Assembly (NCBI GenBank): GCA_001281695.1
Contig: LJIE01000003.1
Coordinates: 1 to 64,000 of the forward strand
Length of the DNA stretch: 64,000 nt
Direction of reading: 5' to 3'
Origin: a bacterium 336/3
Lineage (GTDB): Bacteria; Bacteroidota; Bacteroidia; Cytophagales; Thermonemataceae
Below are positions 1-64,000 of the stretch, one piece after another (position 1 is the stretch's first letter; every line of letters begins with the position of its first letter). Both the position numbers and the translations under genes were made by a program. A model generated the notes under the pieces. It saw only the letters and a list, made by a program, of their open reading frames with translations, had not been told where the DNA came from and ran no database searches.

Positions 1-356
1 CAAATTGTGAAAATCATTTGCAATTGACTGTCAGTTATATTTTTAAGAGATAAATCAACATCAAATTCTTCACTTTGGTTTTGATTCAGTTTAAAATCAA
101 CAACTATTTTTTCAGAAAATGTTTTATGTCGTTTAAGGTAGTCCTTGGTTCTGTTTTTAGCAACAGTATAAAGCCAAGCCGTTGGATTCTCGGGAATGCC
201 ATTTAATCCCCAAGTTTCAGAAGCCAATAAAAAAGTATCGTTTGTAATATCCTCTGCAATTTCAATATGAACAATGCCAAACAACTTACAGAGTACAGAA
301 ATTATTTTTCTGTACTCTGTTTTAAAAAGTTGTGGAATTAATTCTTTCTCGTTCAA
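1..356 (-). CDS. ECF RNA polymerase sigma factor (partial, runs off the window)
   Basis: The minus strand encodes the N-terminal 118 residues of a sigma-70 family protein: it begins (L/M)NEKELIPQLFKTEYRKIIS, continues CKLFG...IEIAEDITNDTFLLASETWGL, then IPENPTAWLYTVAKNR. This is the region-2 signature of ECF factors that are paired with YCII proteins and redirect RNA polymerase to a stress regulon. No ATG is in frame. The start that fits the family is TTG, one base after the YCII stop codon, and a TAG lies in frame six codons upstream of it. The gene is therefore translationally coupled to the YCII gene. The region-4 end lies outside the window. The family call is secure; the TTG start is inferred from position and family N-terminus. 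Confidence 0.85.
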   Translation of the reverse strand, partial: MNEKELIPQLFKTEYRKIISVLCKLFGIVHIEIAEDITNDTFLLASETWGLNGIPENPTAWLYTVAKNRTKDYLKRHKTFSEKIVVDFKLNQNQSEEFDVDLSLKNITDSQLQMIFTI

Positions 357-357
357 A

Positions 358-702
358 TTAACTGTTAACTGCTACTATACTTCTGACTTCAACGTTTCCT
401 CCATGGCTAAGGATTGGGCAACCTTCTGCCAATTTCATGGCTTCATCAATGTTAGTTGCTTTTACAACTACGTAACCTCCAATAATTTCTTTTACTTCTG
501 CATAAGGTCCGTCTGCAATTACATTATTAGGCTTCAATGTTTTTCCTTCAAAACTCAAACGGTTTGCACTTGCCATTTTTCCTTGTGCAGCAATACCACC
601 TAACCAATCTATCCAATGTTGAATGTTGCCTTGCATTTGTTCTTGAGAAGGGCCAAACGATTCGTTAATTTCGCTTCTGAAAATCATCATAAATTCTTTC
701 AT
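358..702 (-). CDS. YCII-family (YciI/DGPF) protein
   Basis: This 114-residue protein begins MKEFMMIFRSE and has the typical DGPY(A)EVKEIIGGYVVVKA stretch near residues 64-80 and EGCPILSHGG near residue 95. YCII domains are small dimeric alpha/beta barrels related to muconolactone isomerase. Proteins of this subgroup are commonly encoded next to an ECF sigma factor, and that is the arrangement here, with the sigma gene starting one base after this stop codon. The substrate is unknown; a sensory or small-molecule enzymatic role feeding the sigma factor is an inference. The start is unambiguous and no Shine-Dalgarno is visible, which is normal in Bacteroidota. Confidence 0.9.
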   Translation of the reverse strand: MKEFMMIFRSEINESFGPSQEQMQGNIQHWIDWLGGIAAQGKMASANRLSFEGKTLKPNNVIADGPYAEVKEIIGGYVVVKATNIDEAMKLAEGCPILSHGGNVEVRSIVAVNS

Positions 703-1199
703 TTTTTTACTTTTTTAAATTGTTTAAAATATTTGTTACAACCCCATGACGATTGGCTTTTTCAAAATTGGACAAATATTTCAAAGTTTTTTTTGTCAGT
801 TGATGTTTCCACAGTGGTCATTTAAAATAACAGCTAACAGGCATAGATTTGCGAAGTTCCAAAAATCTGAGCGAAGAAGTTTTTGGAATTTCAGCAAATC
901 TCCAACACCTAAATATACGCAATATAACTATTTCTTAAAAAGAATTATATCAAAATGTATACTGCAATATAAAATATTGTTTATTAGTATTTTATATTAA
1001 AAATAATACAGAATATGCATAGCGTATATTGTATTGTTCAGTATAATTTTCCCTAAAAACAAACTCTATAACAATACACGCTACGCAACACACTTTTATA
1101 AATTATCTAATAGACTTTTTATTTTTTTGATACTTTTTTAACTCATATGAGTGTATTGCAAAGTTGTTTTCAAATCCCTGATGACCTTACAATTATTAT

Positions 1200-1239
1200 A
1201 AAAACAGTCTAAAAAATACATCTTTTTTAGACTGTTTTT
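1200..1239. other. Long perfect hairpin inside repeat copy A
   Basis: Arms AAAACAGTCTAAAAAA and TTTTTTAGACTGTTTT flank a 6-base loop (TACATC). The 16-bp A/T-bounded stem could terminate transcription in both directions or be a mobile-element end. Copy B has only a short remnant here. Confidence 0.6.
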
Positions 1240-1280
1240 AGCCTTTTCAATGCAAATAAATTTTAGACTCATTTTTCATC

Positions 1281-1310
1281 TAGAAAAAAATAAGCCCTTT
1301 TAAAAGGGCT
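1281..1310 (-). terminator. Intrinsic terminator of the OsmC/SDR/SigZ-like transcript
   Basis: On the minus strand the palindrome AGCCCTTTTAAAAGGGCT (1293-1310) is followed directly by TTATTTTTTTCTA, a classic stem plus T-tract. It lies 150 bp downstream of the OsmC-like reading frame. The same stem recurs at 3554-3571 and 10522-10539. Confidence 0.75.
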
Positions 1311-1459
1311 GAATTGAAAAGCATTTTTTTCCATTTTACTATTTGCCATGCTTAAGTCTGAGTTGTGCAACAGTTACCTGTGTTATTGGCTGCTCTTTTA
1401 ATGCAAAAAGAGTTCTACAAATATATGCAGAACTCTTTTTATTTATGGCATTACTAATT

Positions 1460-1836
1460 TTAATAATTGAATTGATATGACCTTTTTATATCAGTTGCTA
1501 AACTGTTATCAACTGGACAAGTCTTTGTAGCATTTTCAATAATTGCTTTTTGTTCATTTGAGTATTCTTTTCCAAAGTTTATAACTGTGGCAAAAGCTTC
1601 AACTATTGTACCATGTGCATTCATTGTTTTATTGATTTCTGCGGTTACATTTGGCGTTTCCAATTTAATTTTCTGTGCCACAAAGTCAATGTATATTTCA
1701 ATACAACTACTTAACGAACAATTAATAAGTTGGTAGGTCCAACTGTTTTTGCTTTTGTAAATATTGGATTTTCAGACATAGGGTAAACCGTTGAAGTGCC
1801 TAAATTGCCTGTATATTCCGTTTTTATCATTGCCAT
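1460..1836 (-). pseudogene. OsmC/Ohr-like peroxiredoxin-family gene, frameshifted
   Basis: The ATG at 1836 opens a frame reading MAMIKTEYTGNLGTSTVYPMS and later VGPTNLLIVR, which then hits TAA. A second frame continues the family homology with LSSCIEIYIDFVAQKIKLE and ends with TCPVDNSLATDIKRSYQFNY. In OsmC family proteins the two parts belong together: an N-terminal beta sheet, the long helix with the first catalytic Cys (here SSC), and the second Cys in a CPV motif. The switch lies near 1715-1730. The joined protein would be about 125 residues, slightly short for the family (about 135-145), so a small internal deletion is also possible. Alternatively the 73-aa downstream frame starts at GTG 1681. 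Loss of function is likely unless the shift is a sequencing error. Confidence 0.6.
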
Positions 1837-1857
1837 TTTTTTAGTTTTTAATAGTCA

Positions 1858-2616
1858 TTAATTTCTACCTGCAATAACGCCACCATCAATATCCCAAATT
1901 GCACCTGTAACCCAAGAACTATCATCACCCAATAAAAAACTGATTGTTTTAGCAATGTCTTCTGGTCTTCCAACTCTACCAATTGGATGGAAGGCGTTAA
2001 AACCTTGCAATGTTTCTTCAATTTTGCTTTCTTCAATAAATGAACCGTAAATTGGTGTTACAACAACTGCTGGCGAAACTGCATTTACACGAATATTGCT
2101 GTCTGCTAACTCCATTGCCAAATGCTGTGTAAGACTGTGCAAACCTGCCTTTGCCATTGAGTAGGCACTTGATGGTGTAGCTTTAATGGCTTGTTTTGCC
2201 CACATAGAACCAATATTGACAATAGAACCACCACCATTTGAAACCATTATTTTTGCAACTGATTGGCTGATGAAGAAAAATGCCTTGTTGAAATTGTGGT
2301 AAATATCATAGTCGGCTTCTGTGTGTTCCAAAAATGGTTTTGGGCTAAAATATCCTGCCGAATTTACCAAATATTTTAGGCTTGGATACTCAGTTGCTAA
2401 CTTTTCAGAAAATGCTTTTACAGCATCTATATCAAATAAGTTTAAGGCTACTGTTTTCACACTTCCAAAAGTTGATAGCTCTTTTTGGACAACTTCAAGG
2501 TTTTTGTCAGCTCTGCCAACAATGACAACTTCTACTCCTTGTTGTAATAAAAGTTGTGCAGTGGCTTTGCCCATTCCTGTTGTACCACCTACAATTAATG
2601 CTTGTGATTTATTCAT
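1858..2616 (-). CDS. Short-chain dehydrogenase/reductase (SDR)
   Basis: The 252-residue product has the classical SDR layout: cofactor-binding GGTTGMG at residues 10-16, NSAG at 85-88, a catalytic Ser near 137 in NIGSMW, YSMAK with Tyr152 and Lys156, and a C-terminal DIDGGVIAGR end. Arg35 after the second strand suggests NADP(H), as in many classical SDRs. The substrate cannot be read from sequence. It is the middle gene of a three-gene minus-strand group, 61 bp downstream of a sigma-factor gene and 21 bp upstream of the broken OsmC-like gene, so it may belong to that sigma factor's regulon. Confidence 0.93.
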   Translation of the reverse strand: MNKSQALIVGGTTGMGKATAQLLLQQGVEVVIVGRADKNLEVVQKELSTFGSVKTVALNLFDIDAVKAFSEKLATEYPSLKYLVNSAGYFSPKPFLEHTEADYDIYHNFNKAFFFISQSVAKIMVSNGGGSIVNIGSMWAKQAIKATPSSAYSMAKAGLHSLTQHLAMELADSNIRVNAVSPAVVVTPIYGSFIEESKIEETLQGFNAFHPIGRVGRPEDIAKTISFLLGDDSSWVTGAIWDIDGGVIAGRN

Positions 2617-2677
2617 CTTTATATCTTTTTAAAATGTTAGCCCCTATGACTTGGAATTTTAAAAAAGATGCAAAAAT

Positions 2678-3256
2678 TTATAAAGATTTTTCCAATTTAT
2701 TTTTTTCAGCTTGTAGTTCAGAGCATTGTGGCTTAATATCAAAAGAAACCATTTCGCCAGTTTCGCCAAAACTAACTACACAACATTCTAAAAACCGTTC
2801 TTTTAGTTTTATCCTTGCTCTTTGAATTCGTGATTTTGTATTGGACAAGGTAAGTTCTAAATTTTCTGCAATAGTCTTTTGGTCTATGCCTTCAATGTCA
2901 GACATATATAGCGGTCTTGCGTAATCATCTGGCAAAAGTTTCAGCAATACTTTTATATAATCAGATGCTTCGCCTAGTATAGACTTTTCACTATTTGCTT
3001 CAACTATGTCAAAGGAAATAGAAATGTTCTTGTTGGCTTTTTTATGGTAGTCAATAATAGTGTTTTGCGTAATTTTATATAACCAAGATTTTAGATATAT
3101 AACAGTTTTTCCATTTGAACAGTATTGATAACTTTTGAGTAACACGTCCTGTAAAATGTCTTTTGCATCGTCTTCATCTGTTACATGCTTTTTGATGTAA
3201 CCAAACAATGAAGATTTATATTCTTCCCAAATTTCAAATATGTTGCAGTCCTCCAT
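2678..3256 (-). CDS. ECF RNA polymerase sigma factor, SigZ-like
   Basis: In this 192-residue protein, region 2 contains DILQDVLLKSYQ and YLKSWLYKITQNTIIDYHKK. Region 4 contains PLYMSDIEGIDQKTIAENLELTLSNTKSRIQRAR, an HTH that binds the -35 element. A short Cys-containing tail (LECCVVSFGETGEMVSFDI) resembles the C-terminus of SigZ-type factors; the two Cys could bind metal or sense redox state, which is inference. No anti-sigma gene is adjacent. It is the first gene of a probable operon with the SDR and OsmC-like genes, and repeat copy B starts 50 bp upstream. Confidence 0.92.
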   Translation of the reverse strand: MEDCNIFEIWEEYKSSLFGYIKKHVTDEDDAKDILQDVLLKSYQYCSNGKTVIYLKSWLYKITQNTIIDYHKKANKNISISFDIVEANSEKSILGEASDYIKVLLKLLPDDYARPLYMSDIEGIDQKTIAENLELTLSNTKSRIQRARIKLKERFLECCVVSFGETGEMVSFDIKPQCSELQAEKNKLEKSL

Positions 3257-3305
3257 TTTTTATTTTGTCTGTTAATTTTGTTTGAGGTGTTGGTTAGAGT
3301 TGCCC

Positions 3306-3645
3306 ACTAACTCCTAAATATACGCAATAGACATGTTTTTTTAAAATAATTATATCAAAAGAAATAAGGTCTCTGACAATACACACAATATGTTTTTATA
3401 AATTATCTAATTGACTTTTTATCTTTTTGATATTTTTTTCAATGAAACGAGCGTATTGCAAAGTTGTTTTCAAATTTTAATGACCTTACAATTTTTGCAA
3501 AAATAGTGTAAGAAATTACACGTTTTTATGAACTAATTTTATATAAAAAATATAGCCCTCTTAAAAGGGCTGTGTAGATAAAGAAATTTTTCTAAGTTTT
3601 ACTACTTACCATATTTAAGTTTGAGTTGTGCAACAGTTAGTGGTT
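3306..3645. repeat. Dispersed intergenic repeat, copy B
   Basis: About 340 bp align with copy A (905-1385) in the same orientation and without the extra 100-bp block. The block ends with GAGTTGTGCAACAGTTAG. It fills most of the 556-bp gap between the SigZ-like gene and the aldo/keto reductase gene. The SDR/SigZ module is thus bracketed by direct copies A and B. Confidence 0.8.
3543..3571 (-). terminator. Intrinsic terminator-like stem in repeat copy B
   Basis: On the minus strand a stem AGCCCTTTTAAGAGGGCT (3554-3571, one mismatch) is followed by ATATTTTTTATAT. No minus-strand gene ends immediately upstream, so here it travels with the repeat rather than serving an obvious gene. Confidence 0.5.
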
Positions 3646-3812
3646 CGTTGTTATATTAGGCTTGTTTAATTTGCTCAAATTTAAGTCAGCATTCAATAAG
3701 TTTAGTAAAAAATAATACCTTTACAATTATTTGAATTTTGCAAATATTAGATTGCTATTTACAAGCGATTATTGGGTAAATCATAGACCTTTGTAGCTCA
3801 AACTAAATTACA

Positions 3813-4775
<963 letters not shown>

Positions 4776-5035
4776 ACTACTATCTACTTTGAAATATTTG
4801 TTTTTGAATAGATTTTTAATATTAATGTAGTATTATTCAGATATTTTTTATCAAAAACTGTAATACTCCCTGAAACTAGGTCAAGAACACTCAAACTATA
4901 TCAATAATTGTCAAGTATTAAAAAATACTTTTAAGTAAAAATTTCTAGTTCAAAAATTACACCTTGCCTAAATTTAGCACTTTTGCCCCTTTTTCATAAA
5001 TACAATGTTAGTAGTTTGTTGTTATTGTGTCCTAC

Positions 5036-6118
5036 CTAATTGTAGAAACTTTTTATCTTGTTTGCAGTCGAGATATAGGTATTTTGATTTGAATAATAGC
5101 CCATTGCAAACATTGATATCATACTTTTTATCCAATCAACTTGCTTTTCTTCTCCTAAAAAACTCTCTCCACCCGAATAAACTCTTACATTTCCTTGTGT
5201 TGATATTTCACCACTTTCTAATATTCTACTTTTTTGCCAATCTGATGCACAACTCAAACAATCCCATAATTCAGTTTTTAAACTCAAATTATTTGATAAA
5301 ATGGAATACAAATTAAAACCCACATTTAGAGCCACGCCTTGATAACTACTATCCCAACCATTGCCTTCAAGAAAATAGCCTTTTGATTGTTTCTTTGAAA
5401 TCCCAAGTTTGACAAATGAAATTCCAACAGATTTCAGGGTTTCATCTTTTAGCCAAGTTCCCAAACTATAAAAAGCCAAAGCATTAAAAAAAAGTCTGTT
5501 TGGTGCGTTTTGGTCTGCTATTTCAAGAATATTTTTCTGAGCAAGTAACCAATTTGCAGCAAGCACTATTTTGGGGCGTAGGGTTTCAATTCTGTTTTTA
5601 TAATTTGCCATTGTTAAAGAATTGTACCAAGTACTTTGCTCAAAATTATTGAGTGCCAAACCTACTGACGAAAGAAAAAACGAAACACCACTTGCTAAAT
5701 CTGCCTGATTAGGCGTTTGATTGGATAAATTAGAAGGTACAACCAATTGAAAATTGCCATCAGGAAGCTGTCGATCAAAGGAATATTCTATGGATTTGAT
5801 AGCATACTCTAATGCTTGACTATTTTGTTGTGCAACAGCATAATCAGATTGTCCTAATATTCCTACTTGAAATCTGACGTGAAAATAACCATTTTTATTT
5901 CTACCCATTGCTCCTTCACTATTTGGAACGTCAATAGAAGCCAAACCTTGAAGAATATCACTGTCAAAAGATTGCAATAATTGGTTTCGTGAAAAATCAT
6001 TTTGTATTGCAAATGTTTTACATTGATAATTATCATTGTTACTTATCAATTCGCCTTTGTCCTTACAACTTGTTAAAAAAACAAGTGTTGTTAAAAAAAT
6101 CGTATGTAATTTATCCAT
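5036..6118 (-). CDS. Lipoprotein of unknown function, probably alpha-helical toroid
   Basis: The 360-residue protein has a lipoprotein signal, MDKLHTIFLTTLVFLTSC, with acylated Cys18 followed by the charged stretch KDKGE. The remainder is rich in aromatic-containing helices such as NKNGYFHVRFQVG, ALEYAIKSIEYSFD, ANWLLAQKN and GWDSSYQGVALNVGFNLYSIL. This pattern recalls (alpha/alpha)6 toroid folds of polysaccharide-active proteins, but no catalytic motif is identified. It stands alone between the convergent reductase gene and a 517-bp gap. The fold suggestion is inference only. Confidence 0.8.
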   Translation of the reverse strand: MDKLHTIFLTTLVFLTSCKDKGELISNNDNYQCKTFAIQNDFSRNQLLQSFDSDILQGLASIDVPNSEGAMGRNKNGYFHVRFQVGILGQSDYAVAQQNSQALEYAIKSIEYSFDRQLPDGNFQLVVPSNLSNQTPNQADLASGVSFFLSSVGLALNNFEQSTWYNSLTMANYKNRIETLRPKIVLAANWLLAQKNILEIADQNAPNRLFFNALAFYSLGTWLKDETLKSVGISFVKLGISKKQSKGYFLEGNGWDSSYQGVALNVGFNLYSILSNNLSLKTELWDCLSCASDWQKSRILESGEISTQGNVRVYSGGESFLGEEKQVDWIKSMISMFAMGYYSNQNTYISTANKIKSFYN

Positions 6119-6549
6119 CTTGATTTTCTTTTTTGGGTTTGACGAATTCTATTGTTAAAGGTTTAATGGAGTGCTTCTTTTTACAATAACTGCTCCTATA
6201 TTTGCGAAGTAGTATTTTTAGCCCATATTTCACAATCCATCATTTCATGTCAAATCCCTAACGCTGAAATCAGTATAAAAATCACTTTCAGGATATAGTA
6301 TTTTGATTTTATTTTTCAAATGTTAATAGATACCAACAGGATAGAATAAACAAAGACTTTTCACTCCAATGGTTTAGAGTGAGGTGCAAAACACTACAAT
6401 GTCAATTAGCACAAAAGTTAGATAGGAGTACTCAGCTTTAATTTTATAAGCCACACTATTGGGCAAAGTGTTATTTATTAATATTTTTTAATTCATTAAC
6501 AAGATGGTTTGGAGCTATCCTGTTTCCCAACTATGCAGTCCTAAATAGT

Positions 6550-6600
6550 TCATAAACCACATATTTTTTAGACTATTTTAGTCTTTTCAAAGTAACAGTA
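6550..6600. repeat. Possible short fragment of the dispersed repeat
   Basis: CATATTTTTTAGACTATTTTAG followed by TCTTTTCAAAGTAACAG resembles 1217-1255 of copy A. It is too short to be sure. The surrounding gap (6119-6635) holds nothing else recognisable. Confidence 0.35.
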
Positions 6601-6635
6601 TTTTTTCTTATATATATTTATCCATTTTTTATATT

Positions 6636-6914
6636 TTAAAGTACATCACTAAATTCTTTTACTTTGTCAAAGACACTCTTTGCAAATGGGCAAAGAGGCA
6701 TAATTTTTAGATTATTTTGCCTTGCAAATTCAACAGCTTTTGCAAGCATTTGTTTTCCAGCATTCTTACCTTTTAGTATTTCATCTACTTGAGTATGATC
6801 TATAATTATTTTATTAGTACCAGCCCAAACATAGGTCATTTCTGCAAGTGTTTGGTTATCTTCTTCGATAAAAAACATTCCTTTTTTACCATTATCGTTT
6901 TGCTTTATTTCCAT
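6636..6914 (-). CDS. Small GNAT-like acetyltransferase (YjdJ/Gtn type)
   Basis: This 92-residue protein matches the minimal acetyltransferase family of about 90-100 residues: a beta hairpin (GKKGMFFIEEDNQTLAEMTYVW), the acetyl-CoA loop HTQVDEILKGKNAGKQM, and a terminal LKIMPLCPFAKSVFDK motif. The gene at 7036-7353 encodes a second member of the same family with the parallel motif LKIIVYCPFVGKYLKNH. The substrate is unknown. It lies 121 bp downstream of that paralogue, so it may or may not share its transcript. Confidence 0.85.
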   Translation of the reverse strand: MEIKQNDNGKKGMFFIEEDNQTLAEMTYVWAGTNKIIIDHTQVDEILKGKNAGKQMLAKAVEFARQNNLKIMPLCPFAKSVFDKVKEFSDVL

Positions 6915-7035
6915 TATATAGTTGTATTTAATTTAAAATTGTTTGAAACTATGCATTTTTTTGTAATTAACAATAGTGCTTCCTTTTGCTTTTTATCAAT
7001 ATTGCTATTACTTGCTGTTATTAGTTTTTCATATC

Positions 7036-7353
7036 TTACCCTGTATATTCTCTATCAATTAAAAAAGAATATTCAGTATGATTTTTTAAATACTTACCCA
7101 CAAATGGACAATACACAATTATTTTAAGTTGTTTTTCTTTGGCATATTCCAAAGCAAATTTTACCAAAGATGAAGCAATTCCTCTTCTTTTAAATTCTGT
7201 TGGAACTAGGGTATGCATTAGTGCTAAATCACCTTTATACCACCGATATTCTAAATAAGCAATTTCATTTTCAATTGCTATTTCAAAACGTTGGTTGGTT
7301 TCATTGTTTGTAACTTTGTAATTGTTTTCCATTTTAATTGAATTTACTTTCAC
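7036..7353 (-). CDS. Small GNAT-like acetyltransferase, paralogue
   Basis: This is a 105-residue member of the same minimal GNAT family as the protein at 6636-6914. It shows YLEYRW, HTLVPTEFKRRGIASSLVKFALEYAK (acetyl-CoA loop) and IVYCPFVGKYLK. The first ATG (7353) overlaps the stop codon of the upstream pirin gene in an ATGA arrangement. A second ATG at 7332 gives MENNYKVTNNE, closer to the usual family start. Either way it is coupled to the pirin genes. The small reading frames opposite it are not genes. Confidence 0.85.
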   Translation of the reverse strand: MKVNSIKMENNYKVTNNETNQRFEIAIENEIAYLEYRWYKGDLALMHTLVPTEFKRRGIASSLVKFALEYAKEKQLKIIVYCPFVGKYLKNHTEYSFLIDREYTG

Positions 7354-8054
7354 ATTGACACTTCTATTAGCAATACATCTGAATCTTCTAACAAACTAAA
7401 TTCAAAATCATTAACACCTGTTATACCTATTGCATCTCTTGTATTAATTATTTTGTCAGCCACTTTTATTGATCCATTTATTATAAAAAGATAAACACCA
7501 TTACCTTGTTTTTTAATGGAATATTTTTGATTACTCCCTTTATTAAATAACCCCCTACTAATCCAAGCATTTTGCAATAAATTTAAACTGCTTGAAGCAT
7601 CACCATAGGGCGAAGCCAATACCTGCCATTTGTTTTTTCTATCGATTTCTTCAAAATGCTCAATATTTGATTGCGGTGTAGCATCTTGCTGATTGGGATA
7701 AATCCAAATTTGAAATTGTTTGGCTTCTTCAATTCCAATATTCAAATCACTATGTATAACACCACTACCTGCTGTAATTACCTGTACATCGCCAGCTTGA
7801 ATGGTTCTTGTACCTGAAACATCTGTATGGCTTAACTTGCCTTGTAATTGAACAGTGATGACTTCCATATTGTCATGTGGGTGTTCGGGGAATCCTTTAC
7901 CAGGCTGAATGATGCTATCATTAAAAACTCTTAATGCACCAAAACCCATTTTATTAGGATTGTGCCATTGGCCGAAACTGAAACTATACTTTGCTTTGAA
8001 CCAACCAAAATCAGCTTGTCCTCGCTCTGATGCTTTGTGCTCTATAATGTTCAT
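7350..8054 (-). CDS. Pirin-family cupin protein (first of a pair)
   Basis: The 234-residue protein is a bicupin of the YhhW/pirin group, some members of which have quercetin 2,3-dioxygenase activity. The metal site is visible: His58 and His60 in PEHPHDNME, His101 in GSGVIHSD, and Asp103 where pirins usually have Glu. The opening ASERGQADFGWFKAKYSFSF matches YhhW-type proteins. The Asp substitution may change metal affinity. It lies 5 bp downstream of the second pirin gene and overlaps the GNAT gene. Confidence 0.92.
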   Translation of the reverse strand: MNIIEHKASERGQADFGWFKAKYSFSFGQWHNPNKMGFGALRVFNDSIIQPGKGFPEHPHDNMEVITVQLQGKLSHTDVSGTRTIQAGDVQVITAGSGVIHSDLNIGIEEAKQFQIWIYPNQQDATPQSNIEHFEEIDRKNKWQVLASPYGDASSSLNLLQNAWISRGLFNKGSNQKYSIKKQGNGVYLFIINGSIKVADKIINTRDAIGITGVNDFEFSLLEDSDVLLIEVSM

Positions 8055-8059
8055 AAAAT

Positions 8060-8779
8060 TCAGTTTAATTGCATTGGTACATCAATAATCAAAATATCTG
8101 TATCAGTCTCAAAAGTAATTGCTGTTGAATTTTTATCAATGATACCCAGCCCATCTCGGTATTTTAATAGTTGATTTTCTGCTTTTGCTTTGCCATTTAT
8201 GATGTATAAATAGATACCATTGTTGTTTAGTTTTTTGGTGTATTCAATACTAGTTCCAGCTTTCAAAGTTCCTCGATACATCCAAACATCCTGATTGATT
8301 TTTAAACTGGCATTTTCAGCATTTGGCGAAACCAGTAATTGTAGTTTATTATCTCTTGTAGCTGGCTCACTAACCATTGTTTGGTATTGTGGTTTTATAT
8401 TTTTGACTTTAGGCAAAAACCATATTTGCAAGTTATCTATTTCTACCGTATCAGAGTGGTTGTATTCACTGTGTTGAACTCCAGTGCCTGCACTAATGAG
8501 TTGAACTGCATTTTCCACATTAACGCCATTATGTCCTGCTGTATCACTATGCACCATTGTACCTTGTACTACTACGCTTACAATTTCCATATTATCATGA
8601 GGATGCATTCCAAAACCCTTTCCACCAGGCATTATGTGACCATTATCAAAAATGATAAGAGCCCCGAAATGTACTCTATTAGGTGTAGGTGGGTAGTTAG
8701 GATTAAAACTTTGATAAAGTTTTATCCAACCCATATCTTTAAAACTTCTTGTTTTTTCGGGATGATATATTAATTCCAT
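8060..8779 (-). CDS. Pirin-family cupin protein (second of a pair)
   Basis: The 239-residue pirin has the full metal-binding set His59, His61 (MHPHDNME), His103 and Glu105 (GVQHSEYNH). The RVHFGALIIFDNGHIMPGGKGF stretch is typical of the family. It is clearly diverged from the neighbouring pirin, so the pair is an old duplication rather than a recent one. It is encoded 9 bp downstream of the NTF2-like gene. The function is likely oxidative or aromatic-compound related; this is family-level knowledge, not shown here. Confidence 0.93.
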   Translation of the reverse strand: MELIYHPEKTRSFKDMGWIKLYQSFNPNYPPTPNRVHFGALIIFDNGHIMPGGKGFGMHPHDNMEIVSVVVQGTMVHSDTAGHNGVNVENAVQLISAGTGVQHSEYNHSDTVEIDNLQIWFLPKVKNIKPQYQTMVSEPATRDNKLQLLVSPNAENASLKINQDVWMYRGTLKAGTSIEYTKKLNNNGIYLYIINGKAKAENQLLKYRDGLGIIDKNSTAITFETDTDILIIDVPMQLN

Positions 8780-8788
8780 ATTTATTTC

Positions 8789-9196
8789 TTAAGCGTAAAC
8801 TGGTGTAGTGTCAATAAAAATACGAATACTGGTTGCCAAACCCTTTTCATTTCGATCTATTATTGTTACGCATGGGGTTTGTACTACTTTATCATCAGTT
8901 CTTGTGTAATCAATAACAGCTTCTAAAACAATCAGGTTATCTGTACCAAGAACATTAATGAAATTATGATTAAGACCATGTATGCTTGCCCAAAAATTGT
9001 CAATACCTTGCAGCAAGGCATCTTCACCAACTGCTAACGGATTATTACCAAATTGAAGTACACAATCATCATTCAAATATTTTGCATACTCATTGTGATT
9101 TCTGCTATCAACCGCTAAATACTTGTTCTGAACCCATTGAAATGCTTCATTAGAAAGATTTTGTGTTTGCAACAAATGTATTTTCATATATTTCAA
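8789..9196 (-). CDS. NTF2-like/SnoaL-fold protein
   Basis: The 135-residue protein has the cone-shaped alpha+beta NTF2-like pattern: a helix AFQWVQNKYLAVDSRNHNEYAKYLNDDCVLQFGN, GEDALLQGIDNFWASIHGLNHNFIN, then beta strands LIVLEAVIDYTRTD and IRIFIDTTPVYA. Such proteins are small isomerases, polyketide cyclases or binding proteins. Two starts are possible, MKYMKIH or MKIH. It leads the pirin operon and lies 97 bp downstream of the AraC regulator gene, which probably controls it. Confidence 0.85.
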   Translation of the reverse strand: MKYMKIHLLQTQNLSNEAFQWVQNKYLAVDSRNHNEYAKYLNDDCVLQFGNNPLAVGEDALLQGIDNFWASIHGLNHNFINVLGTDNLIVLEAVIDYTRTDDKVVQTPCVTIIDRNEKGLATSIRIFIDTTPVYA

Positions 9197-9293
9197 ATTT
9201 TAACTCCACAAAATTGAGTTTAATTATTCAAAAAACATATGACTGAAAGGCGGTAAGTTTTGTTCAAATGGCTTTACATAGATTAAGAAAATG

Positions 9294-10172
9294 TTACAAA
9301 AGGGCTTTTCTATAAGTCAAGGGAGATTGATTTGTACTTTTTTTAAAGAACTTGCTAAACACCGACTGTTCTGAGAAGTTTAGATAGTCTGAAATTTGCG
9401 AAATACTAAGCTCTTTGTTTTGCAATAGTACCTTAGCTTCTAATAAAACCATTTCATCTATCCATGCACCTGCTGTACTACCTGTTACTTGTTTAACTTT
9501 TTCTGATAAGTATTTTGGTGTAATATTTAGTTTATCTGCATAAAATCCAACTGACCTATGTCGAATAAATTCCTTTGCTAATAGGGTTTTAAATTTATTG
9601 ATAAGAATGTCTGAAGCTGGAGTTTTTATGTCCTCATTTAAATTATTATTTGTATGAGCTGTTGAAATTTCATGAATAAGTATGTTTATATAGCTTCTTA
9701 CAATTTCTGCCTCGTAAGTTTTCCTCTCATTAATTGTATTTCTTATTTGTCCAAAAATAATTTCAAATTTGTTTAATGCTGTTTCATCCAACTTTAGAAT
9801 ATGACAATCGTTTTCTTCAAAAAAAGTAAATGATTTGAGGTAAAAAACATCTATATTTTTCTGTAAAAAGAAAGGTTCTGTAAAAAAAATTAAACTCGAA
9901 TATGGGTTATCATCAATTCGTGTCCAACTCCTTATTACTGAAGGCCCCATTGTAATGATTGAAGGACCTTCAACCATATGGTTAATAAGACCTGTTTTTA
10001 AACTAATTTTAGATTTTCGGTATAAACCTATGCCATAAGTTTCAGTTCTATAAGGCTCTTTGGGCAAAGTTTCGTAATTGTCTTTTTCAACAAAAAAGAA
10101 ATCTTTTTTACTTCCATCTAAATTAAAACGTCTTTGTAAAGAAGATATATTATGCTTGACTATTTTTTCCAT
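9294..10172 (-). CDS. AraC-family transcriptional regulator
   Basis: The 292-residue protein has an N-terminal cupin-like sensor half and a C-terminal double HTH (about residues 195-292). The latter contains SVGFYADKLNITPKYLSEKVKQVTG and ISQISDYLNFSEQSVFSKFFKKSTNQSPLTYRK, the AraC signature. It lies upstream of the NTF2-like, pirin, pirin and GNAT genes in the same direction, so it is their probable regulator, responding to an unknown small molecule. It ends 97 bp before the next gene. The 464-bp region upstream of it holds repeat copy C and no convincing gene. Confidence 0.93.
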   Translation of the reverse strand: MEKIVKHNISSLQRRFNLDGSKKDFFFVEKDNYETLPKEPYRTETYGIGLYRKSKISLKTGLINHMVEGPSIITMGPSVIRSWTRIDDNPYSSLIFFTEPFFLQKNIDVFYLKSFTFFEENDCHILKLDETALNKFEIIFGQIRNTINERKTYEAEIVRSYINILIHEISTAHTNNNLNEDIKTPASDILINKFKTLLAKEFIRHRSVGFYADKLNITPKYLSEKVKQVTGSTAGAWIDEMVLLEAKVLLQNKELSISQISDYLNFSEQSVFSKFFKKSTNQSPLTYRKALL

Positions 10173-10444
10173 AACCTATTAACTGACCTTACACATTAGT
10201 TATATGATTGTATTTTTTTAAATTTAGAAAAAAAAGTATGTAGAGACACATCATTAATAGATATTTATAAAGACTATTTGATTAGCTTCACGTTATCAAC
10301 AAGTTGTGTGGGTTTATCAAGAATAAATGAATAATGGAGTGAGCTATGATAGTTATACGTGAGGTTTTTGTTCCAAAACTGCAAAAAACAATACGTTGAT
10401 AAAGAAGTAGTATAGATAGTTAAATAAGCATATTTTCCAGAAAA

Positions 10445-10607
10445 CAGCACGTTTTTATATACTATTTTAATCTTTTTAAGGTGGGCAAATTTTAGACTCA
10501 TTTTTCATCTAGAAAAAATACAGCCCTTTTAAAAGGGCTGTATGGAAAGAAATTTTTCTAAATTTTACGATTTGCCATGCTTAAGTCTGAGTCGTGAAAC
10601 AGGTACA
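10445..10607. repeat. Dispersed intergenic repeat, copy C (right part only)
   Basis: The block aligns with 1225-1375 of copy A: CACGTTTTTATA, AATTTTAGACTCATTTTTC, TCTAGAAAAAAT, the AGCCCTTTTAAAAGGGCT palindrome, GATTTGCCATGCTTAAGTCTG and CAACAGTTA-like GAAACAGGTA. Orientation is the same as in A and B. The left half of the repeat is missing. Confidence 0.75.
10511..10539 (-). terminator. Intrinsic terminator downstream of the giant propeller gene
   Basis: The minus-strand stem AGCCCTTTTAAAAGGGCT (10522-10539) is followed by GTATTTTTTCTAG. It lies about 100 bp past the stop codon of the 10637-16084 gene and is well placed to end its transcript. Confidence 0.75.
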
Positions 10608-10636
10608 TTAAAAATGATATATATATCATTTTTAAG

Positions 10637-13600
10637 CTAAATTTTAACTATTTTGAATATATTATTACTAACAGGTGTGATTATTTCTACAATGTAGATA
10701 CCTTTTTCTAAGGATGAAATATCTATAGTCATTTGATTGCTATTATAAAAATTACCTTCTCTTACTTTTCTACCACTTAAATCATTGATTTGATATTGAT
10801 AGTTTGATTTTTGACTAGATTTAATGACTAATAATTTTTCTGTTGGGTTGGGAAATACTTCAAAAGAAACAACACCTCTTACAATTTCTAAAGTGTAAGA
10901 ATGTCTTTTACTACAAATACCATCTGTTACCAAAATAGTGAAATCATAAATACCTTCTGCAATAGGTATACCACTAATAACACCTGTTGATGTGTCTAAA
11001 TTTAAGCCAATGGGTAAACTACCTGAGTCAATAGACCAAATTGGTGTCCCCAATAAACCCACTTCTTCTAAAGTTTGAGTATAGGGTAAAGAGAGTAAGA
11101 TACTTGTTAGACTTACAGGAGTGATAGAAATATTAGGACAATTAATAGCAAAAGTATAGGTTTGTGATTTAGTACAACTTCCCTGAGTGGCTGTAACTGT
11201 ATAAGTTGTTAAAGGTACCTCTATATTAGAAACGCCAGAGATGATTCCTATACCACTTAAACTAATACCCGCTGGTAAAGAAGGACTTACAGAATAAGTA
11301 ATAAGTTGAGAATTTCCTATAACACTTGCATTGAGGTTAAATGTGAAACCTACCACTCCATTACTGGTTGTAGTGTTGGTGAAGGTAAGTGTAGGGCAAC
11401 TTACCACTATATTATAACTTTGTGATACACTACAAGCACCTTGTCTTGCTGTAATTGTATAAATGGCAGAGGCTGTTGCAGTAGTGGGTGTACCTGTAAT
11501 GATACCCGTGCTGGTATTTAAGAATAAACCTGAAGGCAATGCTGGTGTAACAGAATAGATAACAGCCTGAGTATTTCCTGTAACAGAAGCATCTAAACTA
11601 TAAGATGTTCCCACAACTGCATTACTGGCTATGGTATTAGTAAAAGTAATGTTAGGACAGTTTATGACAATTGTGTAAGCCCTTGAAGCCAAACAACCAT
11701 TACTGTTTGCTTGAATAGTGAAATTGAAGGTACCAATATCAGTAGGAATTCCTGAAATCACACCTGTAGAGTTATTTAAAGAAAGACCAAAGGGCAGTGT
11801 TCCCACACTCACAGACCAAGTAATTGTACCAACAGGTAAGCCTGTTTGGGTGATAGTTTGAGAATAGGCACTTCCCACAGTTCCATTAGGTAAAGTTGTG
11901 GGGTTCAAGGAGGCAGTAGGACAAACTACTGCAAAAGTGTATCCTTGAACAACACTACATACCCCAGCACTCTGAGACGCTGTAACTGTGTAAGTTGCTA
12001 AATCTGTTACAGCAATGGGAGTTCCTGTAATGATACCTGTGCTAGTATTCAAAGACAAACCTGTTGGAAGTGTGGGGTTTACAGAATAGTTAAGCATACC
12101 AGAGCTAGTTGTAGCACTTGCATTGAGTGTATAAGGAGTACCTACTGTAGCTGCATTGGCTGTTGTATTTGCAAAAGTGATAGTAGGACAACTACCAGAT
12201 ACACTTACTGCAAAAGTATAACTTTGTGATACACTACAAGCACCTTGTCTTGCTGTAACTGTATAAGTAGCAGAAGGTGTTGTGGTTGTGGGTGTACCTG
12301 TAATGATACCTGTGCTGGTATTTAACAATAGACCTGAAGGCAATGCTGGTGTAACAGAATAAGTAATCGTTGATGTATTTCCTGTAACACTTGCAATGAG
12401 GCTAAATGGAGAACCTACCTCTCCATTGCTGGTTGTGGTGTTGGTGAAAGTAAGTGTGGGGCAACTTACCACTATAGTATAAGTCTTTGTTTGTCTACAA
12501 CTGCCATCTGTTACTTGTATGGTAAAGTTAAATGTACCTATAGTTGTGGGTGTACCTGTTATAGTACCATTAATGGGATTGATAGCCAAACCAGTGGGCA
12601 ATGCTCCAGCACTAATAGACCATGTAGGCGAGCTTGCTAAACCTGTTTGGGAAATAGTTTGGCTGTATACTGTACCCACAATGCCTGAAGGCAATGCTCC
12701 AGCAGTAGGATTGATATTGATAACAGCACATGGAACAATTTTACTAACAAAAATATCCACATTACCAGCACTTATGAGGTTAAAAGTGCCTACTCCTGGG
12801 TCAAAATCAACTGTGCCACTAAAATAACCTGTGGTATAAACATTACCTGAGGCATCTACTGCAATACTGTTGCCTTTATCATGGTTTCCTCCCTCCATAC
12901 TTTTTGCCCATACAAAATTACCATTACCATCTAATTTGCTTACAAAGATATCTAAGTTACCAGAACTTATAAGGTTAAAAGTACCCACTCCTGGGTCAAA
13001 ATCTGCTGTGCCAACAAAAAAACCTGTGGTATACACATTACCTGAAACATCTACTGTAATGCTATAACTAGTCTCTTCATTTGTCCCTCCCATGCTTTTT
13101 GCCCACAAAAAGCCCCCATTAGCATCCAATTTACTCACAAAAATATCTCTAGTCCCTGCACTTGTAAGATTGAAAATACCTGCATTAGGGTCAAAATCAA
13201 TTGTGCCTTCAAAATAACCAGTAGTATACACATTACCCAAGGCATCTACTGTGATGATATTGCCATAAACCTCACTTGATCCTCCTTCTCCTCCCATTCT
13301 TTTAGCCCAGACCAAGTTACCATTGACATCTAATTTAGTTACAAAAATATCTAAGTTACCAGCACTTATAAGATTAAAAATACCTGAATTTGGGTCAAAA
13401 TCAACTGTACCAAAAAAATCGCCTGTGATATAAACATTACCTGAGACATCTAAAGCAATACCATAGCCCTGATCATACCATGTCCCTCCCATTCTTTTCG
13501 CCCAGATCAAGTTACCACTAGCATCTAATTTACTTACGAAAATATCGTAAACACCTGAACTTGTGAGATTAAAAGTACCTGTATTGGGGTCAAAATCAAC

Positions 13601-16084
13601 AGTGTCACTAAAATAACCTGTGGTATAAACATTACCTGAAGTATCTACTGTAATACTATTGCTGTTATCAAAACCTGAGCTTCCCATTCTTTTAGCCCAG
13701 ATCAAGTTGCCACTAGCATCTAATTTACTTACGAAAATATCGTAAGTACCAGCACTTGTGAGATTGAAGATGCCCGCATTGGGGTCAAAATCAACAGTAC
13801 CTGTAAAAGAACCTGTGATATACACATTATTAGAAGCATCAACAGCAATACCATAGCCATAACCATTATCTACTCCTTCTATTTTTTTAGCCCATACAAA
13901 ATTGCCATTTATATCTAATTTACTTATAAAAATATCTTTAATCCCAGTACCCGTAAGGTTGAAAGTACTTGTTCCTGGGTCAAAGTCAACTGTTCCTTCA
14001 AAATAACCTGTAGTATACACATTACCTGAGGCATCTACTGCGATGCTCTTACCAATTTCGTTGCTTACCCCTCCCATTCTTTTCGCCCATCCAAAGGCTT
14101 GTAAAAGAGCCACATTTACTGCAAATGTATAAGTCTGTGTTTGACTACAAGAGCCTTGTCTTGCTGTAACTGTATAAGTAGCAGAAGGTGTTGTGGTTGT
14201 GGGTGTACCTGTAATGATACCTGTGCTGGTATTTAAGAATAAACCTGAAGGCAAAACAGGTGTAATAGAATAGGTAATTGTTGTTGTGTTACCTGTAACA
14301 CTTGTATTGAGGCTAAATGGAGAACCTACCTCTCCGTTGGTGGCTGTGGTGTTGGTGAAAGTAAGTGTAGGACAGCCTATAGATATACTATAAGCCTGTG
14401 TTTGACTACAAGTACCATCTGTTACTTGTATGGTAAAATTAAATGTGCCTGCCACTGTTGATATACCTGAAATTACCCCACTGATAGGGTTGATAGCCAA
14501 ACCAGTGGGCAATGCTCCAGCACTGATAGACCATGTAGGCGAGCCTGCTAAACCTGTTTGGGAAATAGTTTGACTGTATGCTGTATTTACATCACCTGAA
14601 GGTAATACTCCCACAGCAGGGCTGATGATGATAGAAGCACATGGACTAATTTTACTTACAAAAATATCCACATTACCAGCACTAGTGAGGTTAAAAGTGC
14701 CTACTTCCGGGTCAAAATCAACTGTGTCAGTAAAATAACCTGTGGTATAGACATTACCCAAGGCATCTACAATAATGCCATGACCAACATCATTAACTAC
14801 TCCCCCTATGGCTTTTACCCACGTCAAATTACCATTAGTATCTAATTTACTCACAAAAATATCATGAATACCAGCACTAGTGAGGTTAAAAGTGCCTGCA
14901 TTAGGATCAAAATCAACTGTACCAAAAAATTGCCCTGTCGTATACACATTGCCAAAGGTATCTAATGTAATGTTATTGCTATAATCAGTTGCTCCACCTC
15001 CAATACGTTTCGCCCACACAAAATTTCCATTAATATCTAATTTACTTACAAAAATATCATCACCACCAGCACTAGTGAGATTGAAAGTGCCTGCATTGGG
15101 GTCAAAATCGGCTGTGCCATTAAAGATTCCAGTAGTATACACATTGCCTGAGGCATCGACTGTGATACTGTTGCCATAATCACCATTTGGTTCTCCTCCT
15201 CCCATTCTTTTAGCCCAGACCAAGTTGCCTGACGCATCTAATTTAGTTACAAAAATATCTAAGTTACCAGCACTTGTGAGATTGAAAGTACCTGCATTAG
15301 GGTCAAAATCAACAGTGCCAAAAAAGTTCCCTGTGATATAAACATTGCCTAAAGCATCTAAAGCTATGCTATTACCATCATCATACCACGTTCCTCCCAT
15401 ACTTTTCGCCCAAATCAAGTTACCATTAACATCTAATTTACTTACAAAAATATCGTCAACACCTGAACTTGTGAGATTGAAAGTGCCTGTATTAGGGTCA
15501 AAATCGGCTGTTCCACCAAAATAGCCTGTGGTATAAATATTTCCAGTAGCATCTAAAACAATATCATTGCCAACATCTATACTTGTTCCTCCCATTTTTT
15601 TCGCCCAGACCAAGTTGCCTGACGCATCTAATTTACTCACAAAAATATCTTGGTAATTTGTGCTTGCACTTGTGAGATTGAAAGTACCTGCATTGGGGTC
15701 AAAATCAACAGTGCCTGTAAAAGAACCTGTAATATATACATTACCTAAAGCATCTACAGCAATACCATAGCCATAATCATGATCTCCTCCTCCTATATTT
15801 TTAGCCCATATAAAATTGCCGTTGTCATCTAATTTACTTATAAAAATATCTCTATTACCTGCACTTGTAAGGCTGAAAGTACTTGTTCCTGGGTCAAAGT
15901 CAACTGTACCTTCAAAATAACCTATGGTATACACATTATTAGAAACATCAACAGCTATGTTACGTCCTTGTTCATGACTTGTTCCTCCCATACCTTTTGC
16001 CCATCCAAAAATTTGGGCGTTGGCGGTGTGTGCGAAAAATATCAGAAGACAATAAATAAAAAATAATTGGTAAGACCTTTGCAT
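10637..16084 (-). CDS. Giant T9SS cargo: two 7-bladed SBBP propellers plus Ig-like domains
   Basis: From the ATG at 16084 the protein is about 1815 residues. It has a signal peptide (MQRSYQLFFIYCLLIFF...ANA) and seven SBBP-type blades, each with WAK.(M/I)GG, GN(V/I)Y.TG and DFDP. Two Ig-like domains follow, then a second set of seven blades, seven more Ig-like domains (motifs such as LPTGLSINPISG and GTFNFTIQVTDG) and a C-terminal type A sorting domain (FEVFPNPTE, LSGRKV, KGIYIVEI). T9SS substrates with such ends are exported and anchored on the cell surface. The frame extends upstream to an ATG at 16159, but the predicted promoter and the signal peptide both favour 16084. Long repeats make assembly errors possible. 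Confidence 0.93.
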   Translation of the reverse strand: MQRSYQLFFIYCLLIFFAHTANAQIFGWAKGMGGTSHEQGRNIAVDVSNNVYTIGYFEGTVDFDPGTSTFSLTSAGNRDIFISKLDDNGNFIWAKNIGGGDHDYGYGIAVDALGNVYITGSFTGTVDFDPNAGTFNLTSASTNYQDIFVSKLDASGNLVWAKKMGGTSIDVGNDIVLDATGNIYTTGYFGGTADFDPNTGTFNLTSSGVDDIFVSKLDVNGNLIWAKSMGGTWYDDGNSIALDALGNVYITGNFFGTVDFDPNAGTFNLTSAGNLDIFVTKLDASGNLVWAKRMGGGEPNGDYGNSITVDASGNVYTTGIFNGTADFDPNAGTFNLTSAGGDDIFVSKLDINGNFVWAKRIGGGATDYSNNITLDTFGNVYTTGQFFGTVDFDPNAGTFNLTSAGIHDIFVSKLDTNGNLTWVKAIGGVVNDVGHGIIVDALGNVYTTGYFTDTVDFDPEVGTFNLTSAGNVDIFVSKISPCASIIISPAVGVLPSGDVNTAYSQTISQTGLAGSPTWSISAGALPTGLAINPISGVISGISTVAGTFNFTIQVTDGTCSQTQAYSISIGCPTLTFTNTTATNGEVGSPFSLNTSVTGNTTTITYSITPVLPSGLFLNTSTGIITGTPTTTTPSATYTVTARQGSCSQTQTYTFAVNVALLQAFGWAKRMGGVSNEIGKSIAVDASGNVYTTGYFEGTVDFDPGTSTFNLTGTGIKDIFISKLDINGNFVWAKKIEGVDNGYGYGIAVDASNNVYITGSFTGTVDFDPNAGIFNLTSAGTYDIFVSKLDASGNLIWAKRMGSSGFDNSNSITVDTSGNVYTTGYFSDTVDFDPNTGTFNLTSSGVYDIFVSKLDASGNLIWAKRMGGTWYDQGYGIALDVSGNVYITGDFFGTVDFDPNSGIFNLISAGNLDIFVTKLDVNGNLVWAKRMGGEGGSSEVYGNIITVDALGNVYTTGYFEGTIDFDPNAGIFNLTSAGTRDIFVSKLDANGGFLWAKSMGGTNEETSYSITVDVSGNVYTTGFFVGTADFDPGVGTFNLISSGNLDIFVSKLDGNGNFVWAKSMEGGNHDKGNSIAVDASGNVYTTGYFSGTVDFDPGVGTFNLISAGNVDIFVSKIVPCAVININPTAGALPSGIVGTVYSQTISQTGLASSPTWSISAGALPTGLAINPINGTITGTPTTIGTFNFTIQVTDGSCRQTKTYTIVVSCPTLTFTNTTTSNGEVGSPFSLIASVTGNTSTITYSVTPALPSGLLLNTSTGIITGTPTTTTPSATYTVTARQGACSVSQSYTFAVSVSGSCPTITFANTTANAATVGTPYTLNASATTSSGMLNYSVNPTLPTGLSLNTSTGIITGTPIAVTDLATYTVTASQSAGVCSVVQGYTFAVVCPTASLNPTTLPNGTVGSAYSQTITQTGLPVGTITWSVSVGTLPFGLSLNNSTGVISGIPTDIGTFNFTIQANSNGCLASRAYTIVINCPNITFTNTIASNAVVGTSYSLDASVTGNTQAVIYSVTPALPSGLFLNTSTGIITGTPTTATASAIYTITARQGACSVSQSYNIVVSCPTLTFTNTTTSNGVVGFTFNLNASVIGNSQLITYSVSPSLPAGISLSGIGIISGVSNIEVPLTTYTVTATQGSCTKSQTYTFAINCPNISITPVSLTSILLSLPYTQTLEEVGLLGTPIWSIDSGSLPIGLNLDTSTGVISGIPIAEGIYDFTILVTDGICSKRHSYTLEIVRGVVSFEVFPNPTEKLLVIKSSQKSNYQYQINDLSGRKVREGNFYNSNQMTIDISSLEKGIYIVEIITPVSNNIFKIVKI

Positions 16085-16128
16085 AAACAAAGAATTTGAA
16101 AGTTTTAATAGATAAAAATAAAATATCA

Positions 16129-16160
16129 CAAAATTAATCAATAAAAAGCTATGGAGCAAT
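16129..16160 (-). promoter_or_regulatory. Bacteroidota-type promoter of the giant propeller gene
   Basis: On the minus strand ATTG (16160-16157) is followed after 20 bp by TAATTTTG (16136-16129), matching the TTTG/TANNTTTG consensus with one change. The predicted transcript start near 16122 lies inside the longer frame and supports the start codon at 16084. Confidence 0.6.
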
Positions 16161-16574
16161 AAATTATATAGTATTTATGGATAGGAATATCTTAGATTGA
16201 ATTGAGCATTTAGATATTTCCTTTATATTCAAGATAAAAAGAAAAATGCTTTTAAAGAATCATGTGAGAACTTAAAAAATAGTTCAAGAAAATGCCCCTT
16301 TCTTTAGACTTTGTTCTCTTGCTTACTTTTTTTATATAAAAAGTTTAATAAACTAGTTTATTTTATTTGTCTACTTATATATTAATGTCAAGTTGGGTTT
16401 TTTGAACTTTTGAGAAAAATGGTGGCATCATATGAATATATTTTAAAAACATTCATATTTAGAATAAATAAAGGGATTTATTAGAAAGAGCATAATCTAA
16501 TATAGTATGAACATGTCTTAGATAGATTGCTTGAAAATTATACTTATCAAGTTAATTAGTATGCTTTATAGACT
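16161..16574. other. AT-rich intergenic region, nothing recognised
   Basis: About 410 bp lie between the promoter of the giant gene and the end of the sulfur-modification operon. No gene or strong terminator hairpin was found for the 15-kb operon that ends here. Confidence 0.6.
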
Positions 16575-17099
16575 TCAATCCATTTTACTATTTAAAATCA
16601 TATTCAAAAATGCAGTTGGTTGTAAAAAGTAGTTTGGATTCTCCTCAAGTTTCTCTTTAATCAGAATTAATCCACCATTTGTATAAGACTCCATTGTTTT
16701 GATTAACATTTTTACAACATCATCTTCGTTTAACTCTCCTTTTTCAAGAGCTACCAAGTCAATATCTGTTTTTGCTACAAGTGCAATAAACATATTTTCT
16801 TGTAAGTTGGTAAAATCCTTTCGTTCAAATCTATTGCCTTTGCTTCCCCACAATGAAATCTGGTAACGAAAACTTACTTTCTGAGTCCCTGATTCTATAG
16901 GTTGAAATTCATTATTGTAAAGCCCTAGAAAAAATGCATAAATATATAATTCGTAGTTGTTTGCAAATTGCTTTCCTCTGTTTTCTCGAGATTGTTCAGA
17001 ACCACCACCTTTGTGTGTAAGTTTATCAAATAATAAATCCCTAAATACAATATCGAATTCAGGTTCTTTAGTTTTCCATTTTTCAAATAAGCTTTTCAT
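16575..17099 (-). CDS. 174-aa last protein of the sulfur-modification operon
   Basis: The family is not recognised. The protein is soluble, has no signal peptide, and is helical with a central NNYELYIYAFFLGLYNNEF segment and a polar, charged N-terminus. It starts one base after the DndD-like ATPase stop codon, so the two are translationally coupled. In known dnd operons dndD is followed by dndE, a small helical protein that binds nicked DNA. By position this could be a functional counterpart, but I see no DndE motif and the protein is longer than DndE. A role as DNA-binding partner of the ATPase is inference. Confidence 0.8.
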   Translation of the reverse strand: MKSLFEKWKTKEPEFDIVFRDLLFDKLTHKGGGSEQSRENRGKQFANNYELYIYAFFLGLYNNEFQPIESGTQKVSFRYQISLWGSKGNRFERKDFTNLQENMFIALVAKTDIDLVALEKGELNEDDVVKMLIKTMESYTNGGLILIKEKLEENPNYFLQPTAFLNMILNSKMD

Positions 17100-17100
17100 A

Positions 17101-19272
17101 TTATAATGGATTTACTTCAGTGTTTATTGTTGATAATTCATTTTTGTCAAAAGGTCTTTCTAGTTTTACCCAAAAAGCCTTTTTGCGTTTTATAGAGTTA
17201 AACTCATCTTTTATAAATAAATCTTTAATGGAACCCTCTGTATTTTTAATTGCACCGATAAAGTCTTTAAGGAGTATAATTTTTTGATTTGATGTTTCAT
17301 AAATCAGATTTAAAAAATCACCTGTTTTAGTTTCACCAAATGAAGATGTAGGTGCATCAAAGATCATTGGGTAAGTTTCATCCCTAACTTCGTTAGCAAG
17401 TTCAGAAATTGCAAGAAGAATTGAAATATTCATTGAAGTTCTTACTGCTGTACCAGGAATAAAATGTCTTCCTCTAGATTCAAAGAGTGATACCTCAATT
17501 TTCATTCTATCCCCACCAATTCTCTTTTTAGAAAACTTAATCTGACCAGTAAATGCTTCAATGTTGATTTTACTCAAATATTTATTTGACTTACTTTCAA
17601 GCCTATTAATAAACTCGTCAAATTTCTTTTCTTTAGTTTCAATGAATACTGCTTCGATATGTCTAAGAATATCCCTAGTTTTTAGCAAAAATGAACTTGC
17701 AGAATTTAAATCAATTTTATCTTTTTCAGCTTGCTTTACTTTAATCTTATTCTGTATGTCTTGAAATTTTGTGTTCAGATTGTAATAATCTTCATTTATT
17801 GATTTTAAGTCGTCTTGCCAATGTGTGTAATTCTTAAAAACATTCAATAATTTTGATTCATCAGCAATTTTTGAGTCGCCTAATATTTTTTTTCTTTCAT
17901 CTTTTGCTTTTTCTAAAAGTTCTTCAAGCTCTTGCTTTTCTTTTTCCCTTTCACTTATTAACTCAAATTTATCCTTAACATCAGAAAGGATTAATCTTAA
18001 GTTTTTTAGATTGTCTTCGTGGCTGATACTTAAATTTTCAAGTCTGTTGGTATAATCAAAACTAAACAGTGGTTCATCCTTTTCTGGCTCTTTATCTTCT
18101 ACAGCTTGACTTTCAAGATATGCTTTAAGTCTTTTCATCATGAACTCATAAGCTTCAGAACCTTTTTTTGCTTCACGATTACAAACTTTGCAGATTTCAT
18201 CATTCAACATTTCCTCCATATGCGATTTTGATGGAACACCTATAGGAAGTGGAATTGCATTATTAAGCAGTTCAGCCTTTGCCTTTTTCTCGCCCTCTTT
18301 AATTCCTTTTTGTTTGTCAAATTCTGATTGTAATTCTCTTCTCTTTTTACTGTGGGCTGCAATTTTCTCCGAAAACTCTTTATGAAATGGCTCAAAGTTT
18401 ACTAGAATCCAACTCTCATCGAAAAGAGATGTTGTGAAATTAAAGTCAATTACTCTGTTTGCCAATGAAATTTTATTTTCAATATTTTCAATTCTTTTGT
18501 TTATTGTTTCTAATTCTTTGGCATTATTAGCGTATTTCTCAGCTTCTTTTATATTCTTTTCTAATTTAGCTTTTTCTTCTTCAGTACTATTAAGATGAAC
18601 TTTCAATCTTTCCTTCTCCCTCTGTAGTTGAGATATTTCACTCTCTAATAAATTATAAGCTCTTTGGTTTTGTTGATTTTGCTTTGTTGATTGCTCAACT
18701 GCTTTTTCAGCTTTTTCTCTTAAAAAAGCACCCTTTTCAGTATATTTCTCATAATGTCTAGCATCTGAAAAAAGGTTTATTAAGTTTGCAAGTGCTTCAT
18801 CATTATCAAATATGTTTAATTCAGTTTCTCCTTTAAACATTGAATACTTTCGTATTTGATATGGAAAAATTCTGTCAAGTAAGTTTTGTGCATTCTTTGG
18901 AATTCTTTCTCCTGTGGTATTATCTGTTTCTTCTCCTTCGAATACAACATTTGAAGTGTCAATTTCATTAGTTGTTTTTTGGGTTACCGTAAAACTTCTT
19001 GATATTTTAGACTCGGTCTCATATTGTTCTACAGTCATCGATACGCTTACTCTAAAACTATCTCCTGAACTAATTTCATTTAGCTTTTTGGCTGAAATCA
19101 GATTTACTACATCAACTGATTTACCATTAAACAACCACTCAACAGCTTCAAAAAACTTAGTTTTGCCCTCATTGTTCTCTCCTAAAATAATATTAAGACC
19201 ATCCTCAAATTGGAAAGTGTTTATACCATAATAACAAAGGTAATTGCTTATTTGGATTTTTTTAATTATCAT
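17101..19272 (-). CDS. DndD-like Rad50/SMC-type ATPase
   Basis: This 723-residue protein has the Rad50 layout: Walker A GENNEGKT at residues 31-38, long coiled coils (about 175-330 and 400-560), a zinc-hook CKVC at 361-364 between them, an ABC-type region (GTAVRTSMNISILLAISELA) and Walker B with D-loop (YPMIFDAPTSSFGE). DndD proteins of phosphorothioation systems have this build, and the companion DndC-like and cysteine-desulfurase genes support that reading. The likely role is ATP-driven DNA handling during sulfur incorporation; another possibility is a nuclease-associated ATPase. It overlaps the 76-aa gene upstream by 4 bp. Confidence 0.88.
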   Translation of the reverse strand: MIIKKIQISNYLCYYGINTFQFEDGLNIILGENNEGKTKFFEAVEWLFNGKSVDVVNLISAKKLNEISSGDSFRVSVSMTVEQYETESKISRSFTVTQKTTNEIDTSNVVFEGEETDNTTGERIPKNAQNLLDRIFPYQIRKYSMFKGETELNIFDNDEALANLINLFSDARHYEKYTEKGAFLREKAEKAVEQSTKQNQQNQRAYNLLESEISQLQREKERLKVHLNSTEEEKAKLEKNIKEAEKYANNAKELETINKRIENIENKISLANRVIDFNFTTSLFDESWILVNFEPFHKEFSEKIAAHSKKRRELQSEFDKQKGIKEGEKKAKAELLNNAIPLPIGVPSKSHMEEMLNDEICKVCNREAKKGSEAYEFMMKRLKAYLESQAVEDKEPEKDEPLFSFDYTNRLENLSISHEDNLKNLRLILSDVKDKFELISEREKEKQELEELLEKAKDERKKILGDSKIADESKLLNVFKNYTHWQDDLKSINEDYYNLNTKFQDIQNKIKVKQAEKDKIDLNSASSFLLKTRDILRHIEAVFIETKEKKFDEFINRLESKSNKYLSKINIEAFTGQIKFSKKRIGGDRMKIEVSLFESRGRHFIPGTAVRTSMNISILLAISELANEVRDETYPMIFDAPTSSFGETKTGDFLNLIYETSNQKIILLKDFIGAIKNTEGSIKDLFIKDEFNSIKRKKAFWVKLERPFDKNELSTINTEVNPL

Positions 19273-19499
19273 ATTGCAGTATTTAAAAATTGAAGAACAC
19301 TGTTTCTCAATTCATTATCAGTTGCTGTAGGTGATTTTTCTAATCCTTCTACAATTAAAGCTAATGCTTTAACTATTGGAATATCAGAATCCAATGCTTC
19401 TCTTACTGTTTTTGGTAGGTCTTCTTGTTTAAGCTCATACTTGTTTTCAAGTAGCTCGTGGGTTAAAAAACTTTTGAGTATATCGTCTTTTCTTGCCAT
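19269..19499 (-). CDS. 76-aa small helical protein between helicase and DndD-like genes
   Basis: The protein has no recognised family. It is short, charged and predicted helical: MARKDDILKSFLTHELL..., then PKTVREALDSDIPIVKALALIVEGLE. It starts 10 bp after the helicase gene and its stop overlaps the DndD-like start, so it is almost certainly translated as part of the operon. Size and neighbourhood recall DndE (about 110 aa), but no diagnostic residues are seen. It may be an adaptor for either ATPase. Confidence 0.75.
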   Translation of the reverse strand: MARKDDILKSFLTHELLENKYELKQEDLPKTVREALDSDIPIVKALALIVEGLEKSPTATDNELRNSVLQFLNTAI

Positions 19500-19509
19500 A
19501 AGAATAATT

Positions 19510-21714
19510 TTATAAATCGTTAAGGTTTAGGTTGTAGTGGTCCAATATGCTTCTCAGCTTTTCGTATGTGTCAGTTTTGTTTATTGCCAGATTAGCAAAA
19601 TCCACCACTCGTTCAAGTTCCTTTTTTACTAATCCCTTTTCCATTTCAAAGGTGCTTTCATCTGAAACTTCTGGCACAACTACTAAATCGTGAATGGTTG
19701 CGTGAATTTTATCGTTGTGCAATCGCAAAACTCTTCCTCTTCTTTGGATAAACTGTCTTGGATTACCAGTACTTGCACAAAATATTGCCAGTTCGGAACG
19801 TGGCACATCCACACCTTCATCCAAACATTTCATTGAGGTTAATACGTGGATATTACTTTGTTCAAAGTTTTTTAGTATTTCCTCACGGTTGCTTGAACTT
19901 GCAGTAAACTGTTTCACCATCACAGAATCATCTGTTTGGCTAACTGCTCTTGTATATTTGTTAATCAACCTGTTTTCATCCTCTGTTTCAACGCTAAAAT
20001 CCGTTTTGTCAAATTTTGATTCTACACCCTCAGGTACATATACCAATGTATATTTTAGATTCTTTCGTTTATCGAACTCACTTTTTAGAATGACTTTAAA
20101 TACTTCTAATTTATTGGCTGCTTTGTGTATGATTTGTTTTCTTTCAAGGAGTTTTTTCTCAATTTCAGGAGTACTTCTAAAATTTCCTGTTTCTTTATCA
20201 AATAAGCCCATTCGCAACAGTTGAAGAGAAAGTTCTTTGTACTTTTCCATCTCTGTATTTGTTAGCTTTACAATGTGAGGGTAATAGGTATATTTACATA
20301 ACCAACCAATTTTTAATGCTTCTTCCATTGAATAAGAAACTATGTAAGGCGGCACATCATTGAAAAACTGCTGTATGGCTTGATTGCCTACTTCATCAAA
20401 CTTTCTATGTGGAGTTGCAGATAATCCAATTCGTTTTTCAAGATGTATGTTTGGTAACAGTCTTAAAAGACCTTGCGAACCTAAATTGTGCGTTTCATCT
20501 GCAATTAATATTGTGTCTTTAGGCAGTTGAGTAAAATAACTTTGAAATTTAGGTTTTGGCAAAGAAGCATAAGTAACAATGACAATATATGAAGTATCAA
20601 TCAGTATTGAAGCAGTATTGAAAAATGCAAGGTTTTTATTCCAGTTCTCTTTTGAACTGATTGTAATAATATTTTTAAAATTGAACTTGAAACATTCTTT
20701 TTTCCATTGTTCAACTAAAGCTGTTGTTGGAACCATTATTATCGCTCTATAAACTCCTGTTTTCTTGTATTCATTAAGCAGGCAGTTGAGGGAAGTAATA
20801 GTTTTACCTGTTCCTGTTGCCATTGCAAACATTCCTTTGTAATCATTGGCTGTCCAGCTGTTATAAGCTTTTACTTGGTATTCTCTTGGCCCTTCTGAAT
20901 AGGGGAATTTTGGAGTACGTCTAATAATCTCAATTTCGCTAAAAAGTTTACTAATTGTTTTCTTTAGTTTTGGATTAGAGAACATTAAGTTTTGCTTTGT
21001 TTTGAGCAATTGTTCTTCTTGAACTAATAATTCATTGATATCCTTTTTGCCAAATCTATCTTTTAGCACAACTTCAATTTCGTTTACTACAACATATTCC
21101 ACGTCCTCATCTTTTTCAGCAAAATAATCATCAATAATTTTGAGTTGTTTTTTTATTAATTTGTTTGACCTGCCATTTTCCCAACTAAGAAAAGCTTCTA
21201 GTTCTTCTAAGTTTTCAGACAATCCATAAAGTGTAAAATTACATGATGCTTTATAACCCACAGAATCTTGACCATCGCTGAAAACTCCAGATTTATAATG
21301 GGCTATGCCTTTTCCATTTTTTGGCTTAATCACTTTTATTTCTATTCGTTTTTCTGCAATTAAATAAGCTAAGCATTCAAAAAAATGGGTGTCATATTCA
21401 TCTAGGATTCTTCCAAGAGAAACCACATCTGTTAAATCAAAAACTTTCTTTACAGCTTCTTGATTTGCCTTTTCAATGGCTTCTTTATCTTTTGCAGATA
21501 ATAAATGGTTGATGACCATTCGCATTTTACCACCTTTACTGATGAAAGTGGCAAAGCCTACTGAAAGTAAATTTATAGCTGATGAACTGAAATAACCTAA
21601 TAACAAACTGAACTCATTGCTATTGGCTAAACCATCCAAATAAAATTGTAATGGTTCATTTTCTGAACCTGTTTTATAATCTCTATCAGGTGACCATTCA
21701 CAAGTTTTCAGCAT
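19510..21714 (-). CDS. PLD-like nuclease plus superfamily 2 helicase, probable restriction effector
   Basis: In this 734-residue protein, residues 1-200 form a phospholipase-D-like nuclease domain with a single HxK motif (His139-Tyr-Lys141) followed by SVGYKASCNFTLYG. Residues 275-700 are an SF2 helicase/translocase with Walker A MATGTGKT (298-305), DETH (406-409), SATPHR and QFIQRRGRVLR. Such PLD-helicase fusions act as DNA-translocating nucleases in restriction systems and have been reported next to dnd genes. In this operon it is the best candidate for cutting unmodified DNA. It lies 12 bp downstream of the cysteine desulfurase gene. Confidence 0.9.
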   Translation of the reverse strand: MLKTCEWSPDRDYKTGSENEPLQFYLDGLANSNEFSLLLGYFSSSAINLLSVGFATFISKGGKMRMVINHLLSAKDKEAIEKANQEAVKKVFDLTDVVSLGRILDEYDTHFFECLAYLIAEKRIEIKVIKPKNGKGIAHYKSGVFSDGQDSVGYKASCNFTLYGLSENLEELEAFLSWENGRSNKLIKKQLKIIDDYFAEKDEDVEYVVVNEIEVVLKDRFGKKDINELLVQEEQLLKTKQNLMFSNPKLKKTISKLFSEIEIIRRTPKFPYSEGPREYQVKAYNSWTANDYKGMFAMATGTGKTITSLNCLLNEYKKTGVYRAIIMVPTTALVEQWKKECFKFNFKNIITISSKENWNKNLAFFNTASILIDTSYIVIVTYASLPKPKFQSYFTQLPKDTILIADETHNLGSQGLLRLLPNIHLEKRIGLSATPHRKFDEVGNQAIQQFFNDVPPYIVSYSMEEALKIGWLCKYTYYPHIVKLTNTEMEKYKELSLQLLRMGLFDKETGNFRSTPEIEKKLLERKQIIHKAANKLEVFKVILKSEFDKRKNLKYTLVYVPEGVESKFDKTDFSVETEDENRLINKYTRAVSQTDDSVMVKQFTASSSNREEILKNFEQSNIHVLTSMKCLDEGVDVPRSELAIFCASTGNPRQFIQRRGRVLRLHNDKIHATIHDLVVVPEVSDESTFEMEKGLVKKELERVVDFANLAINKTDTYEKLRSILDHYNLNLNDL

Positions 21715-21726
21715 ATTGTGGTGTTC

Positions 21727-22863
21727 TTATTGCATTAATATTTTCAGTTTACTTATAACATATTCTATTTCGCTAAGGGTATTATATTTTCCCAAAGAGA
21801 ACCTTATGGAGGCAAAAGCATCTTCATTTGAAATCCCCATAGCTTTTAAAACATGTGAAGGCTCTTCAACAGCTGAGGTACAAGCTGAACCATTAGAAAC
21901 AGCTATATCTTTCATTCTACCTATTAGTACATTGGCATCTTGTCCTCTGAAACATATATTACATACATTATAAAGCCTGCTTCTAGAATCTCCATTTAGT
22001 GAAGTATTAGGCAACTTTAATAACTCTATTTCTAAAGTATTTCTTAATTCTCTAATTGTTTTCTCATTTTTTATCATCTCTTGGCTAGCAATCTCACAAG
22101 CCTTAGCCAAAGCCATTATTCCTGGCACATTCAGTGTACCACTTCTCAAACCTTGCTCATGCCCACCTCCATGGATTAGTGGGATAAGTTTTACTTTATT
22201 TCCTCTTTGTCTTACAAAAAGTGCTCCTATACCTTTTGGAGCATATATCTTATGACCACTAAAACACATCAAATCAACACCTAAATCATCCACATCAATT
22301 TCTATTTTACCAACTGCTTGGGTGGCATCTGTCATAAACAAAACACCCTTTTCTTGAGCTATTTTTGAAATTTCTTTGATTGGTTGGATAATACCTGTTT
22401 CGTTGTTAACATACATTACTGAAACAAGAATGGTATCAGTTCGAATAGTTTGTTTAAGCTCATTTAAATCCATTAAACCATTATTTTGAACTGATAAATA
22501 AGAAACTTCAAAACCTTTTCTTTCCAAGTCTTTGCAAGTATCTAAAACAGCTTTATGCTCCGTTGAAGCTGTGATAATATGTTTACCTTTTTCTGAATAG
22601 CTTTCAACAACTCCCTTAATAGCAAGATTAATAGCCTCTGTTGCCCCACTTGTAAAAATTAATTCATTAGATTCTGCATTGATGAAATTAGCTATTGCAT
22701 TACGTGCCTGTTTAACTCCTTCATTGATACTTTGACCGAAATAATGGGTGCTACTTGGATTAGCAAAGTTGCCCTGTAAATAAGGTAAAATTGCTTTGAA
22801 CACCCTTTGGTCAATTGGGGTGGTGGAATTGTAGTCGAGATATGTAATTTGTTTAATGTTCAT
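21727..22863 (-). CDS. Cysteine desulfurase (DndA/IscS/NifS type)
   Basis: The 378-residue PLP enzyme removes sulfur from L-cysteine to form a persulfide. Visible are the DYNSTTP start, SGATEAIN (PLP phosphate binding), His103, PLP-Lys205 in SGHKIYAPKG, and the active-site Cys328 in SNGSACTS. The short, class-I-like active-site loop fits IscS/NifS/DndA. Its place inside a restriction-like operon with a PAPS-reductase-family gene, and no iron-sulfur scaffold gene nearby, points to sulfur supply for DNA modification, as for DndA and SspA. It starts 2 bp after the nuclease gene. Confidence 0.95.
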   Translation of the reverse strand: MNIKQITYLDYNSTTPIDQRVFKAILPYLQGNFANPSSTHYFGQSINEGVKQARNAIANFINAESNELIFTSGATEAINLAIKGVVESYSEKGKHIITASTEHKAVLDTCKDLERKGFEVSYLSVQNNGLMDLNELKQTIRTDTILVSVMYVNNETGIIQPIKEISKIAQEKGVLFMTDATQAVGKIEIDVDDLGVDLMCFSGHKIYAPKGIGALFVRQRGNKVKLIPLIHGGGHEQGLRSGTLNVPGIMALAKACEIASQEMIKNEKTIRELRNTLEIELLKLPNTSLNGDSRSRLYNVCNICFRGQDANVLIGRMKDIAVSNGSACTSAVEEPSHVLKAMGISNEDAFASIRFSLGKYNTLSEIEYVISKLKILMQ

Positions 22864-22865
22864 CT

Positions 22866-24347
22866 TTAGTCTTGTTCTACAAACTTAATTTGATGTTTAG
22901 CCTTAACTACTAAAGGAAACAATGGTAATAAATCTTGATTTTTTGATAGTCGAATTTCAATATCGTCTCTATTCCACCACTCTGTCCAAATTCCTTTTGC
23001 TTGTAATTCTTCTAACTTTCTAGTTAAGTGAGTTGAGATTTGAGTACTTACAGCTAAGAAATACCCTTGTGCGTTATGCGATTCCACAGTATCCCTAATA
23101 TCTAAAACTTTATTCTTTCCTACAGATTTATTACTTGATTTGCATTGTCCAACAACTCTCATTTGTAAAGTTGGGGGATGAGCTTGAGATACAACCCCAT
23201 TTTCTCGAATTTTCCACTCAATCAATAAATCTCTTCCTCCATCTCCTTGATTCATTGGAGATGCCTTTCTCACTGAAACAACATTTGGTTCTCGTTCTAA
23301 TAATGCTTTAATTAAGCCCTCAAACTGCTCAGGACAAGTATCTTCAACCCACTCAAACAGAGCAATAGGAAAAATGAGTTCAGATTCTCGATTATGACGC
23401 GTTCTCAAAGATTCTCGCTCAATTTTAAACTTATGTATTCCACAAAATCTACCAAGTGCAATAATGTACGGTTTAGCAACGGCCATCATCATATTTTCTA
23501 AGGGTAGTATTCTAATACTCTTAGAATTAGATTTATGTCCTAAAATCTTGAATAACTTTTTAAGTTCAGCAATATCACTATTGGCCAAATAGTTCTTCAA
23601 TTCACCATGCAAAACAAATTTGCCTTTCATTCCATCTACTACCTCTCGTTTATTCTCTGATAGGTTTTGTAGGGCTTCCAAGTACATCGATAAGGTTTCT
23701 GATTTGATAATTGTTATTTCATTTTTCATATCATAGAAATAACTCCATTCAGGTCTTTTACGATTACCATAATTTAAATTAAGAGTATGTTTTAATAATT
23801 TATTTTCATCATGACTTAACTCTGATGGGAGTTCATACTCTCTATCGTTACGATCTATTCCAATTATTTTTAAACAATCTTGGCATGGACATCCAACAAA
23901 TTGCCAAAATAACTCTCGCCACATTGCTACACTTATAATAATTTTGGAAATGGTATCACTTAGTTTCTCCCAACTAGTAATACCCCAAAGCAATGGAGTT
24001 TGTTCAGGCATTATATATCTACCCCAAATTTCATCCTCTACTACAGGATGTGGTATATCAAAAAGTGAGCAAGAAATTTCAGTGTTAAATTCCCTAAGAA
24101 AACTTGCAAACATTAAACTCATTATGACATGAATGTCCGTTCTATCACCATGATAAACAATATCATATGTTCTTTCTAAAAAGTAAAAAGAGAACTTAGT
24201 AGGGCTTTTGACTTCTAAAAAAAGTGTTATACCTGATGCATGGTCTGTAAAAATTCTGAATCTTCCACTTGCTGATTCTTCAACATAAAGAGAGTGTTTC
24301 CTAGAAAAGGAAACTATATATTCTGTAAGTTTTTCAAGTTCAGACAT
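22866..24347 (-). CDS. Mrr-like PD-(D/E)XK restriction endonuclease
   Basis: In this 493-residue protein, the C-terminal domain (about residues 335-490) has the Mrr-type nuclease core: Glu343 in FEGLIKALLERE, Asp373 in GDGGRDLLIEW, and Gln401-Cys-Lys403 in VVGQCKSS, with EWWNRDDIEIRL near the end. The N-terminal 330 residues are not recognised; they include a CPCQDC cluster (about 153-158) that could bind zinc. Mrr-fold nucleases often cut DNA with unusual modification. Here it could act on modified or unmodified DNA, which the sequence does not settle. It is 21 bp from the kinase gene. Confidence 0.88.
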   Translation of the reverse strand: MSELEKLTEYIVSFSRKHSLYVEESASGRFRIFTDHASGITLFLEVKSPTKFSFYFLERTYDIVYHGDRTDIHVIMSLMFASFLREFNTEISCSLFDIPHPVVEDEIWGRYIMPEQTPLLWGITSWEKLSDTISKIIISVAMWRELFWQFVGCPCQDCLKIIGIDRNDREYELPSELSHDENKLLKHTLNLNYGNRKRPEWSYFYDMKNEITIIKSETLSMYLEALQNLSENKREVVDGMKGKFVLHGELKNYLANSDIAELKKLFKILGHKSNSKSIRILPLENMMMAVAKPYIIALGRFCGIHKFKIERESLRTRHNRESELIFPIALFEWVEDTCPEQFEGLIKALLEREPNVVSVRKASPMNQGDGGRDLLIEWKIRENGVVSQAHPPTLQMRVVGQCKSSNKSVGKNKVLDIRDTVESHNAQGYFLAVSTQISTHLTRKLEELQAKGIWTEWWNRDDIEIRLSKNQDLLPLFPLVVKAKHQIKFVEQD

Positions 24348-24368
24348 TTGTTTAAATAAAATTTGAAG

Positions 24369-25274
24369 CTACACACCATATTTAATTTTAACAGGCTCCA
24401 ATAGAGTTTCAATATCTCTAATTTTTAATCTTCTTGTTTTTTTGTGTTGCAACATTAAAAAAATCATTTTAAATATCTCATTATCACCAATTATATAATC
24501 ATCTATCTCTATTTGCCCAACTGGCAGATTCCCTTGAAACACATACCAAAATAACTTTCCTAACTGAAAAATATCAGAATCTCCATCTATTTCACAATCG
24601 TAACTATATATTATGCCCTTTTGGTTTGTAAGCATTTTGTTTGTCGCCTCTGGAGATAGCCATCCAATTGGACCAATTTTTTCATTGGTCTTATCAGCAT
24701 TATAATCTTTTTCTCTAAATTTAACCAATCCCAAATCTCCTATTTTAAATTCTCCATTTACTATTAAAATATTATCATGCTTTATATCTCTATGATATAT
24801 GCCTATACTATGCAGTTGTTTAATTCCATTTAAAATATTTACACAAAAGGCTAATTTCTGATTTACTGTAAAATCAAATTTGTTATTTACAAGATAAGAA
24901 GCTAAATCATCATTGGCTTTTTCCATTATAAAATAATAAAACTCATCATTATCAATTTCTACTATTCCACTTTTAAAAAATTGAATAACATTTCTAAGTT
25001 TATGTTTTTTTGCTAACCTAAAAGCTTTAATTTCTCTTTCAAACCTATTAGTTTTACTATTTTTACCTTGTGAAAGAGGTGATTTACAGATTTTGATTAC
25101 TCTATCTTCTGTATCTCCATTTGGGTCATTAAGTATGAATATATTAGAGCTTGCTCCTTTAGATGTTTGAAAATCTTCATTTAAGGATAATAACAAAAAA
25201 TCTTCCTCATCTATTTGAACATAGTTACTGTACTTATTTTGACTCAACAATATGTTACCATTTTCAAATTTCAT
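24369..25274 (-). CDS. Eukaryotic-type Ser/Thr protein kinase
   Basis: The 301-residue kinase has all catalytic residues: a glycine-poor loop SKGASSNIF (39-46), Lys61 in RVIKICK, Glu81, HRDIKHDN (161-168, with Asp163 and Asn168) and Asp180 in GDLG, where DFG is usual. There is no transmembrane segment, so it is cytosolic. Its start overlaps the DUF262 gene stop by 4 bp. Kinases occur in some phage-defence systems (for example PglW of BREX type 2), but one is unusual in a dnd-like operon. Phosphorylation of a neighbouring island protein upon infection is an inference. Confidence 0.92.
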   Translation of the reverse strand: MKFENGNILLSQNKYSNYVQIDEEDFLLLSLNEDFQTSKGASSNIFILNDPNGDTEDRVIKICKSPLSQGKNSKTNRFEREIKAFRLAKKHKLRNVIQFFKSGIVEIDNDEFYYFIMEKANDDLASYLVNNKFDFTVNQKLAFCVNILNGIKQLHSIGIYHRDIKHDNILIVNGEFKIGDLGLVKFREKDYNADKTNEKIGPIGWLSPEATNKMLTNQKGIIYSYDCEIDGDSDIFQLGKLFWYVFQGNLPVGQIEIDDYIIGDNEIFKMIFLMLQHKKTRRLKIRDIETLLEPVKIKYGV

Positions 25275-26377
25275 TTCAAGAATTCAATATTTTTTTGATT
25301 AGAAATATCCTTAATATTCAATGTAAAGAAAGTATTTATACTCATTAATTTCTTGTTTTTGAATCTATAAAATGCCATAACTTGTTCTTGAACATTATTC
25401 GGCTTATTCTCTGGATTTGTAAGGAGTGTTTGAAAAAATGATAGTCTATATTCACGTGCTCCCTTTGAATTAGATTGTGTTACACAATTCCTTGCATATT
25501 CTCTCAATGGTTCACAGTTCTCTTGAGTTGGTTTTATATCATAACCAATTAAAACTAATATTCTATAAAAATGTATTAATTCTAATTCGTCATATGGAGA
25601 ATAATTCAAAATGAAATCAAAAAGCGTATAAAAATCGTTACGCTGTTTATATCGTGTCTTATTAATAGGATAAATTGTGTTTAATACATTAATCTTATCA
25701 ATAACATCATTAAATTTATGTTTAAGCTCTATGTATAAATCATTGGTTATATCATTTTTAAAATATTCATCTAAATGTCCTTTTTTATCAACATGGCCAT
25801 CTTTTATTAGAACAAGCAATTCAGAAATAAACTCCTTATCATTCATTCTTTTTAAGGTAGCATCTGTAAATAATTTTAATCTTGCGAATTTTTTAGATTC
25901 AGCAATTTCATTTACAAGTGTTAAAAGTTTTGTAGAATAAAAGTCAGCTTTTCTAACTTCAGGTTTATTTAAGTGTATTCCTGTTTTATTTACTAAAGCA
26001 TAAAATTTCTCTATGGACTCGCCTTCTGTATCATGAATAATAGTTAATGGAAATGAAAAATTTAAAAACTTTGGATGAGTTCTTTCAGAGTAATGCTTCT
26101 CTTGAAAGTCCTTAAAACCTTGATTGATAAAACTGATTATTGTTCTTGAGCGTTGTTGTCCATCAACCATCTCATATTTTTCCTGTCCTTTTTCAAGAAT
26201 AAAAAAATTAGGTATTGGTATTTCTCTATTTATAGAATCTATAAGCGTTTGTTGATCTTCTCTTGACCAAATAAAATTTCTTTGATATGGAGGACTCAAA
26301 TCTAATTTTCCATTCTTAAAAACACTATAAAGGTTTTCTATTGTCCATTTAGTTATTGTAAATTTCATTTTTAACAT
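25271..26377 (-). CDS. DUF262 protein with DGQQR motif (SspE/GmrSD N-domain-like)
   Basis: The 368-residue protein shows the DUF262 core: PPYQRNFIWSREDQQTLIDS (residues 29-48), IPIPNFFIL and DGQQR at 72-76. In SspE this domain senses phosphorothioate DNA and hydrolyses nucleotides through DGQQR; in GmrSD it works with an HNH domain. Here the C-terminal DUF1524/HNH nuclease domain is absent: the rest is helical with no H-N-H pattern. It may be a stand-alone sensor or regulator and could occupy the place of DndB, whose motif is DGQHR. Alternative start Met4. It lies 3 bp after the DndC-like gene. Confidence 0.9.
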   Translation of the reverse strand: MLKMKFTITKWTIENLYSVFKNGKLDLSPPYQRNFIWSREDQQTLIDSINREIPIPNFFILEKGQEKYEMVDGQQRSRTIISFINQGFKDFQEKHYSERTHPKFLNFSFPLTIIHDTEGESIEKFYALVNKTGIHLNKPEVRKADFYSTKLLTLVNEIAESKKFARLKLFTDATLKRMNDKEFISELLVLIKDGHVDKKGHLDEYFKNDITNDLYIELKHKFNDVIDKINVLNTIYPINKTRYKQRNDFYTLFDFILNYSPYDELELIHFYRILVLIGYDIKPTQENCEPLREYARNCVTQSNSKGAREYRLSFFQTLLTNPENKPNNVQEQVMAFYRFKNKKLMSINTFFTLNIKDISNQKNIEFLK

Positions 26378-26380
26378 TTT

Positions 26381-27484
26381 TTAAATAAAACAAGCTGCAC
26401 ATCCTTCAGTGTCATCATCATCCAATATATCCACTAGAAGGTTTGATTTTACTTTTGATTTTTTCTCCATTCTTTTTACATATTCCTCTTTAATTGCAGC
26501 CATTCTTTTCGGCTGAATTAGTTCTTCTAAGCTTTCATGTTGTCCCCATGTATAACCATCTTTCTCATATTCCATTGCTTTTTTGTAGAGTTCAGGGTGC
26601 TGTTCATACAACCAAATCCATTCGATTTTTTGTTGAAAGAAGCAAAAAAAGCAACCTGAACGACTTCTTGCATATTGCCCTTTTTTACCATTGATTTCAA
26701 AATCAATTTTTTTGTAATAGGCAGGAACACCAACCCCACTTTCTTCTAAGATTCTAAAAATGTCCTCTCGTACCAAAATTTCCTCATCTTCGAGCAATGG
26801 AAATATATTTTCAGTTGCTAAAGGATAGTCTGTAGTCTTCAAAAAATCAAAAACTAAGTAATTAAATGCTTTTACATTCGAATCAAGCAAAATATTCAGC
26901 TTTTGATTATGGGTAAAACTTACATCTACCTTTCGTGAAATAGTCTGAAATGCTTTTTCTTGACTTTTGCCAAAATCAATATTTTTTGATATTTCTAAAA
27001 GTTGTTCTATATTTTGGTTAGAAAGTAATTTATTCACTACATCTTGGCTCCAGATGTTTTTACGAAAAGGAAAAATAGATTGAATATTTTTCTTCGTTGA
27101 AATATACCCTTCACGTTCTTCATCCCCTCTAATCCCAACATAGGAAACTACTGGATCATCACCTACATATTTTTCAAACGGTTCTAGTTTTAATTTTTTG
27201 GTACACCAACGAGCATTTGATGAAGGTAGGAAACCTCCATACATTTTTAGAAAATGGTCAAAAGGATCTTCCGAACTATTTTCTGCATTTTGAAGTAGCT
27301 TAATTTTAATTCCAAGATAAATTTCAAGGTTTTTTATCAGTTGATAGGTTTCGTCTAATTCTTTACCTGTGTCACAACTATAAAACTCTAAATCTATGGA
27401 AGGGTATTTTGTTTTGACATAAATAGCCAAAGTAGCACTATCTTTACCTCCTGATATACCTAATACATGTCTTACTTTGTTCAT
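26381..27484 (-). CDS. DndC-like PAPS-reductase-family sulfurtransferase
   Basis: The 367-residue protein opens with the PP-loop ISGGKDSATL (SGGKDS at residues 11-16) that adenylates or binds ATP. It also has Cys94 in NARWCTKKLKLEP and CFFC at Cys278/Cys281 in RSGCFFCFFQQKIEW, with an extra CAAC at Cys362/Cys365. The Cys94 plus CxxC set fits an iron-sulfur site as in DndC and BrxP-type PAPS reductase homologues. It is not a sulfate-assimilation reductase by context: no cys genes are near. The likely role is to activate the DNA backbone for sulfur insertion. It overlaps the ATPase gene by 4 bp. Confidence 0.9.
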   Translation of the reverse strand: MNKVRHVLGISGGKDSATLAIYVKTKYPSIDLEFYSCDTGKELDETYQLIKNLEIYLGIKIKLLQNAENSSEDPFDHFLKMYGGFLPSSNARWCTKKLKLEPFEKYVGDDPVVSYVGIRGDEEREGYISTKKNIQSIFPFRKNIWSQDVVNKLLSNQNIEQLLEISKNIDFGKSQEKAFQTISRKVDVSFTHNQKLNILLDSNVKAFNYLVFDFLKTTDYPLATENIFPLLEDEEILVREDIFRILEESGVGVPAYYKKIDFEINGKKGQYARSRSGCFFCFFQQKIEWIWLYEQHPELYKKAMEYEKDGYTWGQHESLEELIQPKRMAAIKEEYVKRMEKKSKVKSNLLVDILDDDDTEGCAACFI

Positions 27485-30400
27485 TGTAATAACTCTTTTA
27501 GTAGGTTCAAAACAGCAGCAATGTTAGATGTATTGTCTTTACCCAATTTGGTTTTTAATTCGCTTTTCAACAACTCAATTTCTTTAGTCTTATTTTTAGG
27601 TATTCTTACAATTTTGGGATCTATTTTACTGAAAAATGTATCTATTTTTACTCCAATTACTTCTTCTTTGGTTTCGTCAATATCAGATTTAGAGATTTTT
27701 GTTAAACTATCTAAGTCTAAAACCATAGCTTTAAATTTCTCATAAAGTAAAATCTCATCTTCATCTGAAAAGTCTTCTAATGCTTTCCCTGTAATTGATT
27801 GAGCTATAGAACTTAGCCAAGATTTTCTATCATCAAGTGGTGAATCTAATCGTTGAACAAAAGTCTTCTGATTACTTAAAAGCATATGTTTTTTTAGTTT
27901 TGAAAAACGCTGTTGAAGATATGCTTTGTATTCTTCAAATTCAGTAGGTTGACCAACAAATTCACTACAAATGAACTCTTCAAAACGTTTAACTAATGCA
28001 TCATAAGCTGTTCTTAACTCCCTTACAGTATCCTGCAAACTCACTGTATAATTTTGCAACTTTGATATATCCTGTTGTAAAGTATGAAGCGAAGTTGCTA
28101 ATGCATCAGGAAAAGCCTCAAAAAACGTTTCTTCTGGATTTTTACTTGTTGCAATTGCTTTACGAATTTTTAAAGCTGAGGGTGATAGCCTCTTTGTGTT
28201 CTTAGTATAAGAAGGTAATTGTTTATAAAAAATAATAAATGGTTTAATTGTTTCAATGAAAGATTTGTTATCAAATTTTAGTTCCGTTGATTGGTTCAAG
28301 AAAGTTCGGTAACTATTAAAAATATCAAGTTTGACACCTTCAATATCAAAAGTTTTTATCGAATACTTTTCAGGGTATTTTGCTATCAGTTCTAAATTTT
28401 CTTCTGATAATTGAGGGATGTAACCATCTTCATTAAATATGGCAAATTCATCCCGTTTTAAAAATAGGAAAGTTGGGACCCAAAAGTCAATTAATCCTTG
28501 TTTAAGTTTGAAGGGTCGCTTACCTAATAATTCACTCAATTCTGAAACCTTTAGTTGCTCAAACTTGGCACTTTCCAAGAAATCTTCTGATGCTCTCCAT
28601 AGTTTGAAAAAGCTTGAATTTCTATCAATTGATATTACATCTATTGAGTTCTCTCTAATAGGAGAAATACTATTTTCTTTTAAGAGTGACAAATAGATAG
28701 TCTTTTCAGGTGGAAATTTAGCGTCCTCAAAACCTAAATTCTCTTTATCCCAGTCATTGGCTAGTGCTTTAAAGTAATTACGTTTAGCAGTGTGAATAGA
28801 AGAAGATATTTTATGCTTGTTTACCAATTCGTTTTTGAAAATAGGTGTAGCATCATATACCATGCTACAAACTTGAGAAAGTAATTTATTGAAGTCTTTT
28901 TTATGAGCTATTTTCTTTTCCTCTCCATTAAAAAACCACTTTACATCTTCACTTCCTGAGTAAATACTATCAGTTATATAATGATTGAGTAATCGTATTT
29001 GAGATTCGACAATGTTTTCTAGTTCTCTCTTAGCTACTTTGTCCTCTTTATTTTCTTCTAAAACCTTTTGAATTTTTTCAATTTCAAATAATAAGTTTTT
29101 TATCTCATCTGAATTCTTAAAGAAGCAGTAAATCACTGCTTCCTCTTGTAATTTTGATTTATTTTGGATGTCACTTTCTTTTAACTTAGAATTGAATACG
29201 AGTATTACAAGTCCATCTATCTCCCCTTGAGGGATTTTTTTTGTCTCTGGATAATCTGAAATGACAAAGTTGAAATATCTAGGTGTTCCTGTTATGAATG
29301 AATACTGTTTAGCAGAAACAGGAGGAAACTGTATATGTTTGTTTAGGAGTGTAGTAATATCAACAACCTCAGATATTTTGTTTCCTGCTTCAATTAAAGC
29401 TGTCTGAATATCTAAATCTGTTCCTTCAAATAGTATGAAACGCTTGGAATGATTTCGATATCGAATAATTTTTTTTGATTCAAGATTCTTGATAACATCT
29501 TTTGCATTAAGAATACCACAAGTTATTTTTAAGTATTCAACTAAGAAATTCAAGTCTAATATTGAGCCACTTGCTGAAAAGATATTCAAAAGCCCAATTG
29601 TTGTGACAGTTTTGATATAATCATTAATATTATAATCAAATGCTCTTTCTACTTCTTCAATAGATGAACGAATTGAGCCCCAAGCTGAAAAGTCAGGGTT
29701 ATACTTTGAATTTAAGAAGGAATAAAAATTAAAATTCAAGTAATCATAAACATTTGATAGATTATAAAATGGATTTTCTTGTTTATTAAATTTTGTCAAA
29801 CCTGTATGATCTGATGATTCTAAAAAAGAAAAAAGAGAACGTTCATTTTGTCCATATTTTTGTAATGAAAGTGTAAGAATATTTGCAGAAAGAATATCAA
29901 GTGGGTATAGTTTTAAGGCAATTTCTTCAAGAAAGTCCTTATTGAAGTTAAAAGCTTTTGTATCAATTGCAAGTTTTAAGCATTTTCCAATTTCTGATTT
30001 TGATGCTTTATTTTTATAATTTTCTGTAATATATTCTGATGCCAAAAATAACAGTTGCTCAACAGGCTCATTGAATGTAATTTCACGAAAACGTCCTTTT
30101 ACTTTAGTCCATTCATGTTGTTGGATTTTACTCAAACTGTAGGCATACGATTCTAAACTTTGATGAACAGTTGTTATCAGTACAATATTATGTTTGGGAT
30201 TGTTACAAAACTCCGCCAATTGTTGAACAAAGTACAATTCCTTTTCAGGATTATGTTTGCTTGCATATTCTAAAAATTTACCAAACTCATCAATCAATAT
30301 AAACAAAATCTTATTTTCCTTTTCAAGTGAGTGGTATCTATTGAATATTTCGGATAGTATATTTTCTTGTAAATTATTTTGTGTTTGAACTTCAAAAATA

Positions 30401-30702
30401 TCTGCAAATTGATCTATAATTGAAGAGTAGGAACCAACAATTTTTACAAAATCATATTCAAGTTCTGCCAAGAAGTTTGGTTCAAAATACCGTTTTATTC
30501 CTTTTACACTTTGTTCAAAAGCTAAAAGAAACGAGGATTTACCTGTTCCATAAGTCCCAACAATATTAAATGAACGAATACCCTTCTTGAAATCATTGAC
30601 TATTTGGCTAACAACTTGCTTAGCATTGGGTGTTGGAATATAATTGAAATTCTTATCCGTATCTCTAATAATATTAATTGATGTTGTGAAATTATTTTCC
30701 AT
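27481..30702 (-). CDS. Large P-loop ATPase partner of the DUF4007 protein
   Basis: In this 1073-residue protein the N-terminal AAA/STAND-like ATPase domain has Walker A GTYGTGKSS (49-57), Walker B ILFILIDEFGKF (132-143) and a downstream sensor-like IVLITTVHQS. The middle and C-terminal parts are unassigned, with helical segments and a coiled coil near residues 880-960. The gene overlaps the DUF4007 gene by 11 bp and the DndC-like gene by 4 bp. It is broadly reminiscent of BrxC/PglY-type ATPases, though I do not claim membership. The likely role is a DNA- or complex-remodelling motor of the modification module. Confidence 0.85.
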   Translation of the reverse strand: MENNFTTSINIIRDTDKNFNYIPTPNAKQVVSQIVNDFKKGIRSFNIVGTYGTGKSSFLLAFEQSVKGIKRYFEPNFLAELEYDFVKIVGSYSSIIDQFADIFEVQTQNNLQENILSEIFNRYHSLEKENKILFILIDEFGKFLEYASKHNPEKELYFVQQLAEFCNNPKHNIVLITTVHQSLESYAYSLSKIQQHEWTKVKGRFREITFNEPVEQLLFLASEYITENYKNKASKSEIGKCLKLAIDTKAFNFNKDFLEEIALKLYPLDILSANILTLSLQKYGQNERSLFSFLESSDHTGLTKFNKQENPFYNLSNVYDYLNFNFYSFLNSKYNPDFSAWGSIRSSIEEVERAFDYNINDYIKTVTTIGLLNIFSASGSILDLNFLVEYLKITCGILNAKDVIKNLESKKIIRYRNHSKRFILFEGTDLDIQTALIEAGNKISEVVDITTLLNKHIQFPPVSAKQYSFITGTPRYFNFVISDYPETKKIPQGEIDGLVILVFNSKLKESDIQNKSKLQEEAVIYCFFKNSDEIKNLLFEIEKIQKVLEENKEDKVAKRELENIVESQIRLLNHYITDSIYSGSEDVKWFFNGEEKKIAHKKDFNKLLSQVCSMVYDATPIFKNELVNKHKISSSIHTAKRNYFKALANDWDKENLGFEDAKFPPEKTIYLSLLKENSISPIRENSIDVISIDRNSSFFKLWRASEDFLESAKFEQLKVSELSELLGKRPFKLKQGLIDFWVPTFLFLKRDEFAIFNEDGYIPQLSEENLELIAKYPEKYSIKTFDIEGVKLDIFNSYRTFLNQSTELKFDNKSFIETIKPFIIFYKQLPSYTKNTKRLSPSALKIRKAIATSKNPEETFFEAFPDALATSLHTLQQDISKLQNYTVSLQDTVRELRTAYDALVKRFEEFICSEFVGQPTEFEEYKAYLQQRFSKLKKHMLLSNQKTFVQRLDSPLDDRKSWLSSIAQSITGKALEDFSDEDEILLYEKFKAMVLDLDSLTKISKSDIDETKEEVIGVKIDTFFSKIDPKIVRIPKNKTKEIELLKSELKTKLGKDNTSNIAAVLNLLKELLQ

Positions 30703-31558
30703 AATATTTGTCTAAAATTGTGTAAGCTTCTGGTTTGTTTTTGAATTGCAATTCCTTAATTCCCGCTTGATCAGTGAAAGTAATTTCTTTGAATTTCTTA
30801 ACTAAATCAGAGATTTTATTCATCAAACCAGAGCGATTCAAGGAAAATATTGAGCCTGGACTATTCAAATCAAACTCTAAAGAATTTAAACTAATAGAGT
30901 TTCCATAATTAGGATTATCAAGTATTGTAAATAAAACAATATATTCATTGAGAATATCTCTTTCCGTATTTTCTATGTAATATGAATCTATTTTTCCTTT
31001 TTGATTATAAGTTGCTTTCAAAAGTTCGAGTTCAGATAAAATTCCAGAGAAACTATCTTCAATATCTGTGATGCTTGATTCATTTTTGTAAAGATTTATA
31101 AAAACATCAAAATCTTTAGCAATAGTATTTTCATTGAAGATTAACTCTGGATTACTTTCTCCCAACCTTTTCACATAGTTTACAAAACTTTCTCTATTAA
31201 AAAACATTTTCTCCTTTCTAAATTCATTAAAAATTATGGAGTAAATTGATGCAAAGCCAGTTTTTACTATTTGATAGTGTAAAAGCCAAAGGCTTGCTTC
31301 ATCTTCCAAAAATGGGTCGTAGCCATTTTCATTATCAAATAATCTTTTACCAAACTCAGTTGGAATATCTTTTTTATCAATGATATTAAAAGCTTTTAAC
31401 CAAAATCTAATTGATGAAACCATATTTTTTCCAACGCCAAGTTGTATTACTGCTGACTCATCATTGAAATTTCTTCCTTCAATCACAAAATCGTATCCTT
31501 TTTTTAACCAAAGTTGTCTACATTGAAAAGAATCATGTCCAGAAAAAATATATTTCAT
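30692..31558 (-). CDS. DUF4007 family protein, first gene of the sulfur-modification operon
   Basis: The 288-residue protein has the family opening FSGHDSFQCRQLWLKKGYDF and the core LGVGKNMVSSIRFWLKAFNII (about residues 40-60). DUF4007 proteins have no known biochemical activity; I recall them mainly next to large ATPases and PAPS-reductase-family genes in defence islands, which is exactly the setting here. It begins the operon, with a 414-bp gap to parB. A -7-like GATATTTG lies at 31637-31630 on the minus strand, but no -33 element is convincing, so the promoter is unresolved. Confidence 0.9.
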   Translation of the reverse strand: MKYIFSGHDSFQCRQLWLKKGYDFVIEGRNFNDESAVIQLGVGKNMVSSIRFWLKAFNIIDKKDIPTEFGKRLFDNENGYDPFLEDEASLWLLHYQIVKTGFASIYSIIFNEFRKEKMFFNRESFVNYVKRLGESNPELIFNENTIAKDFDVFINLYKNESSITDIEDSFSGILSELELLKATYNQKGKIDSYYIENTERDILNEYIVLFTILDNPNYGNSISLNSLEFDLNSPGSIFSLNRSGLMNKISDLVKKFKEITFTDQAGIKELQFKNKPEAYTILDKYYGK

Positions 31559-31691
31559 ATTATTATTAAACTTAATTTATTCATATACAATGTCTTTAAA
31601 TTTTACCATCATAGAATGATATTTTTATACAAATATCATCATTTTTTTTTATTTTTGAAATTGCAATAAAGTAAATAAAAAACTCTTATGC

Positions 31692-31708
31692 ATCAGGGAA
31701 TCCCTGAT
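31692..31708. promoter_or_regulatory. 17-bp perfect palindrome, possible parS or operator
   Basis: ATCAGGGAATCCCTGAT is an exact palindrome around a central A. It is GC-rich against its AT-rich surroundings and lies 134 bp upstream of the DUF4007 start and 265 bp beyond the parB stop. Size and position suit a ParB centromere site or a repressor operator of the defence operon. A weaker inverted repeat, TTACAACAT/ATGTTGTAA, lies at 31849-31894. The rest of 31559-31946 shows nothing else. Confidence 0.45.
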
Positions 31709-31946
31709 TTTGCAATGGTGTAATAAAATAATTTTTGAGAGACTTTTTGAGAGAGAAAATGCCTATTTTAAGCTATTTAAATATTTAAAAGCTTTTTTAA
31801 TGATGTAAGATTTAAGTGTTTTTTTAATAAAATCAGTAAATTAAATGTTACAACATCTATTAGCTGGTGTTATATTTTATTGTATATGTTGTAAGATTAT
31901 TAGATTGATAGGAGCCTTTTTTAAGATTATAATTTATTTCTTGTAA

Positions 31947-31974
31947 TAAAAAAGCTGACCATTGATCAGCTTTT
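31947..31974 (-). terminator. Intrinsic terminator of parAB
   Basis: The minus-strand stem AAAAGCTGA/TCAGCTTTT (9 bp, 7-base loop) runs into TTTTTTATTAC. The upstream arm overlaps the parB stop codon, so the parAB transcript ends immediately after parB. Confidence 0.85.
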
Positions 31975-32767
31975 AAATAGTTTTTTCAATTTCGAGCAAT
32001 TTTTCATAAGTATAATTTTTCAGTTTCTGCATAATATTTTCTAAAAGCTTCTCTTTTGTATCTTTCTTTTTCCCTTTGTTCTCTTTTGATACTTTTGGTA
32101 AATCTTGTTCTTCCTGAATTTTTTCAGCAAGCTTTTTTACAGACTTTTTATCTAAATTGACTGCTTCCTGAACAACACTTTGAGGTACTTTTATACTTTT
32201 ATTTAAAATTTTATCTTTGAGTTCTTTATTCCCTTCTGTGAGTTTATCAAGCCCTAGAGCAAATTTTTCATCTCTTATAATTGTATTACGAGAAACTTTA
32301 TGCTCTTCTGCTAATTTATCAACAGTTTTCAAGTTGCCATTTTGGGAACCTGATTTTTCTGTCTTCCTATCTCCTCCAAGCCCTTTTTTCTCTCGGTTGT
32401 ATTGCAAACCTCTCAAATAAGATTTTTGTAATTCTGTTAGGTTTCGTCTTCCTAGTTGATTAGAAATCATCCAATCCTTGACTACTTCGAAATTTTTAAA
32501 TTCCTTTAACCGAGTTTTATAGGGTAATCCATGTTTTTTACAAATAGAATAACGATTGTGCCCATCTACTAAAACCAATTCATTTCCATTTTCCCAAAGT
32601 AGAATAGGCTCTCTACACCCTTCTTCTATTATAGATTTTTCAAGCCCTTCAAGCTCTTCTTGTGTAAGAGGGGGGATTAGAGCTTGCAAATCAGGATAGA
32701 TAGTTATTTCTTCTATTTGTCCTGTATTATCTTGAATAATTTTTGAAAGAATATCTTTTTTAGCCAT
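31973..32767 (-). CDS. parB: ParB-family partition protein
   Basis: The 264-residue protein has an N-terminal ParB/Srx-type domain (QALIPPLTQEELEGLEKSI, then VDGHNRYSICKKHG, the nucleotide-binding loop). A central HTH follows (LKTVDKLAEEHKVSRNTIIRDEKFALGLDKL) and a lysine-rich C-terminal segment. It binds a centromere site on the replicon and loads partition complexes that ParA moves. Its start overlaps the parA stop by 8 bp, the standard parAB arrangement. A terminator overlaps its end. Compared with chromosomal ParB the HTH region resembles plasmid or transposon ParB/Spo0J-like regulators. Confidence 0.9.
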   Translation of the reverse strand: MAKKDILSKIIQDNTGQIEEITIYPDLQALIPPLTQEELEGLEKSIIEEGCREPILLWENGNELVLVDGHNRYSICKKHGLPYKTRLKEFKNFEVVKDWMISNQLGRRNLTELQKSYLRGLQYNREKKGLGGDRKTEKSGSQNGNLKTVDKLAEEHKVSRNTIIRDEKFALGLDKLTEGNKELKDKILNKSIKVPQSVVQEAVNLDKKSVKKLAEKIQEEQDLPKVSKENKGKKKDTKEKLLENIMQKLKNYTYEKLLEIEKTI

Positions 32768-33515
32768 TTTTTAAATTTTCTAGAATTTCTAAAGTAAGTG
32801 CATTGTAATCTTCTGCTCCCATAGATTCTGAGTCATAAGTAAATATGTCTTGATTATGTATAGAAGCTTCTGATATTTTTACATTTCTACGAATGAGAGT
32901 ATTAAGAACTTTATTTTTATACTTTTTACGCATTCCATCTATAACACTTTTATTTACAACTGTTCCATTAAATTGTGTAAATAAGATTCCTAAAAAATTA
33001 ACTTTAGGATTTAATTCCTCAACAATATCTTTATGGAGTTTCATAATTGTATTAAATCCTTTAACACTTAGGTATTCAGCTTGTGCAACAATTAGCATCT
33101 CTGTTGCAAATGTTAAAGCATTTACTGTTAACATTCCTAAGCTTGGAGGACAATCTATTAATACGAAATCGTATTTTATTGCAGTATCAGCTAACTTCTT
33201 TTTTAGTTTAGTATGACCTGCAAGAGTTTTTATTTGTAAATCTATTTCAGCCGCAGCCAAGTCAATATTAGCAGGTATTAAATCTAAATTTTTTGAAATT
33301 TTTATAATATTTGGTTTCTTATCTTCTATTAGGGTTTCATAAATGGTATTTTCTTCCACTTCTTTACCCAAACTTTGACTTAAGTTTCCTTGAGGATCTA
33401 AATCAATAAGTAAAACTTTTTTACTATTTACAGACAAAGCCTTTCCTAAATTAAGAGTTGTAGTTGTTTTACCAACCCCTCCCTTATGATTTACTACTGC
33501 AATAATTTTTGTCAT
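32760..33515 (-). CDS. parA: ParA-family partition ATPase
   Basis: The 251-residue deviant Walker ATPase has KGGVGKTTTT at residues 11-20, the Walker A' region LLIDLDPQGNLSQ, and Walker B DFVLIDCPPSLG. It has no N-terminal HTH extension, so it is a ParA of type Ib or chromosomal-like size that does not itself act as a long repressor. It drives segregation of the replicon with the overlapping parB gene. It is divergent from rep, with the iteron field between them. Start ATG at 33515 begins MTKIIAVVNHKGG, standard for the family. Confidence 0.95.
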   Translation of the reverse strand: MTKIIAVVNHKGGVGKTTTTLNLGKALSVNSKKVLLIDLDPQGNLSQSLGKEVEENTIYETLIEDKKPNIIKISKNLDLIPANIDLAAAEIDLQIKTLAGHTKLKKKLADTAIKYDFVLIDCPPSLGMLTVNALTFATEMLIVAQAEYLSVKGFNTIMKLHKDIVEELNPKVNFLGILFTQFNGTVVNKSVIDGMRKKYKNKVLNTLIRRNVKISEASIHNQDIFTYDSESMGAEDYNALTLEILENLKNG

Positions 33516-33743
33516 GAGCTTTTTTTTCGAAAATTAGAGATTTTATATAAAATAAAAAATTATATAATAGAGTAATATATTTAAACTTTAAAAATCAAAG
33601 TCTACCAACTTTTAAAAATACCTCTTTTTAATCATTTAACAAAAAATATTTTAAAAAAACAACACAAATTTGTATTATTTTTAATATTATTTGACTATTT
33701 GGATACAATGTAACTATCTGTTTTATAGTTTTTTATAAGGATT
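33516..33743. other. AT-rich gap upstream of parA, candidate unwinding region
   Basis: About 230 bp of almost pure A/T lie between the parA start and the first iteron. No gene is present. Such a stretch next to iterons is where plasmid origins usually melt. No DnaA box was confirmed. Confidence 0.4.
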
Positions 33744-35180
33744 AAAAAAGACATTTTATCAGCCAAAAAAGACATTTTATCAGTTGAAAAAAGACATTTT
33801 ATCAGCCAAAAAAGACATTTTATCAGTTTGAAAAAGACATTTTATCAGCCAAAAAAGACATTAATATACTAAATGTCTTTATGTACCTAAAAAAGACATT
33901 TTATCAGTCAAAGAATAACCTTCTATAATATAAAACTATCTGCTTTTTTGGTTGAACACCAATATCTTAATCTCCAAAAAAGACATTTTATCAGCCAAAA
34001 AACAACCTTCTATAATATAAAACTATCTACTTTTTTAGTTGAACATCAACATCTTAATCTCCAAAAAAGACATTTTATCAGCCAAAGAATAATCTTCTAT
34101 AATATAAAACTATCCGCTTTTTTAGTTGAACACCAACATCTCAATCTCCAAAAAAGACATTTTATCAGTCAAGAAATAACTATCCTCGATAAGAAACAGC
34201 CTGCTTTTTAGTTGAACACTAACATCTTAGCCTCTAAAAAAGACATTTTATCAGTCAAAAAATAACTATCCGCAATAAGAAATGGGTTGTTTTTAACTTG
34301 AATATCAATATCTTAGTTTCTAAAAAAGACATTTTATCAGTCAAAGAATAACCTTCTATAATATAAAACTATCTGCTTTTTTAGTTGAATACCAATATCT
34401 TAGTTTCTAAAAAAGACATTTTATCAGTCAAAAAATAACCACCCATGATATAAAGCTATCTGCTTTTTTAGTTGAACACCAACATCTTAATCTCCAAAAA
34501 AGACATTTTATCAGTCAAAGAATAACCATCTATAATATAAAGCTATCTGCTTTTTTAGTTGAACACCAACATCTTAATCTCCAAAAAAGACATTTTATCA
34601 GTCAAAGAATAACCATCTATAATATAAAGCTATCTGCTTTTTTAGTTGAACACCAACATCTTAATCTCCAAAAAAGACATTTTATCAGTCAAAGAATAAC
34701 CATCTATAATATAAAGCTATCTGCTTTTTTAGTTGAACACCAACATCTTAATCTCCAAAAAAGACATTTTATCAGTCAAAGATTAAAAAAGACATTTTAT
34801 CAGTCAAAGAATAACCTTCTATAATATAAAACTATCTGCTTTTTTAGTTGAATACCAATATCTTAGTTTCTAAAAAAGACATTTTATCAGTCAAAAAATA
34901 ACCACCCATGATATAAAGCTATCTGCTTTTTTAGTTGAACACCAACATCTTAATCTCCAAAAAAGACATTTTATCAGTCAAAGAATAACCATCTATAATA
35001 TAAAGCTATCTGCTTTTTTAGTTGAACACCAACATCTTAATCTCCAAAAAAGACATTTTATCAGTCAAAGAATAACCATCTATAATATAAAGCTATCTGC
35101 TTTTTTAGTTGAATACCAATATCTTAATCTCCAAAAAAGACATTTTATCAGTCAAAAAAATACCCCTTAAAAAAGACATT
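33744..35180 (+). repeat. Iteron array upstream of rep, with an 87-bp satellite
   Basis: The 19-bp motif AAAAAAGACATTTTATCAG occurs 21 times intact plus two degenerate copies, all in one orientation. The first five are spaced 21-22 bp. From about 33895 the spacing becomes 86-87 bp, because each iteron sits in a long unit that also contains TAATATAAA(A/G)CTATC, TGCTTTTTTAGTTGAA and CCAACATCTTAAT. One extra iteron 28 bp after the copy at 34763 marks a tandem duplication of about 463 bp. The array ends just before the rep promoter. It is the probable Rep binding field and origin. Short reading frames inside it are translations of the repeat. Confidence 0.93.
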
Positions 35181-35188
35181 TGTAATTT

Positions 35189-35219
35189 TTTGTATTTTTT
35201 AAAATATGTTTTATATTTG
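35189..35219 (+). promoter_or_regulatory. rep promoter
   Basis: TTTG (35189-35192), 19 bp, then TATATTTG (35212-35219): an exact match to the Bacteroidota -33/-7 consensus. A degenerate last iteron (35170-35185) abuts it, so Rep bound there could repress its own gene. Confidence 0.75.
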
Positions 35220-35244
35220 CTATGAAACATAAAATCTATAGACT

Positions 35245-36165
35245 ATGATGCTCTCTAGAATAAATGATAAACAAGAAATAAGACAATCAAATGTTTTGAC
35301 AGAAGCACGTTTTGAAATGAGTGCAACTGAACTAGATATATTATTTTACTTATTGAGTATTCTTAAGAAGGATTCTGAAACCAAAAAGTATCAAATACCC
35401 ATATTAGAACTCCAAAATATAACTCAAAAAGAATATCAATATACACAATTGAGAGAAGCAACAGAAAAGATGGGAAGTCGTATGTATGAATATAATTTAG
35501 ACAATGGAGATTACTTACAAATTTGGCTTTTTTCAAGTTGTTTATATAAAAAAGGTTTAGGGATTATAGAAATTGAATTATCAGAAAAAATCAAGCCATT
35601 TCTATTTGATTTAAGGGAAAGATTCACCTCTTTTCGTTTATATGCAGCTCTCAATATGTCTTCTAAATACGCAAAAAGAATATATACGATGTTATCTCAA
35701 TGGAAGGACAAAGGTGTATGGAAGATAAGTATAGAAGAAATGAAAATTAGACTAAAAATTCTTGATCCAAAGGGAAAAGAACCAGAACTCTATAAACAAA
35801 TAGTAGAATTAAAGCACAGAGTATTAGATCCAGCTATAAGCCAAATTAATAAATATACAGAGTTAAATGTTTCATATAAATTATTAAAAAGAGGAAGGAA
35901 ATTTCAGGATATTGAATTTGACATAGATGTACAAAATGATAAAGCAGTAGTTGATATAGATTTTAATCACAATTCTGAAGAACAAAGATGTTTAAAAAGT
36001 TTAGAAGAAATAGGAGTTGTGCGTAAGGATATAGTAAGTATAATAATAAAAGATGAAAGCTTACGTAAAAAGACTTTTAAATGGGTTTATGAATGGAAAT
36101 TAGGAAAATTTGGCAAAGTAGGCAATCCTGCTGGGTTATACTTAAAAACAATGGGATTAGTATGA
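35245..36165 (+). CDS. Rep_3-family plasmid replication initiator
   Basis: The 306-residue initiator is made of two winged-helix domains. The first has NVLTEARFEMSATELDILFYLLS. The second has LYAALNMSSKYAKRIYTMLSQW, then ISIEEMKIRLKI and LKHRVLDPAISQINKYTELNVSYKLLKRGRKFQDIEFDI, typical of RepB/Rep_3 proteins that bind iterons and open the origin. The size (about 300) is normal. A long C-terminal extension is not present. It is flanked by a direct iteron array upstream and an inverted array downstream. The start ATG at 35245 could be replaced by the next codon, also ATG. Confidence 0.93.
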   Translation: MMLSRINDKQEIRQSNVLTEARFEMSATELDILFYLLSILKKDSETKKYQIPILELQNITQKEYQYTQLREATEKMGSRMYEYNLDNGDYLQIWLFSSCLYKKGLGIIEIELSEKIKPFLFDLRERFTSFRLYAALNMSSKYAKRIYTMLSQWKDKGVWKISIEEMKIRLKILDPKGKEPELYKQIVELKHRVLDPAISQINKYTELNVSYKLLKRGRKFQDIEFDIDVQNDKAVVDIDFNHNSEEQRCLKSLEEIGVVRKDIVSIIIKDESLRKKTFKWVYEWKLGKFGKVGNPAGLYLKTMGLV

Positions 36166-36218
36166 TAAAAAAACTGAATAAATAAAATTTCTTTTATCAT
36201 AAACATTTGACTTCTTCA

Positions 36219-37225
36219 CTGATAAAATGTCTTTTTTAGGATAAGTTTACTTGTAAAAAGAGTTTTTATAAGCCTAATCGAAAAATTTAATCTTCTAAAA
36301 AGGAGGTTTTCTAAGTCAAAACATTCATGGATATTTTCTGTTTTTTGACTGATAAAATGTGTTTTTTCGCTTGTAAGTATTTGATAAATAATGTTTTATT
36401 TTTATAATAATTTTTTTAATTTATCTGGTTTTACAACATTTTACCCACTCTTGACAAATATTTTCTGTTTTTCGACTGATACGCTGTCTTTTTTAGAAAT
36501 AAAAGTACTCATCCTCAAAGGTTTAAGTTTCTAAAAGGGAGGTTTTCTAAGCTAAAATTTAACGGATAATTTCTGTTTTTTCACTGATGAAATGTCTTTT
36601 CTAGGACATAGACATACTTGTAAAAGAGTTTTTATAAGTTTGATTGAGGCAACTTAGCTATGCTAAAAGGGAGGTTTCCTAAGCCAAAATCCTGACTGAT
36701 ACGCTGTCTTTTTTAGAAATAAAAGTACTCATCCTCAAAGATTTAAGTGTCTAAAAGGGAGGTTTTCTAAGTCAAAGCATTCACGGATAATTTCTGTTTT
36801 TTGACTGATGAAATGTCTTTTTTAGGACATAGATATACCTGTAAAAAGAGTTTTTATAAGCTTGATTAAGAAAATTTAACTATCTAAAAGGGAGGGCGGT
36901 CTAAGCCAAAGTCTTTGACGGATATTTTCTGTTTTTTGACTTATAAAAAGTGTTTTTTCGTTTTTAAATCATTGATTTACTGAATTTTATTTGATCAGTC
37001 TTTTAGAATATATTTCTATTTCCAGTTTGGTTTTTGCAACATTTCCCCCACTTTTTGACTGATACGCTGTCTTTTTTGAAAGTGGTTTTGGAGTTAAAAA
37101 AGAGTTTTTATAAGCCTATATGAGTTAATTGAGAACTCATAGTCAGTGATTTAACTATCTAAAAAGGAGGTTTTCTAAGCCAAAGTATTCACGGATAATT
37201 TCTGTTTTTTCGCTGATTCGATAGA
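36219..37225 (-). repeat. Inverted, diverged iteron array downstream of rep
   Basis: Nine copies of the reverse iteron, best CTGATAAAATGTCTTTTTTAG, start at 36219, 36349, 36476, 36584, 36696, 36805, 36940, 37059 and 37213. Some read CTGATACGCTGTCTTTTTT. Each sits in a unit with two other conserved pieces: AAAAGGGAGGTTTTCTAAG and GTAAAAAGAGTTTTTATAAG. A higher-order step of about 220 bp is visible (36473 versus 36693). No gene is encoded in the 1.2-kb gap after rep. The array probably binds Rep and may serve copy-number control or a second origin component. Confidence 0.85.
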
Positions 37226-37314
37226 GAAATATGTAAACATTTGGCTTTTTTTCAAAAGACATTTCTAAAATCTTGAATTTTTTATGTTTTCTTACAAGCT
37301 GAATATCATAGAGA

Positions 37315-37346
37315 TTTGAGCATCTGAAAATAATTTGATAATTTTG
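37315..37346 (+). promoter_or_regulatory. Promoter of the fibronectin III protein gene
   Basis: TTTG (37315-37318), 20 bp, TAATTTTG (37339-37346). Transcription would start near 37353, giving a leader of only about 12 nt. Confidence 0.65.
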
Positions 37347-37364
37347 TGCAAATCATAAATTTTT

Positions 37365-39488
37365 ATGAAAACACTTTGCTCTTTTTTACTTTTGTGTGTA
37401 GTGGCGATGCCTTTGTATGCTCAAAAGAAAGATACTACCCTCAAAAATACCCATGCTATCAAACTCTTGGGACAAGCCTCTCCTGATAAGATTTTACTCA
37501 GATGGGCGGCTTCTAGCCCTTATGCTTGGAAAATATCTACAGAGCAAGGAGTGGTAGTAGAAAGACAACTGATTGTAAAGTCTGGCAAGGTATTAAGCCC
37601 CAAACCAGCCTTTGTAAAACTTACTACGAACCCTTTGAAGCCTTTGGCTTTAAAAGATTGGGAAACCTTAGCCAAAAAGAATCAATTTGCAGCCATTGCA
37701 GCCCAAGCCTTGTATGGAAAGAGTTTTCAGGTATCTCAAGGAGCAGCGAAGACTTCTACTACAAAAGGGATGGTAGAAATGCTCAATCAATCTACTGAAT
37801 TAGAGAATAGATACTCTTTTGCTTTGTTTGCCTCAGATGTTTCAAAAGAGACAGCTCAGGCTGCTGCTTTGTATTTGGAAGATGCTGATGTGAAAAAAGA
37901 TGAAATGTATTTGTATAAAGTCTATGTAGCATCTCGCCCTAAAAATACTCTTGCCATTGATACAGGTTATGTGTATGTAGGTGTTTCTGATTATCGCCCT
38001 CTGCCTCAAATTAGAGAGTTACATGCAGAATTTTCTGATAAATCAGTGTTACTGAGTTGGGATAAAAATCCTTACAATAAATATTTCACAGCTTATCAAA
38101 TTGAACGCTCCGAAGATGGTGGAAAAACATTTAAAGCCACTTCTGAACTTCCCTTTTTGAATACAGAGCCTTATGGAGCCAAAGAAGACCTCAAAAAGAA
38201 TTTCTATGTAGATTCTTTGAAACAGAACCAAAAAGAATACTTCTATCGCATCAAAGGGATGAATGCCTTTGGACAAATCAGTTTGCCTTCTGATACAGTT
38301 TCTGGAATGGGTTATATCCCTTTGAGAGGTAATCCAAGTATTACCAAAGCTTATGAACTCAAAAATGGTCATATTCAAGTGGAATGGCAATTTCCTTCAG
38401 AAACCCTTGCTCAAGTAAAAGGATTTCAGATTGAACGTTCTAAAACAGAACAATCAGGTTTTGAGCCTTTAAATACTCAAATATTACCTGTGACTACCAC
38501 ATTTTTTGTAGATAACAAGCCTGAGCGTTCCAATTACTATCGTATCAAGGCTCTGGGCAAAAAGGAGGGTGAATATGCTTTGTCTTTTCCTTATAGAGTA
38601 CTTGCTCAAGATAGCATTGCCCCCAACATTCCAGAAGGGCTTGAAGGAGTGGTAGATTCAAATGGGGTGGTGAAACTTACTTGGAAAAAAGGAAAGGAAA
38701 TAGACCTGTATGGATACAGAGTATTTCGAAGTAATTTTGAAAATCAAGAATATAGTCAAGTTTCCAAAGAACCCATCAGAAAAACAGTGTTTTATGATAC
38801 TATTAATATCAAAACACTTTCTAAGAAAGTATTTTACAAAATAGTGGCTTTGGATGAAGTATTCAATGCTTCTGATTTTTCAAAAGCATTACTCTTGAAA
38901 CGTCCTGATAAAATACCACCCACAGAAGCCAATTTCATTCACTATGAAGCTCTTGAAGAAGGAATCTTCTTGAAATGGGCATCGAGTAGTAGTGAAGATG
39001 TGAAAAAGCATTTGCTTTATAGAAAAGAACAAGGATCGAAGGATTGGAAACTAATTCAGATGTTTGAAGGAAAAAGTATCCAAAACTATTTAGACAAAGA
39101 TACAGATCTTTTGAATGTTTATGCTTATATTCTTGTGGCAGTGGATGAGAGTGGTTTGGAATCCAAGCCTTCCAAACCCATCATGGCAAAAAGATTGGAC
39201 ATGAAAATCAGGAGGGCTATTGAAAAATTTGAAGTCGTATCAGATAGAACAAACAAAGAAATCAGGATAAACTGGGAGTATCCAGAAAAAGATGTATATG
39301 CTTTCTGGATTTATAGAAGTGAAAAAGGAAAGCCTTTGAGATTGCTCACATCCACTTTAGATGTGAATGCTAAGAGTTACATTGACAAAGAAGCATCTCT
39401 GAATAGAGAATACCAATATGCCATCCAAGCTATTTTTAAGGATAATGCTCGAAGTAAAATGAGTAAGGTGATCTTGGTAGTATATTAA
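37365..39488 (+). CDS. Exported multi-domain fibronectin type III protein
   Basis: The 707-residue protein has a clear signal peptide (MKTLCSFLLLCVVAMPLYAQ). The rest is a string of about five fibronectin III-like domains, each with the pattern VLLSWD/VEWQF/VKLTWKK/IFLKWA/IRINWEY early and YFYRIKGM/YYRIKALG/VFYKIVALD/YAILVAVDE late. No catalytic domain and no T9SS sorting domain are seen at the C-terminus, which ends in a domain strand (VILVVY). It is likely a periplasmic or outer-membrane-associated adhesive or scaffold protein. A single-gene transcript seems likely: 238 bp separate it from the next gene, which has its own promoter. Confidence 0.88.
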   Translation: MKTLCSFLLLCVVAMPLYAQKKDTTLKNTHAIKLLGQASPDKILLRWAASSPYAWKISTEQGVVVERQLIVKSGKVLSPKPAFVKLTTNPLKPLALKDWETLAKKNQFAAIAAQALYGKSFQVSQGAAKTSTTKGMVEMLNQSTELENRYSFALFASDVSKETAQAAALYLEDADVKKDEMYLYKVYVASRPKNTLAIDTGYVYVGVSDYRPLPQIRELHAEFSDKSVLLSWDKNPYNKYFTAYQIERSEDGGKTFKATSELPFLNTEPYGAKEDLKKNFYVDSLKQNQKEYFYRIKGMNAFGQISLPSDTVSGMGYIPLRGNPSITKAYELKNGHIQVEWQFPSETLAQVKGFQIERSKTEQSGFEPLNTQILPVTTTFFVDNKPERSNYYRIKALGKKEGEYALSFPYRVLAQDSIAPNIPEGLEGVVDSNGVVKLTWKKGKEIDLYGYRVFRSNFENQEYSQVSKEPIRKTVFYDTINIKTLSKKVFYKIVALDEVFNASDFSKALLLKRPDKIPPTEANFIHYEALEEGIFLKWASSSSEDVKKHLLYRKEQGSKDWKLIQMFEGKSIQNYLDKDTDLLNVYAYILVAVDESGLESKPSKPIMAKRLDMKIRRAIEKFEVVSDRTNKEIRINWEYPEKDVYAFWIYRSEKGKPLRLLTSTLDVNAKSYIDKEASLNREYQYAIQAIFKDNARSKMSKVILVVY

Positions 39489-39657
39489 GTAATATCACTG
39501 AAAATCTTACAGATAGTTTTATGTTCTTAAAAAAGATACAAAAGCTTCTAATGTTTTTAAAAGAATGGTGTGTATTAAAATCTTGCAAAGTGTTCTTAAA
39601 AACATACAATCTTGCAAGAATTCTTACATGCTTTTGAGTTTTTTGAAATCCTAAAAA

Positions 39658-39689
39658 CTTGTAGATAAGAAAATTACCTCGTATATTTG
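39658..39689 (+). promoter_or_regulatory. Promoter of the 148-aa lipoprotein gene
   Basis: CTTG (39658-39661), 20 bp, TATATTTG (39682-39689); one deviation in the -33 element. It lies 38 bp before the ATG. Confidence 0.6.
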
Positions 39690-39726
39690 CAGTATTATTC
39701 ATTCAACAAATAAATCTCTTTTTCTC

Positions 39727-40173
39727 ATGAAAAACATTACACTACTTTCTATTTTGTTTCTTGCTATCACACTTTTTGCAGGTTGTAAGAAAGATGAACC
39801 CAAAGTTTATAAAAATGCAGAAATTGCTCCCAGTATCACATTCAAATCTTCTTATAAAGTAGGAGAAACCATTACCTTCGATTTAACAGTTACTCCTGAT
39901 ACCCAATGCCAATTAGAAGGGGCATCATTAAGCTTATATGCTTTTAAACAAGATGGAACATTTGTAACATTAACTGCTGGACCCACTATTTTTATTACTC
40001 CTACCAATCAACCTAACACTTTTAACTTTGCTATCAAAGTAAATAACAAAGAAGTAGGCAAACCTGAAACCTATTCAAAAGGAACACTTCGTTATACCCT
40101 TGCTTACAAATCAGGGTGTGAAAATGAAGGTGGAAGATTGAAAGATTTAGTAGAATTTGATATAGTACCTTAA
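39727..40173 (+). CDS. Small lipoprotein with beta-sandwich character
   Basis: The 148-residue protein has a lipoprotein signal ending LFAG-Cys20. The lipidated Cys is followed by KKDEPK, which resembles the Lys-plus-acidic export signal for surface lipoproteins in Bacteroidota. The body alternates polar and hydrophobic residues (FKSSYKVGETITFDLTV, GTLRYTLAYKSGC), suggesting an Ig-like beta sandwich. A Cys pair (CQLEG and SGCENEG) could form a disulfide. No known family. It lies between two large surface-protein genes and could be an anchor or partner for one of them. Confidence 0.8.
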   Translation: MKNITLLSILFLAITLFAGCKKDEPKVYKNAEIAPSITFKSSYKVGETITFDLTVTPDTQCQLEGASLSLYAFKQDGTFVTLTAGPTIFITPTNQPNTFNFAIKVNNKEVGKPETYSKGTLRYTLAYKSGCENEGGRLKDLVEFDIVP

Positions 40174-40192
40174 TACATCATTATAAATCATA

Positions 40193-40227
40193 CCATCACG
40201 CCTACTCACATCAGTAGGTGTGATGGT
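40193..40227. terminator. Hairpin after the lipoprotein gene
   Basis: CCATCACGCCTACT and AGTAGGTGTGATGG pair over 14 bp (one G-T) around CACATC. It lies 20 bp after the lipoprotein stop and before the next promoter. There is no good T-tract, so it may be a barrier hairpin or protein site. Confidence 0.5.
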
Positions 40228-40246
40228 GTTAAATTGAACACATACA

Positions 40247-40254
40247 TATATTTG
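40247..40254 (+). promoter_or_regulatory. -7 element before the SprB-repeat gene
   Basis: An exact TATATTTG lies 27 bp upstream of the ATG at 40281. A TTTG element at the usual distance is not present, so the promoter is only partly supported. Confidence 0.45.
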
Positions 40255-40280
40255 CAAGATAGTAAGTACACAATGACACT

Positions 40281-43200
40281 ATGAAAAAACTTATCCCTTT
40301 CATTACTCTCTGCCTCATTTTCTTAGGCTTTAGTCTCGAAACCTTTGCCCAAAGAATTGAAATCAAAATTACTGCTTTTCAGTCTTATGCACGTAGAAAC
40401 CATTCTTTTGTACTTTCTTCCTCTACCAATTCAACAGCCACCTTTAACCAAATTGGTTGTTTCTCTAAAGATGGGGGAGGAGATGAAACTTTTGGTTTAA
40501 AAGTATTTTTTCCAGAGTTAGCAGGCAATACTTATAATATTCCTTTGGCTACAGGCTCATTACCTGCTGATTTGGTTTTAAAAGTGGATGGTTGGGAGGA
40601 TGGAAGAAATTCAGAATCTTGTGGCAATCGTTGTAATTATGATAATTTGGGAGGCTGTGAGGATGATAATAGAAGTGCCGATGTAGCTGCTACCAATGCT
40701 CAAGACTACTGGCAATATATCAACCTCTCCAATTATGCCCCTGGGGTATGGCATATTATTGAACCAGACCAAACTACACAGTGGAATTATGGTGTATTTA
40801 TTGAAATGCGTTACTTCTTACCTGATAATGTATTTGAAGCCCCTCAAACATTTAATTATGATCCAACTGATCATGGTACAGGGCATTGTCTTACAGATGG
40901 ACTATCAGACAATGTAAGTTGGGACATTGATAAAAGAACTACCATTCCTAATGTAGAAGGCATGACTTATTTTTGGGAATACAGAGTATCAGGTGCTTAC
41001 ACAAAACCTGATAGTGTAACGTGCTATAATACTTGTAAAATAGATAGTACACTGACCACTGCTTGTTTAAAAGAAGTTACTCCTATAGGTTGTTTTGATA
41101 TTGACCCTGATACTGGAGGACTCATATCTGTACCTTGTGATCCTATTTGTGTAAGAGATACGACTTACTATGTTTATACCTACGATTATTTCTGTAATCC
41201 TTATCTTTGTTATAATCCTGCTGTAACTACTGTGTATGATAACTCTTGGACATTAGGTTTTACTTCTTCCACTTCCAATGCATTTGAGATTGCAGATATT
41301 TTTGCTTTGCCAGGAATCCAAGGACACCTGACAAATGTTTATAATAATGGCAAAACGCTTTTAAATCCTAATATTCAGTTTAGGGTAAGAGGGGTATATG
41401 GTGTGGGAGCAGATACTCGAACCACCAATTATTCCAATGCTGGTCAGATTCGAGTCAATTGGCCTCCAGCTGTTGATATTATTGCTCCTGCAACACCTGC
41501 CAACAATACTATTTCAAACCTTTCAGAAGCTACTTATGAAAGTACTCAACTAAGAATTGAAAATGTAAAGTGTTTTTCTACACCCACAGGAAAAATTATT
41601 GTTAAAGATATTACAGGGCAAGCAAATGGCTACTATTATTCTCTAAGAAGAACTCATGATGAAAATGGAAATTCTATTTCATCAGGATTGACACTCAATG
41701 TACTAAATAAAAAACCTACACCAGGCAATCCTGTGGTATTTCCTGATAATGCCGATAATGCTAATGGCTTGACAGGACTTCTAGCAGGTAGATATTCCTT
41801 AGCCATCGAAAATTATGATGCAGGGGGTTCTAATGGAAGTAGGGCAGGTTGCTATAGAGAAATTTTTAATATTAAGGTTCAACAGCCTGCTTTGTTAGAA
41901 AAACAAAATTTTTCCAAGCATACTTATAATGGTTTCAATGTGAGTTGCAAAGGTTCAACCGATGGAAAAGTAAACATTCAAGCAAAAGGAGGCATCATGC
42001 CTTATACTTATGAGCTTACAGAAGATAGCCCTGTGTTTAGTCCTGCAACTACTGTTTCAGGAGCTACTAGTACTCCTTTTGAGTTTTCAGGTCTTGCAGC
42101 AAAAGGCTCTGATGGCAACACTATTAACTATACTTTAAAGATTAGAGACGCTTTGGGAGCGTGTGAGGTGATTGAAAACTTTACCTTATCGGAACCAACA
42201 GCACCTGTAGACATTAATAACCTCACACTTTCTCAATTTGGAACCTATAATATTCCTTGTTTTGGAGGAGTAGGGAGCATTCAGGTATTACCCAAAGGAG
42301 GGATTGAAACATCAAGCTATACTGTTCAGGTAGGTTCTCTATCTCAAACAGCTACTACTACCACAGCCACTACTTTTACAAATTTAGTAGCTGGCACATA
42401 CACGCTTATCATTCGTGATGCCAATGGTTGTGAGAAAACACAAGTAGTAACACTCACTCAGCCACCTAGAATAAGCCCTACAAATGCTTTGGTAATACTT
42501 CCTACTTGTTATCAAGGCAAAGATGGAAAAATTGAATCAGAAGCTATTGGAGGAGTTCCAGCAGTGGGAGGGGCTTATACTTTTAGCCTTCAAAGAACAG
42601 CAGGAAATGAGTCCAATAGTTTTTATAGTTATATTGACCCTACACCTCAAAGCCAAACAAGAGCCAGTTTTCTTGCTTTACCAGAGGGAACTTATAGACT
42701 TCGTATTCAAGACCAGTTTTCTTGTCAGAAAGATACAACCATCATTATCTCAGAACCAACACAGTTATCTTCTGGAGTAGTGAGTGGTACCAAGAAAGAT
42801 GTTTCTTGCAAAGGAGGAAGTGATGGAGAAGCCCAAGTGAGATTCGAGGGAGGAAGTGCTCCTTATCAGATAGAATGGTCATATAACAATACTTCTAGCT
42901 ATATAGGGATTGCAGCCCTTAATAGCTGGGGAGGAATAGTGGAAACAGTCAGCCTTGGAGCAACTGAAACCCATTTGTTTAAAAATCTCAAGGCAGGAAC
43001 TTATTATGTGAAATTTAAAGATTCTAAAAATTGTGATAATAATATTATTGGAGGGGTAGTAACTCAATTTACCATCTTTGAGCCCAACATTGCTTTGGAT
43101 GCAAGTGTGAGTTTTAATCAGCAAGTATCTTGTTTTGGTGGCAATGATGGCTCCATTACAGGTTCTGCCACTGGTGGATGGGTGGGTTCTTATCAGTATG

Positions 43201-45149
43201 CTTTAGATGGAGGTACTTTTGGTTTGAACAATGTTTTCTCAGGACTTTCAGCAGGTAATCACACTTTAGCAGTCAGAGACTTGCAAGGTTGTGTGAAGAC
43301 AGTCAATTTTGTGATAACAGAGCCAGACCAACTTACTGCCAACCTTGCTACTTCCACCAATACTTCTTGTTTTGGAGGAAATGATGGCTCAGCCACACTC
43401 AATATTTCAGGTGGTACCATGCCTTACAAGGTGTCTTTAAATGGAGGCACTACTTGGATACTCACAGATATTAATACAACATCAGCAACCCTTACAAGTT
43501 TAAGTGCAGGAACATACAATATCAGCATCTTTGATGCAAATAACTGCTCAGGGGCAAGTGTAGTGAATGCAACCATAACATCACCGACTGCTATTGCTTT
43601 TCAAAGTGCACCAGTAGTTACAAACACTTCTTGTGGTCAAAATGATGGAGTAATTACAGTGAGCATTACAGGAGGGACACCTACTTATTCGTATGCGTGG
43701 GAGAAGCTTCAAGGAGCTAGTTATGTTGCAGTGAGTGGTAACAGCAATACCTTATCAAACATTTTTGCAGGAACATATAGAGTGAAAGTGACTGATAGCA
43801 GAAGTTGTGAGTGGATATCTAGTGCTATTGCTGTTTCTGATATTGGTTCACCTGATATGGCTAACCTGCAAACCACACCTGTATCTTGTTTTGGAGGAAA
43901 TGATGGTACCATCTCTTTTGAAGTAACCTCTGGAACTGCTCCTTATGAATGGAGATTGCAAGGAGTAACAAACTTTGCTCCTGTGACAGGCACAGTGAAT
44001 GTCACTGGACTCAAAGGAGGGGCAAGCAATCAGCATGTGATTGAAATCAAAGGGGCAAATGGATGTGTGAGACCTTTTGTGATAGAAGTTCCAGAAACTA
44101 CGCCACTTGCGATTAGTTTTGCTCCACAAAATCCACTTTGCGAGAGGGCAAGTAATGGAAGCATTACAGCCACTGTTTCAGGAGGTAATGGAGGATATAC
44201 CTATGAATGGCTTGGATTTACCACCACTACTGCCACACTCAATAATATAACAGCAGGAACCTATACACTCAAAGTAAAAGATAACAAGGGTTGTGAGTTC
44301 TCAAAAGAAGTGTCTCTTACAGACCCACTTCCAACAAAAGTAAATTTCCCTGATACTGTTCGTGTTTGTGGTGGAAATGCTTATACAGTAGATGCTGGAA
44401 ACGCAGGTTCAACTTATGAGTGGAAAAATGCAGAAAATCAAGTGATAGGCACCAATCAAACGATTGCCATTTCTCAAATGGGTAATTATACACTCAAGAT
44501 TAAGACTGCTTTGGGTTGTGAGTCTTCACATCCATTCAGACTTGAAGTCAGAGATGATTTGGTAAAGGCAGATGTACTTTCCACAGCTGAGGCAATTGCT
44601 GAGGATACAGTGGTATTCATTGATATTTCAAGGGTGCTTGTGGATGATCCTAACAATCCTACCAAAATACCAGACAGAATAGAATGGGTGTATAATAGCC
44701 CCAATATTGTAAGGGTAGGAGGTTATGCAGGTTATACAGAGGAACTTCAGTTTTTGAAAGAAGGATTTTATACCATCAAGCTCAGAGCATTTTATACATC
44801 ATGCTCTAGTGAGATAGAGAAAAGTATCGTGGTTCTTCCCAAAGCAGCCAAGAATGCCACTCAGAATGGATTGGGTTATCAGGGAGCTGATGTAACAGAG
44901 TTTACAGCTTTTCCAAACCCTTCTGCTGGAACATTTCAGGCTCAGGTGAAATTAAACAAGATTGCTCCTGTAACTATTTCACTTTATAGTCTTCAAGAAT
45001 CCAGAAGCCTAATCACCTATCAAGGAGACAACCAGCAAGACTATCTCTTTGATTTTACATTAAGAGAGGATATTCCAGCAGGAATTTATGCCTTGATGGT
45101 GGTGAGTCCTAATGAAACCAGATTCTTTAGAGTAGTCATTCAGAAATAA
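40281..45149 (+). CDS. Giant SprB-repeat surface adhesin, T9SS cargo
   Basis: The 1622-residue protein has a signal peptide (MKKLIPFITLCLIFLGF...TFA), an N-terminal Cys-rich region of about 500 residues, then nine SprB-type repeats. Each repeat begins SCFGG(N)DG or a variant, with GG.PY...W in the middle and AGTY.(L/V).(V/I).D..GC near the end. The C-terminus is a type A sorting domain (FTAFPNPSAGTFQ, IPAGIYALMVV, FFRVVIQK). SprB is the mobile adhesin of flavobacterial gliding; repeats of this type make long filaments that are moved on the cell surface. Function as adhesin is inferred from repeats and secretion signals. Confidence 0.93.
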   Translation: MKKLIPFITLCLIFLGFSLETFAQRIEIKITAFQSYARRNHSFVLSSSTNSTATFNQIGCFSKDGGGDETFGLKVFFPELAGNTYNIPLATGSLPADLVLKVDGWEDGRNSESCGNRCNYDNLGGCEDDNRSADVAATNAQDYWQYINLSNYAPGVWHIIEPDQTTQWNYGVFIEMRYFLPDNVFEAPQTFNYDPTDHGTGHCLTDGLSDNVSWDIDKRTTIPNVEGMTYFWEYRVSGAYTKPDSVTCYNTCKIDSTLTTACLKEVTPIGCFDIDPDTGGLISVPCDPICVRDTTYYVYTYDYFCNPYLCYNPAVTTVYDNSWTLGFTSSTSNAFEIADIFALPGIQGHLTNVYNNGKTLLNPNIQFRVRGVYGVGADTRTTNYSNAGQIRVNWPPAVDIIAPATPANNTISNLSEATYESTQLRIENVKCFSTPTGKIIVKDITGQANGYYYSLRRTHDENGNSISSGLTLNVLNKKPTPGNPVVFPDNADNANGLTGLLAGRYSLAIENYDAGGSNGSRAGCYREIFNIKVQQPALLEKQNFSKHTYNGFNVSCKGSTDGKVNIQAKGGIMPYTYELTEDSPVFSPATTVSGATSTPFEFSGLAAKGSDGNTINYTLKIRDALGACEVIENFTLSEPTAPVDINNLTLSQFGTYNIPCFGGVGSIQVLPKGGIETSSYTVQVGSLSQTATTTTATTFTNLVAGTYTLIIRDANGCEKTQVVTLTQPPRISPTNALVILPTCYQGKDGKIESEAIGGVPAVGGAYTFSLQRTAGNESNSFYSYIDPTPQSQTRASFLALPEGTYRLRIQDQFSCQKDTTIIISEPTQLSSGVVSGTKKDVSCKGGSDGEAQVRFEGGSAPYQIEWSYNNTSSYIGIAALNSWGGIVETVSLGATETHLFKNLKAGTYYVKFKDSKNCDNNIIGGVVTQFTIFEPNIALDASVSFNQQVSCFGGNDGSITGSATGGWVGSYQYALDGGTFGLNNVFSGLSAGNHTLAVRDLQGCVKTVNFVITEPDQLTANLATSTNTSCFGGNDGSATLNISGGTMPYKVSLNGGTTWILTDINTTSATLTSLSAGTYNISIFDANNCSGASVVNATITSPTAIAFQSAPVVTNTSCGQNDGVITVSITGGTPTYSYAWEKLQGASYVAVSGNSNTLSNIFAGTYRVKVTDSRSCEWISSAIAVSDIGSPDMANLQTTPVSCFGGNDGTISFEVTSGTAPYEWRLQGVTNFAPVTGTVNVTGLKGGASNQHVIEIKGANGCVRPFVIEVPETTPLAISFAPQNPLCERASNGSITATVSGGNGGYTYEWLGFTTTTATLNNITAGTYTLKVKDNKGCEFSKEVSLTDPLPTKVNFPDTVRVCGGNAYTVDAGNAGSTYEWKNAENQVIGTNQTIAISQMGNYTLKIKTALGCESSHPFRLEVRDDLVKADVLSTAEAIAEDTVVFIDISRVLVDDPNNPTKIPDRIEWVYNSPNIVRVGGYAGYTEELQFLKEGFYTIKLRAFYTSCSSEIEKSIVVLPKAAKNATQNGLGYQGADVTEFTAFPNPSAGTFQAQVKLNKIAPVTISLYSLQESRSLITYQGDNQQDYLFDFTLREDIPAGIYALMVVSPNETRFFRVVIQK

Positions 45150-45156
45150 ATGGAAA

Positions 45157-45177
45157 AAGCCCACTAAAAGTGGGCTT
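45157..45177. terminator. Terminator hairpin after the SprB-repeat gene
   Basis: AAGCCCACT/AGTGGGCTT form a 9-bp stem with a 3-base loop, 8 bp after the stop codon. In the plus direction the T-tract is weak; in the minus direction it is TTTTTCC, so it may work in both. Confidence 0.6.
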
Positions 45178-45393
45178 GATAGGCATTTTTGCGGAAAAAA
45201 GTGGAAATAAGTTGAAGTAACTGGAAACCCTATTGTATATATTCTCTTTTATTCTTTCTTTTGTATAAAGTTTTTCACAAAATATTATCACATGAGAGCT
45301 AAGTGGGTATCCTTAAACAGAGTAGGCATGAAAATTTGTATTTTTTGATATGGACTAAAAAAGCTATCTTACACATACTTTAAAATATTCCAG

Positions 45394-45894
45394 ATGAAAA
45401 CAGTATTAAAAAACGTATTAGGACTCCTCATACTCTCTTCTTCAGCTTTTTGCCAAACAAAAGATGTTACTCCTCATCAAACCATTAACCCTTGTTTGCA
45501 AACTATTAGTTATGCTGTGGATGATATTTTGTTAAAACAATCTCTTGGTCAAAACCTTTCCAAAGTTGACAAAAACCCTGTTTTTACAGGAGGATTAGAG
45601 GAGCTTAAAAAATATTTTGTAGAAAATCCATTAACAGATCCTAAAGCTAAAGATTTAGTTTTTAGAGTTCATATTGGTTTTTTAGTAAATTGTCATGGGA
45701 AGTTTTGTGAATTAAAAATTATCAGCAAAGGCAAAGGAGAATTAGAAAATCTTGCACAACAAGTTTTAACAATCGTAAAGAATATGCCTCAAAATTGGCA
45801 ATCAGCCTTTGTAGAAAAAAAACCAGTAGATTGTTATCAAATACTTTCCTTTACAGTCATAGGGGGGCAATTAGATAAGGTATCCTACAGATAA
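45394..45894 (+). CDS. Exported TonB C-terminal-like domain protein
   Basis: The 166-residue protein has a signal peptide (MKTVLKNVLGLLILSSSAFCQ) and then one domain with VFTGGLEELKKYFVENPL, VFRVHIGFLVNCHGK and ILSFTVIGG. This matches the order in TonB C-terminal domains (FPGG...L..FL..N...., V.V.F.VN..G). There is no transmembrane anchor and no proline-rich linker, so it is a free periplasmic copy; such proteins are frequent in Bacteroidota and their partners are unknown. No operon partner is close: 244 bp before and 82 bp after. Confidence 0.7.
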   Translation: MKTVLKNVLGLLILSSSAFCQTKDVTPHQTINPCLQTISYAVDDILLKQSLGQNLSKVDKNPVFTGGLEELKKYFVENPLTDPKAKDLVFRVHIGFLVNCHGKFCELKIISKGKGELENLAQQVLTIVKNMPQNWQSAFVEKKPVDCYQILSFTVIGGQLDKVSYR

Positions 45895-45976
45895 CACAAA
45901 AGTAAAATTAAAAGGATTGTTTTTTGATAATCTATCAAGATAGTTCATATCATATATAAACTTAAAATCAATAATT

Positions 45977-47134
45977 ATGAAAAATGGAATTTTAAATCTA
46001 ATCATTTTTATTTTACTGATAAGTTGTAACAGCCTCAGCAAAGATGATGGTAGTAGTATTGCACCATCAAGCTCTTCTTCCACAAATGGTCAAGGTAATC
46101 CAGGAAATCCAAATCAATCAGGGGTTATTACTGCTGGTGAATGGAATGACCTTGATAATTGGAACTTTTGGGAAACAATCATTCATAAAGACCATTTTAA
46201 ATCTATGCCTTCACATTGGTCTTTTTTTAATAATAACAGAATATCAGTAAGTATTCAGGGGGCAGATTCTGCTCCTATTATGAATGCCTTAGTAAAATTA
46301 AAAAGAGATGGAATAACCATTTTCAGTGCAAAAACAGATAATAAAGGAAAAGCTGAATTATGGGCTAATATATATGAAAATAGTCCAAATGTTGATTTCA
46401 CAAAATTAGTTGTGGATATTAATGAGGGTTCAAATATCATATCTAATGTCAAACCATATAAAGAGGGTGTCAATGAAATCATTGTATCTCCTACAAAAAT
46501 AGAAAATAAAATTGAAATAGCCTTTGTTGTAGATGCCACAAGTTCAATGGGAGATGAGTTAGAATATTTAAAAACTGAATTGTTAGATGTGATTACAAGA
46601 GTTAAAAATGCCCATACCAACTATTCAGTGTTGACCTCAGCCGTATTTTATCGAGATGAAGGAGACGAATATGTTACAAAAATTTCCAATTTTACAAATG
46701 ATAATAATGCTACAGCAAACTTTATTAAAAATCAAAGTGCCAGAGGTGGAGGTGATTTTCCAGAAGCAGTACATTCTGCATTAGATAAAGCAATTCATGA
46801 ACTTCAATGGTCTGTAAACTCAAAAACAAGAATTTTATTTTTATTATTAGATGCTCCACCTCATTATGATAATGCAGTTATCAAGGATATTCAAAAATCT
46901 ATCTTAAAGGCTTCTGAAAAAGGTATTAAAGTGATACCTATCACAGCTAGTGGTATTGACAAAGAAACAGAATTTCTCATGCGATTTATATCTATGACTA
47001 CGAATGGTACATACGTTTTTATAACTAATCATAGTGGAATCGGAAATAGTCATTTAGAACCCACCGTTGGGCAATATCAAGTGGAATTTCTAAACAACTT
47101 AATGGTTCGGTTAATAAACAAGTATGCAGAATAA
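45977..47134 (+). CDS. Lipoprotein with von Willebrand factor A domain
   Basis: In this 385-residue protein, the lipoprotein signal ends LLIS-Cys17 and is followed by NSLSKDDG, again a Lys-acidic stretch typical of surface lipoproteins. A Ser/Gly/Asn-rich linker follows, then a carboxypeptidase-regulatory-like beta domain (about 90-160), then a VWA domain starting IEIAFVVDATSSMGDELEYL with the MIDAS D-x-(T/S)-S-S pattern and ILFLLLDAPPHYD later. VWA domains bind proteins in a metal-dependent way, so a surface-adhesion or assembly role is likely. The MITE-like element begins 20 bp after the stop. Confidence 0.9.
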   Translation: MKNGILNLIIFILLISCNSLSKDDGSSIAPSSSSSTNGQGNPGNPNQSGVITAGEWNDLDNWNFWETIIHKDHFKSMPSHWSFFNNNRISVSIQGADSAPIMNALVKLKRDGITIFSAKTDNKGKAELWANIYENSPNVDFTKLVVDINEGSNIISNVKPYKEGVNEIIVSPTKIENKIEIAFVVDATSSMGDELEYLKTELLDVITRVKNAHTNYSVLTSAVFYRDEGDEYVTKISNFTNDNNATANFIKNQSARGGGDFPEAVHSALDKAIHELQWSVNSKTRILFLLLDAPPHYDNAVIKDIQKSILKASEKGIKVIPITASGIDKETEFLMRFISMTTNGTYVFITNHSGIGNSHLEPTVGQYQVEFLNNLMVRLINKYAE

Positions 47135-47153
47135 AAGCTTTCTTGTGTTTATT

Positions 47154-47509
47154 GAGGTTCTTCCTGCAAAAATGCGGAAAATGGCGGTTTGCACTATATC
47201 TACTTGTAAACTAATGTATTAATACTATTTGTTTCTTTGTAAATTTATCATTGAAACAAAATCTATGATTTGACATCAATTTTCAATAGTAAAAAAACAT
47301 AAATAGATTTAGAAATTTAACTTAGAATCTTTAACCTAATTTGTTTACAAAAAAAATAGGTTCAAATAGTAAGATTTTGGTATTTTCAAAAAGTAAAGTA
47401 AATGTTCGTTTTATTGACTCAATATGAAAACTCAAAAACAATAATATACTAATTCACAGACACATATAGAGCAAACCGCCATTTTTCTCATTTTTGCAGG
47501 AAGAATCTC
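47154..47509. mobile_element. MITE-like element with about 80-bp terminal inverted repeats
   Basis: The 356-bp block starts GAGGTTCTTCCTGCAAAAAT and ends with its inverted counterpart ATTTTTGCAGGAAGAATCTC. The outer 45 bp pair almost perfectly, including ATGGCGGTTTGC, and weaker pairing runs to about 80 bp on each side. The centre has no coding capacity. No target-site duplication is clear. It sits between convergent transcription units. The ends do not match an element I know; a transposase would have to come from elsewhere. It could also act as a large bidirectional terminator. Confidence 0.65.
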
Positions 47510-47610
47510 GATTTTCATTATCATCAAAGGGTTGCCTTACCTCATAATATTCTAAGACAATATTGCCTGTATAACTTATTTAAGCTATTTATTTTTTCAG
47601 TCTTTAATTT

Positions 47611-48291
47611 CTATTCTAATTCTAGCCAAAAATCAATATGTGGGGTTGGAAAAGGTTCTCTACCTTCATCTACATCTTCTTGATAGATAATTTTTCCGTT
47701 GAGTAAAAAGCCCTCAATAGTCATAAACTTCTCATATGTAATATCAGCATTTATTTTGCCACCTATTTCCTTAACAAATTTACTTATTTCTCTTACAAAA
47801 CTATTGAATCTAGGAATATAAAATATTTTAGTATCGTATGCCATTTTATGAAAACGATGGCTATTGAAAAGTAGGCTTATACTTGCATTTTCTTCCCAAT
47901 AATCAAGCCCTTCCACTTCATAAGCGGCAAGTGCTGTATTCTCAAACTCAAAAAAACATACAGATTGTCTAACAGCACCTATAATTTTATGGTCAAAAGT
48001 TTTAGTGTAATTCTCTTTGTTATACACAAGTGAATCATAGTGTTTTGATAAAACTTGATTAATATAAGGAGTATCAAAAAGATAATAATTTTTATGTTCT
48101 TTGTCAAAAAAATCATATTTCCGTGTTTTCTTGTATATTTCTGTAAATTGATTGATATCTATATCACCCCAATACATCAATCCATATTTATGAGCATTTT
48201 TTATAAAAGCCACATCAAAATCCAATATTCTATCAACATAGTTTTTCGAAGTAATTGGTAACTCAAAATCAAATCCAATAGAATAACTCAT
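47611..48291 (-). CDS. 226-aa uncharacterised protein, last gene of the EndoU operon
   Basis: This cytosolic 226-residue protein has no signal peptide and many aromatic residues: MSYSIGFDFELPITSKNY, GLMYWGDIDINQF, GLDYWEENASISLLFNSHRFHKM and PHIDFWLELE at the end. No family is recognised. Its position at the far end of a run of small genes after the EndoU toxin gene suggests an immunity or orphan-immunity protein. It is 10 bp from the preceding gene and therefore probably in the same transcript. Confidence 0.8.
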   Translation of the reverse strand: MSYSIGFDFELPITSKNYVDRILDFDVAFIKNAHKYGLMYWGDIDINQFTEIYKKTRKYDFFDKEHKNYYLFDTPYINQVLSKHYDSLVYNKENYTKTFDHKIIGAVRQSVCFFEFENTALAAYEVEGLDYWEENASISLLFNSHRFHKMAYDTKIFYIPRFNSFVREISKFVKEIGGKINADITYEKFMTIEGFLLNGKIIYQEDVDEGREPFPTPHIDFWLELE

Positions 48292-48301
48292 AAATTATTA
48301 T

Positions 48302-48688
48302 TTAGGGCAGTAATTGTTGAACAATATTATTTGCATCGACCTTATAACGATAGAAAGCATTAGGAAGTTGTATGTGAATTTCGTCTAAATTTTTTAAATT
48401 GACAGGTACCTCAGGCTTATCTCTCAATGTATTTGTAACTAATTCTTGAATTCTGGCTTTGACTGTTATGTTAGAAGCATATCTTGTATCATTAGTATTA
48501 AAAACACATATTCTAATGATTTTTTTGTAACTTGTTGGCACAAGTTCTGTGATAAATTGTTCTGCTGCTTCAGTTATAGCATCATTAAACCTTCTAATAT
48601 TTCCTTGAGCATCTTTTTGAGCATATATTCTATCAAATTGAGGTGTACCTATTTCATTTAAGTAAAACTTATACTGGATTTTTTTCAT
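48302..48688 (-). CDS. 128-aa uncharacterised protein in the EndoU operon
   Basis: The 128-residue cytosolic protein shows alternating beta and helix: MKKIQYKFYLNEIGTPQFDRIYA, FNDAITEAAEQFITELVP, IRICVFNTNDTRY and IHIQLPNAFYRYKVDAN. I do not recognise the family; it is unlike the neighbouring small genes. It is 30 bp downstream of the 169-aa gene and 10 bp upstream of the 226-aa gene. It could be immunity-related by position only. Confidence 0.8.
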   Translation of the reverse strand: MKKIQYKFYLNEIGTPQFDRIYAQKDAQGNIRRFNDAITEAAEQFITELVPTSYKKIIRICVFNTNDTRYASNITVKARIQELVTNTLRDKPEVPVNLKNLDEIHIQLPNAFYRYKVDANNIVQQLLP

Positions 48689-48718
48689 TATATTATCTTT
48701 TTTTAGGAAAATATGAAC

Positions 48719-49228
48719 CTATTGAACCAGTTTTAAGAAGCCTATTTCCCTTTCTTTACTCTCAATAGGTTTTCTTTCTATATTTAATTTTTGAAAAGGT
48801 ATTTTCCATAGATTGTAGTAATCAATATCTTTAAAAGCCTCTTCTTTTATAATGAAATTATACAAATCATAAGAATATATCCAATTATCAGGTTTTTGAT
48901 GAAATATATTAATAATGATATTTTTTAAAGCATTTATTGCTTCATTAGATATTTTCTGTTCAGGAAATAAATAATCTTGCAATAAAAATTTTACATAATT
49001 TTTGATTTCTAAATTACTATAAGACTCAGGCTCTATTAATAACAAAGTATCCTTAGCTAACCGCAGCCAATCAAAATCTTGATTGACAGTTGCTTCAATA
49101 AATTCCGTCTTTAGATTTTCTTTTTTTTCAGAGCTAAATTCATGGTCAATAATACCTAAACTATCTTCAAAAGGAATCCACATATCTTCCATAAAAGCTG
49201 TTAATGCACTTTTTAAATTATTTATCAT
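48719..49228 (-). CDS. 169-aa immunity-like protein
   Basis: The 169-residue acidic, helical, cytosolic protein reads MINNLKSALTAFMEDMWIPFEDSLG, then TVNQDFDWLRLAKDTLLLIEP and QKPDNWIYSYDLYNFII. The overall build (small, helical, aromatic-rich) is common for immunity proteins, but no named family is recognised. It overlaps the 122-aa gene by 11 bp, so translation is coupled. It may protect against the EndoU toxin or against toxins of competitors. Confidence 0.8.
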   Translation of the reverse strand: MINNLKSALTAFMEDMWIPFEDSLGIIDHEFSSEKKENLKTEFIEATVNQDFDWLRLAKDTLLLIEPESYSNLEIKNYVKFLLQDYLFPEQKISNEAINALKNIIINIFHQKPDNWIYSYDLYNFIIKEEAFKDIDYYNLWKIPFQKLNIERKPIESKEREIGFLKLVQ

Positions 49229-49586
49229 AGAATTTAATCAGATAATCTCTCCAATCCTTCATTAGAGCATATATTTCAATAGTTGGTATTTCTGCCTCTA
49301 TTTTTTCATTTTCAAATAAATTAACCACTTTTGCAATGTTTTTATCACACTGAATCATATAAACTTTATATCCAAATCCCTCATAAAAATCTACAGAACC
49401 ATTCAAGACTTTATCTATCTTATCAACTATTTCGTTTATATATTCCAAATTTGAATACAAGTTAGATATTTCGTCTAAAAAAAAATACCCAAATTCAGAA
49501 GCATTTTCAATATTTATGGAAGGGACTTCAATAAACTTCTCATTTACTGTGTTTCTAAAATTATATGTATAGAATTTGTAATCCAT
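49218..49586 (-). CDS. 122-aa immunity-like protein (paralogue group)
   Basis: The 122-residue cytosolic protein reads MDYKFYTYNFRNTVNEKFIEV..., with a C-terminal helix IYALMKDWRDYLIKFYDK. That end recurs in the next two genes as FKEIIQNWKNYVLDWLERN and LQMFKDWRIFLENN. The three share length, a central hairpin followed by LEP/IPT-like turn, and the terminal W-x3-L helix, so they look like distant paralogues. The group sits directly after an EndoU toxin gene, where immunity genes lie. Confidence 0.8.
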   Translation of the reverse strand: MDYKFYTYNFRNTVNEKFIEVPSINIENASEFGYFFLDEISNLYSNLEYINEIVDKIDKVLNGSVDFYEGFGYKVYMIQCDKNIAKVVNLFENEKIEAEIPTIEIYALMKDWRDYLIKFYDK

Positions 49587-49591
49587 ATTTA

Positions 49592-49996
49592 TTATGCTAA
49601 ATTATCATTCCTTTCTAACCAATCTAATACATAATTCTTCCAATTTTGAATAATTTCTTTAAAGGCAGAAATATCTATCTCATTTATAAAATCAGGTTCA
49701 AAAGACATCCAAAGCTTAACTCGATTATCTTTGATAGATAAGGTCAATGTATCTTCTATTTCAAAAGGTTGTTGGTGGTTAATATGATTATCTACAATTA
49801 TCAGCCAGTTTTCTAAAATTTCTATATATTTTTTACCATAACTTTGATAGTAACTAAATCCAATTTTAGGGTCATCTGATAACAAAGTAGCTACTAATTC
49901 ATAATTCTCAGATAAAGCTAAACAAATTGGATACCTTGAATTATATCCTATTTCTTCTTCTTGCTCATTATGATTTTTAATCTTAAATTCTAACAT
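49592..49996 (-). CDS. 134-aa immunity-like protein (paralogue group)
   Basis: The 134-residue cytosolic protein has SRYPICLALSENYELVATLLSDD, FEIEDTLTLSIKDNRVKLWMSFEPDFINEID and FKEIIQNWKNYVLDWLERN. The segment SFEPDFINEI parallels SLEPDFQINI in the neighbouring 127-aa protein, which supports common descent. It lies 3 bp after that gene and 5 bp before the 122-aa gene. Immunity function is inferred from context only. Confidence 0.82.
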   Translation of the reverse strand: MLEFKIKNHNEQEEEIGYNSRYPICLALSENYELVATLLSDDPKIGFSYYQSYGKKYIEILENWLIIVDNHINHQQPFEIEDTLTLSIKDNRVKLWMSFEPDFINEIDISAFKEIIQNWKNYVLDWLERNDNLA

Positions 49997-49999
49997 ATG

Positions 50000-50383
50000 T
50001 TAAGAGTATAATTCTATAGGGTTATTTTCTAAAAAAATACGCCAATCTTTAAACATTTGTAATAACCAAGAGGTAGGAATATTAATTTGAAAATCAGGTT
50101 CCAAAGACCATTCTCCATTTTGAGGGTTAATATGATGTTCAATTAAAGAAGTTTTCTTATATGAAACTATTGAACAAAAATCTGTACCCCAACCCCAAAA
50201 TTCTTTCTCTCCAGAAATGACAGCACTAAGTTCCTCAATAACTTCATTTGCTGCACTTATTGAGTTGTATTGGCTTAGGTAACTGAGCATAGGATATTGT
50301 GGCTCACTAGAACCTAAGCCAATGTAAGCTTTTTTGCTATTATCATTTAAATTAAAACTTACTCCAAAACTGTACGAAAACAT
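50000..50383 (-). CDS. 127-aa immunity-like protein next to the EndoU toxin gene
   Basis: The 127-residue cytosolic protein reads MFSYSFGVSFNLNDNSKKAY..., GEKEFWGWGTDFCSIVSY, WSLEPDFQINIPTSWLLQMFKDWRIFLENN. It starts 14 bp after the stop of the EndoU-domain gene, the classic position of the cognate immunity gene, and is therefore the best candidate for the toxin's own inhibitor. It is related to the 134-aa and probably to the 122-aa protein. No database family is claimed. Confidence 0.82.
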   Translation of the reverse strand: MFSYSFGVSFNLNDNSKKAYIGLGSSEPQYPMLSYLSQYNSISAANEVIEELSAVISGEKEFWGWGTDFCSIVSYKKTSLIEHHINPQNGEWSLEPDFQINIPTSWLLQMFKDWRIFLENNPIELYS

Positions 50384-50397
50384 ATATTTAAAATTTA

Positions 50398-53346
50398 TTA
50401 GTTTGTTGGAAATGCTGATATAAAATTACCTTGAACTATGGAAGGTCTTGTTGTAAATGGTTGTCCTATATACATTTCTAATGTTTCACCTGAAGTTAAA
50501 ATGACATGATAAGTATTACTTGAAGTTCTTGGAGGTATTGGAGGTTGCCAATTTATGGGGGTTGTTTTACTTCTTGCCAGAGCTATTTCTTCTAAAACTT
50601 GTTGTTTTGTCCATGTATCTGGAAAAAATGAGGCTTCTCCTCCATTTGGACCAATTTTAGGATTCCAATTAACACCATCAAAAATCTCCACTTGGACTTT
50701 ATAACAACCATTAGTGCCAATAGGCGTTATAGTAGCTCCTGGTTTTATTCTTATATCATCTCTTAAGAAGCCACTTGTTCTAGTTGTTAAAGCAAGTTCG
50801 TGGTGTACACCTTTGACTTTCAATACACCTCCTTGCATACTTGGCTCTCCTTCAAATATATGTTTTCTTAGTTTCTCAAACTCTGGGTCTGAACTATTTA
50901 CTTTTCTAACCCATTTCAAAAAATCAACCTCTTTTCTATGTTGCTTCAAATAAGATATTTCTTTCCAAACATCTAACCAAGTGACATCAGCATTCATTGC
51001 ATCAATTAAAGATCGATTATTGAATAAATCTTTGTCAAGAGCTTTAATTTCAGCTTTACTCAAGCCTAAACTAGTTACTTTTTCTAAAAAGCGTTCACTC
51101 AATAATACTTGAGTGGAATTTTTAAAAATAGGTTTGACTTGTACTAATTCAAATAGAGGAAAACCAGAACAAAAGAGTTTATCATTTTTTACAATCTTGA
51201 TATTGTAAGATGAAGTTGTTCTTCTCACAATGTCGTAGGTTTTATCAGCCAACTTCACAACTTTATCTGCTGAACCTATCAACATAAAGCCTCCATACAA
51301 CAAAGAACCTTGTGTATCATTATTTACAAAACAATACAAAGCCCCATATCCATCTGCTATGAAATCCAAACCAAAAGGTGATAAAGCTAAACTTGCCTCA
51401 TCTATTTTTTCTTTTACACGAGCTAATTTCACAGCATTGTTACCTGTAATAAATATCTCATTAGAAGGGGATGATGGCAAGAAATTTTCAAAAAATACGT
51501 TAGGCAACCCATCTTCCACATAAGTAGAGAGAAGCCATCTTGTATATTGTCGGGCAATGGGATTATACTTAATATCACCTGTTTGAAAAGACTCTGTAAC
51601 TATATTTCGTAAATAAGATTCTTTTATTTGGTGGTCTATAATTTCTAAATCTCCATCAGAACTTGGAGTTTCTTCAAGTTGTTCTAATAGTTTTTTTTGT
51701 GCAATAATGTTCTCTCCTTCTTGTGTTATCTGTGGTGATTGCGATAACCCTTGTGCTGCAGAGGATCTAATGAAATTTTGAGATTGTTCAATAGATTTAT
51801 AGGCATTAATAGCAGTTTTAATTCTTCTATCTTGCACAATAACAAGATTATACATATCTAATCCTGCTATTTTTTCAGATTTTTGTACAGGCAGTTCAAT
51901 AATCTCTCCTTTAAAATTCATTTGATAAGCATAAACCACAGCAGGTTTAGGCAATGGTCTATAAATATTCTTATGTACATATCGAATAATAAGTTCTGAA
52001 AATCCTCCCACATCACTTTCTTTGTATAAATCCTTGTTATGAGCCATTTCAACATCATTTGTTTCTATATATGACCCCATCTCTGTGGGTACATAATTTC
52101 CAAGCTTTGCACTATAAAACATACTCATTGGCTGGGCATCAAATTTCTTTGTAGTTAGGCGAGCATAAATCAAAATGGTTTTAAATTTATCTAATTTCTG
52201 GCTTTTCAAGAAAACAGATTTGGCTATTAAATCATCACAGATATATTCTTTAGAGTTATCTACAATGACACATATTTTATAGCCTGTTTTTTCTTCTAAA
52301 TGACTAATTTTCTTTTGTGTTTCAGTAAAATCAGATAGACTAATTGTGTTACCCCAAAAATTAAAATCTGAATTAGTTTTGGGAGTAATAAACACACCAC
52401 TTTGTGTATTTGAGGATAGTTTATCAAGTTCTGTGTCTAAAAAACTACTGATTCTTTGAACCTCAGCATTGTATTTGGTGGCATCAGGACTGCAATTTTC
52501 ATAATCTGCTAAAATACTAACTATATCTCTCAAGGCATCGTTTCTTCCTGCTCCTTGCAAATCAAATTTATCAGTAGCAGCATCAATCAGGTCTAATAAT
52601 GCTTTAGGAATAGAAGTAAAGCGTAAAATAGAACTATTCACTTTGTAGGTAGAATTTCCATTTTTATCAAACTCTATTTTATAATGAGAAAAACAGGCAA
52701 TACTCTTGTTGGAAAAGTCTCCACTACCTATTTTTTGTTTCATCACAGTTCCTACAAAATCACCAACAAGGTTGTTTTTTCTAAAGGTTTCATTATCAAT
52801 ACCATTAGATTGAGCATCAATTTGACTCTGGTCTTGTTGTTTTTGTGTAAGTGCTTCATTGACTGTACTCCAATTTTGTCCTGATATATTATCAATAGCT
52901 TCATAATCTTGAGTATATCTATTTTTATTTTGATACCACCTGATTACATCTCTTTTATAATCATAAATAGAGATAAGTACCACATAGATTCTATCCTTTG
53001 GACTACGACCAGTATTGAGACTACTTAAAATAGCCTTGATTCCTGTTTTTTCTTTCTTAAAAGCATCTGACTCTAAATTCCAAAGAGTCTTCCCTCCATT
53101 GGCTTCTTTGATTTTAAAATGCTCTGTTTCATCATCATCTAAAATCTTTTGATAATCAATAATATAGTTATTCAAATGGCTTTTTCCCAAACGGTCATTT
53201 TCTAAGTTTTGAGCCTTTTGTTTGTCCATCAAGCTCTCTATTTCCTTTCTGACTTTTATCTTTTGAAGACTATCAAGCTCTGCGAAGGCTTGATGAGCAA
53301 AGAAAGAAATCCATAGTGAGAGAAATAATTGAATCAGTTTTTTCAT
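50398..53346 (-). CDS. Exported polymorphic toxin with C-terminal EndoU nuclease domain
   Basis: The 982-residue protein has a signal peptide (MKKLIQLFLSLWISFFAHQAFA), an 800-residue unassigned body with a membrane-inert, mixed helical composition, and a C-terminal bacterial EndoU domain (about 840-982). Motifs in the latter: GVHHE (846-850, first catalytic His), CYK with Lys883, NGGEASFFPDTW (901-912), QQVLEEIALA, TYHVILTSGETLEMYI and the closing ISAFPTN. EndoU toxins are RNases used in contact-dependent inhibition. The toxin is at the extreme C-terminus and there is no T9SS sorting domain, so export beyond the periplasm must use another route. Small immunity-like genes follow. Confidence 0.85.
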   Translation of the reverse strand: MKKLIQLFLSLWISFFAHQAFAELDSLQKIKVRKEIESLMDKQKAQNLENDRLGKSHLNNYIIDYQKILDDDETEHFKIKEANGGKTLWNLESDAFKKEKTGIKAILSSLNTGRSPKDRIYVVLISIYDYKRDVIRWYQNKNRYTQDYEAIDNISGQNWSTVNEALTQKQQDQSQIDAQSNGIDNETFRKNNLVGDFVGTVMKQKIGSGDFSNKSIACFSHYKIEFDKNGNSTYKVNSSILRFTSIPKALLDLIDAATDKFDLQGAGRNDALRDIVSILADYENCSPDATKYNAEVQRISSFLDTELDKLSSNTQSGVFITPKTNSDFNFWGNTISLSDFTETQKKISHLEEKTGYKICVIVDNSKEYICDDLIAKSVFLKSQKLDKFKTILIYARLTTKKFDAQPMSMFYSAKLGNYVPTEMGSYIETNDVEMAHNKDLYKESDVGGFSELIIRYVHKNIYRPLPKPAVVYAYQMNFKGEIIELPVQKSEKIAGLDMYNLVIVQDRRIKTAINAYKSIEQSQNFIRSSAAQGLSQSPQITQEGENIIAQKKLLEQLEETPSSDGDLEIIDHQIKESYLRNIVTESFQTGDIKYNPIARQYTRWLLSTYVEDGLPNVFFENFLPSSPSNEIFITGNNAVKLARVKEKIDEASLALSPFGLDFIADGYGALYCFVNNDTQGSLLYGGFMLIGSADKVVKLADKTYDIVRRTTSSYNIKIVKNDKLFCSGFPLFELVQVKPIFKNSTQVLLSERFLEKVTSLGLSKAEIKALDKDLFNNRSLIDAMNADVTWLDVWKEISYLKQHRKEVDFLKWVRKVNSSDPEFEKLRKHIFEGEPSMQGGVLKVKGVHHELALTTRTSGFLRDDIRIKPGATITPIGTNGCYKVQVEIFDGVNWNPKIGPNGGEASFFPDTWTKQQVLEEIALARSKTTPINWQPPIPPRTSSNTYHVILTSGETLEMYIGQPFTTRPSIVQGNFISAFPTN

Positions 53347-53353
53347 GGCATTA

Positions 53354-55633
53354 TTATTTATCCGTATCTGTTAGAAAATCTATCATTTCTTCAATATTGA
53401 GAACAATAGAGTCTTTGGTTTGTGAAATAAGCTCTTGATTGGTTTTTTCTAATCGCATTCCCCTAAAAATATCCTCTATTAATTTTTCACCTTTTAAAAC
53501 TGCATCTTTTTTGAAATGTTGTTTCACATCATCAGGAGATAAATAGAAAGAAAGCATGGCAACTAAAAACTTGACAAGTCTTTTCTTTCTCATTTTTTTA
53601 TTAAAATCCCAAAGTTTAGACTCTACATTACTTCTGTTGGAAGTAGTAGGTTTTTCTATATTGTCTATGGAAAAATCTTTGATGAGGAAAACACCCGTTT
53701 CTTGTTCAGTAGTAGGTCGTGATAATCCTTGGTCATCAAACAAAACTTTCATGGCAGCCTCTCCAGCAGCATCCAAATCTTGCTCACTGGCTGGTTGTGC
53801 ACCAAAATATTCTCGTTTGAGTTCCACCAGTGTTCCCCAGATAATATCTATAAATCTTTTGAGTGCCTCTACATAATACTTGATAGCTTCTGAAAGACTT
53901 TGTTTCATTTCAAGTTTAGCCTTTCTAAGCTTTTCTTTGGCAGCAGCTCTTTGTTCTTCTGTGGCATTGGCTGGCAGTCCTTTCAGTTCTTTTTTGGCTG
54001 CTGCAAGGCTATCTCTTGCATTGTCTAACCTTAATTGAATACTTTCAGGCAAATATTCATACATTTTGGCTGAGACCAAATCAATTTTATCAAGGACAAT
54101 ATCTATCTGGTCTAAAGCCGACTCTGCTTGGTTTAAAAAACCTTCAATTTCAGTAATTTGGGCTTGTACAGTGGCAAGGGTACTATCATCTAGCACTTGA
54201 GCACTTGCTCCAGTGATGGCAATAATGCCATCAATCATTCTGTTTTCTTCATTGACTTTGATATTCTTAAAAGCAGCTTTAAGTTTAATATTATTCATAA
54301 AAGGCATGACCACGACTCCCTCTCCACTAAACACTCCTTGTCCTCCTTCAATTCTTCCTATTTTGAGTTTAAAATCAGTGGCTACAATGGTATCTCCTCT
54401 CACTAAATTTGCCTTGGGTGTTTGGTTTTGGAGCGTAAATTCTTTGGGTACCCTGCCGCAGGCAAAGTCCTGAGCTGAAAAGCCACTGGTTTGAAAGGTG
54501 TCTCTAACTACTATTTGATTTGTGGGCGTTAAATCCCCACAAAAACTCAAGACTTCGTATTCATAGGTGGTAGAAGGACGTAAATCAAGCAAGTTAATGT
54601 GTAACAACTGACTATTTTCCTCAAACCAAGTACCATTGTTTTCTGACGTTTTTTCTCTGAATCTGAGCTTGTAACGAGTATTTCCAGCCCCAGCTTCATA
54701 CGTTATTTTAGCTCTTGTGGGAGCAAGTACCTGTGCTGAAATGTTTGTGGCAGGCAGGCACACAGAACCATACGTAAACTTGACTACTTCACTTTTTCCT
54801 CTGTTTTTAAAGATTTCAAGACCATTGCGTTCAATTACTCTGACTTGTAAGGCATAACTTTCTCCTGCAAGCAAACTTGGTTCACTAATTCCGTAAATAA
54901 AAGTAGTGGACTGAGTGATTGTTCTAAGTATGGGGTTAGAAGTCAGGATTGCATCATTGGGGTTTCTGGTTTTAGGAATTAACTGTACAACAGTCACTTC
55001 ATACTCCACATCAATGGCTGCATTTGGACTTGAAAGGTGTCTAGGAGTCCAAGAAAAAATCACGTTCTGAGGCTCTAAGATTTGCACCTTTTCCTCTTGA
55101 TAGGGCTGGTTAATTAAGGGAGGGTCATTTTCAGCAAGCCATGCTATGGTTTCTCCTGCTTTGGGAGCAGCCACAGGCACATTTCTAATGAAGTCTAAGA
55201 CTTCAAAACGAATACTATAAATACCTTCTGGTAGTTTTTGGGCTCTATCGTACTGGCTTCTTGTAAAGCCCTGAAACTCTAAATTATTAGGATTAAAGTA
55301 ATCAGCGAGTTCAATGCCGTTAAACTGTTCAGGAATACCCCCTTGAAGCAATACAATCTTTCCAATGTAGGAGGGTTTTGTAAAAATACTAATTCCTGCT
55401 CCTTCAATCACAAGTCTGAGTCTGACTTGATAATTGGTACGATTTATATCTTTTAAAAGTAGTGTTAGGTTTACTCTTTCTCCTGAGCCACCACCATAAT
55501 CTGTGAGCCTTAGGGAATAAGGTTTGGATAATTGTGTGACTACCTCAATAGGGAAGTTTTGAGCAATACTGGTGCTTGCCACAAACCAGATAAAACTCAA
55601 TACTAATTGTAATTTATATATTTTTTTTCTCAT
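53354..55633 (-). CDS. Exported fibronectin III / coiled-coil protein of the EndoU operon
   Basis: The 759-residue protein has a signal peptide (MRKKIYKLQLVLSFIWFVASTSIAQ) and an N-terminal beta-rich domain (about 30-165). Two fibronectin III-like domains follow, around NVIFSWTPR and the NTRYKLRFREK...TTYEYEVLSFCG region. Then come a domain with FKLKIGRIEGGQGVFSGEGVVVMP, a long coiled coil (about 490-600, with QAESALDQIDIVLDKIDL and AAKKELKG) and a C-terminal region with an unusual KLWDFNKKMRKKRLVKFLVAMLSFYL stretch. There is no sorting domain. The stop lies 7 bp before the EndoU toxin gene, so it is likely a structural or delivery partner of the toxin. Confidence 0.85.
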   Translation of the reverse strand: MRKKIYKLQLVLSFIWFVASTSIAQNFPIEVVTQLSKPYSLRLTDYGGGSGERVNLTLLLKDINRTNYQVRLRLVIEGAGISIFTKPSYIGKIVLLQGGIPEQFNGIELADYFNPNNLEFQGFTRSQYDRAQKLPEGIYSIRFEVLDFIRNVPVAAPKAGETIAWLAENDPPLINQPYQEEKVQILEPQNVIFSWTPRHLSSPNAAIDVEYEVTVVQLIPKTRNPNDAILTSNPILRTITQSTTFIYGISEPSLLAGESYALQVRVIERNGLEIFKNRGKSEVVKFTYGSVCLPATNISAQVLAPTRAKITYEAGAGNTRYKLRFREKTSENNGTWFEENSQLLHINLLDLRPSTTYEYEVLSFCGDLTPTNQIVVRDTFQTSGFSAQDFACGRVPKEFTLQNQTPKANLVRGDTIVATDFKLKIGRIEGGQGVFSGEGVVVMPFMNNIKLKAAFKNIKVNEENRMIDGIIAITGASAQVLDDSTLATVQAQITEIEGFLNQAESALDQIDIVLDKIDLVSAKMYEYLPESIQLRLDNARDSLAAAKKELKGLPANATEEQRAAAKEKLRKAKLEMKQSLSEAIKYYVEALKRFIDIIWGTLVELKREYFGAQPASEQDLDAAGEAAMKVLFDDQGLSRPTTEQETGVFLIKDFSIDNIEKPTTSNRSNVESKLWDFNKKMRKKRLVKFLVAMLSFYLSPDDVKQHFKKDAVLKGEKLIEDIFRGMRLEKTNQELISQTKDSIVLNIEEMIDFLTDTDK

Positions 55634-55679
55634 GTGCTCCTAATTTTAAAACAATTCATCACTCATCACTTATAACTCT

Positions 55680-58600
55680 TTAAGGTCTATTGATGATAAA
55701 ACGCTCCTCTGCAATGACTTGGTTTTTGCCTGGTAATACATATCTGATTCTCACTGGATAATCGCCTGATTGAATCGTAGGATAAGGTTCTGTTAAGAGC
55801 CTATTAATCCATGCATTGCCATTAGCAGAATATCCTACTTGTGCAGCTTGAGTACGCAAGTCCGTATAATCATTAAAACCACTAATTGCCATTCGATAGA
55901 CAAAAGAGCCAAAAGTGGGAGAGAGAGGCACAATACCTGCTGTAGCATCACTAGCAGACAATACTTGACTGTTTGGATTTTGCCCAATGATGATGTCCTT
56001 TGTGGGAGGCACACCAAAAATTGCAGGCACTCGATTCAAAATACTGATGTTTGGATGTGGCAATCCTTCATAGACGATTGGATGAAGCAAGCTATTGTGC
56101 CAATACGTATTGTACTCAGCCTCCATTTGCACGAGTGATTGGACACCATTCTGTTCATTTCCTAAAATTTCAGCTTTATCAAAAAGCTCAACAGCTGAAA
56201 TATTGACTCCAATTTCATGGACTCCTGTCAGCACTGGATAACTCCAACCTTGAGACATCCTCAGTGAAGCGATTTTCTCTTTAAACGTGTTGTATTTAGA
56301 ACTTGCAAAATAAGCTGTAAAAATAGCTTTGTCTTGAAGTTGCACTAAACTGCCTGTGGCTTGTTGTCCTGTTAATTGAATATTATTGTCCGTAGTACCA
56401 GTGGTAGTCGTAACCTGACTTACATTGCTATTAATTGAATCTCTTGCATAGGCTGGCGTGTTTACAATCTCCCAAGTATAGACTTTACTGGTTAGAACAC
56501 CTTCTGGCATGGAGAAACGGATTTCTTTGGAAGCATTGTCATAGACAAAGCCAGCTTTGAGGGTAGCAGCACTTCCTGTTTTCACTCTTACTTCCTGATT
56601 CCATTCATCTTTTGCTACAAACAAATCAGGTTGTCCACGTTTGAGTTTGATATAGGCTTCCCTTGTTTGCTTGGGATGATAATACAGTTGGTTTGCAACG
56701 GGATAACTCCAAGCAACATTGGATAGAGGGATATAATCAGGAGCTTTGCCTGTTTTAAAGCTTGCTGTTTTTTCTTCTGTCACTAACTTTCCTCCACTGA
56801 TGACTCCTTTCCAGCTAGTACCAATATATTCTTCAAAACTGACTCTGCACAAAACATTTACTTGAGCTTCAGAAGGCAAAATATCATGGCTTACGAGTGC
56901 AGCTGTTTTTTTGTCACTGTCCCACTCTAAACTTGCTGGAATTACTGCACCATTTGCTACTATTTCAAACTTTTCAAGTTTTACTCTAAAAATACGGAGT
57001 CTACCTGTTTCAGGGTCGCTTAACTCAAACTCTTTACCAATTTCATAATTAAACACTGCTTGAGGGCTTGTAAAGACATCAAGTCCAGTTGCTTCATTTT
57101 CTGGGGTAAGCTGGCTAATAATCTGCATACCAGCAAGTAAATTGGCATTCTGGATGGTACATTGCTTACCAATGGTCATCTCAAATTTGCAACTACCCTT
57201 TACAAGTCCTCCTAAAATATTGAATCTACCACCCACAATCCCTCTAAACCAAGCAGGATTGGGCAGTTTTGCTTGCAAAATCGCAGCAGCAGCAATATCT
57301 AAAATATCTACTTTGCCTTTGAAGAAAGGCAAATCCACCTTGATACCAATTTTTCCCATCACAAAAGCATAAGCTTGTCCCATGGCATACCAGCCATTGA
57401 TGCCTACTCTTTGCTGAGTCTCTACACAGACTGCTTCCTCTCCATAGTTTTTCATCATGATATCAAAACCTAATCCTGCTGCAAAACGAGCATAAAACAC
57501 CAAAAAGGTTAAATCCCCTGTATCCACTTTCACATCCATTCCCATCGCAAAACCTCTTCCATCAGACAAACTACTCATATCTCTGCCAAGTGCCAAATTC
57601 ATTTGTCCCAAAATCGAAGATACTTCGTCTGGTGGTGCTGGAATATCAGGAATGTCATGCCCTACCATGAGATAAGAACCTGTTCTAGCCAGTCCAGCGA
57701 GTTGTAAGCCCATTCTCTGGCTTGGATTTCCTAAATGAATATACCATTTACTAGGAGCAACATGGAATACAGCTTCCCCTGCCATGCCGTTTGCTCCAAT
57801 GCCTTGAATAAGCCCACCAGCCACATTTACAAAGATTTGAAAATTCCCATGCAAAGTTTTGGCTGCTACATCATAATCAATCATCACCGTTGCTCTCACG
57901 GCTCCTTGAGCATTCTCTGCTCCTTCTAATTTATGAATACTTTCGTTGATTCTTTTCACTGCTTCAGGCTGAAAATTGGTACCTGGAATCTTACCCATCG
58001 CAACGTCCAAATCACCCGCATAACGAGCAATTTTGGCTGCTTTGGCTTTGAGTTTATCTACCCCGAAGGAGAAAGCTGGAGTAACAAAATTCCCTTCTCC
58101 TGAAAGCATGACTCTACTGACCCCTCCTGTTTTGAAAAAGGCCACTTCAAGGGTTACTGAGCCATTGAAGGCTTGAGGAGATTTAGCTGTGTTGATTTCA
58201 ATCCCTGCTCTGATACCAAAATGTGTTTTTTCATCAGGCACATAACTAATGCCTGAGGGAGTTGTGCCTAATCCAGAACTGCTAGCAGTTTGTCCTTGTG
58301 GGGCTTGTTTCATTTGATAATAAGCTCCCCCAGTAAAACCTTTGATTTCAATAGCTCCTAGTGGAATACCTGTGGAGAGTGTAAGCAAGGCATCAGCATA
58401 CCAATAACGCATGCCTTCGAGTGTCGTACCAAACAAAGCAGATACTCTTACTTTCTCTACAGCTGGAAACCTTGCTTCTAAGTTTCCTTGAAAACCATTG
58501 CCATAAGTAGCATCTTCTTTGAAGAAAGCTAGCTCTCCTTTCAAGGAAAAAGCTCCTTGGTCAATATCAATGCTGGCTCTTGTGATTTCAACACCCTTGA

Positions 58601-60404
58601 AACGATAGGAAAGTGTAGCGGTTGTATCTTTGGGTTCACCTAATAATACAAGATGAGCTTCTGCTCCAAAACTATTGGCAGAGGCTGATGGGGGGGAACC
58701 TGCTGATTTTCCCACAAAGTTTACCACCACATCCATTTCTAAGGCTATGCCATTTTGATAGTTTTTTCCTTCAATGTTCTCAAGTGAACAAGGAAAACCA
58801 GCGACTTTCACTTGATTGACGTCTGAACCAAAGGAAAAATTGCCTACTGTGACATAGGGTTTGACACTTTTCACTTCCAAAGCTTCAAAATCAATATCAG
58901 CGAGCTTCACTTTCTCTTTGTCAGAACTAGAAAGAGATGTTCCTGGCTTCAAACCTACTTCAATCGTCATATTCCCATTCAAAAGAGCTCTGGGGCGAAA
59001 GTTTCCTTCTACCACTTTGACTTCAAGTAGTGAATTTTCATAAATTTTTACCTTTCCTGCTCCCCACAAAGGAAACACCAAATCTTCTCTGTTTTTAACA
59101 GAGAGCACATATTCTTGGTTCAAGGGATCAATGAGACAAGTATAGGCAAGAGGGGTTTCTTCTTTTGCGATTGGAAGCACAATTTCTCCTTTAAAACCAG
59201 CAGAAATGAGTTGATTTTTAGTAAGGGTGATTCCTAGTGAATCTAAGGAATAGCTCCATTTACTCATACTCCCTTCTTTAGGAGCAATCAGCTTTAAGAC
59301 TGTAATTTTTCCTGAGAAGCCATATTCATCAATCAAGACGTCTTCTGTGATAAAGGTGATTCTATCGCTGGGGTTTACAGGAGTGTTCACTCCATTTTTC
59401 TTTTTAAACTGCCGAGGTAATCTCACCTCTGCTCGTTTCAAATAAAAGCCTTTCCAGAGTTCAATGCTCGTGGCTGATTCACTATGATAATTTGCTGGAA
59501 AATTTACTGAACTAGGATTATGAATTTCACTCAAATCAAGACTTGCTTCTTTCACCACAAATCCTACCCCTTTGAGTCTTCTGGCTTGAAAGGGAGTTGT
59601 AAAATTGACTGTGGCAATTAAATCACTCCAATCTTCCATTTGAGCTTTGAAAGTGCCTTTGACTCTCTGAGTCGAATCAATTTGCCCTTGATTGTTTTCC
59701 ACAAGTAACAAATCTCTTGAAAATAGCACTTCTGCATCCACAGAAAGCCTTTTAAAACCTCCACAATCCCACTCAGCAAAAGTCTTTCCTGCTTTAAAAG
59801 TAATTTGAGTAGTTCCACTTTGAGGATTTCCTCCCAAATTGAAACGATAATCTGCCATCAGTTCTAGCTTGGCTGTTCCTACAAATCCTCCTGCCTGATT
59901 GATTCTTACATTTTTAGCCACAAAATAAAGTTCAGAACCATCTTGTGGATTCTTGATAATCATATAAGCCACCACATACGAGTAACTAGGTGTAAAGACA
60001 ATGCTATCAATGCCAATCGAGTAATCAGTAGTGCCAATTTTCTTATGAATTCCCATGGGAAGACTGGCAATCTGATTGACACTGGTAATCGTGGTAAATG
60101 CCTGTGAGCTTTTGATTTGAGCCATGGTAGCTCTTGCTCTTCTGATATAAGCCCTTGCTTGTTCTGTGAGACTTCCTGAGTCAAGGGGGTTGGCGATGAG
60201 GGCATCTTTTTGAGCGAAGTCATCATAATTCAAAGCTTCATCCACGTTTTTAAAATCCCTGTTTTGTCCTACTTGATAGAGCTTGTTATTTTGGGGCTTT
60301 TTAAAAGTAGTGGTATCTTCTCCTGCATAGACACTGCTCACAAGGAGTAAAGAACACATCAGGAAAAAAGATACATGTTGTAATATATTAGGCAAATGTT
60401 TCAT
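55680..60404 (-). CDS. 1574-aa exported protein of unknown family
   Basis: The signal peptide is MKHLPNILQHVSFFLMCSLL...VYA. The body is dominated by long beta-rich stretches (LVVKEASLDLSEI..., VNFVGKSAGSPPSASANSF, GIRAGIEINTAKSPQAFNGS) with an alanine/glycine-rich central part (VNVAGGLIQGIGANGMAGEAVFHV, FARFAAGLGFDIMMKN). A C-terminal Ig-like region follows, and there is no sorting domain. I recognise no family. It is encoded 5 bp downstream of the beta-barrel protein and 46 bp upstream of the fibronectin/coiled-coil protein. A role as surface or periplasmic scaffold of a toxin-delivery complex is inference from the operon. Confidence 0.85.
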   Translation of the reverse strand: MKHLPNILQHVSFFLMCSLLLVSSVYAGEDTTTFKKPQNNKLYQVGQNRDFKNVDEALNYDDFAQKDALIANPLDSGSLTEQARAYIRRARATMAQIKSSQAFTTITSVNQIASLPMGIHKKIGTTDYSIGIDSIVFTPSYSYVVAYMIIKNPQDGSELYFVAKNVRINQAGGFVGTAKLELMADYRFNLGGNPQSGTTQITFKAGKTFAEWDCGGFKRLSVDAEVLFSRDLLLVENNQGQIDSTQRVKGTFKAQMEDWSDLIATVNFTTPFQARRLKGVGFVVKEASLDLSEIHNPSSVNFPANYHSESATSIELWKGFYLKRAEVRLPRQFKKKNGVNTPVNPSDRITFITEDVLIDEYGFSGKITVLKLIAPKEGSMSKWSYSLDSLGITLTKNQLISAGFKGEIVLPIAKEETPLAYTCLIDPLNQEYVLSVKNREDLVFPLWGAGKVKIYENSLLEVKVVEGNFRPRALLNGNMTIEVGLKPGTSLSSSDKEKVKLADIDFEALEVKSVKPYVTVGNFSFGSDVNQVKVAGFPCSLENIEGKNYQNGIALEMDVVVNFVGKSAGSPPSASANSFGAEAHLVLLGEPKDTTATLSYRFKGVEITRASIDIDQGAFSLKGELAFFKEDATYGNGFQGNLEARFPAVEKVRVSALFGTTLEGMRYWYADALLTLSTGIPLGAIEIKGFTGGAYYQMKQAPQGQTASSSGLGTTPSGISYVPDEKTHFGIRAGIEINTAKSPQAFNGSVTLEVAFFKTGGVSRVMLSGEGNFVTPAFSFGVDKLKAKAAKIARYAGDLDVAMGKIPGTNFQPEAVKRINESIHKLEGAENAQGAVRATVMIDYDVAAKTLHGNFQIFVNVAGGLIQGIGANGMAGEAVFHVAPSKWYIHLGNPSQRMGLQLAGLARTGSYLMVGHDIPDIPAPPDEVSSILGQMNLALGRDMSSLSDGRGFAMGMDVKVDTGDLTFLVFYARFAAGLGFDIMMKNYGEEAVCVETQQRVGINGWYAMGQAYAFVMGKIGIKVDLPFFKGKVDILDIAAAAILQAKLPNPAWFRGIVGGRFNILGGLVKGSCKFEMTIGKQCTIQNANLLAGMQIISQLTPENEATGLDVFTSPQAVFNYEIGKEFELSDPETGRLRIFRVKLEKFEIVANGAVIPASLEWDSDKKTAALVSHDILPSEAQVNVLCRVSFEEYIGTSWKGVISGGKLVTEEKTASFKTGKAPDYIPLSNVAWSYPVANQLYYHPKQTREAYIKLKRGQPDLFVAKDEWNQEVRVKTGSAATLKAGFVYDNASKEIRFSMPEGVLTSKVYTWEIVNTPAYARDSINSNVSQVTTTTGTTDNNIQLTGQQATGSLVQLQDKAIFTAYFASSKYNTFKEKIASLRMSQGWSYPVLTGVHEIGVNISAVELFDKAEILGNEQNGVQSLVQMEAEYNTYWHNSLLHPIVYEGLPHPNISILNRVPAIFGVPPTKDIIIGQNPNSQVLSASDATAGIVPLSPTFGSFVYRMAISGFNDYTDLRTQAAQVGYSANGNAWINRLLTEPYPTIQSGDYPVRIRYVLPGKNQVIAEERFIINRP

Positions 60405-60409
60405 AGGCT

Positions 60410-62122
60410 CTAAAAATTGTAGCTATAAGCAAAAGTAGCAGTGAGTTCGTTGAAGGTATTAGCATTCAAAGTGTTTCGAGTATTTTTTCTCAAGAGAATC
60501 GAAGAAGCTGAGAAATTATGTTTTTTCAAAAGTGTGTATTGACCTGATAGTCTCAGGTTTAACACACTGCTGGCCAAAGATCCTGCTCTATAGGCATTGT
60601 TAAACGCACTCGAAAGACTTGCTTTGAGCTGTTTTTTGAAAAAAGGTCTTGAAAAAGCAACATTAGGTCCAAAAGTAGTGGAAGCCTGTCCCAGTGTTTC
60701 GTTGTGATTGAAAGCAAAAGAAGTAGCAATAGAAGCTCCTGAGGAAGAAAGGCTTAAATTGTGAGCTACATTCATATTGTAAAACTGCACACCAGTATTT
60801 CTGTCTTTACCTCCTTGTTCATCTTTGGATGTTTGATAGACAAGGCTTGCAAGTAACATTTGACTACTTGCCTGTGTTTTAGAAAGGGCATAATTGAAAG
60901 AAAGACTTGCATTCTGAGAAATCTGACGATAACGAAGGGTATCTAAATTTTGAAAAGGAGTGGTTTGATTGATTTGGTCAAAAACAGAACGAACATTGGT
61001 ATAACTTTGGAAATTAGAATAAGAAGCCGTTAGATTCATTTTTTTATTCAAAGCAGCAGAGGCGTTCACGGAGCCTACAAACCTTCTCATCTGAGAGGCT
61101 TTTTGGTTATACAAATCATTTCTTTGTGTTCCTAGATTGCTTGAGAGACTCACCTTTTTGAAAATCTTGGTGGAAAGATTGAGGGTAATATTTTCTAAAT
61201 CATTGTTAAAAAAGTAAGCCCCCAATGTTCTATACCCTGGCTCTACTCTTTCATAAGTGGCTCCTATGGTCATAAACTTAAGTGGATAAGAAAGTGAACT
61301 TTTGAAAGCATGATAGACAGCAGTGGAGGTTCTGGGTCTAAAAATATCTCCTAAACTGGTGTAAATATTTTTCTTAGAAGAAGAATCTCCTAAAAAGCCT
61401 GACCTCAAATCTTCTGTGATGGCTGAGGAAGCAAATTCAACATCCAAGAGGGCTTTTTCTAAAAAGCTTTTGGTAGCATGAATGCTTAAAACCAAGTTTT
61501 CTTGTGGGGCAAGTCCAATACTGTCTGGCAAAATCCCAATCGAATTTTCTTTGTCCCAAGCTCTAAAAGCAATGAGTTCCACACCGTCTTTTTGGCGTTT
61601 ATAGCCTACCTTCAAACCAGTGCCCATTCTTCTAAAAGCAGGCAGGTTGTTTGCTTGAAGGGTGTCAAGGGCAACCGCCTTTTGAAGTCTCCCATACATC
61701 ACACTCACATTCCAGTTCTCAGTGGGGGTGAGTTCAAAACCTACACCATTATACAAATGTCCTGCAAGGGTGTAAGGAGAAAAACTCATCGAGTTCCAGC
61801 CCAAATGGGTTTTAATCCATTTGTAAGTAGGATGCAAGCCATATTGATTGAAAGGTTGTTGGAAATTAACTTGTTGGTTAGAGAAGGTAAAAGAAAAAGG
61901 GGCACTCCAGCCATATATATCAAGCCCAATATTTCCTGTGACAAAGTAATCATAGGGATTTCTACGGTTTTCTAGTCCAGAGGCTGCATAGAATATATGA
62001 GAAGTGGAAATACCTCCATTGAGTTTGACGACCTTTTTGTCTTTTCCAACCTGATCAAGATTTTGGGAAAACAAGGGCAAGAAACATAGAAAAAGTAAAA
62101 AGAAAGATAAAGTTCTTTTCAT
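60410..62122 (-). CDS. Outer-membrane beta-barrel protein, first gene of the EndoU operon
   Basis: From ATG 62122 the protein is 570 residues, starting MKRTLSFFLLFLCFLPLFSQ (signal peptide). The remainder is a series of amphipathic strands with aromatic girdles (SAPFSFTFSNQQVNF, NWNVSVMYGRLQ, FMTIGATYERVEPGY, LRLSGQYTLLKKHNFSASSI, ending ATFAYSYNF), the hallmark of an outer-membrane barrel with a terminal Phe. The reading frame extends to 62149, but the -7 element at 62161-62154 would start transcription near 62147, so 62122 is the better start. It could be the outer-membrane channel or anchor for the exported proteins encoded after it. Confidence 0.88.
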   Translation of the reverse strand: MKRTLSFFLLFLCFLPLFSQNLDQVGKDKKVVKLNGGISTSHIFYAASGLENRRNPYDYFVTGNIGLDIYGWSAPFSFTFSNQQVNFQQPFNQYGLHPTYKWIKTHLGWNSMSFSPYTLAGHLYNGVGFELTPTENWNVSVMYGRLQKAVALDTLQANNLPAFRRMGTGLKVGYKRQKDGVELIAFRAWDKENSIGILPDSIGLAPQENLVLSIHATKSFLEKALLDVEFASSAITEDLRSGFLGDSSSKKNIYTSLGDIFRPRTSTAVYHAFKSSLSYPLKFMTIGATYERVEPGYRTLGAYFFNNDLENITLNLSTKIFKKVSLSSNLGTQRNDLYNQKASQMRRFVGSVNASAALNKKMNLTASYSNFQSYTNVRSVFDQINQTTPFQNLDTLRYRQISQNASLSFNYALSKTQASSQMLLASLVYQTSKDEQGGKDRNTGVQFYNMNVAHNLSLSSSGASIATSFAFNHNETLGQASTTFGPNVAFSRPFFKKQLKASLSSAFNNAYRAGSLASSVLNLRLSGQYTLLKKHNFSASSILLRKNTRNTLNANTFNELTATFAYSYNF

Positions 62123-62153
62123 AAAGATTAGTTTTGCATAGTTGTTCAAGGCA

Positions 62154-62161
62154 CAAAATTA
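62154..62161 (-). promoter_or_regulatory. -7 element of the EndoU operon promoter
   Basis: TAATTTTG is read on the minus strand, 31 bp before the preferred ATG. No TTTG lies at the usual distance, so the promoter is only partly supported. Confidence 0.5.
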
Positions 62162-62564
62162 ACAAAAATATTTTAGATAAGTCCTTATCAAGTAAGATAA
62201 TAAGTCAAGAAAAATAAAAAAAAGATGGGATATATTCAAGAGTTCTATCAAAAATTATTCAAACGTTGAAATCAAAAGCACAACTAGGCTCCAATGCTTT
62301 TCAAAAGCTTGTAAGATTTGGACAGCTTTTCTACTTTTCTAAAACTTCCCGTTTCTATTTTATAAGTCCAAACAAACATCCTCATTTCGATCAAAAGTAT
62401 ATGACAAGTATAGAGAAAGTGGGTATAAAGAAATAATCCACAAGTCTGAATAAAATACTATTAATGAGTTTGATCTCAAATCAAGTTTTTATCAAGCTGT
62501 TGCAACACTTTAAACTCCACTTTTTCCTTGTTTTTGATAACTGTCACTATGGTAGTTTAAAAAT
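62162..62564. other. Intergenic region, nothing recognised
   Basis: About 400 bp lie between the DUF1016 nuclease gene and the EndoU operon. There is no coding potential and no strong hairpin; it must contain the remaining promoter elements of the operon. Confidence 0.5.
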
Positions 62565-63602
62565 TTAAGATTTTAGGGTTTCAATCAGTTTTAAATGTTT
62601 CTCCAATTGTTTGGGGCTTGGCAAAAATTGTTTAAGTTCTTCAGGTAGGTTGGTATCTATGGTGTAAGTGGCTACTCCTATGGGCTTTGTGGTATCTTTG
62701 AGGGCATATTCTACAATGGTTCTGTTTTTAGATTTACAAATGATGATACCTATGGCATCATTTTCTCCTTCTTCTTTGACTGTATCATTAAGTACACTCA
62801 AATAAAACTGCATCTTACCCACCATTTCAGGAGTAAAATCCCCTATTTTAAGCTCAATAGCAACCAAACATTTTAATTTTCTGTGAAAAAGGAGCAAATC
62901 AATGAAATACTCATTTCCACCAACTTCTAATTTATATTGGCTACCTATAAAAGAAAAATATCCACCCATTTCTGTCAAAAAGGCTCTAATATTTTTAATG
63001 AGTGTCATTTCAAGTTCATATTCAGAATGCTCTTGAGAAAGTTCTAAAAAATCAAATTGGTATTCATCTTTCAAAGCCAAAATAGCTTGATTTTTGTATT
63101 TTTCAGGATAGGCTTGTTCAAAATTTTGCTGGTTTAACAGATACTTTTCATAAGTTTTGTTTTCTATTTGATGAATCAACACATTTTTAGTCCAACCAAA
63201 TTTTTTGGTCATCAGGAGGTAAAATTCTTTTTGTAAATCATCTTTACATTTCTCCATAATTACCACATTATGAGACCATCCAATTTCTCGCACCAATGGT
63301 GCGAGTTTTTCATGGGCAGAATAGCTTATATAAAAATTACGCATACGCCATAGATTTCCAACAGAAAAACCACTCAATTTTGGAAATTCAGTTTGTAAAT
63401 CTTTAGCTATTTGCTCCACAACAGATTTCCCCCATTCACTTTGAGATTGTTTTTCTACAATCATTTGTCCCAAATCCCAATAAAGTTGTATCAGTTCTTT
63501 ATTGACAGCTTTGAAAGCTTCATATTGAGCCTGATGAATACGATTTTTTACCTCTCCAAGAAAGTTTTCATAATCTGTATTTTGATTAATTAGATTCTTC
63601 AT
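62565..63602 (-). CDS. DUF1016/YhcG-type PD-(D/E)XK nuclease-like protein
   Basis: In this 345-residue protein, the N-terminal helical half has VNKELIQLYWDLGQMIVEKQ, SGFSVGNLWRMRNFYISY and REIGWSHNVVIMEK, all typical of YhcG. The C-terminal half is the PDDEXK-like nuclease: DFLELSQEHSEYELE, FLTEMGGYFSFIGSQYKLEVGGNEYFIDLLLFHRKLKCLVAIELKIGDFTPE. In the last segment Asp of YFIDLLLF and ELK form the active-site pattern. YhcG proteins are widespread in defence and mobile regions, sometimes beside type I restriction genes. No partner methylase is in the window. Confidence 0.93.
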   Translation of the reverse strand: MKNLINQNTDYENFLGEVKNRIHQAQYEAFKAVNKELIQLYWDLGQMIVEKQSQSEWGKSVVEQIAKDLQTEFPKLSGFSVGNLWRMRNFYISYSAHEKLAPLVREIGWSHNVVIMEKCKDDLQKEFYLLMTKKFGWTKNVLIHQIENKTYEKYLLNQQNFEQAYPEKYKNQAILALKDEYQFDFLELSQEHSEYELEMTLIKNIRAFLTEMGGYFSFIGSQYKLEVGGNEYFIDLLLFHRKLKCLVAIELKIGDFTPEMVGKMQFYLSVLNDTVKEEGENDAIGIIICKSKNRTIVEYALKDTTKPIGVATYTIDTNLPEELKQFLPSPKQLEKHLKLIETLKS

Positions 63603-63607
63603 AAGTT

Positions 63608-63934
63608 TTAAACAGTCTTTTTCACTGTGGCTTTATATTTAGTTATGAACAGACTTATCTCTCTTTTTTCTTTTTTTGTTAGGGATACACTTTTAATCAC
63701 AAAGTTTATCCCTTTAGGTTCTTTGAGGTATTCTACCTTTTCCATAAGTAAATTTACATAAAATAATCTATATAAAGTGAAGTAATTGGTTTTCTTGACT
63801 TGATAATCTATTCGCTCACAATCGTATATAACCATTTTAGAAGTAATGTTTTGAACTAAAATGAGAAGAAACTTATTTACTCTATTTTGTAAGCTGTATT
63901 TTTGGTAGAAAAATAATGAAATCATACCACACAA
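63608..63934 (-). CDS. Small uncharacterised protein upstream of the DUF1016 gene
   Basis: The frame allows up to 108 residues. An internal ATG at 63835 gives a 75-residue form starting MVIYDCERIDYQVKKTNYF. The body is lysine-rich (KEPKGINFVIKSVSLTKKEKREISLFITKYKATVKK). It ends 5 bp before the DUF1016 start, so the two may be co-expressed. No family is recognised. The longer form would add a less convincing hydrophobic N-terminus. The remaining 66 bp of the window show no feature. Confidence 0.45.
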   Translation of the reverse strand: MCGMISLFFYQKYSLQNRVNKFLLILVQNITSKMVIYDCERIDYQVKKTNYFTLYRLFYVNLLMEKVEYLKEPKGINFVIKSVSLTKKEKREISLFITKYKATVKKTV

Positions 63935-64000
63935 AAAAAGATGCTTGGAGAAGTCTGCATCCTTTTCAAATTTTTAACAAGTTCTTACAAGTAACCTGCA

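Follow-up and report, generated by a model that had tools for sequence, protein, structure and literature searches.

Downstream of the gene for its replication initiator, contig C3 of this genome carries a second field of iteron-like sites, and the question that this locus raises is which initiator, or which initiators, such sites are there for. The window, that is, the whole stretch of DNA analyzed, comprises bases 1-64,000 of C3 (120,458 bp), and it belongs to a genome of 4,714,744 bases in 13 contigs. Six Rep_3 matches are present in this genome, one apiece on C3, C4, C5, C7, C8, and C10. The replicon genes of C3 and the sites that surround them are as follows.

31973-32767, minus strand: ParB-like gene, 264 aa (NCBIfam TIGR00180 parB_part at 2.9e-5, under the cut-off; no Pfam match)
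32760-33515, minus strand: parA (PF13614 AAA_31, 2.3e-50)
33744-33848, plus strand: five tight ori iterons, direct, with steps of 21/22 bp
33854-33880, no strand assigned: half-iteron inverted repeat AAAGACATT / AATGTCTTT, seen in the sequence and putatively operator-like
33889-35151, plus strand: 16 more own iterons, in an 87-bp satellite
35169-35181, plus strand: half-iteron AAAAAAGACATTT, seen in the sequence 5' of rep and near it
35245-36165, plus strand: rep, Rep_3 initiator of 306 aa (PF01051, 1.6e-30; PF21205, 2.9e-13)
36219-37231, minus strand: mosaic array with nine anchor positions (mismatch search, relatives' matrix, and sequence)

The rep product matches both the WH1 and the WH2 domains, confirming that the gene between the two arrays encodes a Rep_3 initiator, as a first reading of the sequence alone had proposed. 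Solved relatives of this protein include RepE, pi, and RepA. The tight direct iterons found 5' of rep, in five copies, are those of a Rep_3 iteron replicon. The own iterons upstream of rep number 21, 20 of which are identical across 19 bases. In the satellite, where 14 of the 16 units were compared, the site shows 0 differences out of 1729 versus 0.208 in the spacers. Because the 16 satellite iterons lie between the operator-like repeat and rep, this repeat stands about 1.36 kb from the gene. Elsewhere in the window, a 195/390-bp repeat forms two arrays (12740-16009) within an open frame of 1840 aa (10637-16159).

The sequence-only reading described the downstream field as nine inverted copies of the iteron core, carried with a step of about 110 or 220 bp. 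Nine anchor positions are indeed found on the minus strand, far above the shuffle expectation, starting at 36219, 36349, 36476, 36584, 36696, 36805, 36940, 37059, and 37213, so that C3 has iterons downstream of rep as in the F incC and P1 incA type. The periodicity is looser than described, since the steps between anchors are 130, 127, 108, 112, 109, 135, 119, and 154 bp; a super-unit of 220 bp is seen at 36474-36895. The copies are also less uniform: the exact upstream iteron, with core CTGATAAAATGTCTTTTTT, occurs once, the ACGC core (CTGATACGCTGTC) is found in three anchors, four are other variants, and one is a remnant. The strict alternation of the ACGC core from copy to copy is not borne out.

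A chance origin of the downstream sites was ruled out by shuffles. In the 64-kb window, 30 sites match AAAAAAGACATTTTATCAG with at most three mismatches (21 upstream, eight downstream anchors, and one plus-strand site at 37096), whereas 0.22 were expected and the maximum was 3 in 100 shuffles. We also built a 19-position matrix from the iterons of relatives and took 100 dinucleotide shuffles as background. Between 36166 and 37265, this matrix detects 17 sites on both strands at a score of at least 8 bits (shuffle mean 0.35, maximum 3 in 100 shuffles) and 20 sites at a score of at least 4 bits (shuffle mean 1.24). The two classes of site suggested earlier are too few, as the array also holds plus-strand sites and a second set of minus-strand sites, of several types.

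36219, minus strand: anchor of the own type, AGACA..CAG, exact
36349, minus strand: anchor, ACACA..CAG
36476, 36696, 37059, minus strand: class B anchors (centre GCG; CTGATACGCTGTC), own type
36584, 36805, minus strand: anchors of the TTTCAT form, own type
36940, minus strand: class D anchor, ACACT..AAG
37213, minus strand: anchor remnant, ATCAG alone kept
36328, 36455, 36563, 36784, 36919, 37192 (span 36328-37210), minus strand: class C, ACAGA..CCG and variants
36254, 36620, 36842, 37096 (span 36254-37114), plus strand: class E, AGAGT..AAG
36297, 36533, 36665, 36753, 37161 (span 36297-37179), plus strand: class F, GGAGG..AAG
36886-36905, plus strand: class F with centre GCGG

In a typical unit, the anchor is accompanied by a class C site at a distance of 21 bp and by an inverted F site; some units have an inverted E site as well. 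Such a class C partner is seen for six anchors out of nine and is degenerate in two cases. Runs of three or more like iterons in tandem do not occur downstream, where the sites form at most pairs of unlike types, 21 bp apart. Several of these classes resemble the iterons of other bacteria. Class D matches the Arcicella (L099) ori iterons at all 19 bases, the class E box is the box in the ori iterons of Spirosoma rhododendri (L173), and the class F box is that in the ori iterons of the Hymenobacter monticola plasmid unnamed3 (L193). Class C is close to the ACAGT..AAG of L149, and its end is that of the Spirosoma linguale pSLIN06 iterons.

To relate sites to initiators, we derived a residue-to-base code from 17 Reps, less than 80% identical to one another, and their native iterons. 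These iterons comprise an A-tract, a five-base box, a centre, and an end, the majority end being AAG or CAG. The matrix iterons were chosen by a pattern that fixed most of bases 12-16, and conservation at these bases is therefore partly by construction; for this reason, the centre comparison given below relies on a separate set of ori arrays. Across the 17 Reps, four iteron bases pair with four Rep residues with zero exceptions.

Base 7 with residue 188: G for D, E, S; C for Q; A for M, L; T for A
Base 6 with residue 185: C for R, N, S; A for Q, K
Base 9 with residue 192: C for K, R; G for F, Y, N
Base 17 with residue 65: C for H, Q; A for N

For bases 7, 6, 9, and 17, the score of the best of 259 columns was matched in 0, 12, 27, and 8 shuffles out of 2000, respectively; these shuffles ignore the kinship among the 17 Reps. 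Base 10 pairs less cleanly, with residue 162 (27 of 2000 shuffles). In a held-out test on eight independent Reps, whose iteron registers were set by eye, 22 of 24 predictions were correct versus nine when the commonest base was used. A register taken from the non-code positions alone agrees for five of the eight Reps (L081, L088, L172, L173, and L175), and for those five, 13 of 14 predictions are correct; the same rule places C7 and L054 elsewhere and ranks the register of L177 second best. The code misses L088 (K185) and L177 (N65), as well as L080 (S188), a near-duplicate outside the count, and the L193 Rep has residues at three positions that are absent from the training set. Residues 185-192 are located within the WH2 match and residue 65 within the WH1 match, and the two domains would therefore read the two blocks of the site. 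RepE has a recognition helix. Some Hymenobacter ori arrays hold mixed boxes, such as CGACT and CTACC in L093, which implies that Rep specificity may be relaxed. For this Bacteroidota plasmid family, such a code could allow a sequence-based prediction of iteron specificity and of compatibility, and it makes a cross-plasmid action of the array testable.

According to this code, the C3 Rep (Q185, E188, R192, and Q65) is predicted to suit its own type and class B. The C8 Rep (Q, Q, R, and N at 185, 188, 192, and 65) is predicted to suit the C8 type and, except for base 10, class D, and the C5 Rep (R, A, K, and N at the same residues) the C5 type; C4 and C7 carry other iterons. The four code bases of the C3 Rep are kept at six of the nine anchors but not at 36349 nor in classes D, C, E, and F, and classes C, E, and F suit none of the three close resident Reps (C3, C5, and C8). 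By the code, only a part of the array suits its own Rep; other sites are identical or similar to iterons of the co-resident plasmids C5 and C8 or of plasmids from Arcicella, Spirosoma, and Hymenobacter. The earlier picture of a Rep framed by oppositely oriented binding fields agrees, by the code, with these six anchors and has to be widened to several site types on both strands. A second field made simply for the C3 Rep is not supported, as some sites suit no C3, C5, or C8 Rep or match the iterons of other plasmids, and as the same array family is also found on C6, apparently an unrelated replicon.

C6 carries the mosaic at both ends, C8 at its start, and C9 at its end. A DNA search gave 29 matches, all on C3, C6, C8, and C9 (40 of 114 candidates scored). 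In the host genome, class B sites and exact class C sites are confined to these four contigs, and an assembly or IS repeat was rejected as their source on this ground. A general iteron pattern gives 52 matches in the genome, one of them on C1 (4.1 Mb). Since the array ends on C6, C8, and C9 are contig ends, those three arrays are incomplete. The final 59 bases are common to C6 and C9, and we infer from the end sequences that C8 and C9 are joined and that C6 forms a separate circle.

The own genes of C6 are parA and a gene for a 365-aa protein without family match above the cut-off. Directly behind the latter lie 13 repeats TGTTACTAACTCACCACC (10 exact, three with one mismatch; gene and repeats at 1579-3438 of L009), which are found nowhere else in the genome with up to two mismatches. 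Three Bacteroidota plasmids encode distantly related proteins with hypothetical annotations, and the 365-aa protein is perhaps an undescribed plasmid initiator type of Bacteroidota; its role as the C6 initiator is put forward conditionally, because on the plasmid of one such relative (Chryseobacterium) a RepB is annotated separately. The replication system of C6 appears to be unrelated and to use very different iterons, and if the 365-aa protein is its initiator, the C6 array would be wholly foreign to C6 replication. Among C2-C13, the iterons of C6, C7, and C10 occur on their own contigs only, at one mismatch. A single C4 iteron with one mismatch lies on C7 (G000:C7:17763). C10 has three repeats AAATAGATAACGCTTTTG behind rep, spaced about 117-119 bp (L031, C10 ends), and the own iterons of C4 and C5 are also widely spaced behind rep, so that such spacing looks common in this strain.

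The sites, their presence on C3, C6, C8, and C9, the covariation of residues with bases, and the conservation described below are computed results, from which we infer Rep binding, handcuffing, and any effect on copy number or compatibility. The reading that we favor, with a confidence that is evenly balanced, is that the array is a selected, polyspecific Rep-binding control array of the inc-like kind that would act across plasmids. Units of about 110-170 bp combine a variable anchor, in most cases with a class C site at a distance of 21 bp, with F and E sites in inverted orientation. Jointly, these sites would cover the specificity of the own Rep, that of two further Reps of the same cell, and those of Rep types absent from the genome. 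Reps of resident or incoming related plasmids would bind these sites and be titrated, or handcuffed to their own origins, and the array would thereby limit, couple, or exclude replication, across plasmids as well as within C3. Titration or handcuffing of several Reps is proposed by analogy with F, P1, V. cholerae ori2, and SGI1. Control of the plasmid's own copy number may be a further role of the array, given the six anchors that suit its Rep. The plasmids from which the arrays hold iterons are all resident in this cell, so that no exclusion is evident, and the few extra sites may be minor beside the 21 own iterons on C3.

Handcuffing had already been raised from the sequence alone, and it is a reasonable proposal since iterons flanking rep with a downstream control array are the known layout of F incC and P1 incA. 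A two-part origin, raised along with it, is not indicated: the 21-bp pairs are of unlike type, and the C and F centres vary, whereas the centres of ori arrays are uniform. Another possibility, which we regard as doubtful, is that of an iteron library directed against other plasmids, in which many specificities would have been collected to titrate or handcuff resident and incoming initiators. Such a library would serve plasmid competition or a shared government of copy number, even when carried by an unrelated replicon like C6, and its sites would have been gained and then switched at the few bases deciding which Rep binds.

It is unlikely that we are dealing with an ordinary array of the incC/incA type, used by the own Rep alone for copy-number control, with variants that are weakened own sites. 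Its position 3' of rep is that described for F and P1 in the relevant passages of PMC13028717 and PMC10999674, and the own code bases are kept at the six anchors. However, the mosaic is also on C6, whose own repeats are unrelated, and it contains there exact iterons of C5 (C6:190) and of C3 (C6:67). The mosaic arrays further hold exact C3 iterons at C8:132 and C9:16250 and an exact C8 iteron at C8:207. Moreover, the contact blocks of classes C and F are conserved though unsuited to the own Rep.

This conservation was quantified on aligned units, of which there were 15, after four of them (C3_36476, which bears a degenerate C site, C3_36696, C3_37059, and C6_1) had been left out as not alignable over their full length. 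Over 39 between-plasmid pairs of the remaining units, the differences amount to 0.069 for class C, 0.117 for class F, 0.214 for class E, which is absent from some units, 0.219 for the anchors, and 0.352 for the spacers. Class C is invariant over the 39 pairs at bases 1-10 and 14-18, with differences of 0.15 at base 19 and of 0.36-0.41 at bases 11-13. For class F, the values are 0.46-0.49 in the centre and 0.21, 0.21, and 0.41 at three other positions, the remainder being invariant. In comparison, the centre is nearly uniform in ori arrays (0.016-0.048 off consensus in 63 copies from 11 tight arrays, out of 13 arrays tried). The anchors are most variable at bases 7 (0.67), 10 (0.41), 17 (0.41), and 12-14 (0.31-0.46), over a background difference of 0.15 that comes from the remnant unit. 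A column-shift control passes narrowly, with 0.152 for the sites versus a minimum of 0.154 for the circular shifts (0 of 129). We read these values as selection for a two-block protein contact in which the centre is not needed and the anchors as switched at specificity bases.

The same data bear on the idea, which we consider improbable, that the array is a relic without present function, in which the arrays of past plasmids were mixed and spread by recombination among co-resident plasmids. Sites have been gained and lost, as illustrated by the C5-type site, intact in C6 and decayed in C9, by the remnant at 37213, and by the units that miss E. Nevertheless, the contact blocks are fixed while the three-base centre drifts at the spacer rate, which recombination alone would not give, and this pattern makes a relic less likely. 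Finally, we give a low probability to hitch-hiking, in which Reps would bridge the array to other plasmids in a pairing that would serve joint partition or stability and not copy control. The C6 and C8 arrays directly adjoin par genes, and PMC10954446 describes parS mimics by which SGI1 exploits its helper and displaces it, but the C3 array and the par genes are on opposite sides of rep. The array as a ParB centromere, considered from its place beside the par genes on C6 and C8, was not favored, as the C3 array does not adjoin par.

We then looked outside this genome. The array was seen in the host genome alone: none of 389 other genomes from the order contains class B, a blastn search of 72,556 plasmid records with the array gave no match, and classes C and F were found in none of the viral contigs. 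In the loci of 81 relatives, there was no mixed array at a score of at least 13 bits among the matches listed, with at most 14 sites in a list, the 700 bases before rep being scored as counts. Five H. monticola plasmids have site clusters by their own rep and two lone sites, and no mixed array was detected in them with a search pattern that would miss other centres. Lone sites of another type occur in relatives' loci L105 (994-1012) and L145 (3657-3675), and, some 1160 bases ahead of rep, in L162-L164 and L167; one example is a Pontibacter ummariensis contig with an iteron exactly of the Dyadobacter type (L092). G006 and G007 are genomes of the same family as the host genome. A class C site in Thermonema (G006, one of 28 other relatives) is single, in a coding region (ribF by eye), and without an array, and was taken as chance. 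The iterons of a Thermonema rossianum locus (L106) resemble those of G007, which makes it probable that this family is the one to which Thermonema belongs, in the order Cytophagales. In the open-licence literature surveyed, neither mixed-specificity iteron arrays nor such a residue-base code are described; inc-type arrays are known, and a polyspecific one on several plasmid contigs of one cell is new within that literature.

Incompatibility is usually described replicon by replicon, with one Rep and one iteron type. If the polyspecific control array that we favor is real, plasmids of one cell would affect one another's replication beyond the bounds of single incompatibility groups. In P1, the iterons downstream of the initiator gene are known as incA.

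How far the C3 array resembles known systems can be judged on four cases. The passages of PMC13028717 on F describe incC as five RepE iterons 3' of the Rep_3 initiator gene, which exert negative control and incompatibility. The C3 array likewise lies downstream of a Rep_3 gene, but, unlike the five RepE iterons, it consists of several site types on both strands and is common to other plasmid contigs. For P1 (IncY), the passages of PMC10999674 on repA describe two groups of 19-bp RepA iterons that flank the initiator gene and set incompatibility. Iteron groups are also found on both sides of the initiator gene here; however, both P1 groups are RepA sites, whereas specificity is mixed here and the steps are of 108-154 bp. 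The 39-mers of Vibrio cholerae ori2-inc, bound by RctB, are inhibitory and unlike the ori iterons, and they work through titration and handcuffing, as stated in the corresponding passages of PMC6090056. Those 39-mers serve one initiator and have no similarity to its iterons, whereas the sites here are iteron-like and would suit several initiators. Finally, the parS mimics that SGI1 carries against IncC plasmids (PMC10954446) illustrate that sites for the maintenance protein of another replicon can destabilise that replicon. The SGI1 mimics are partition sites, whereas those described here are predicted replication-initiator sites, with several kinds in each array.
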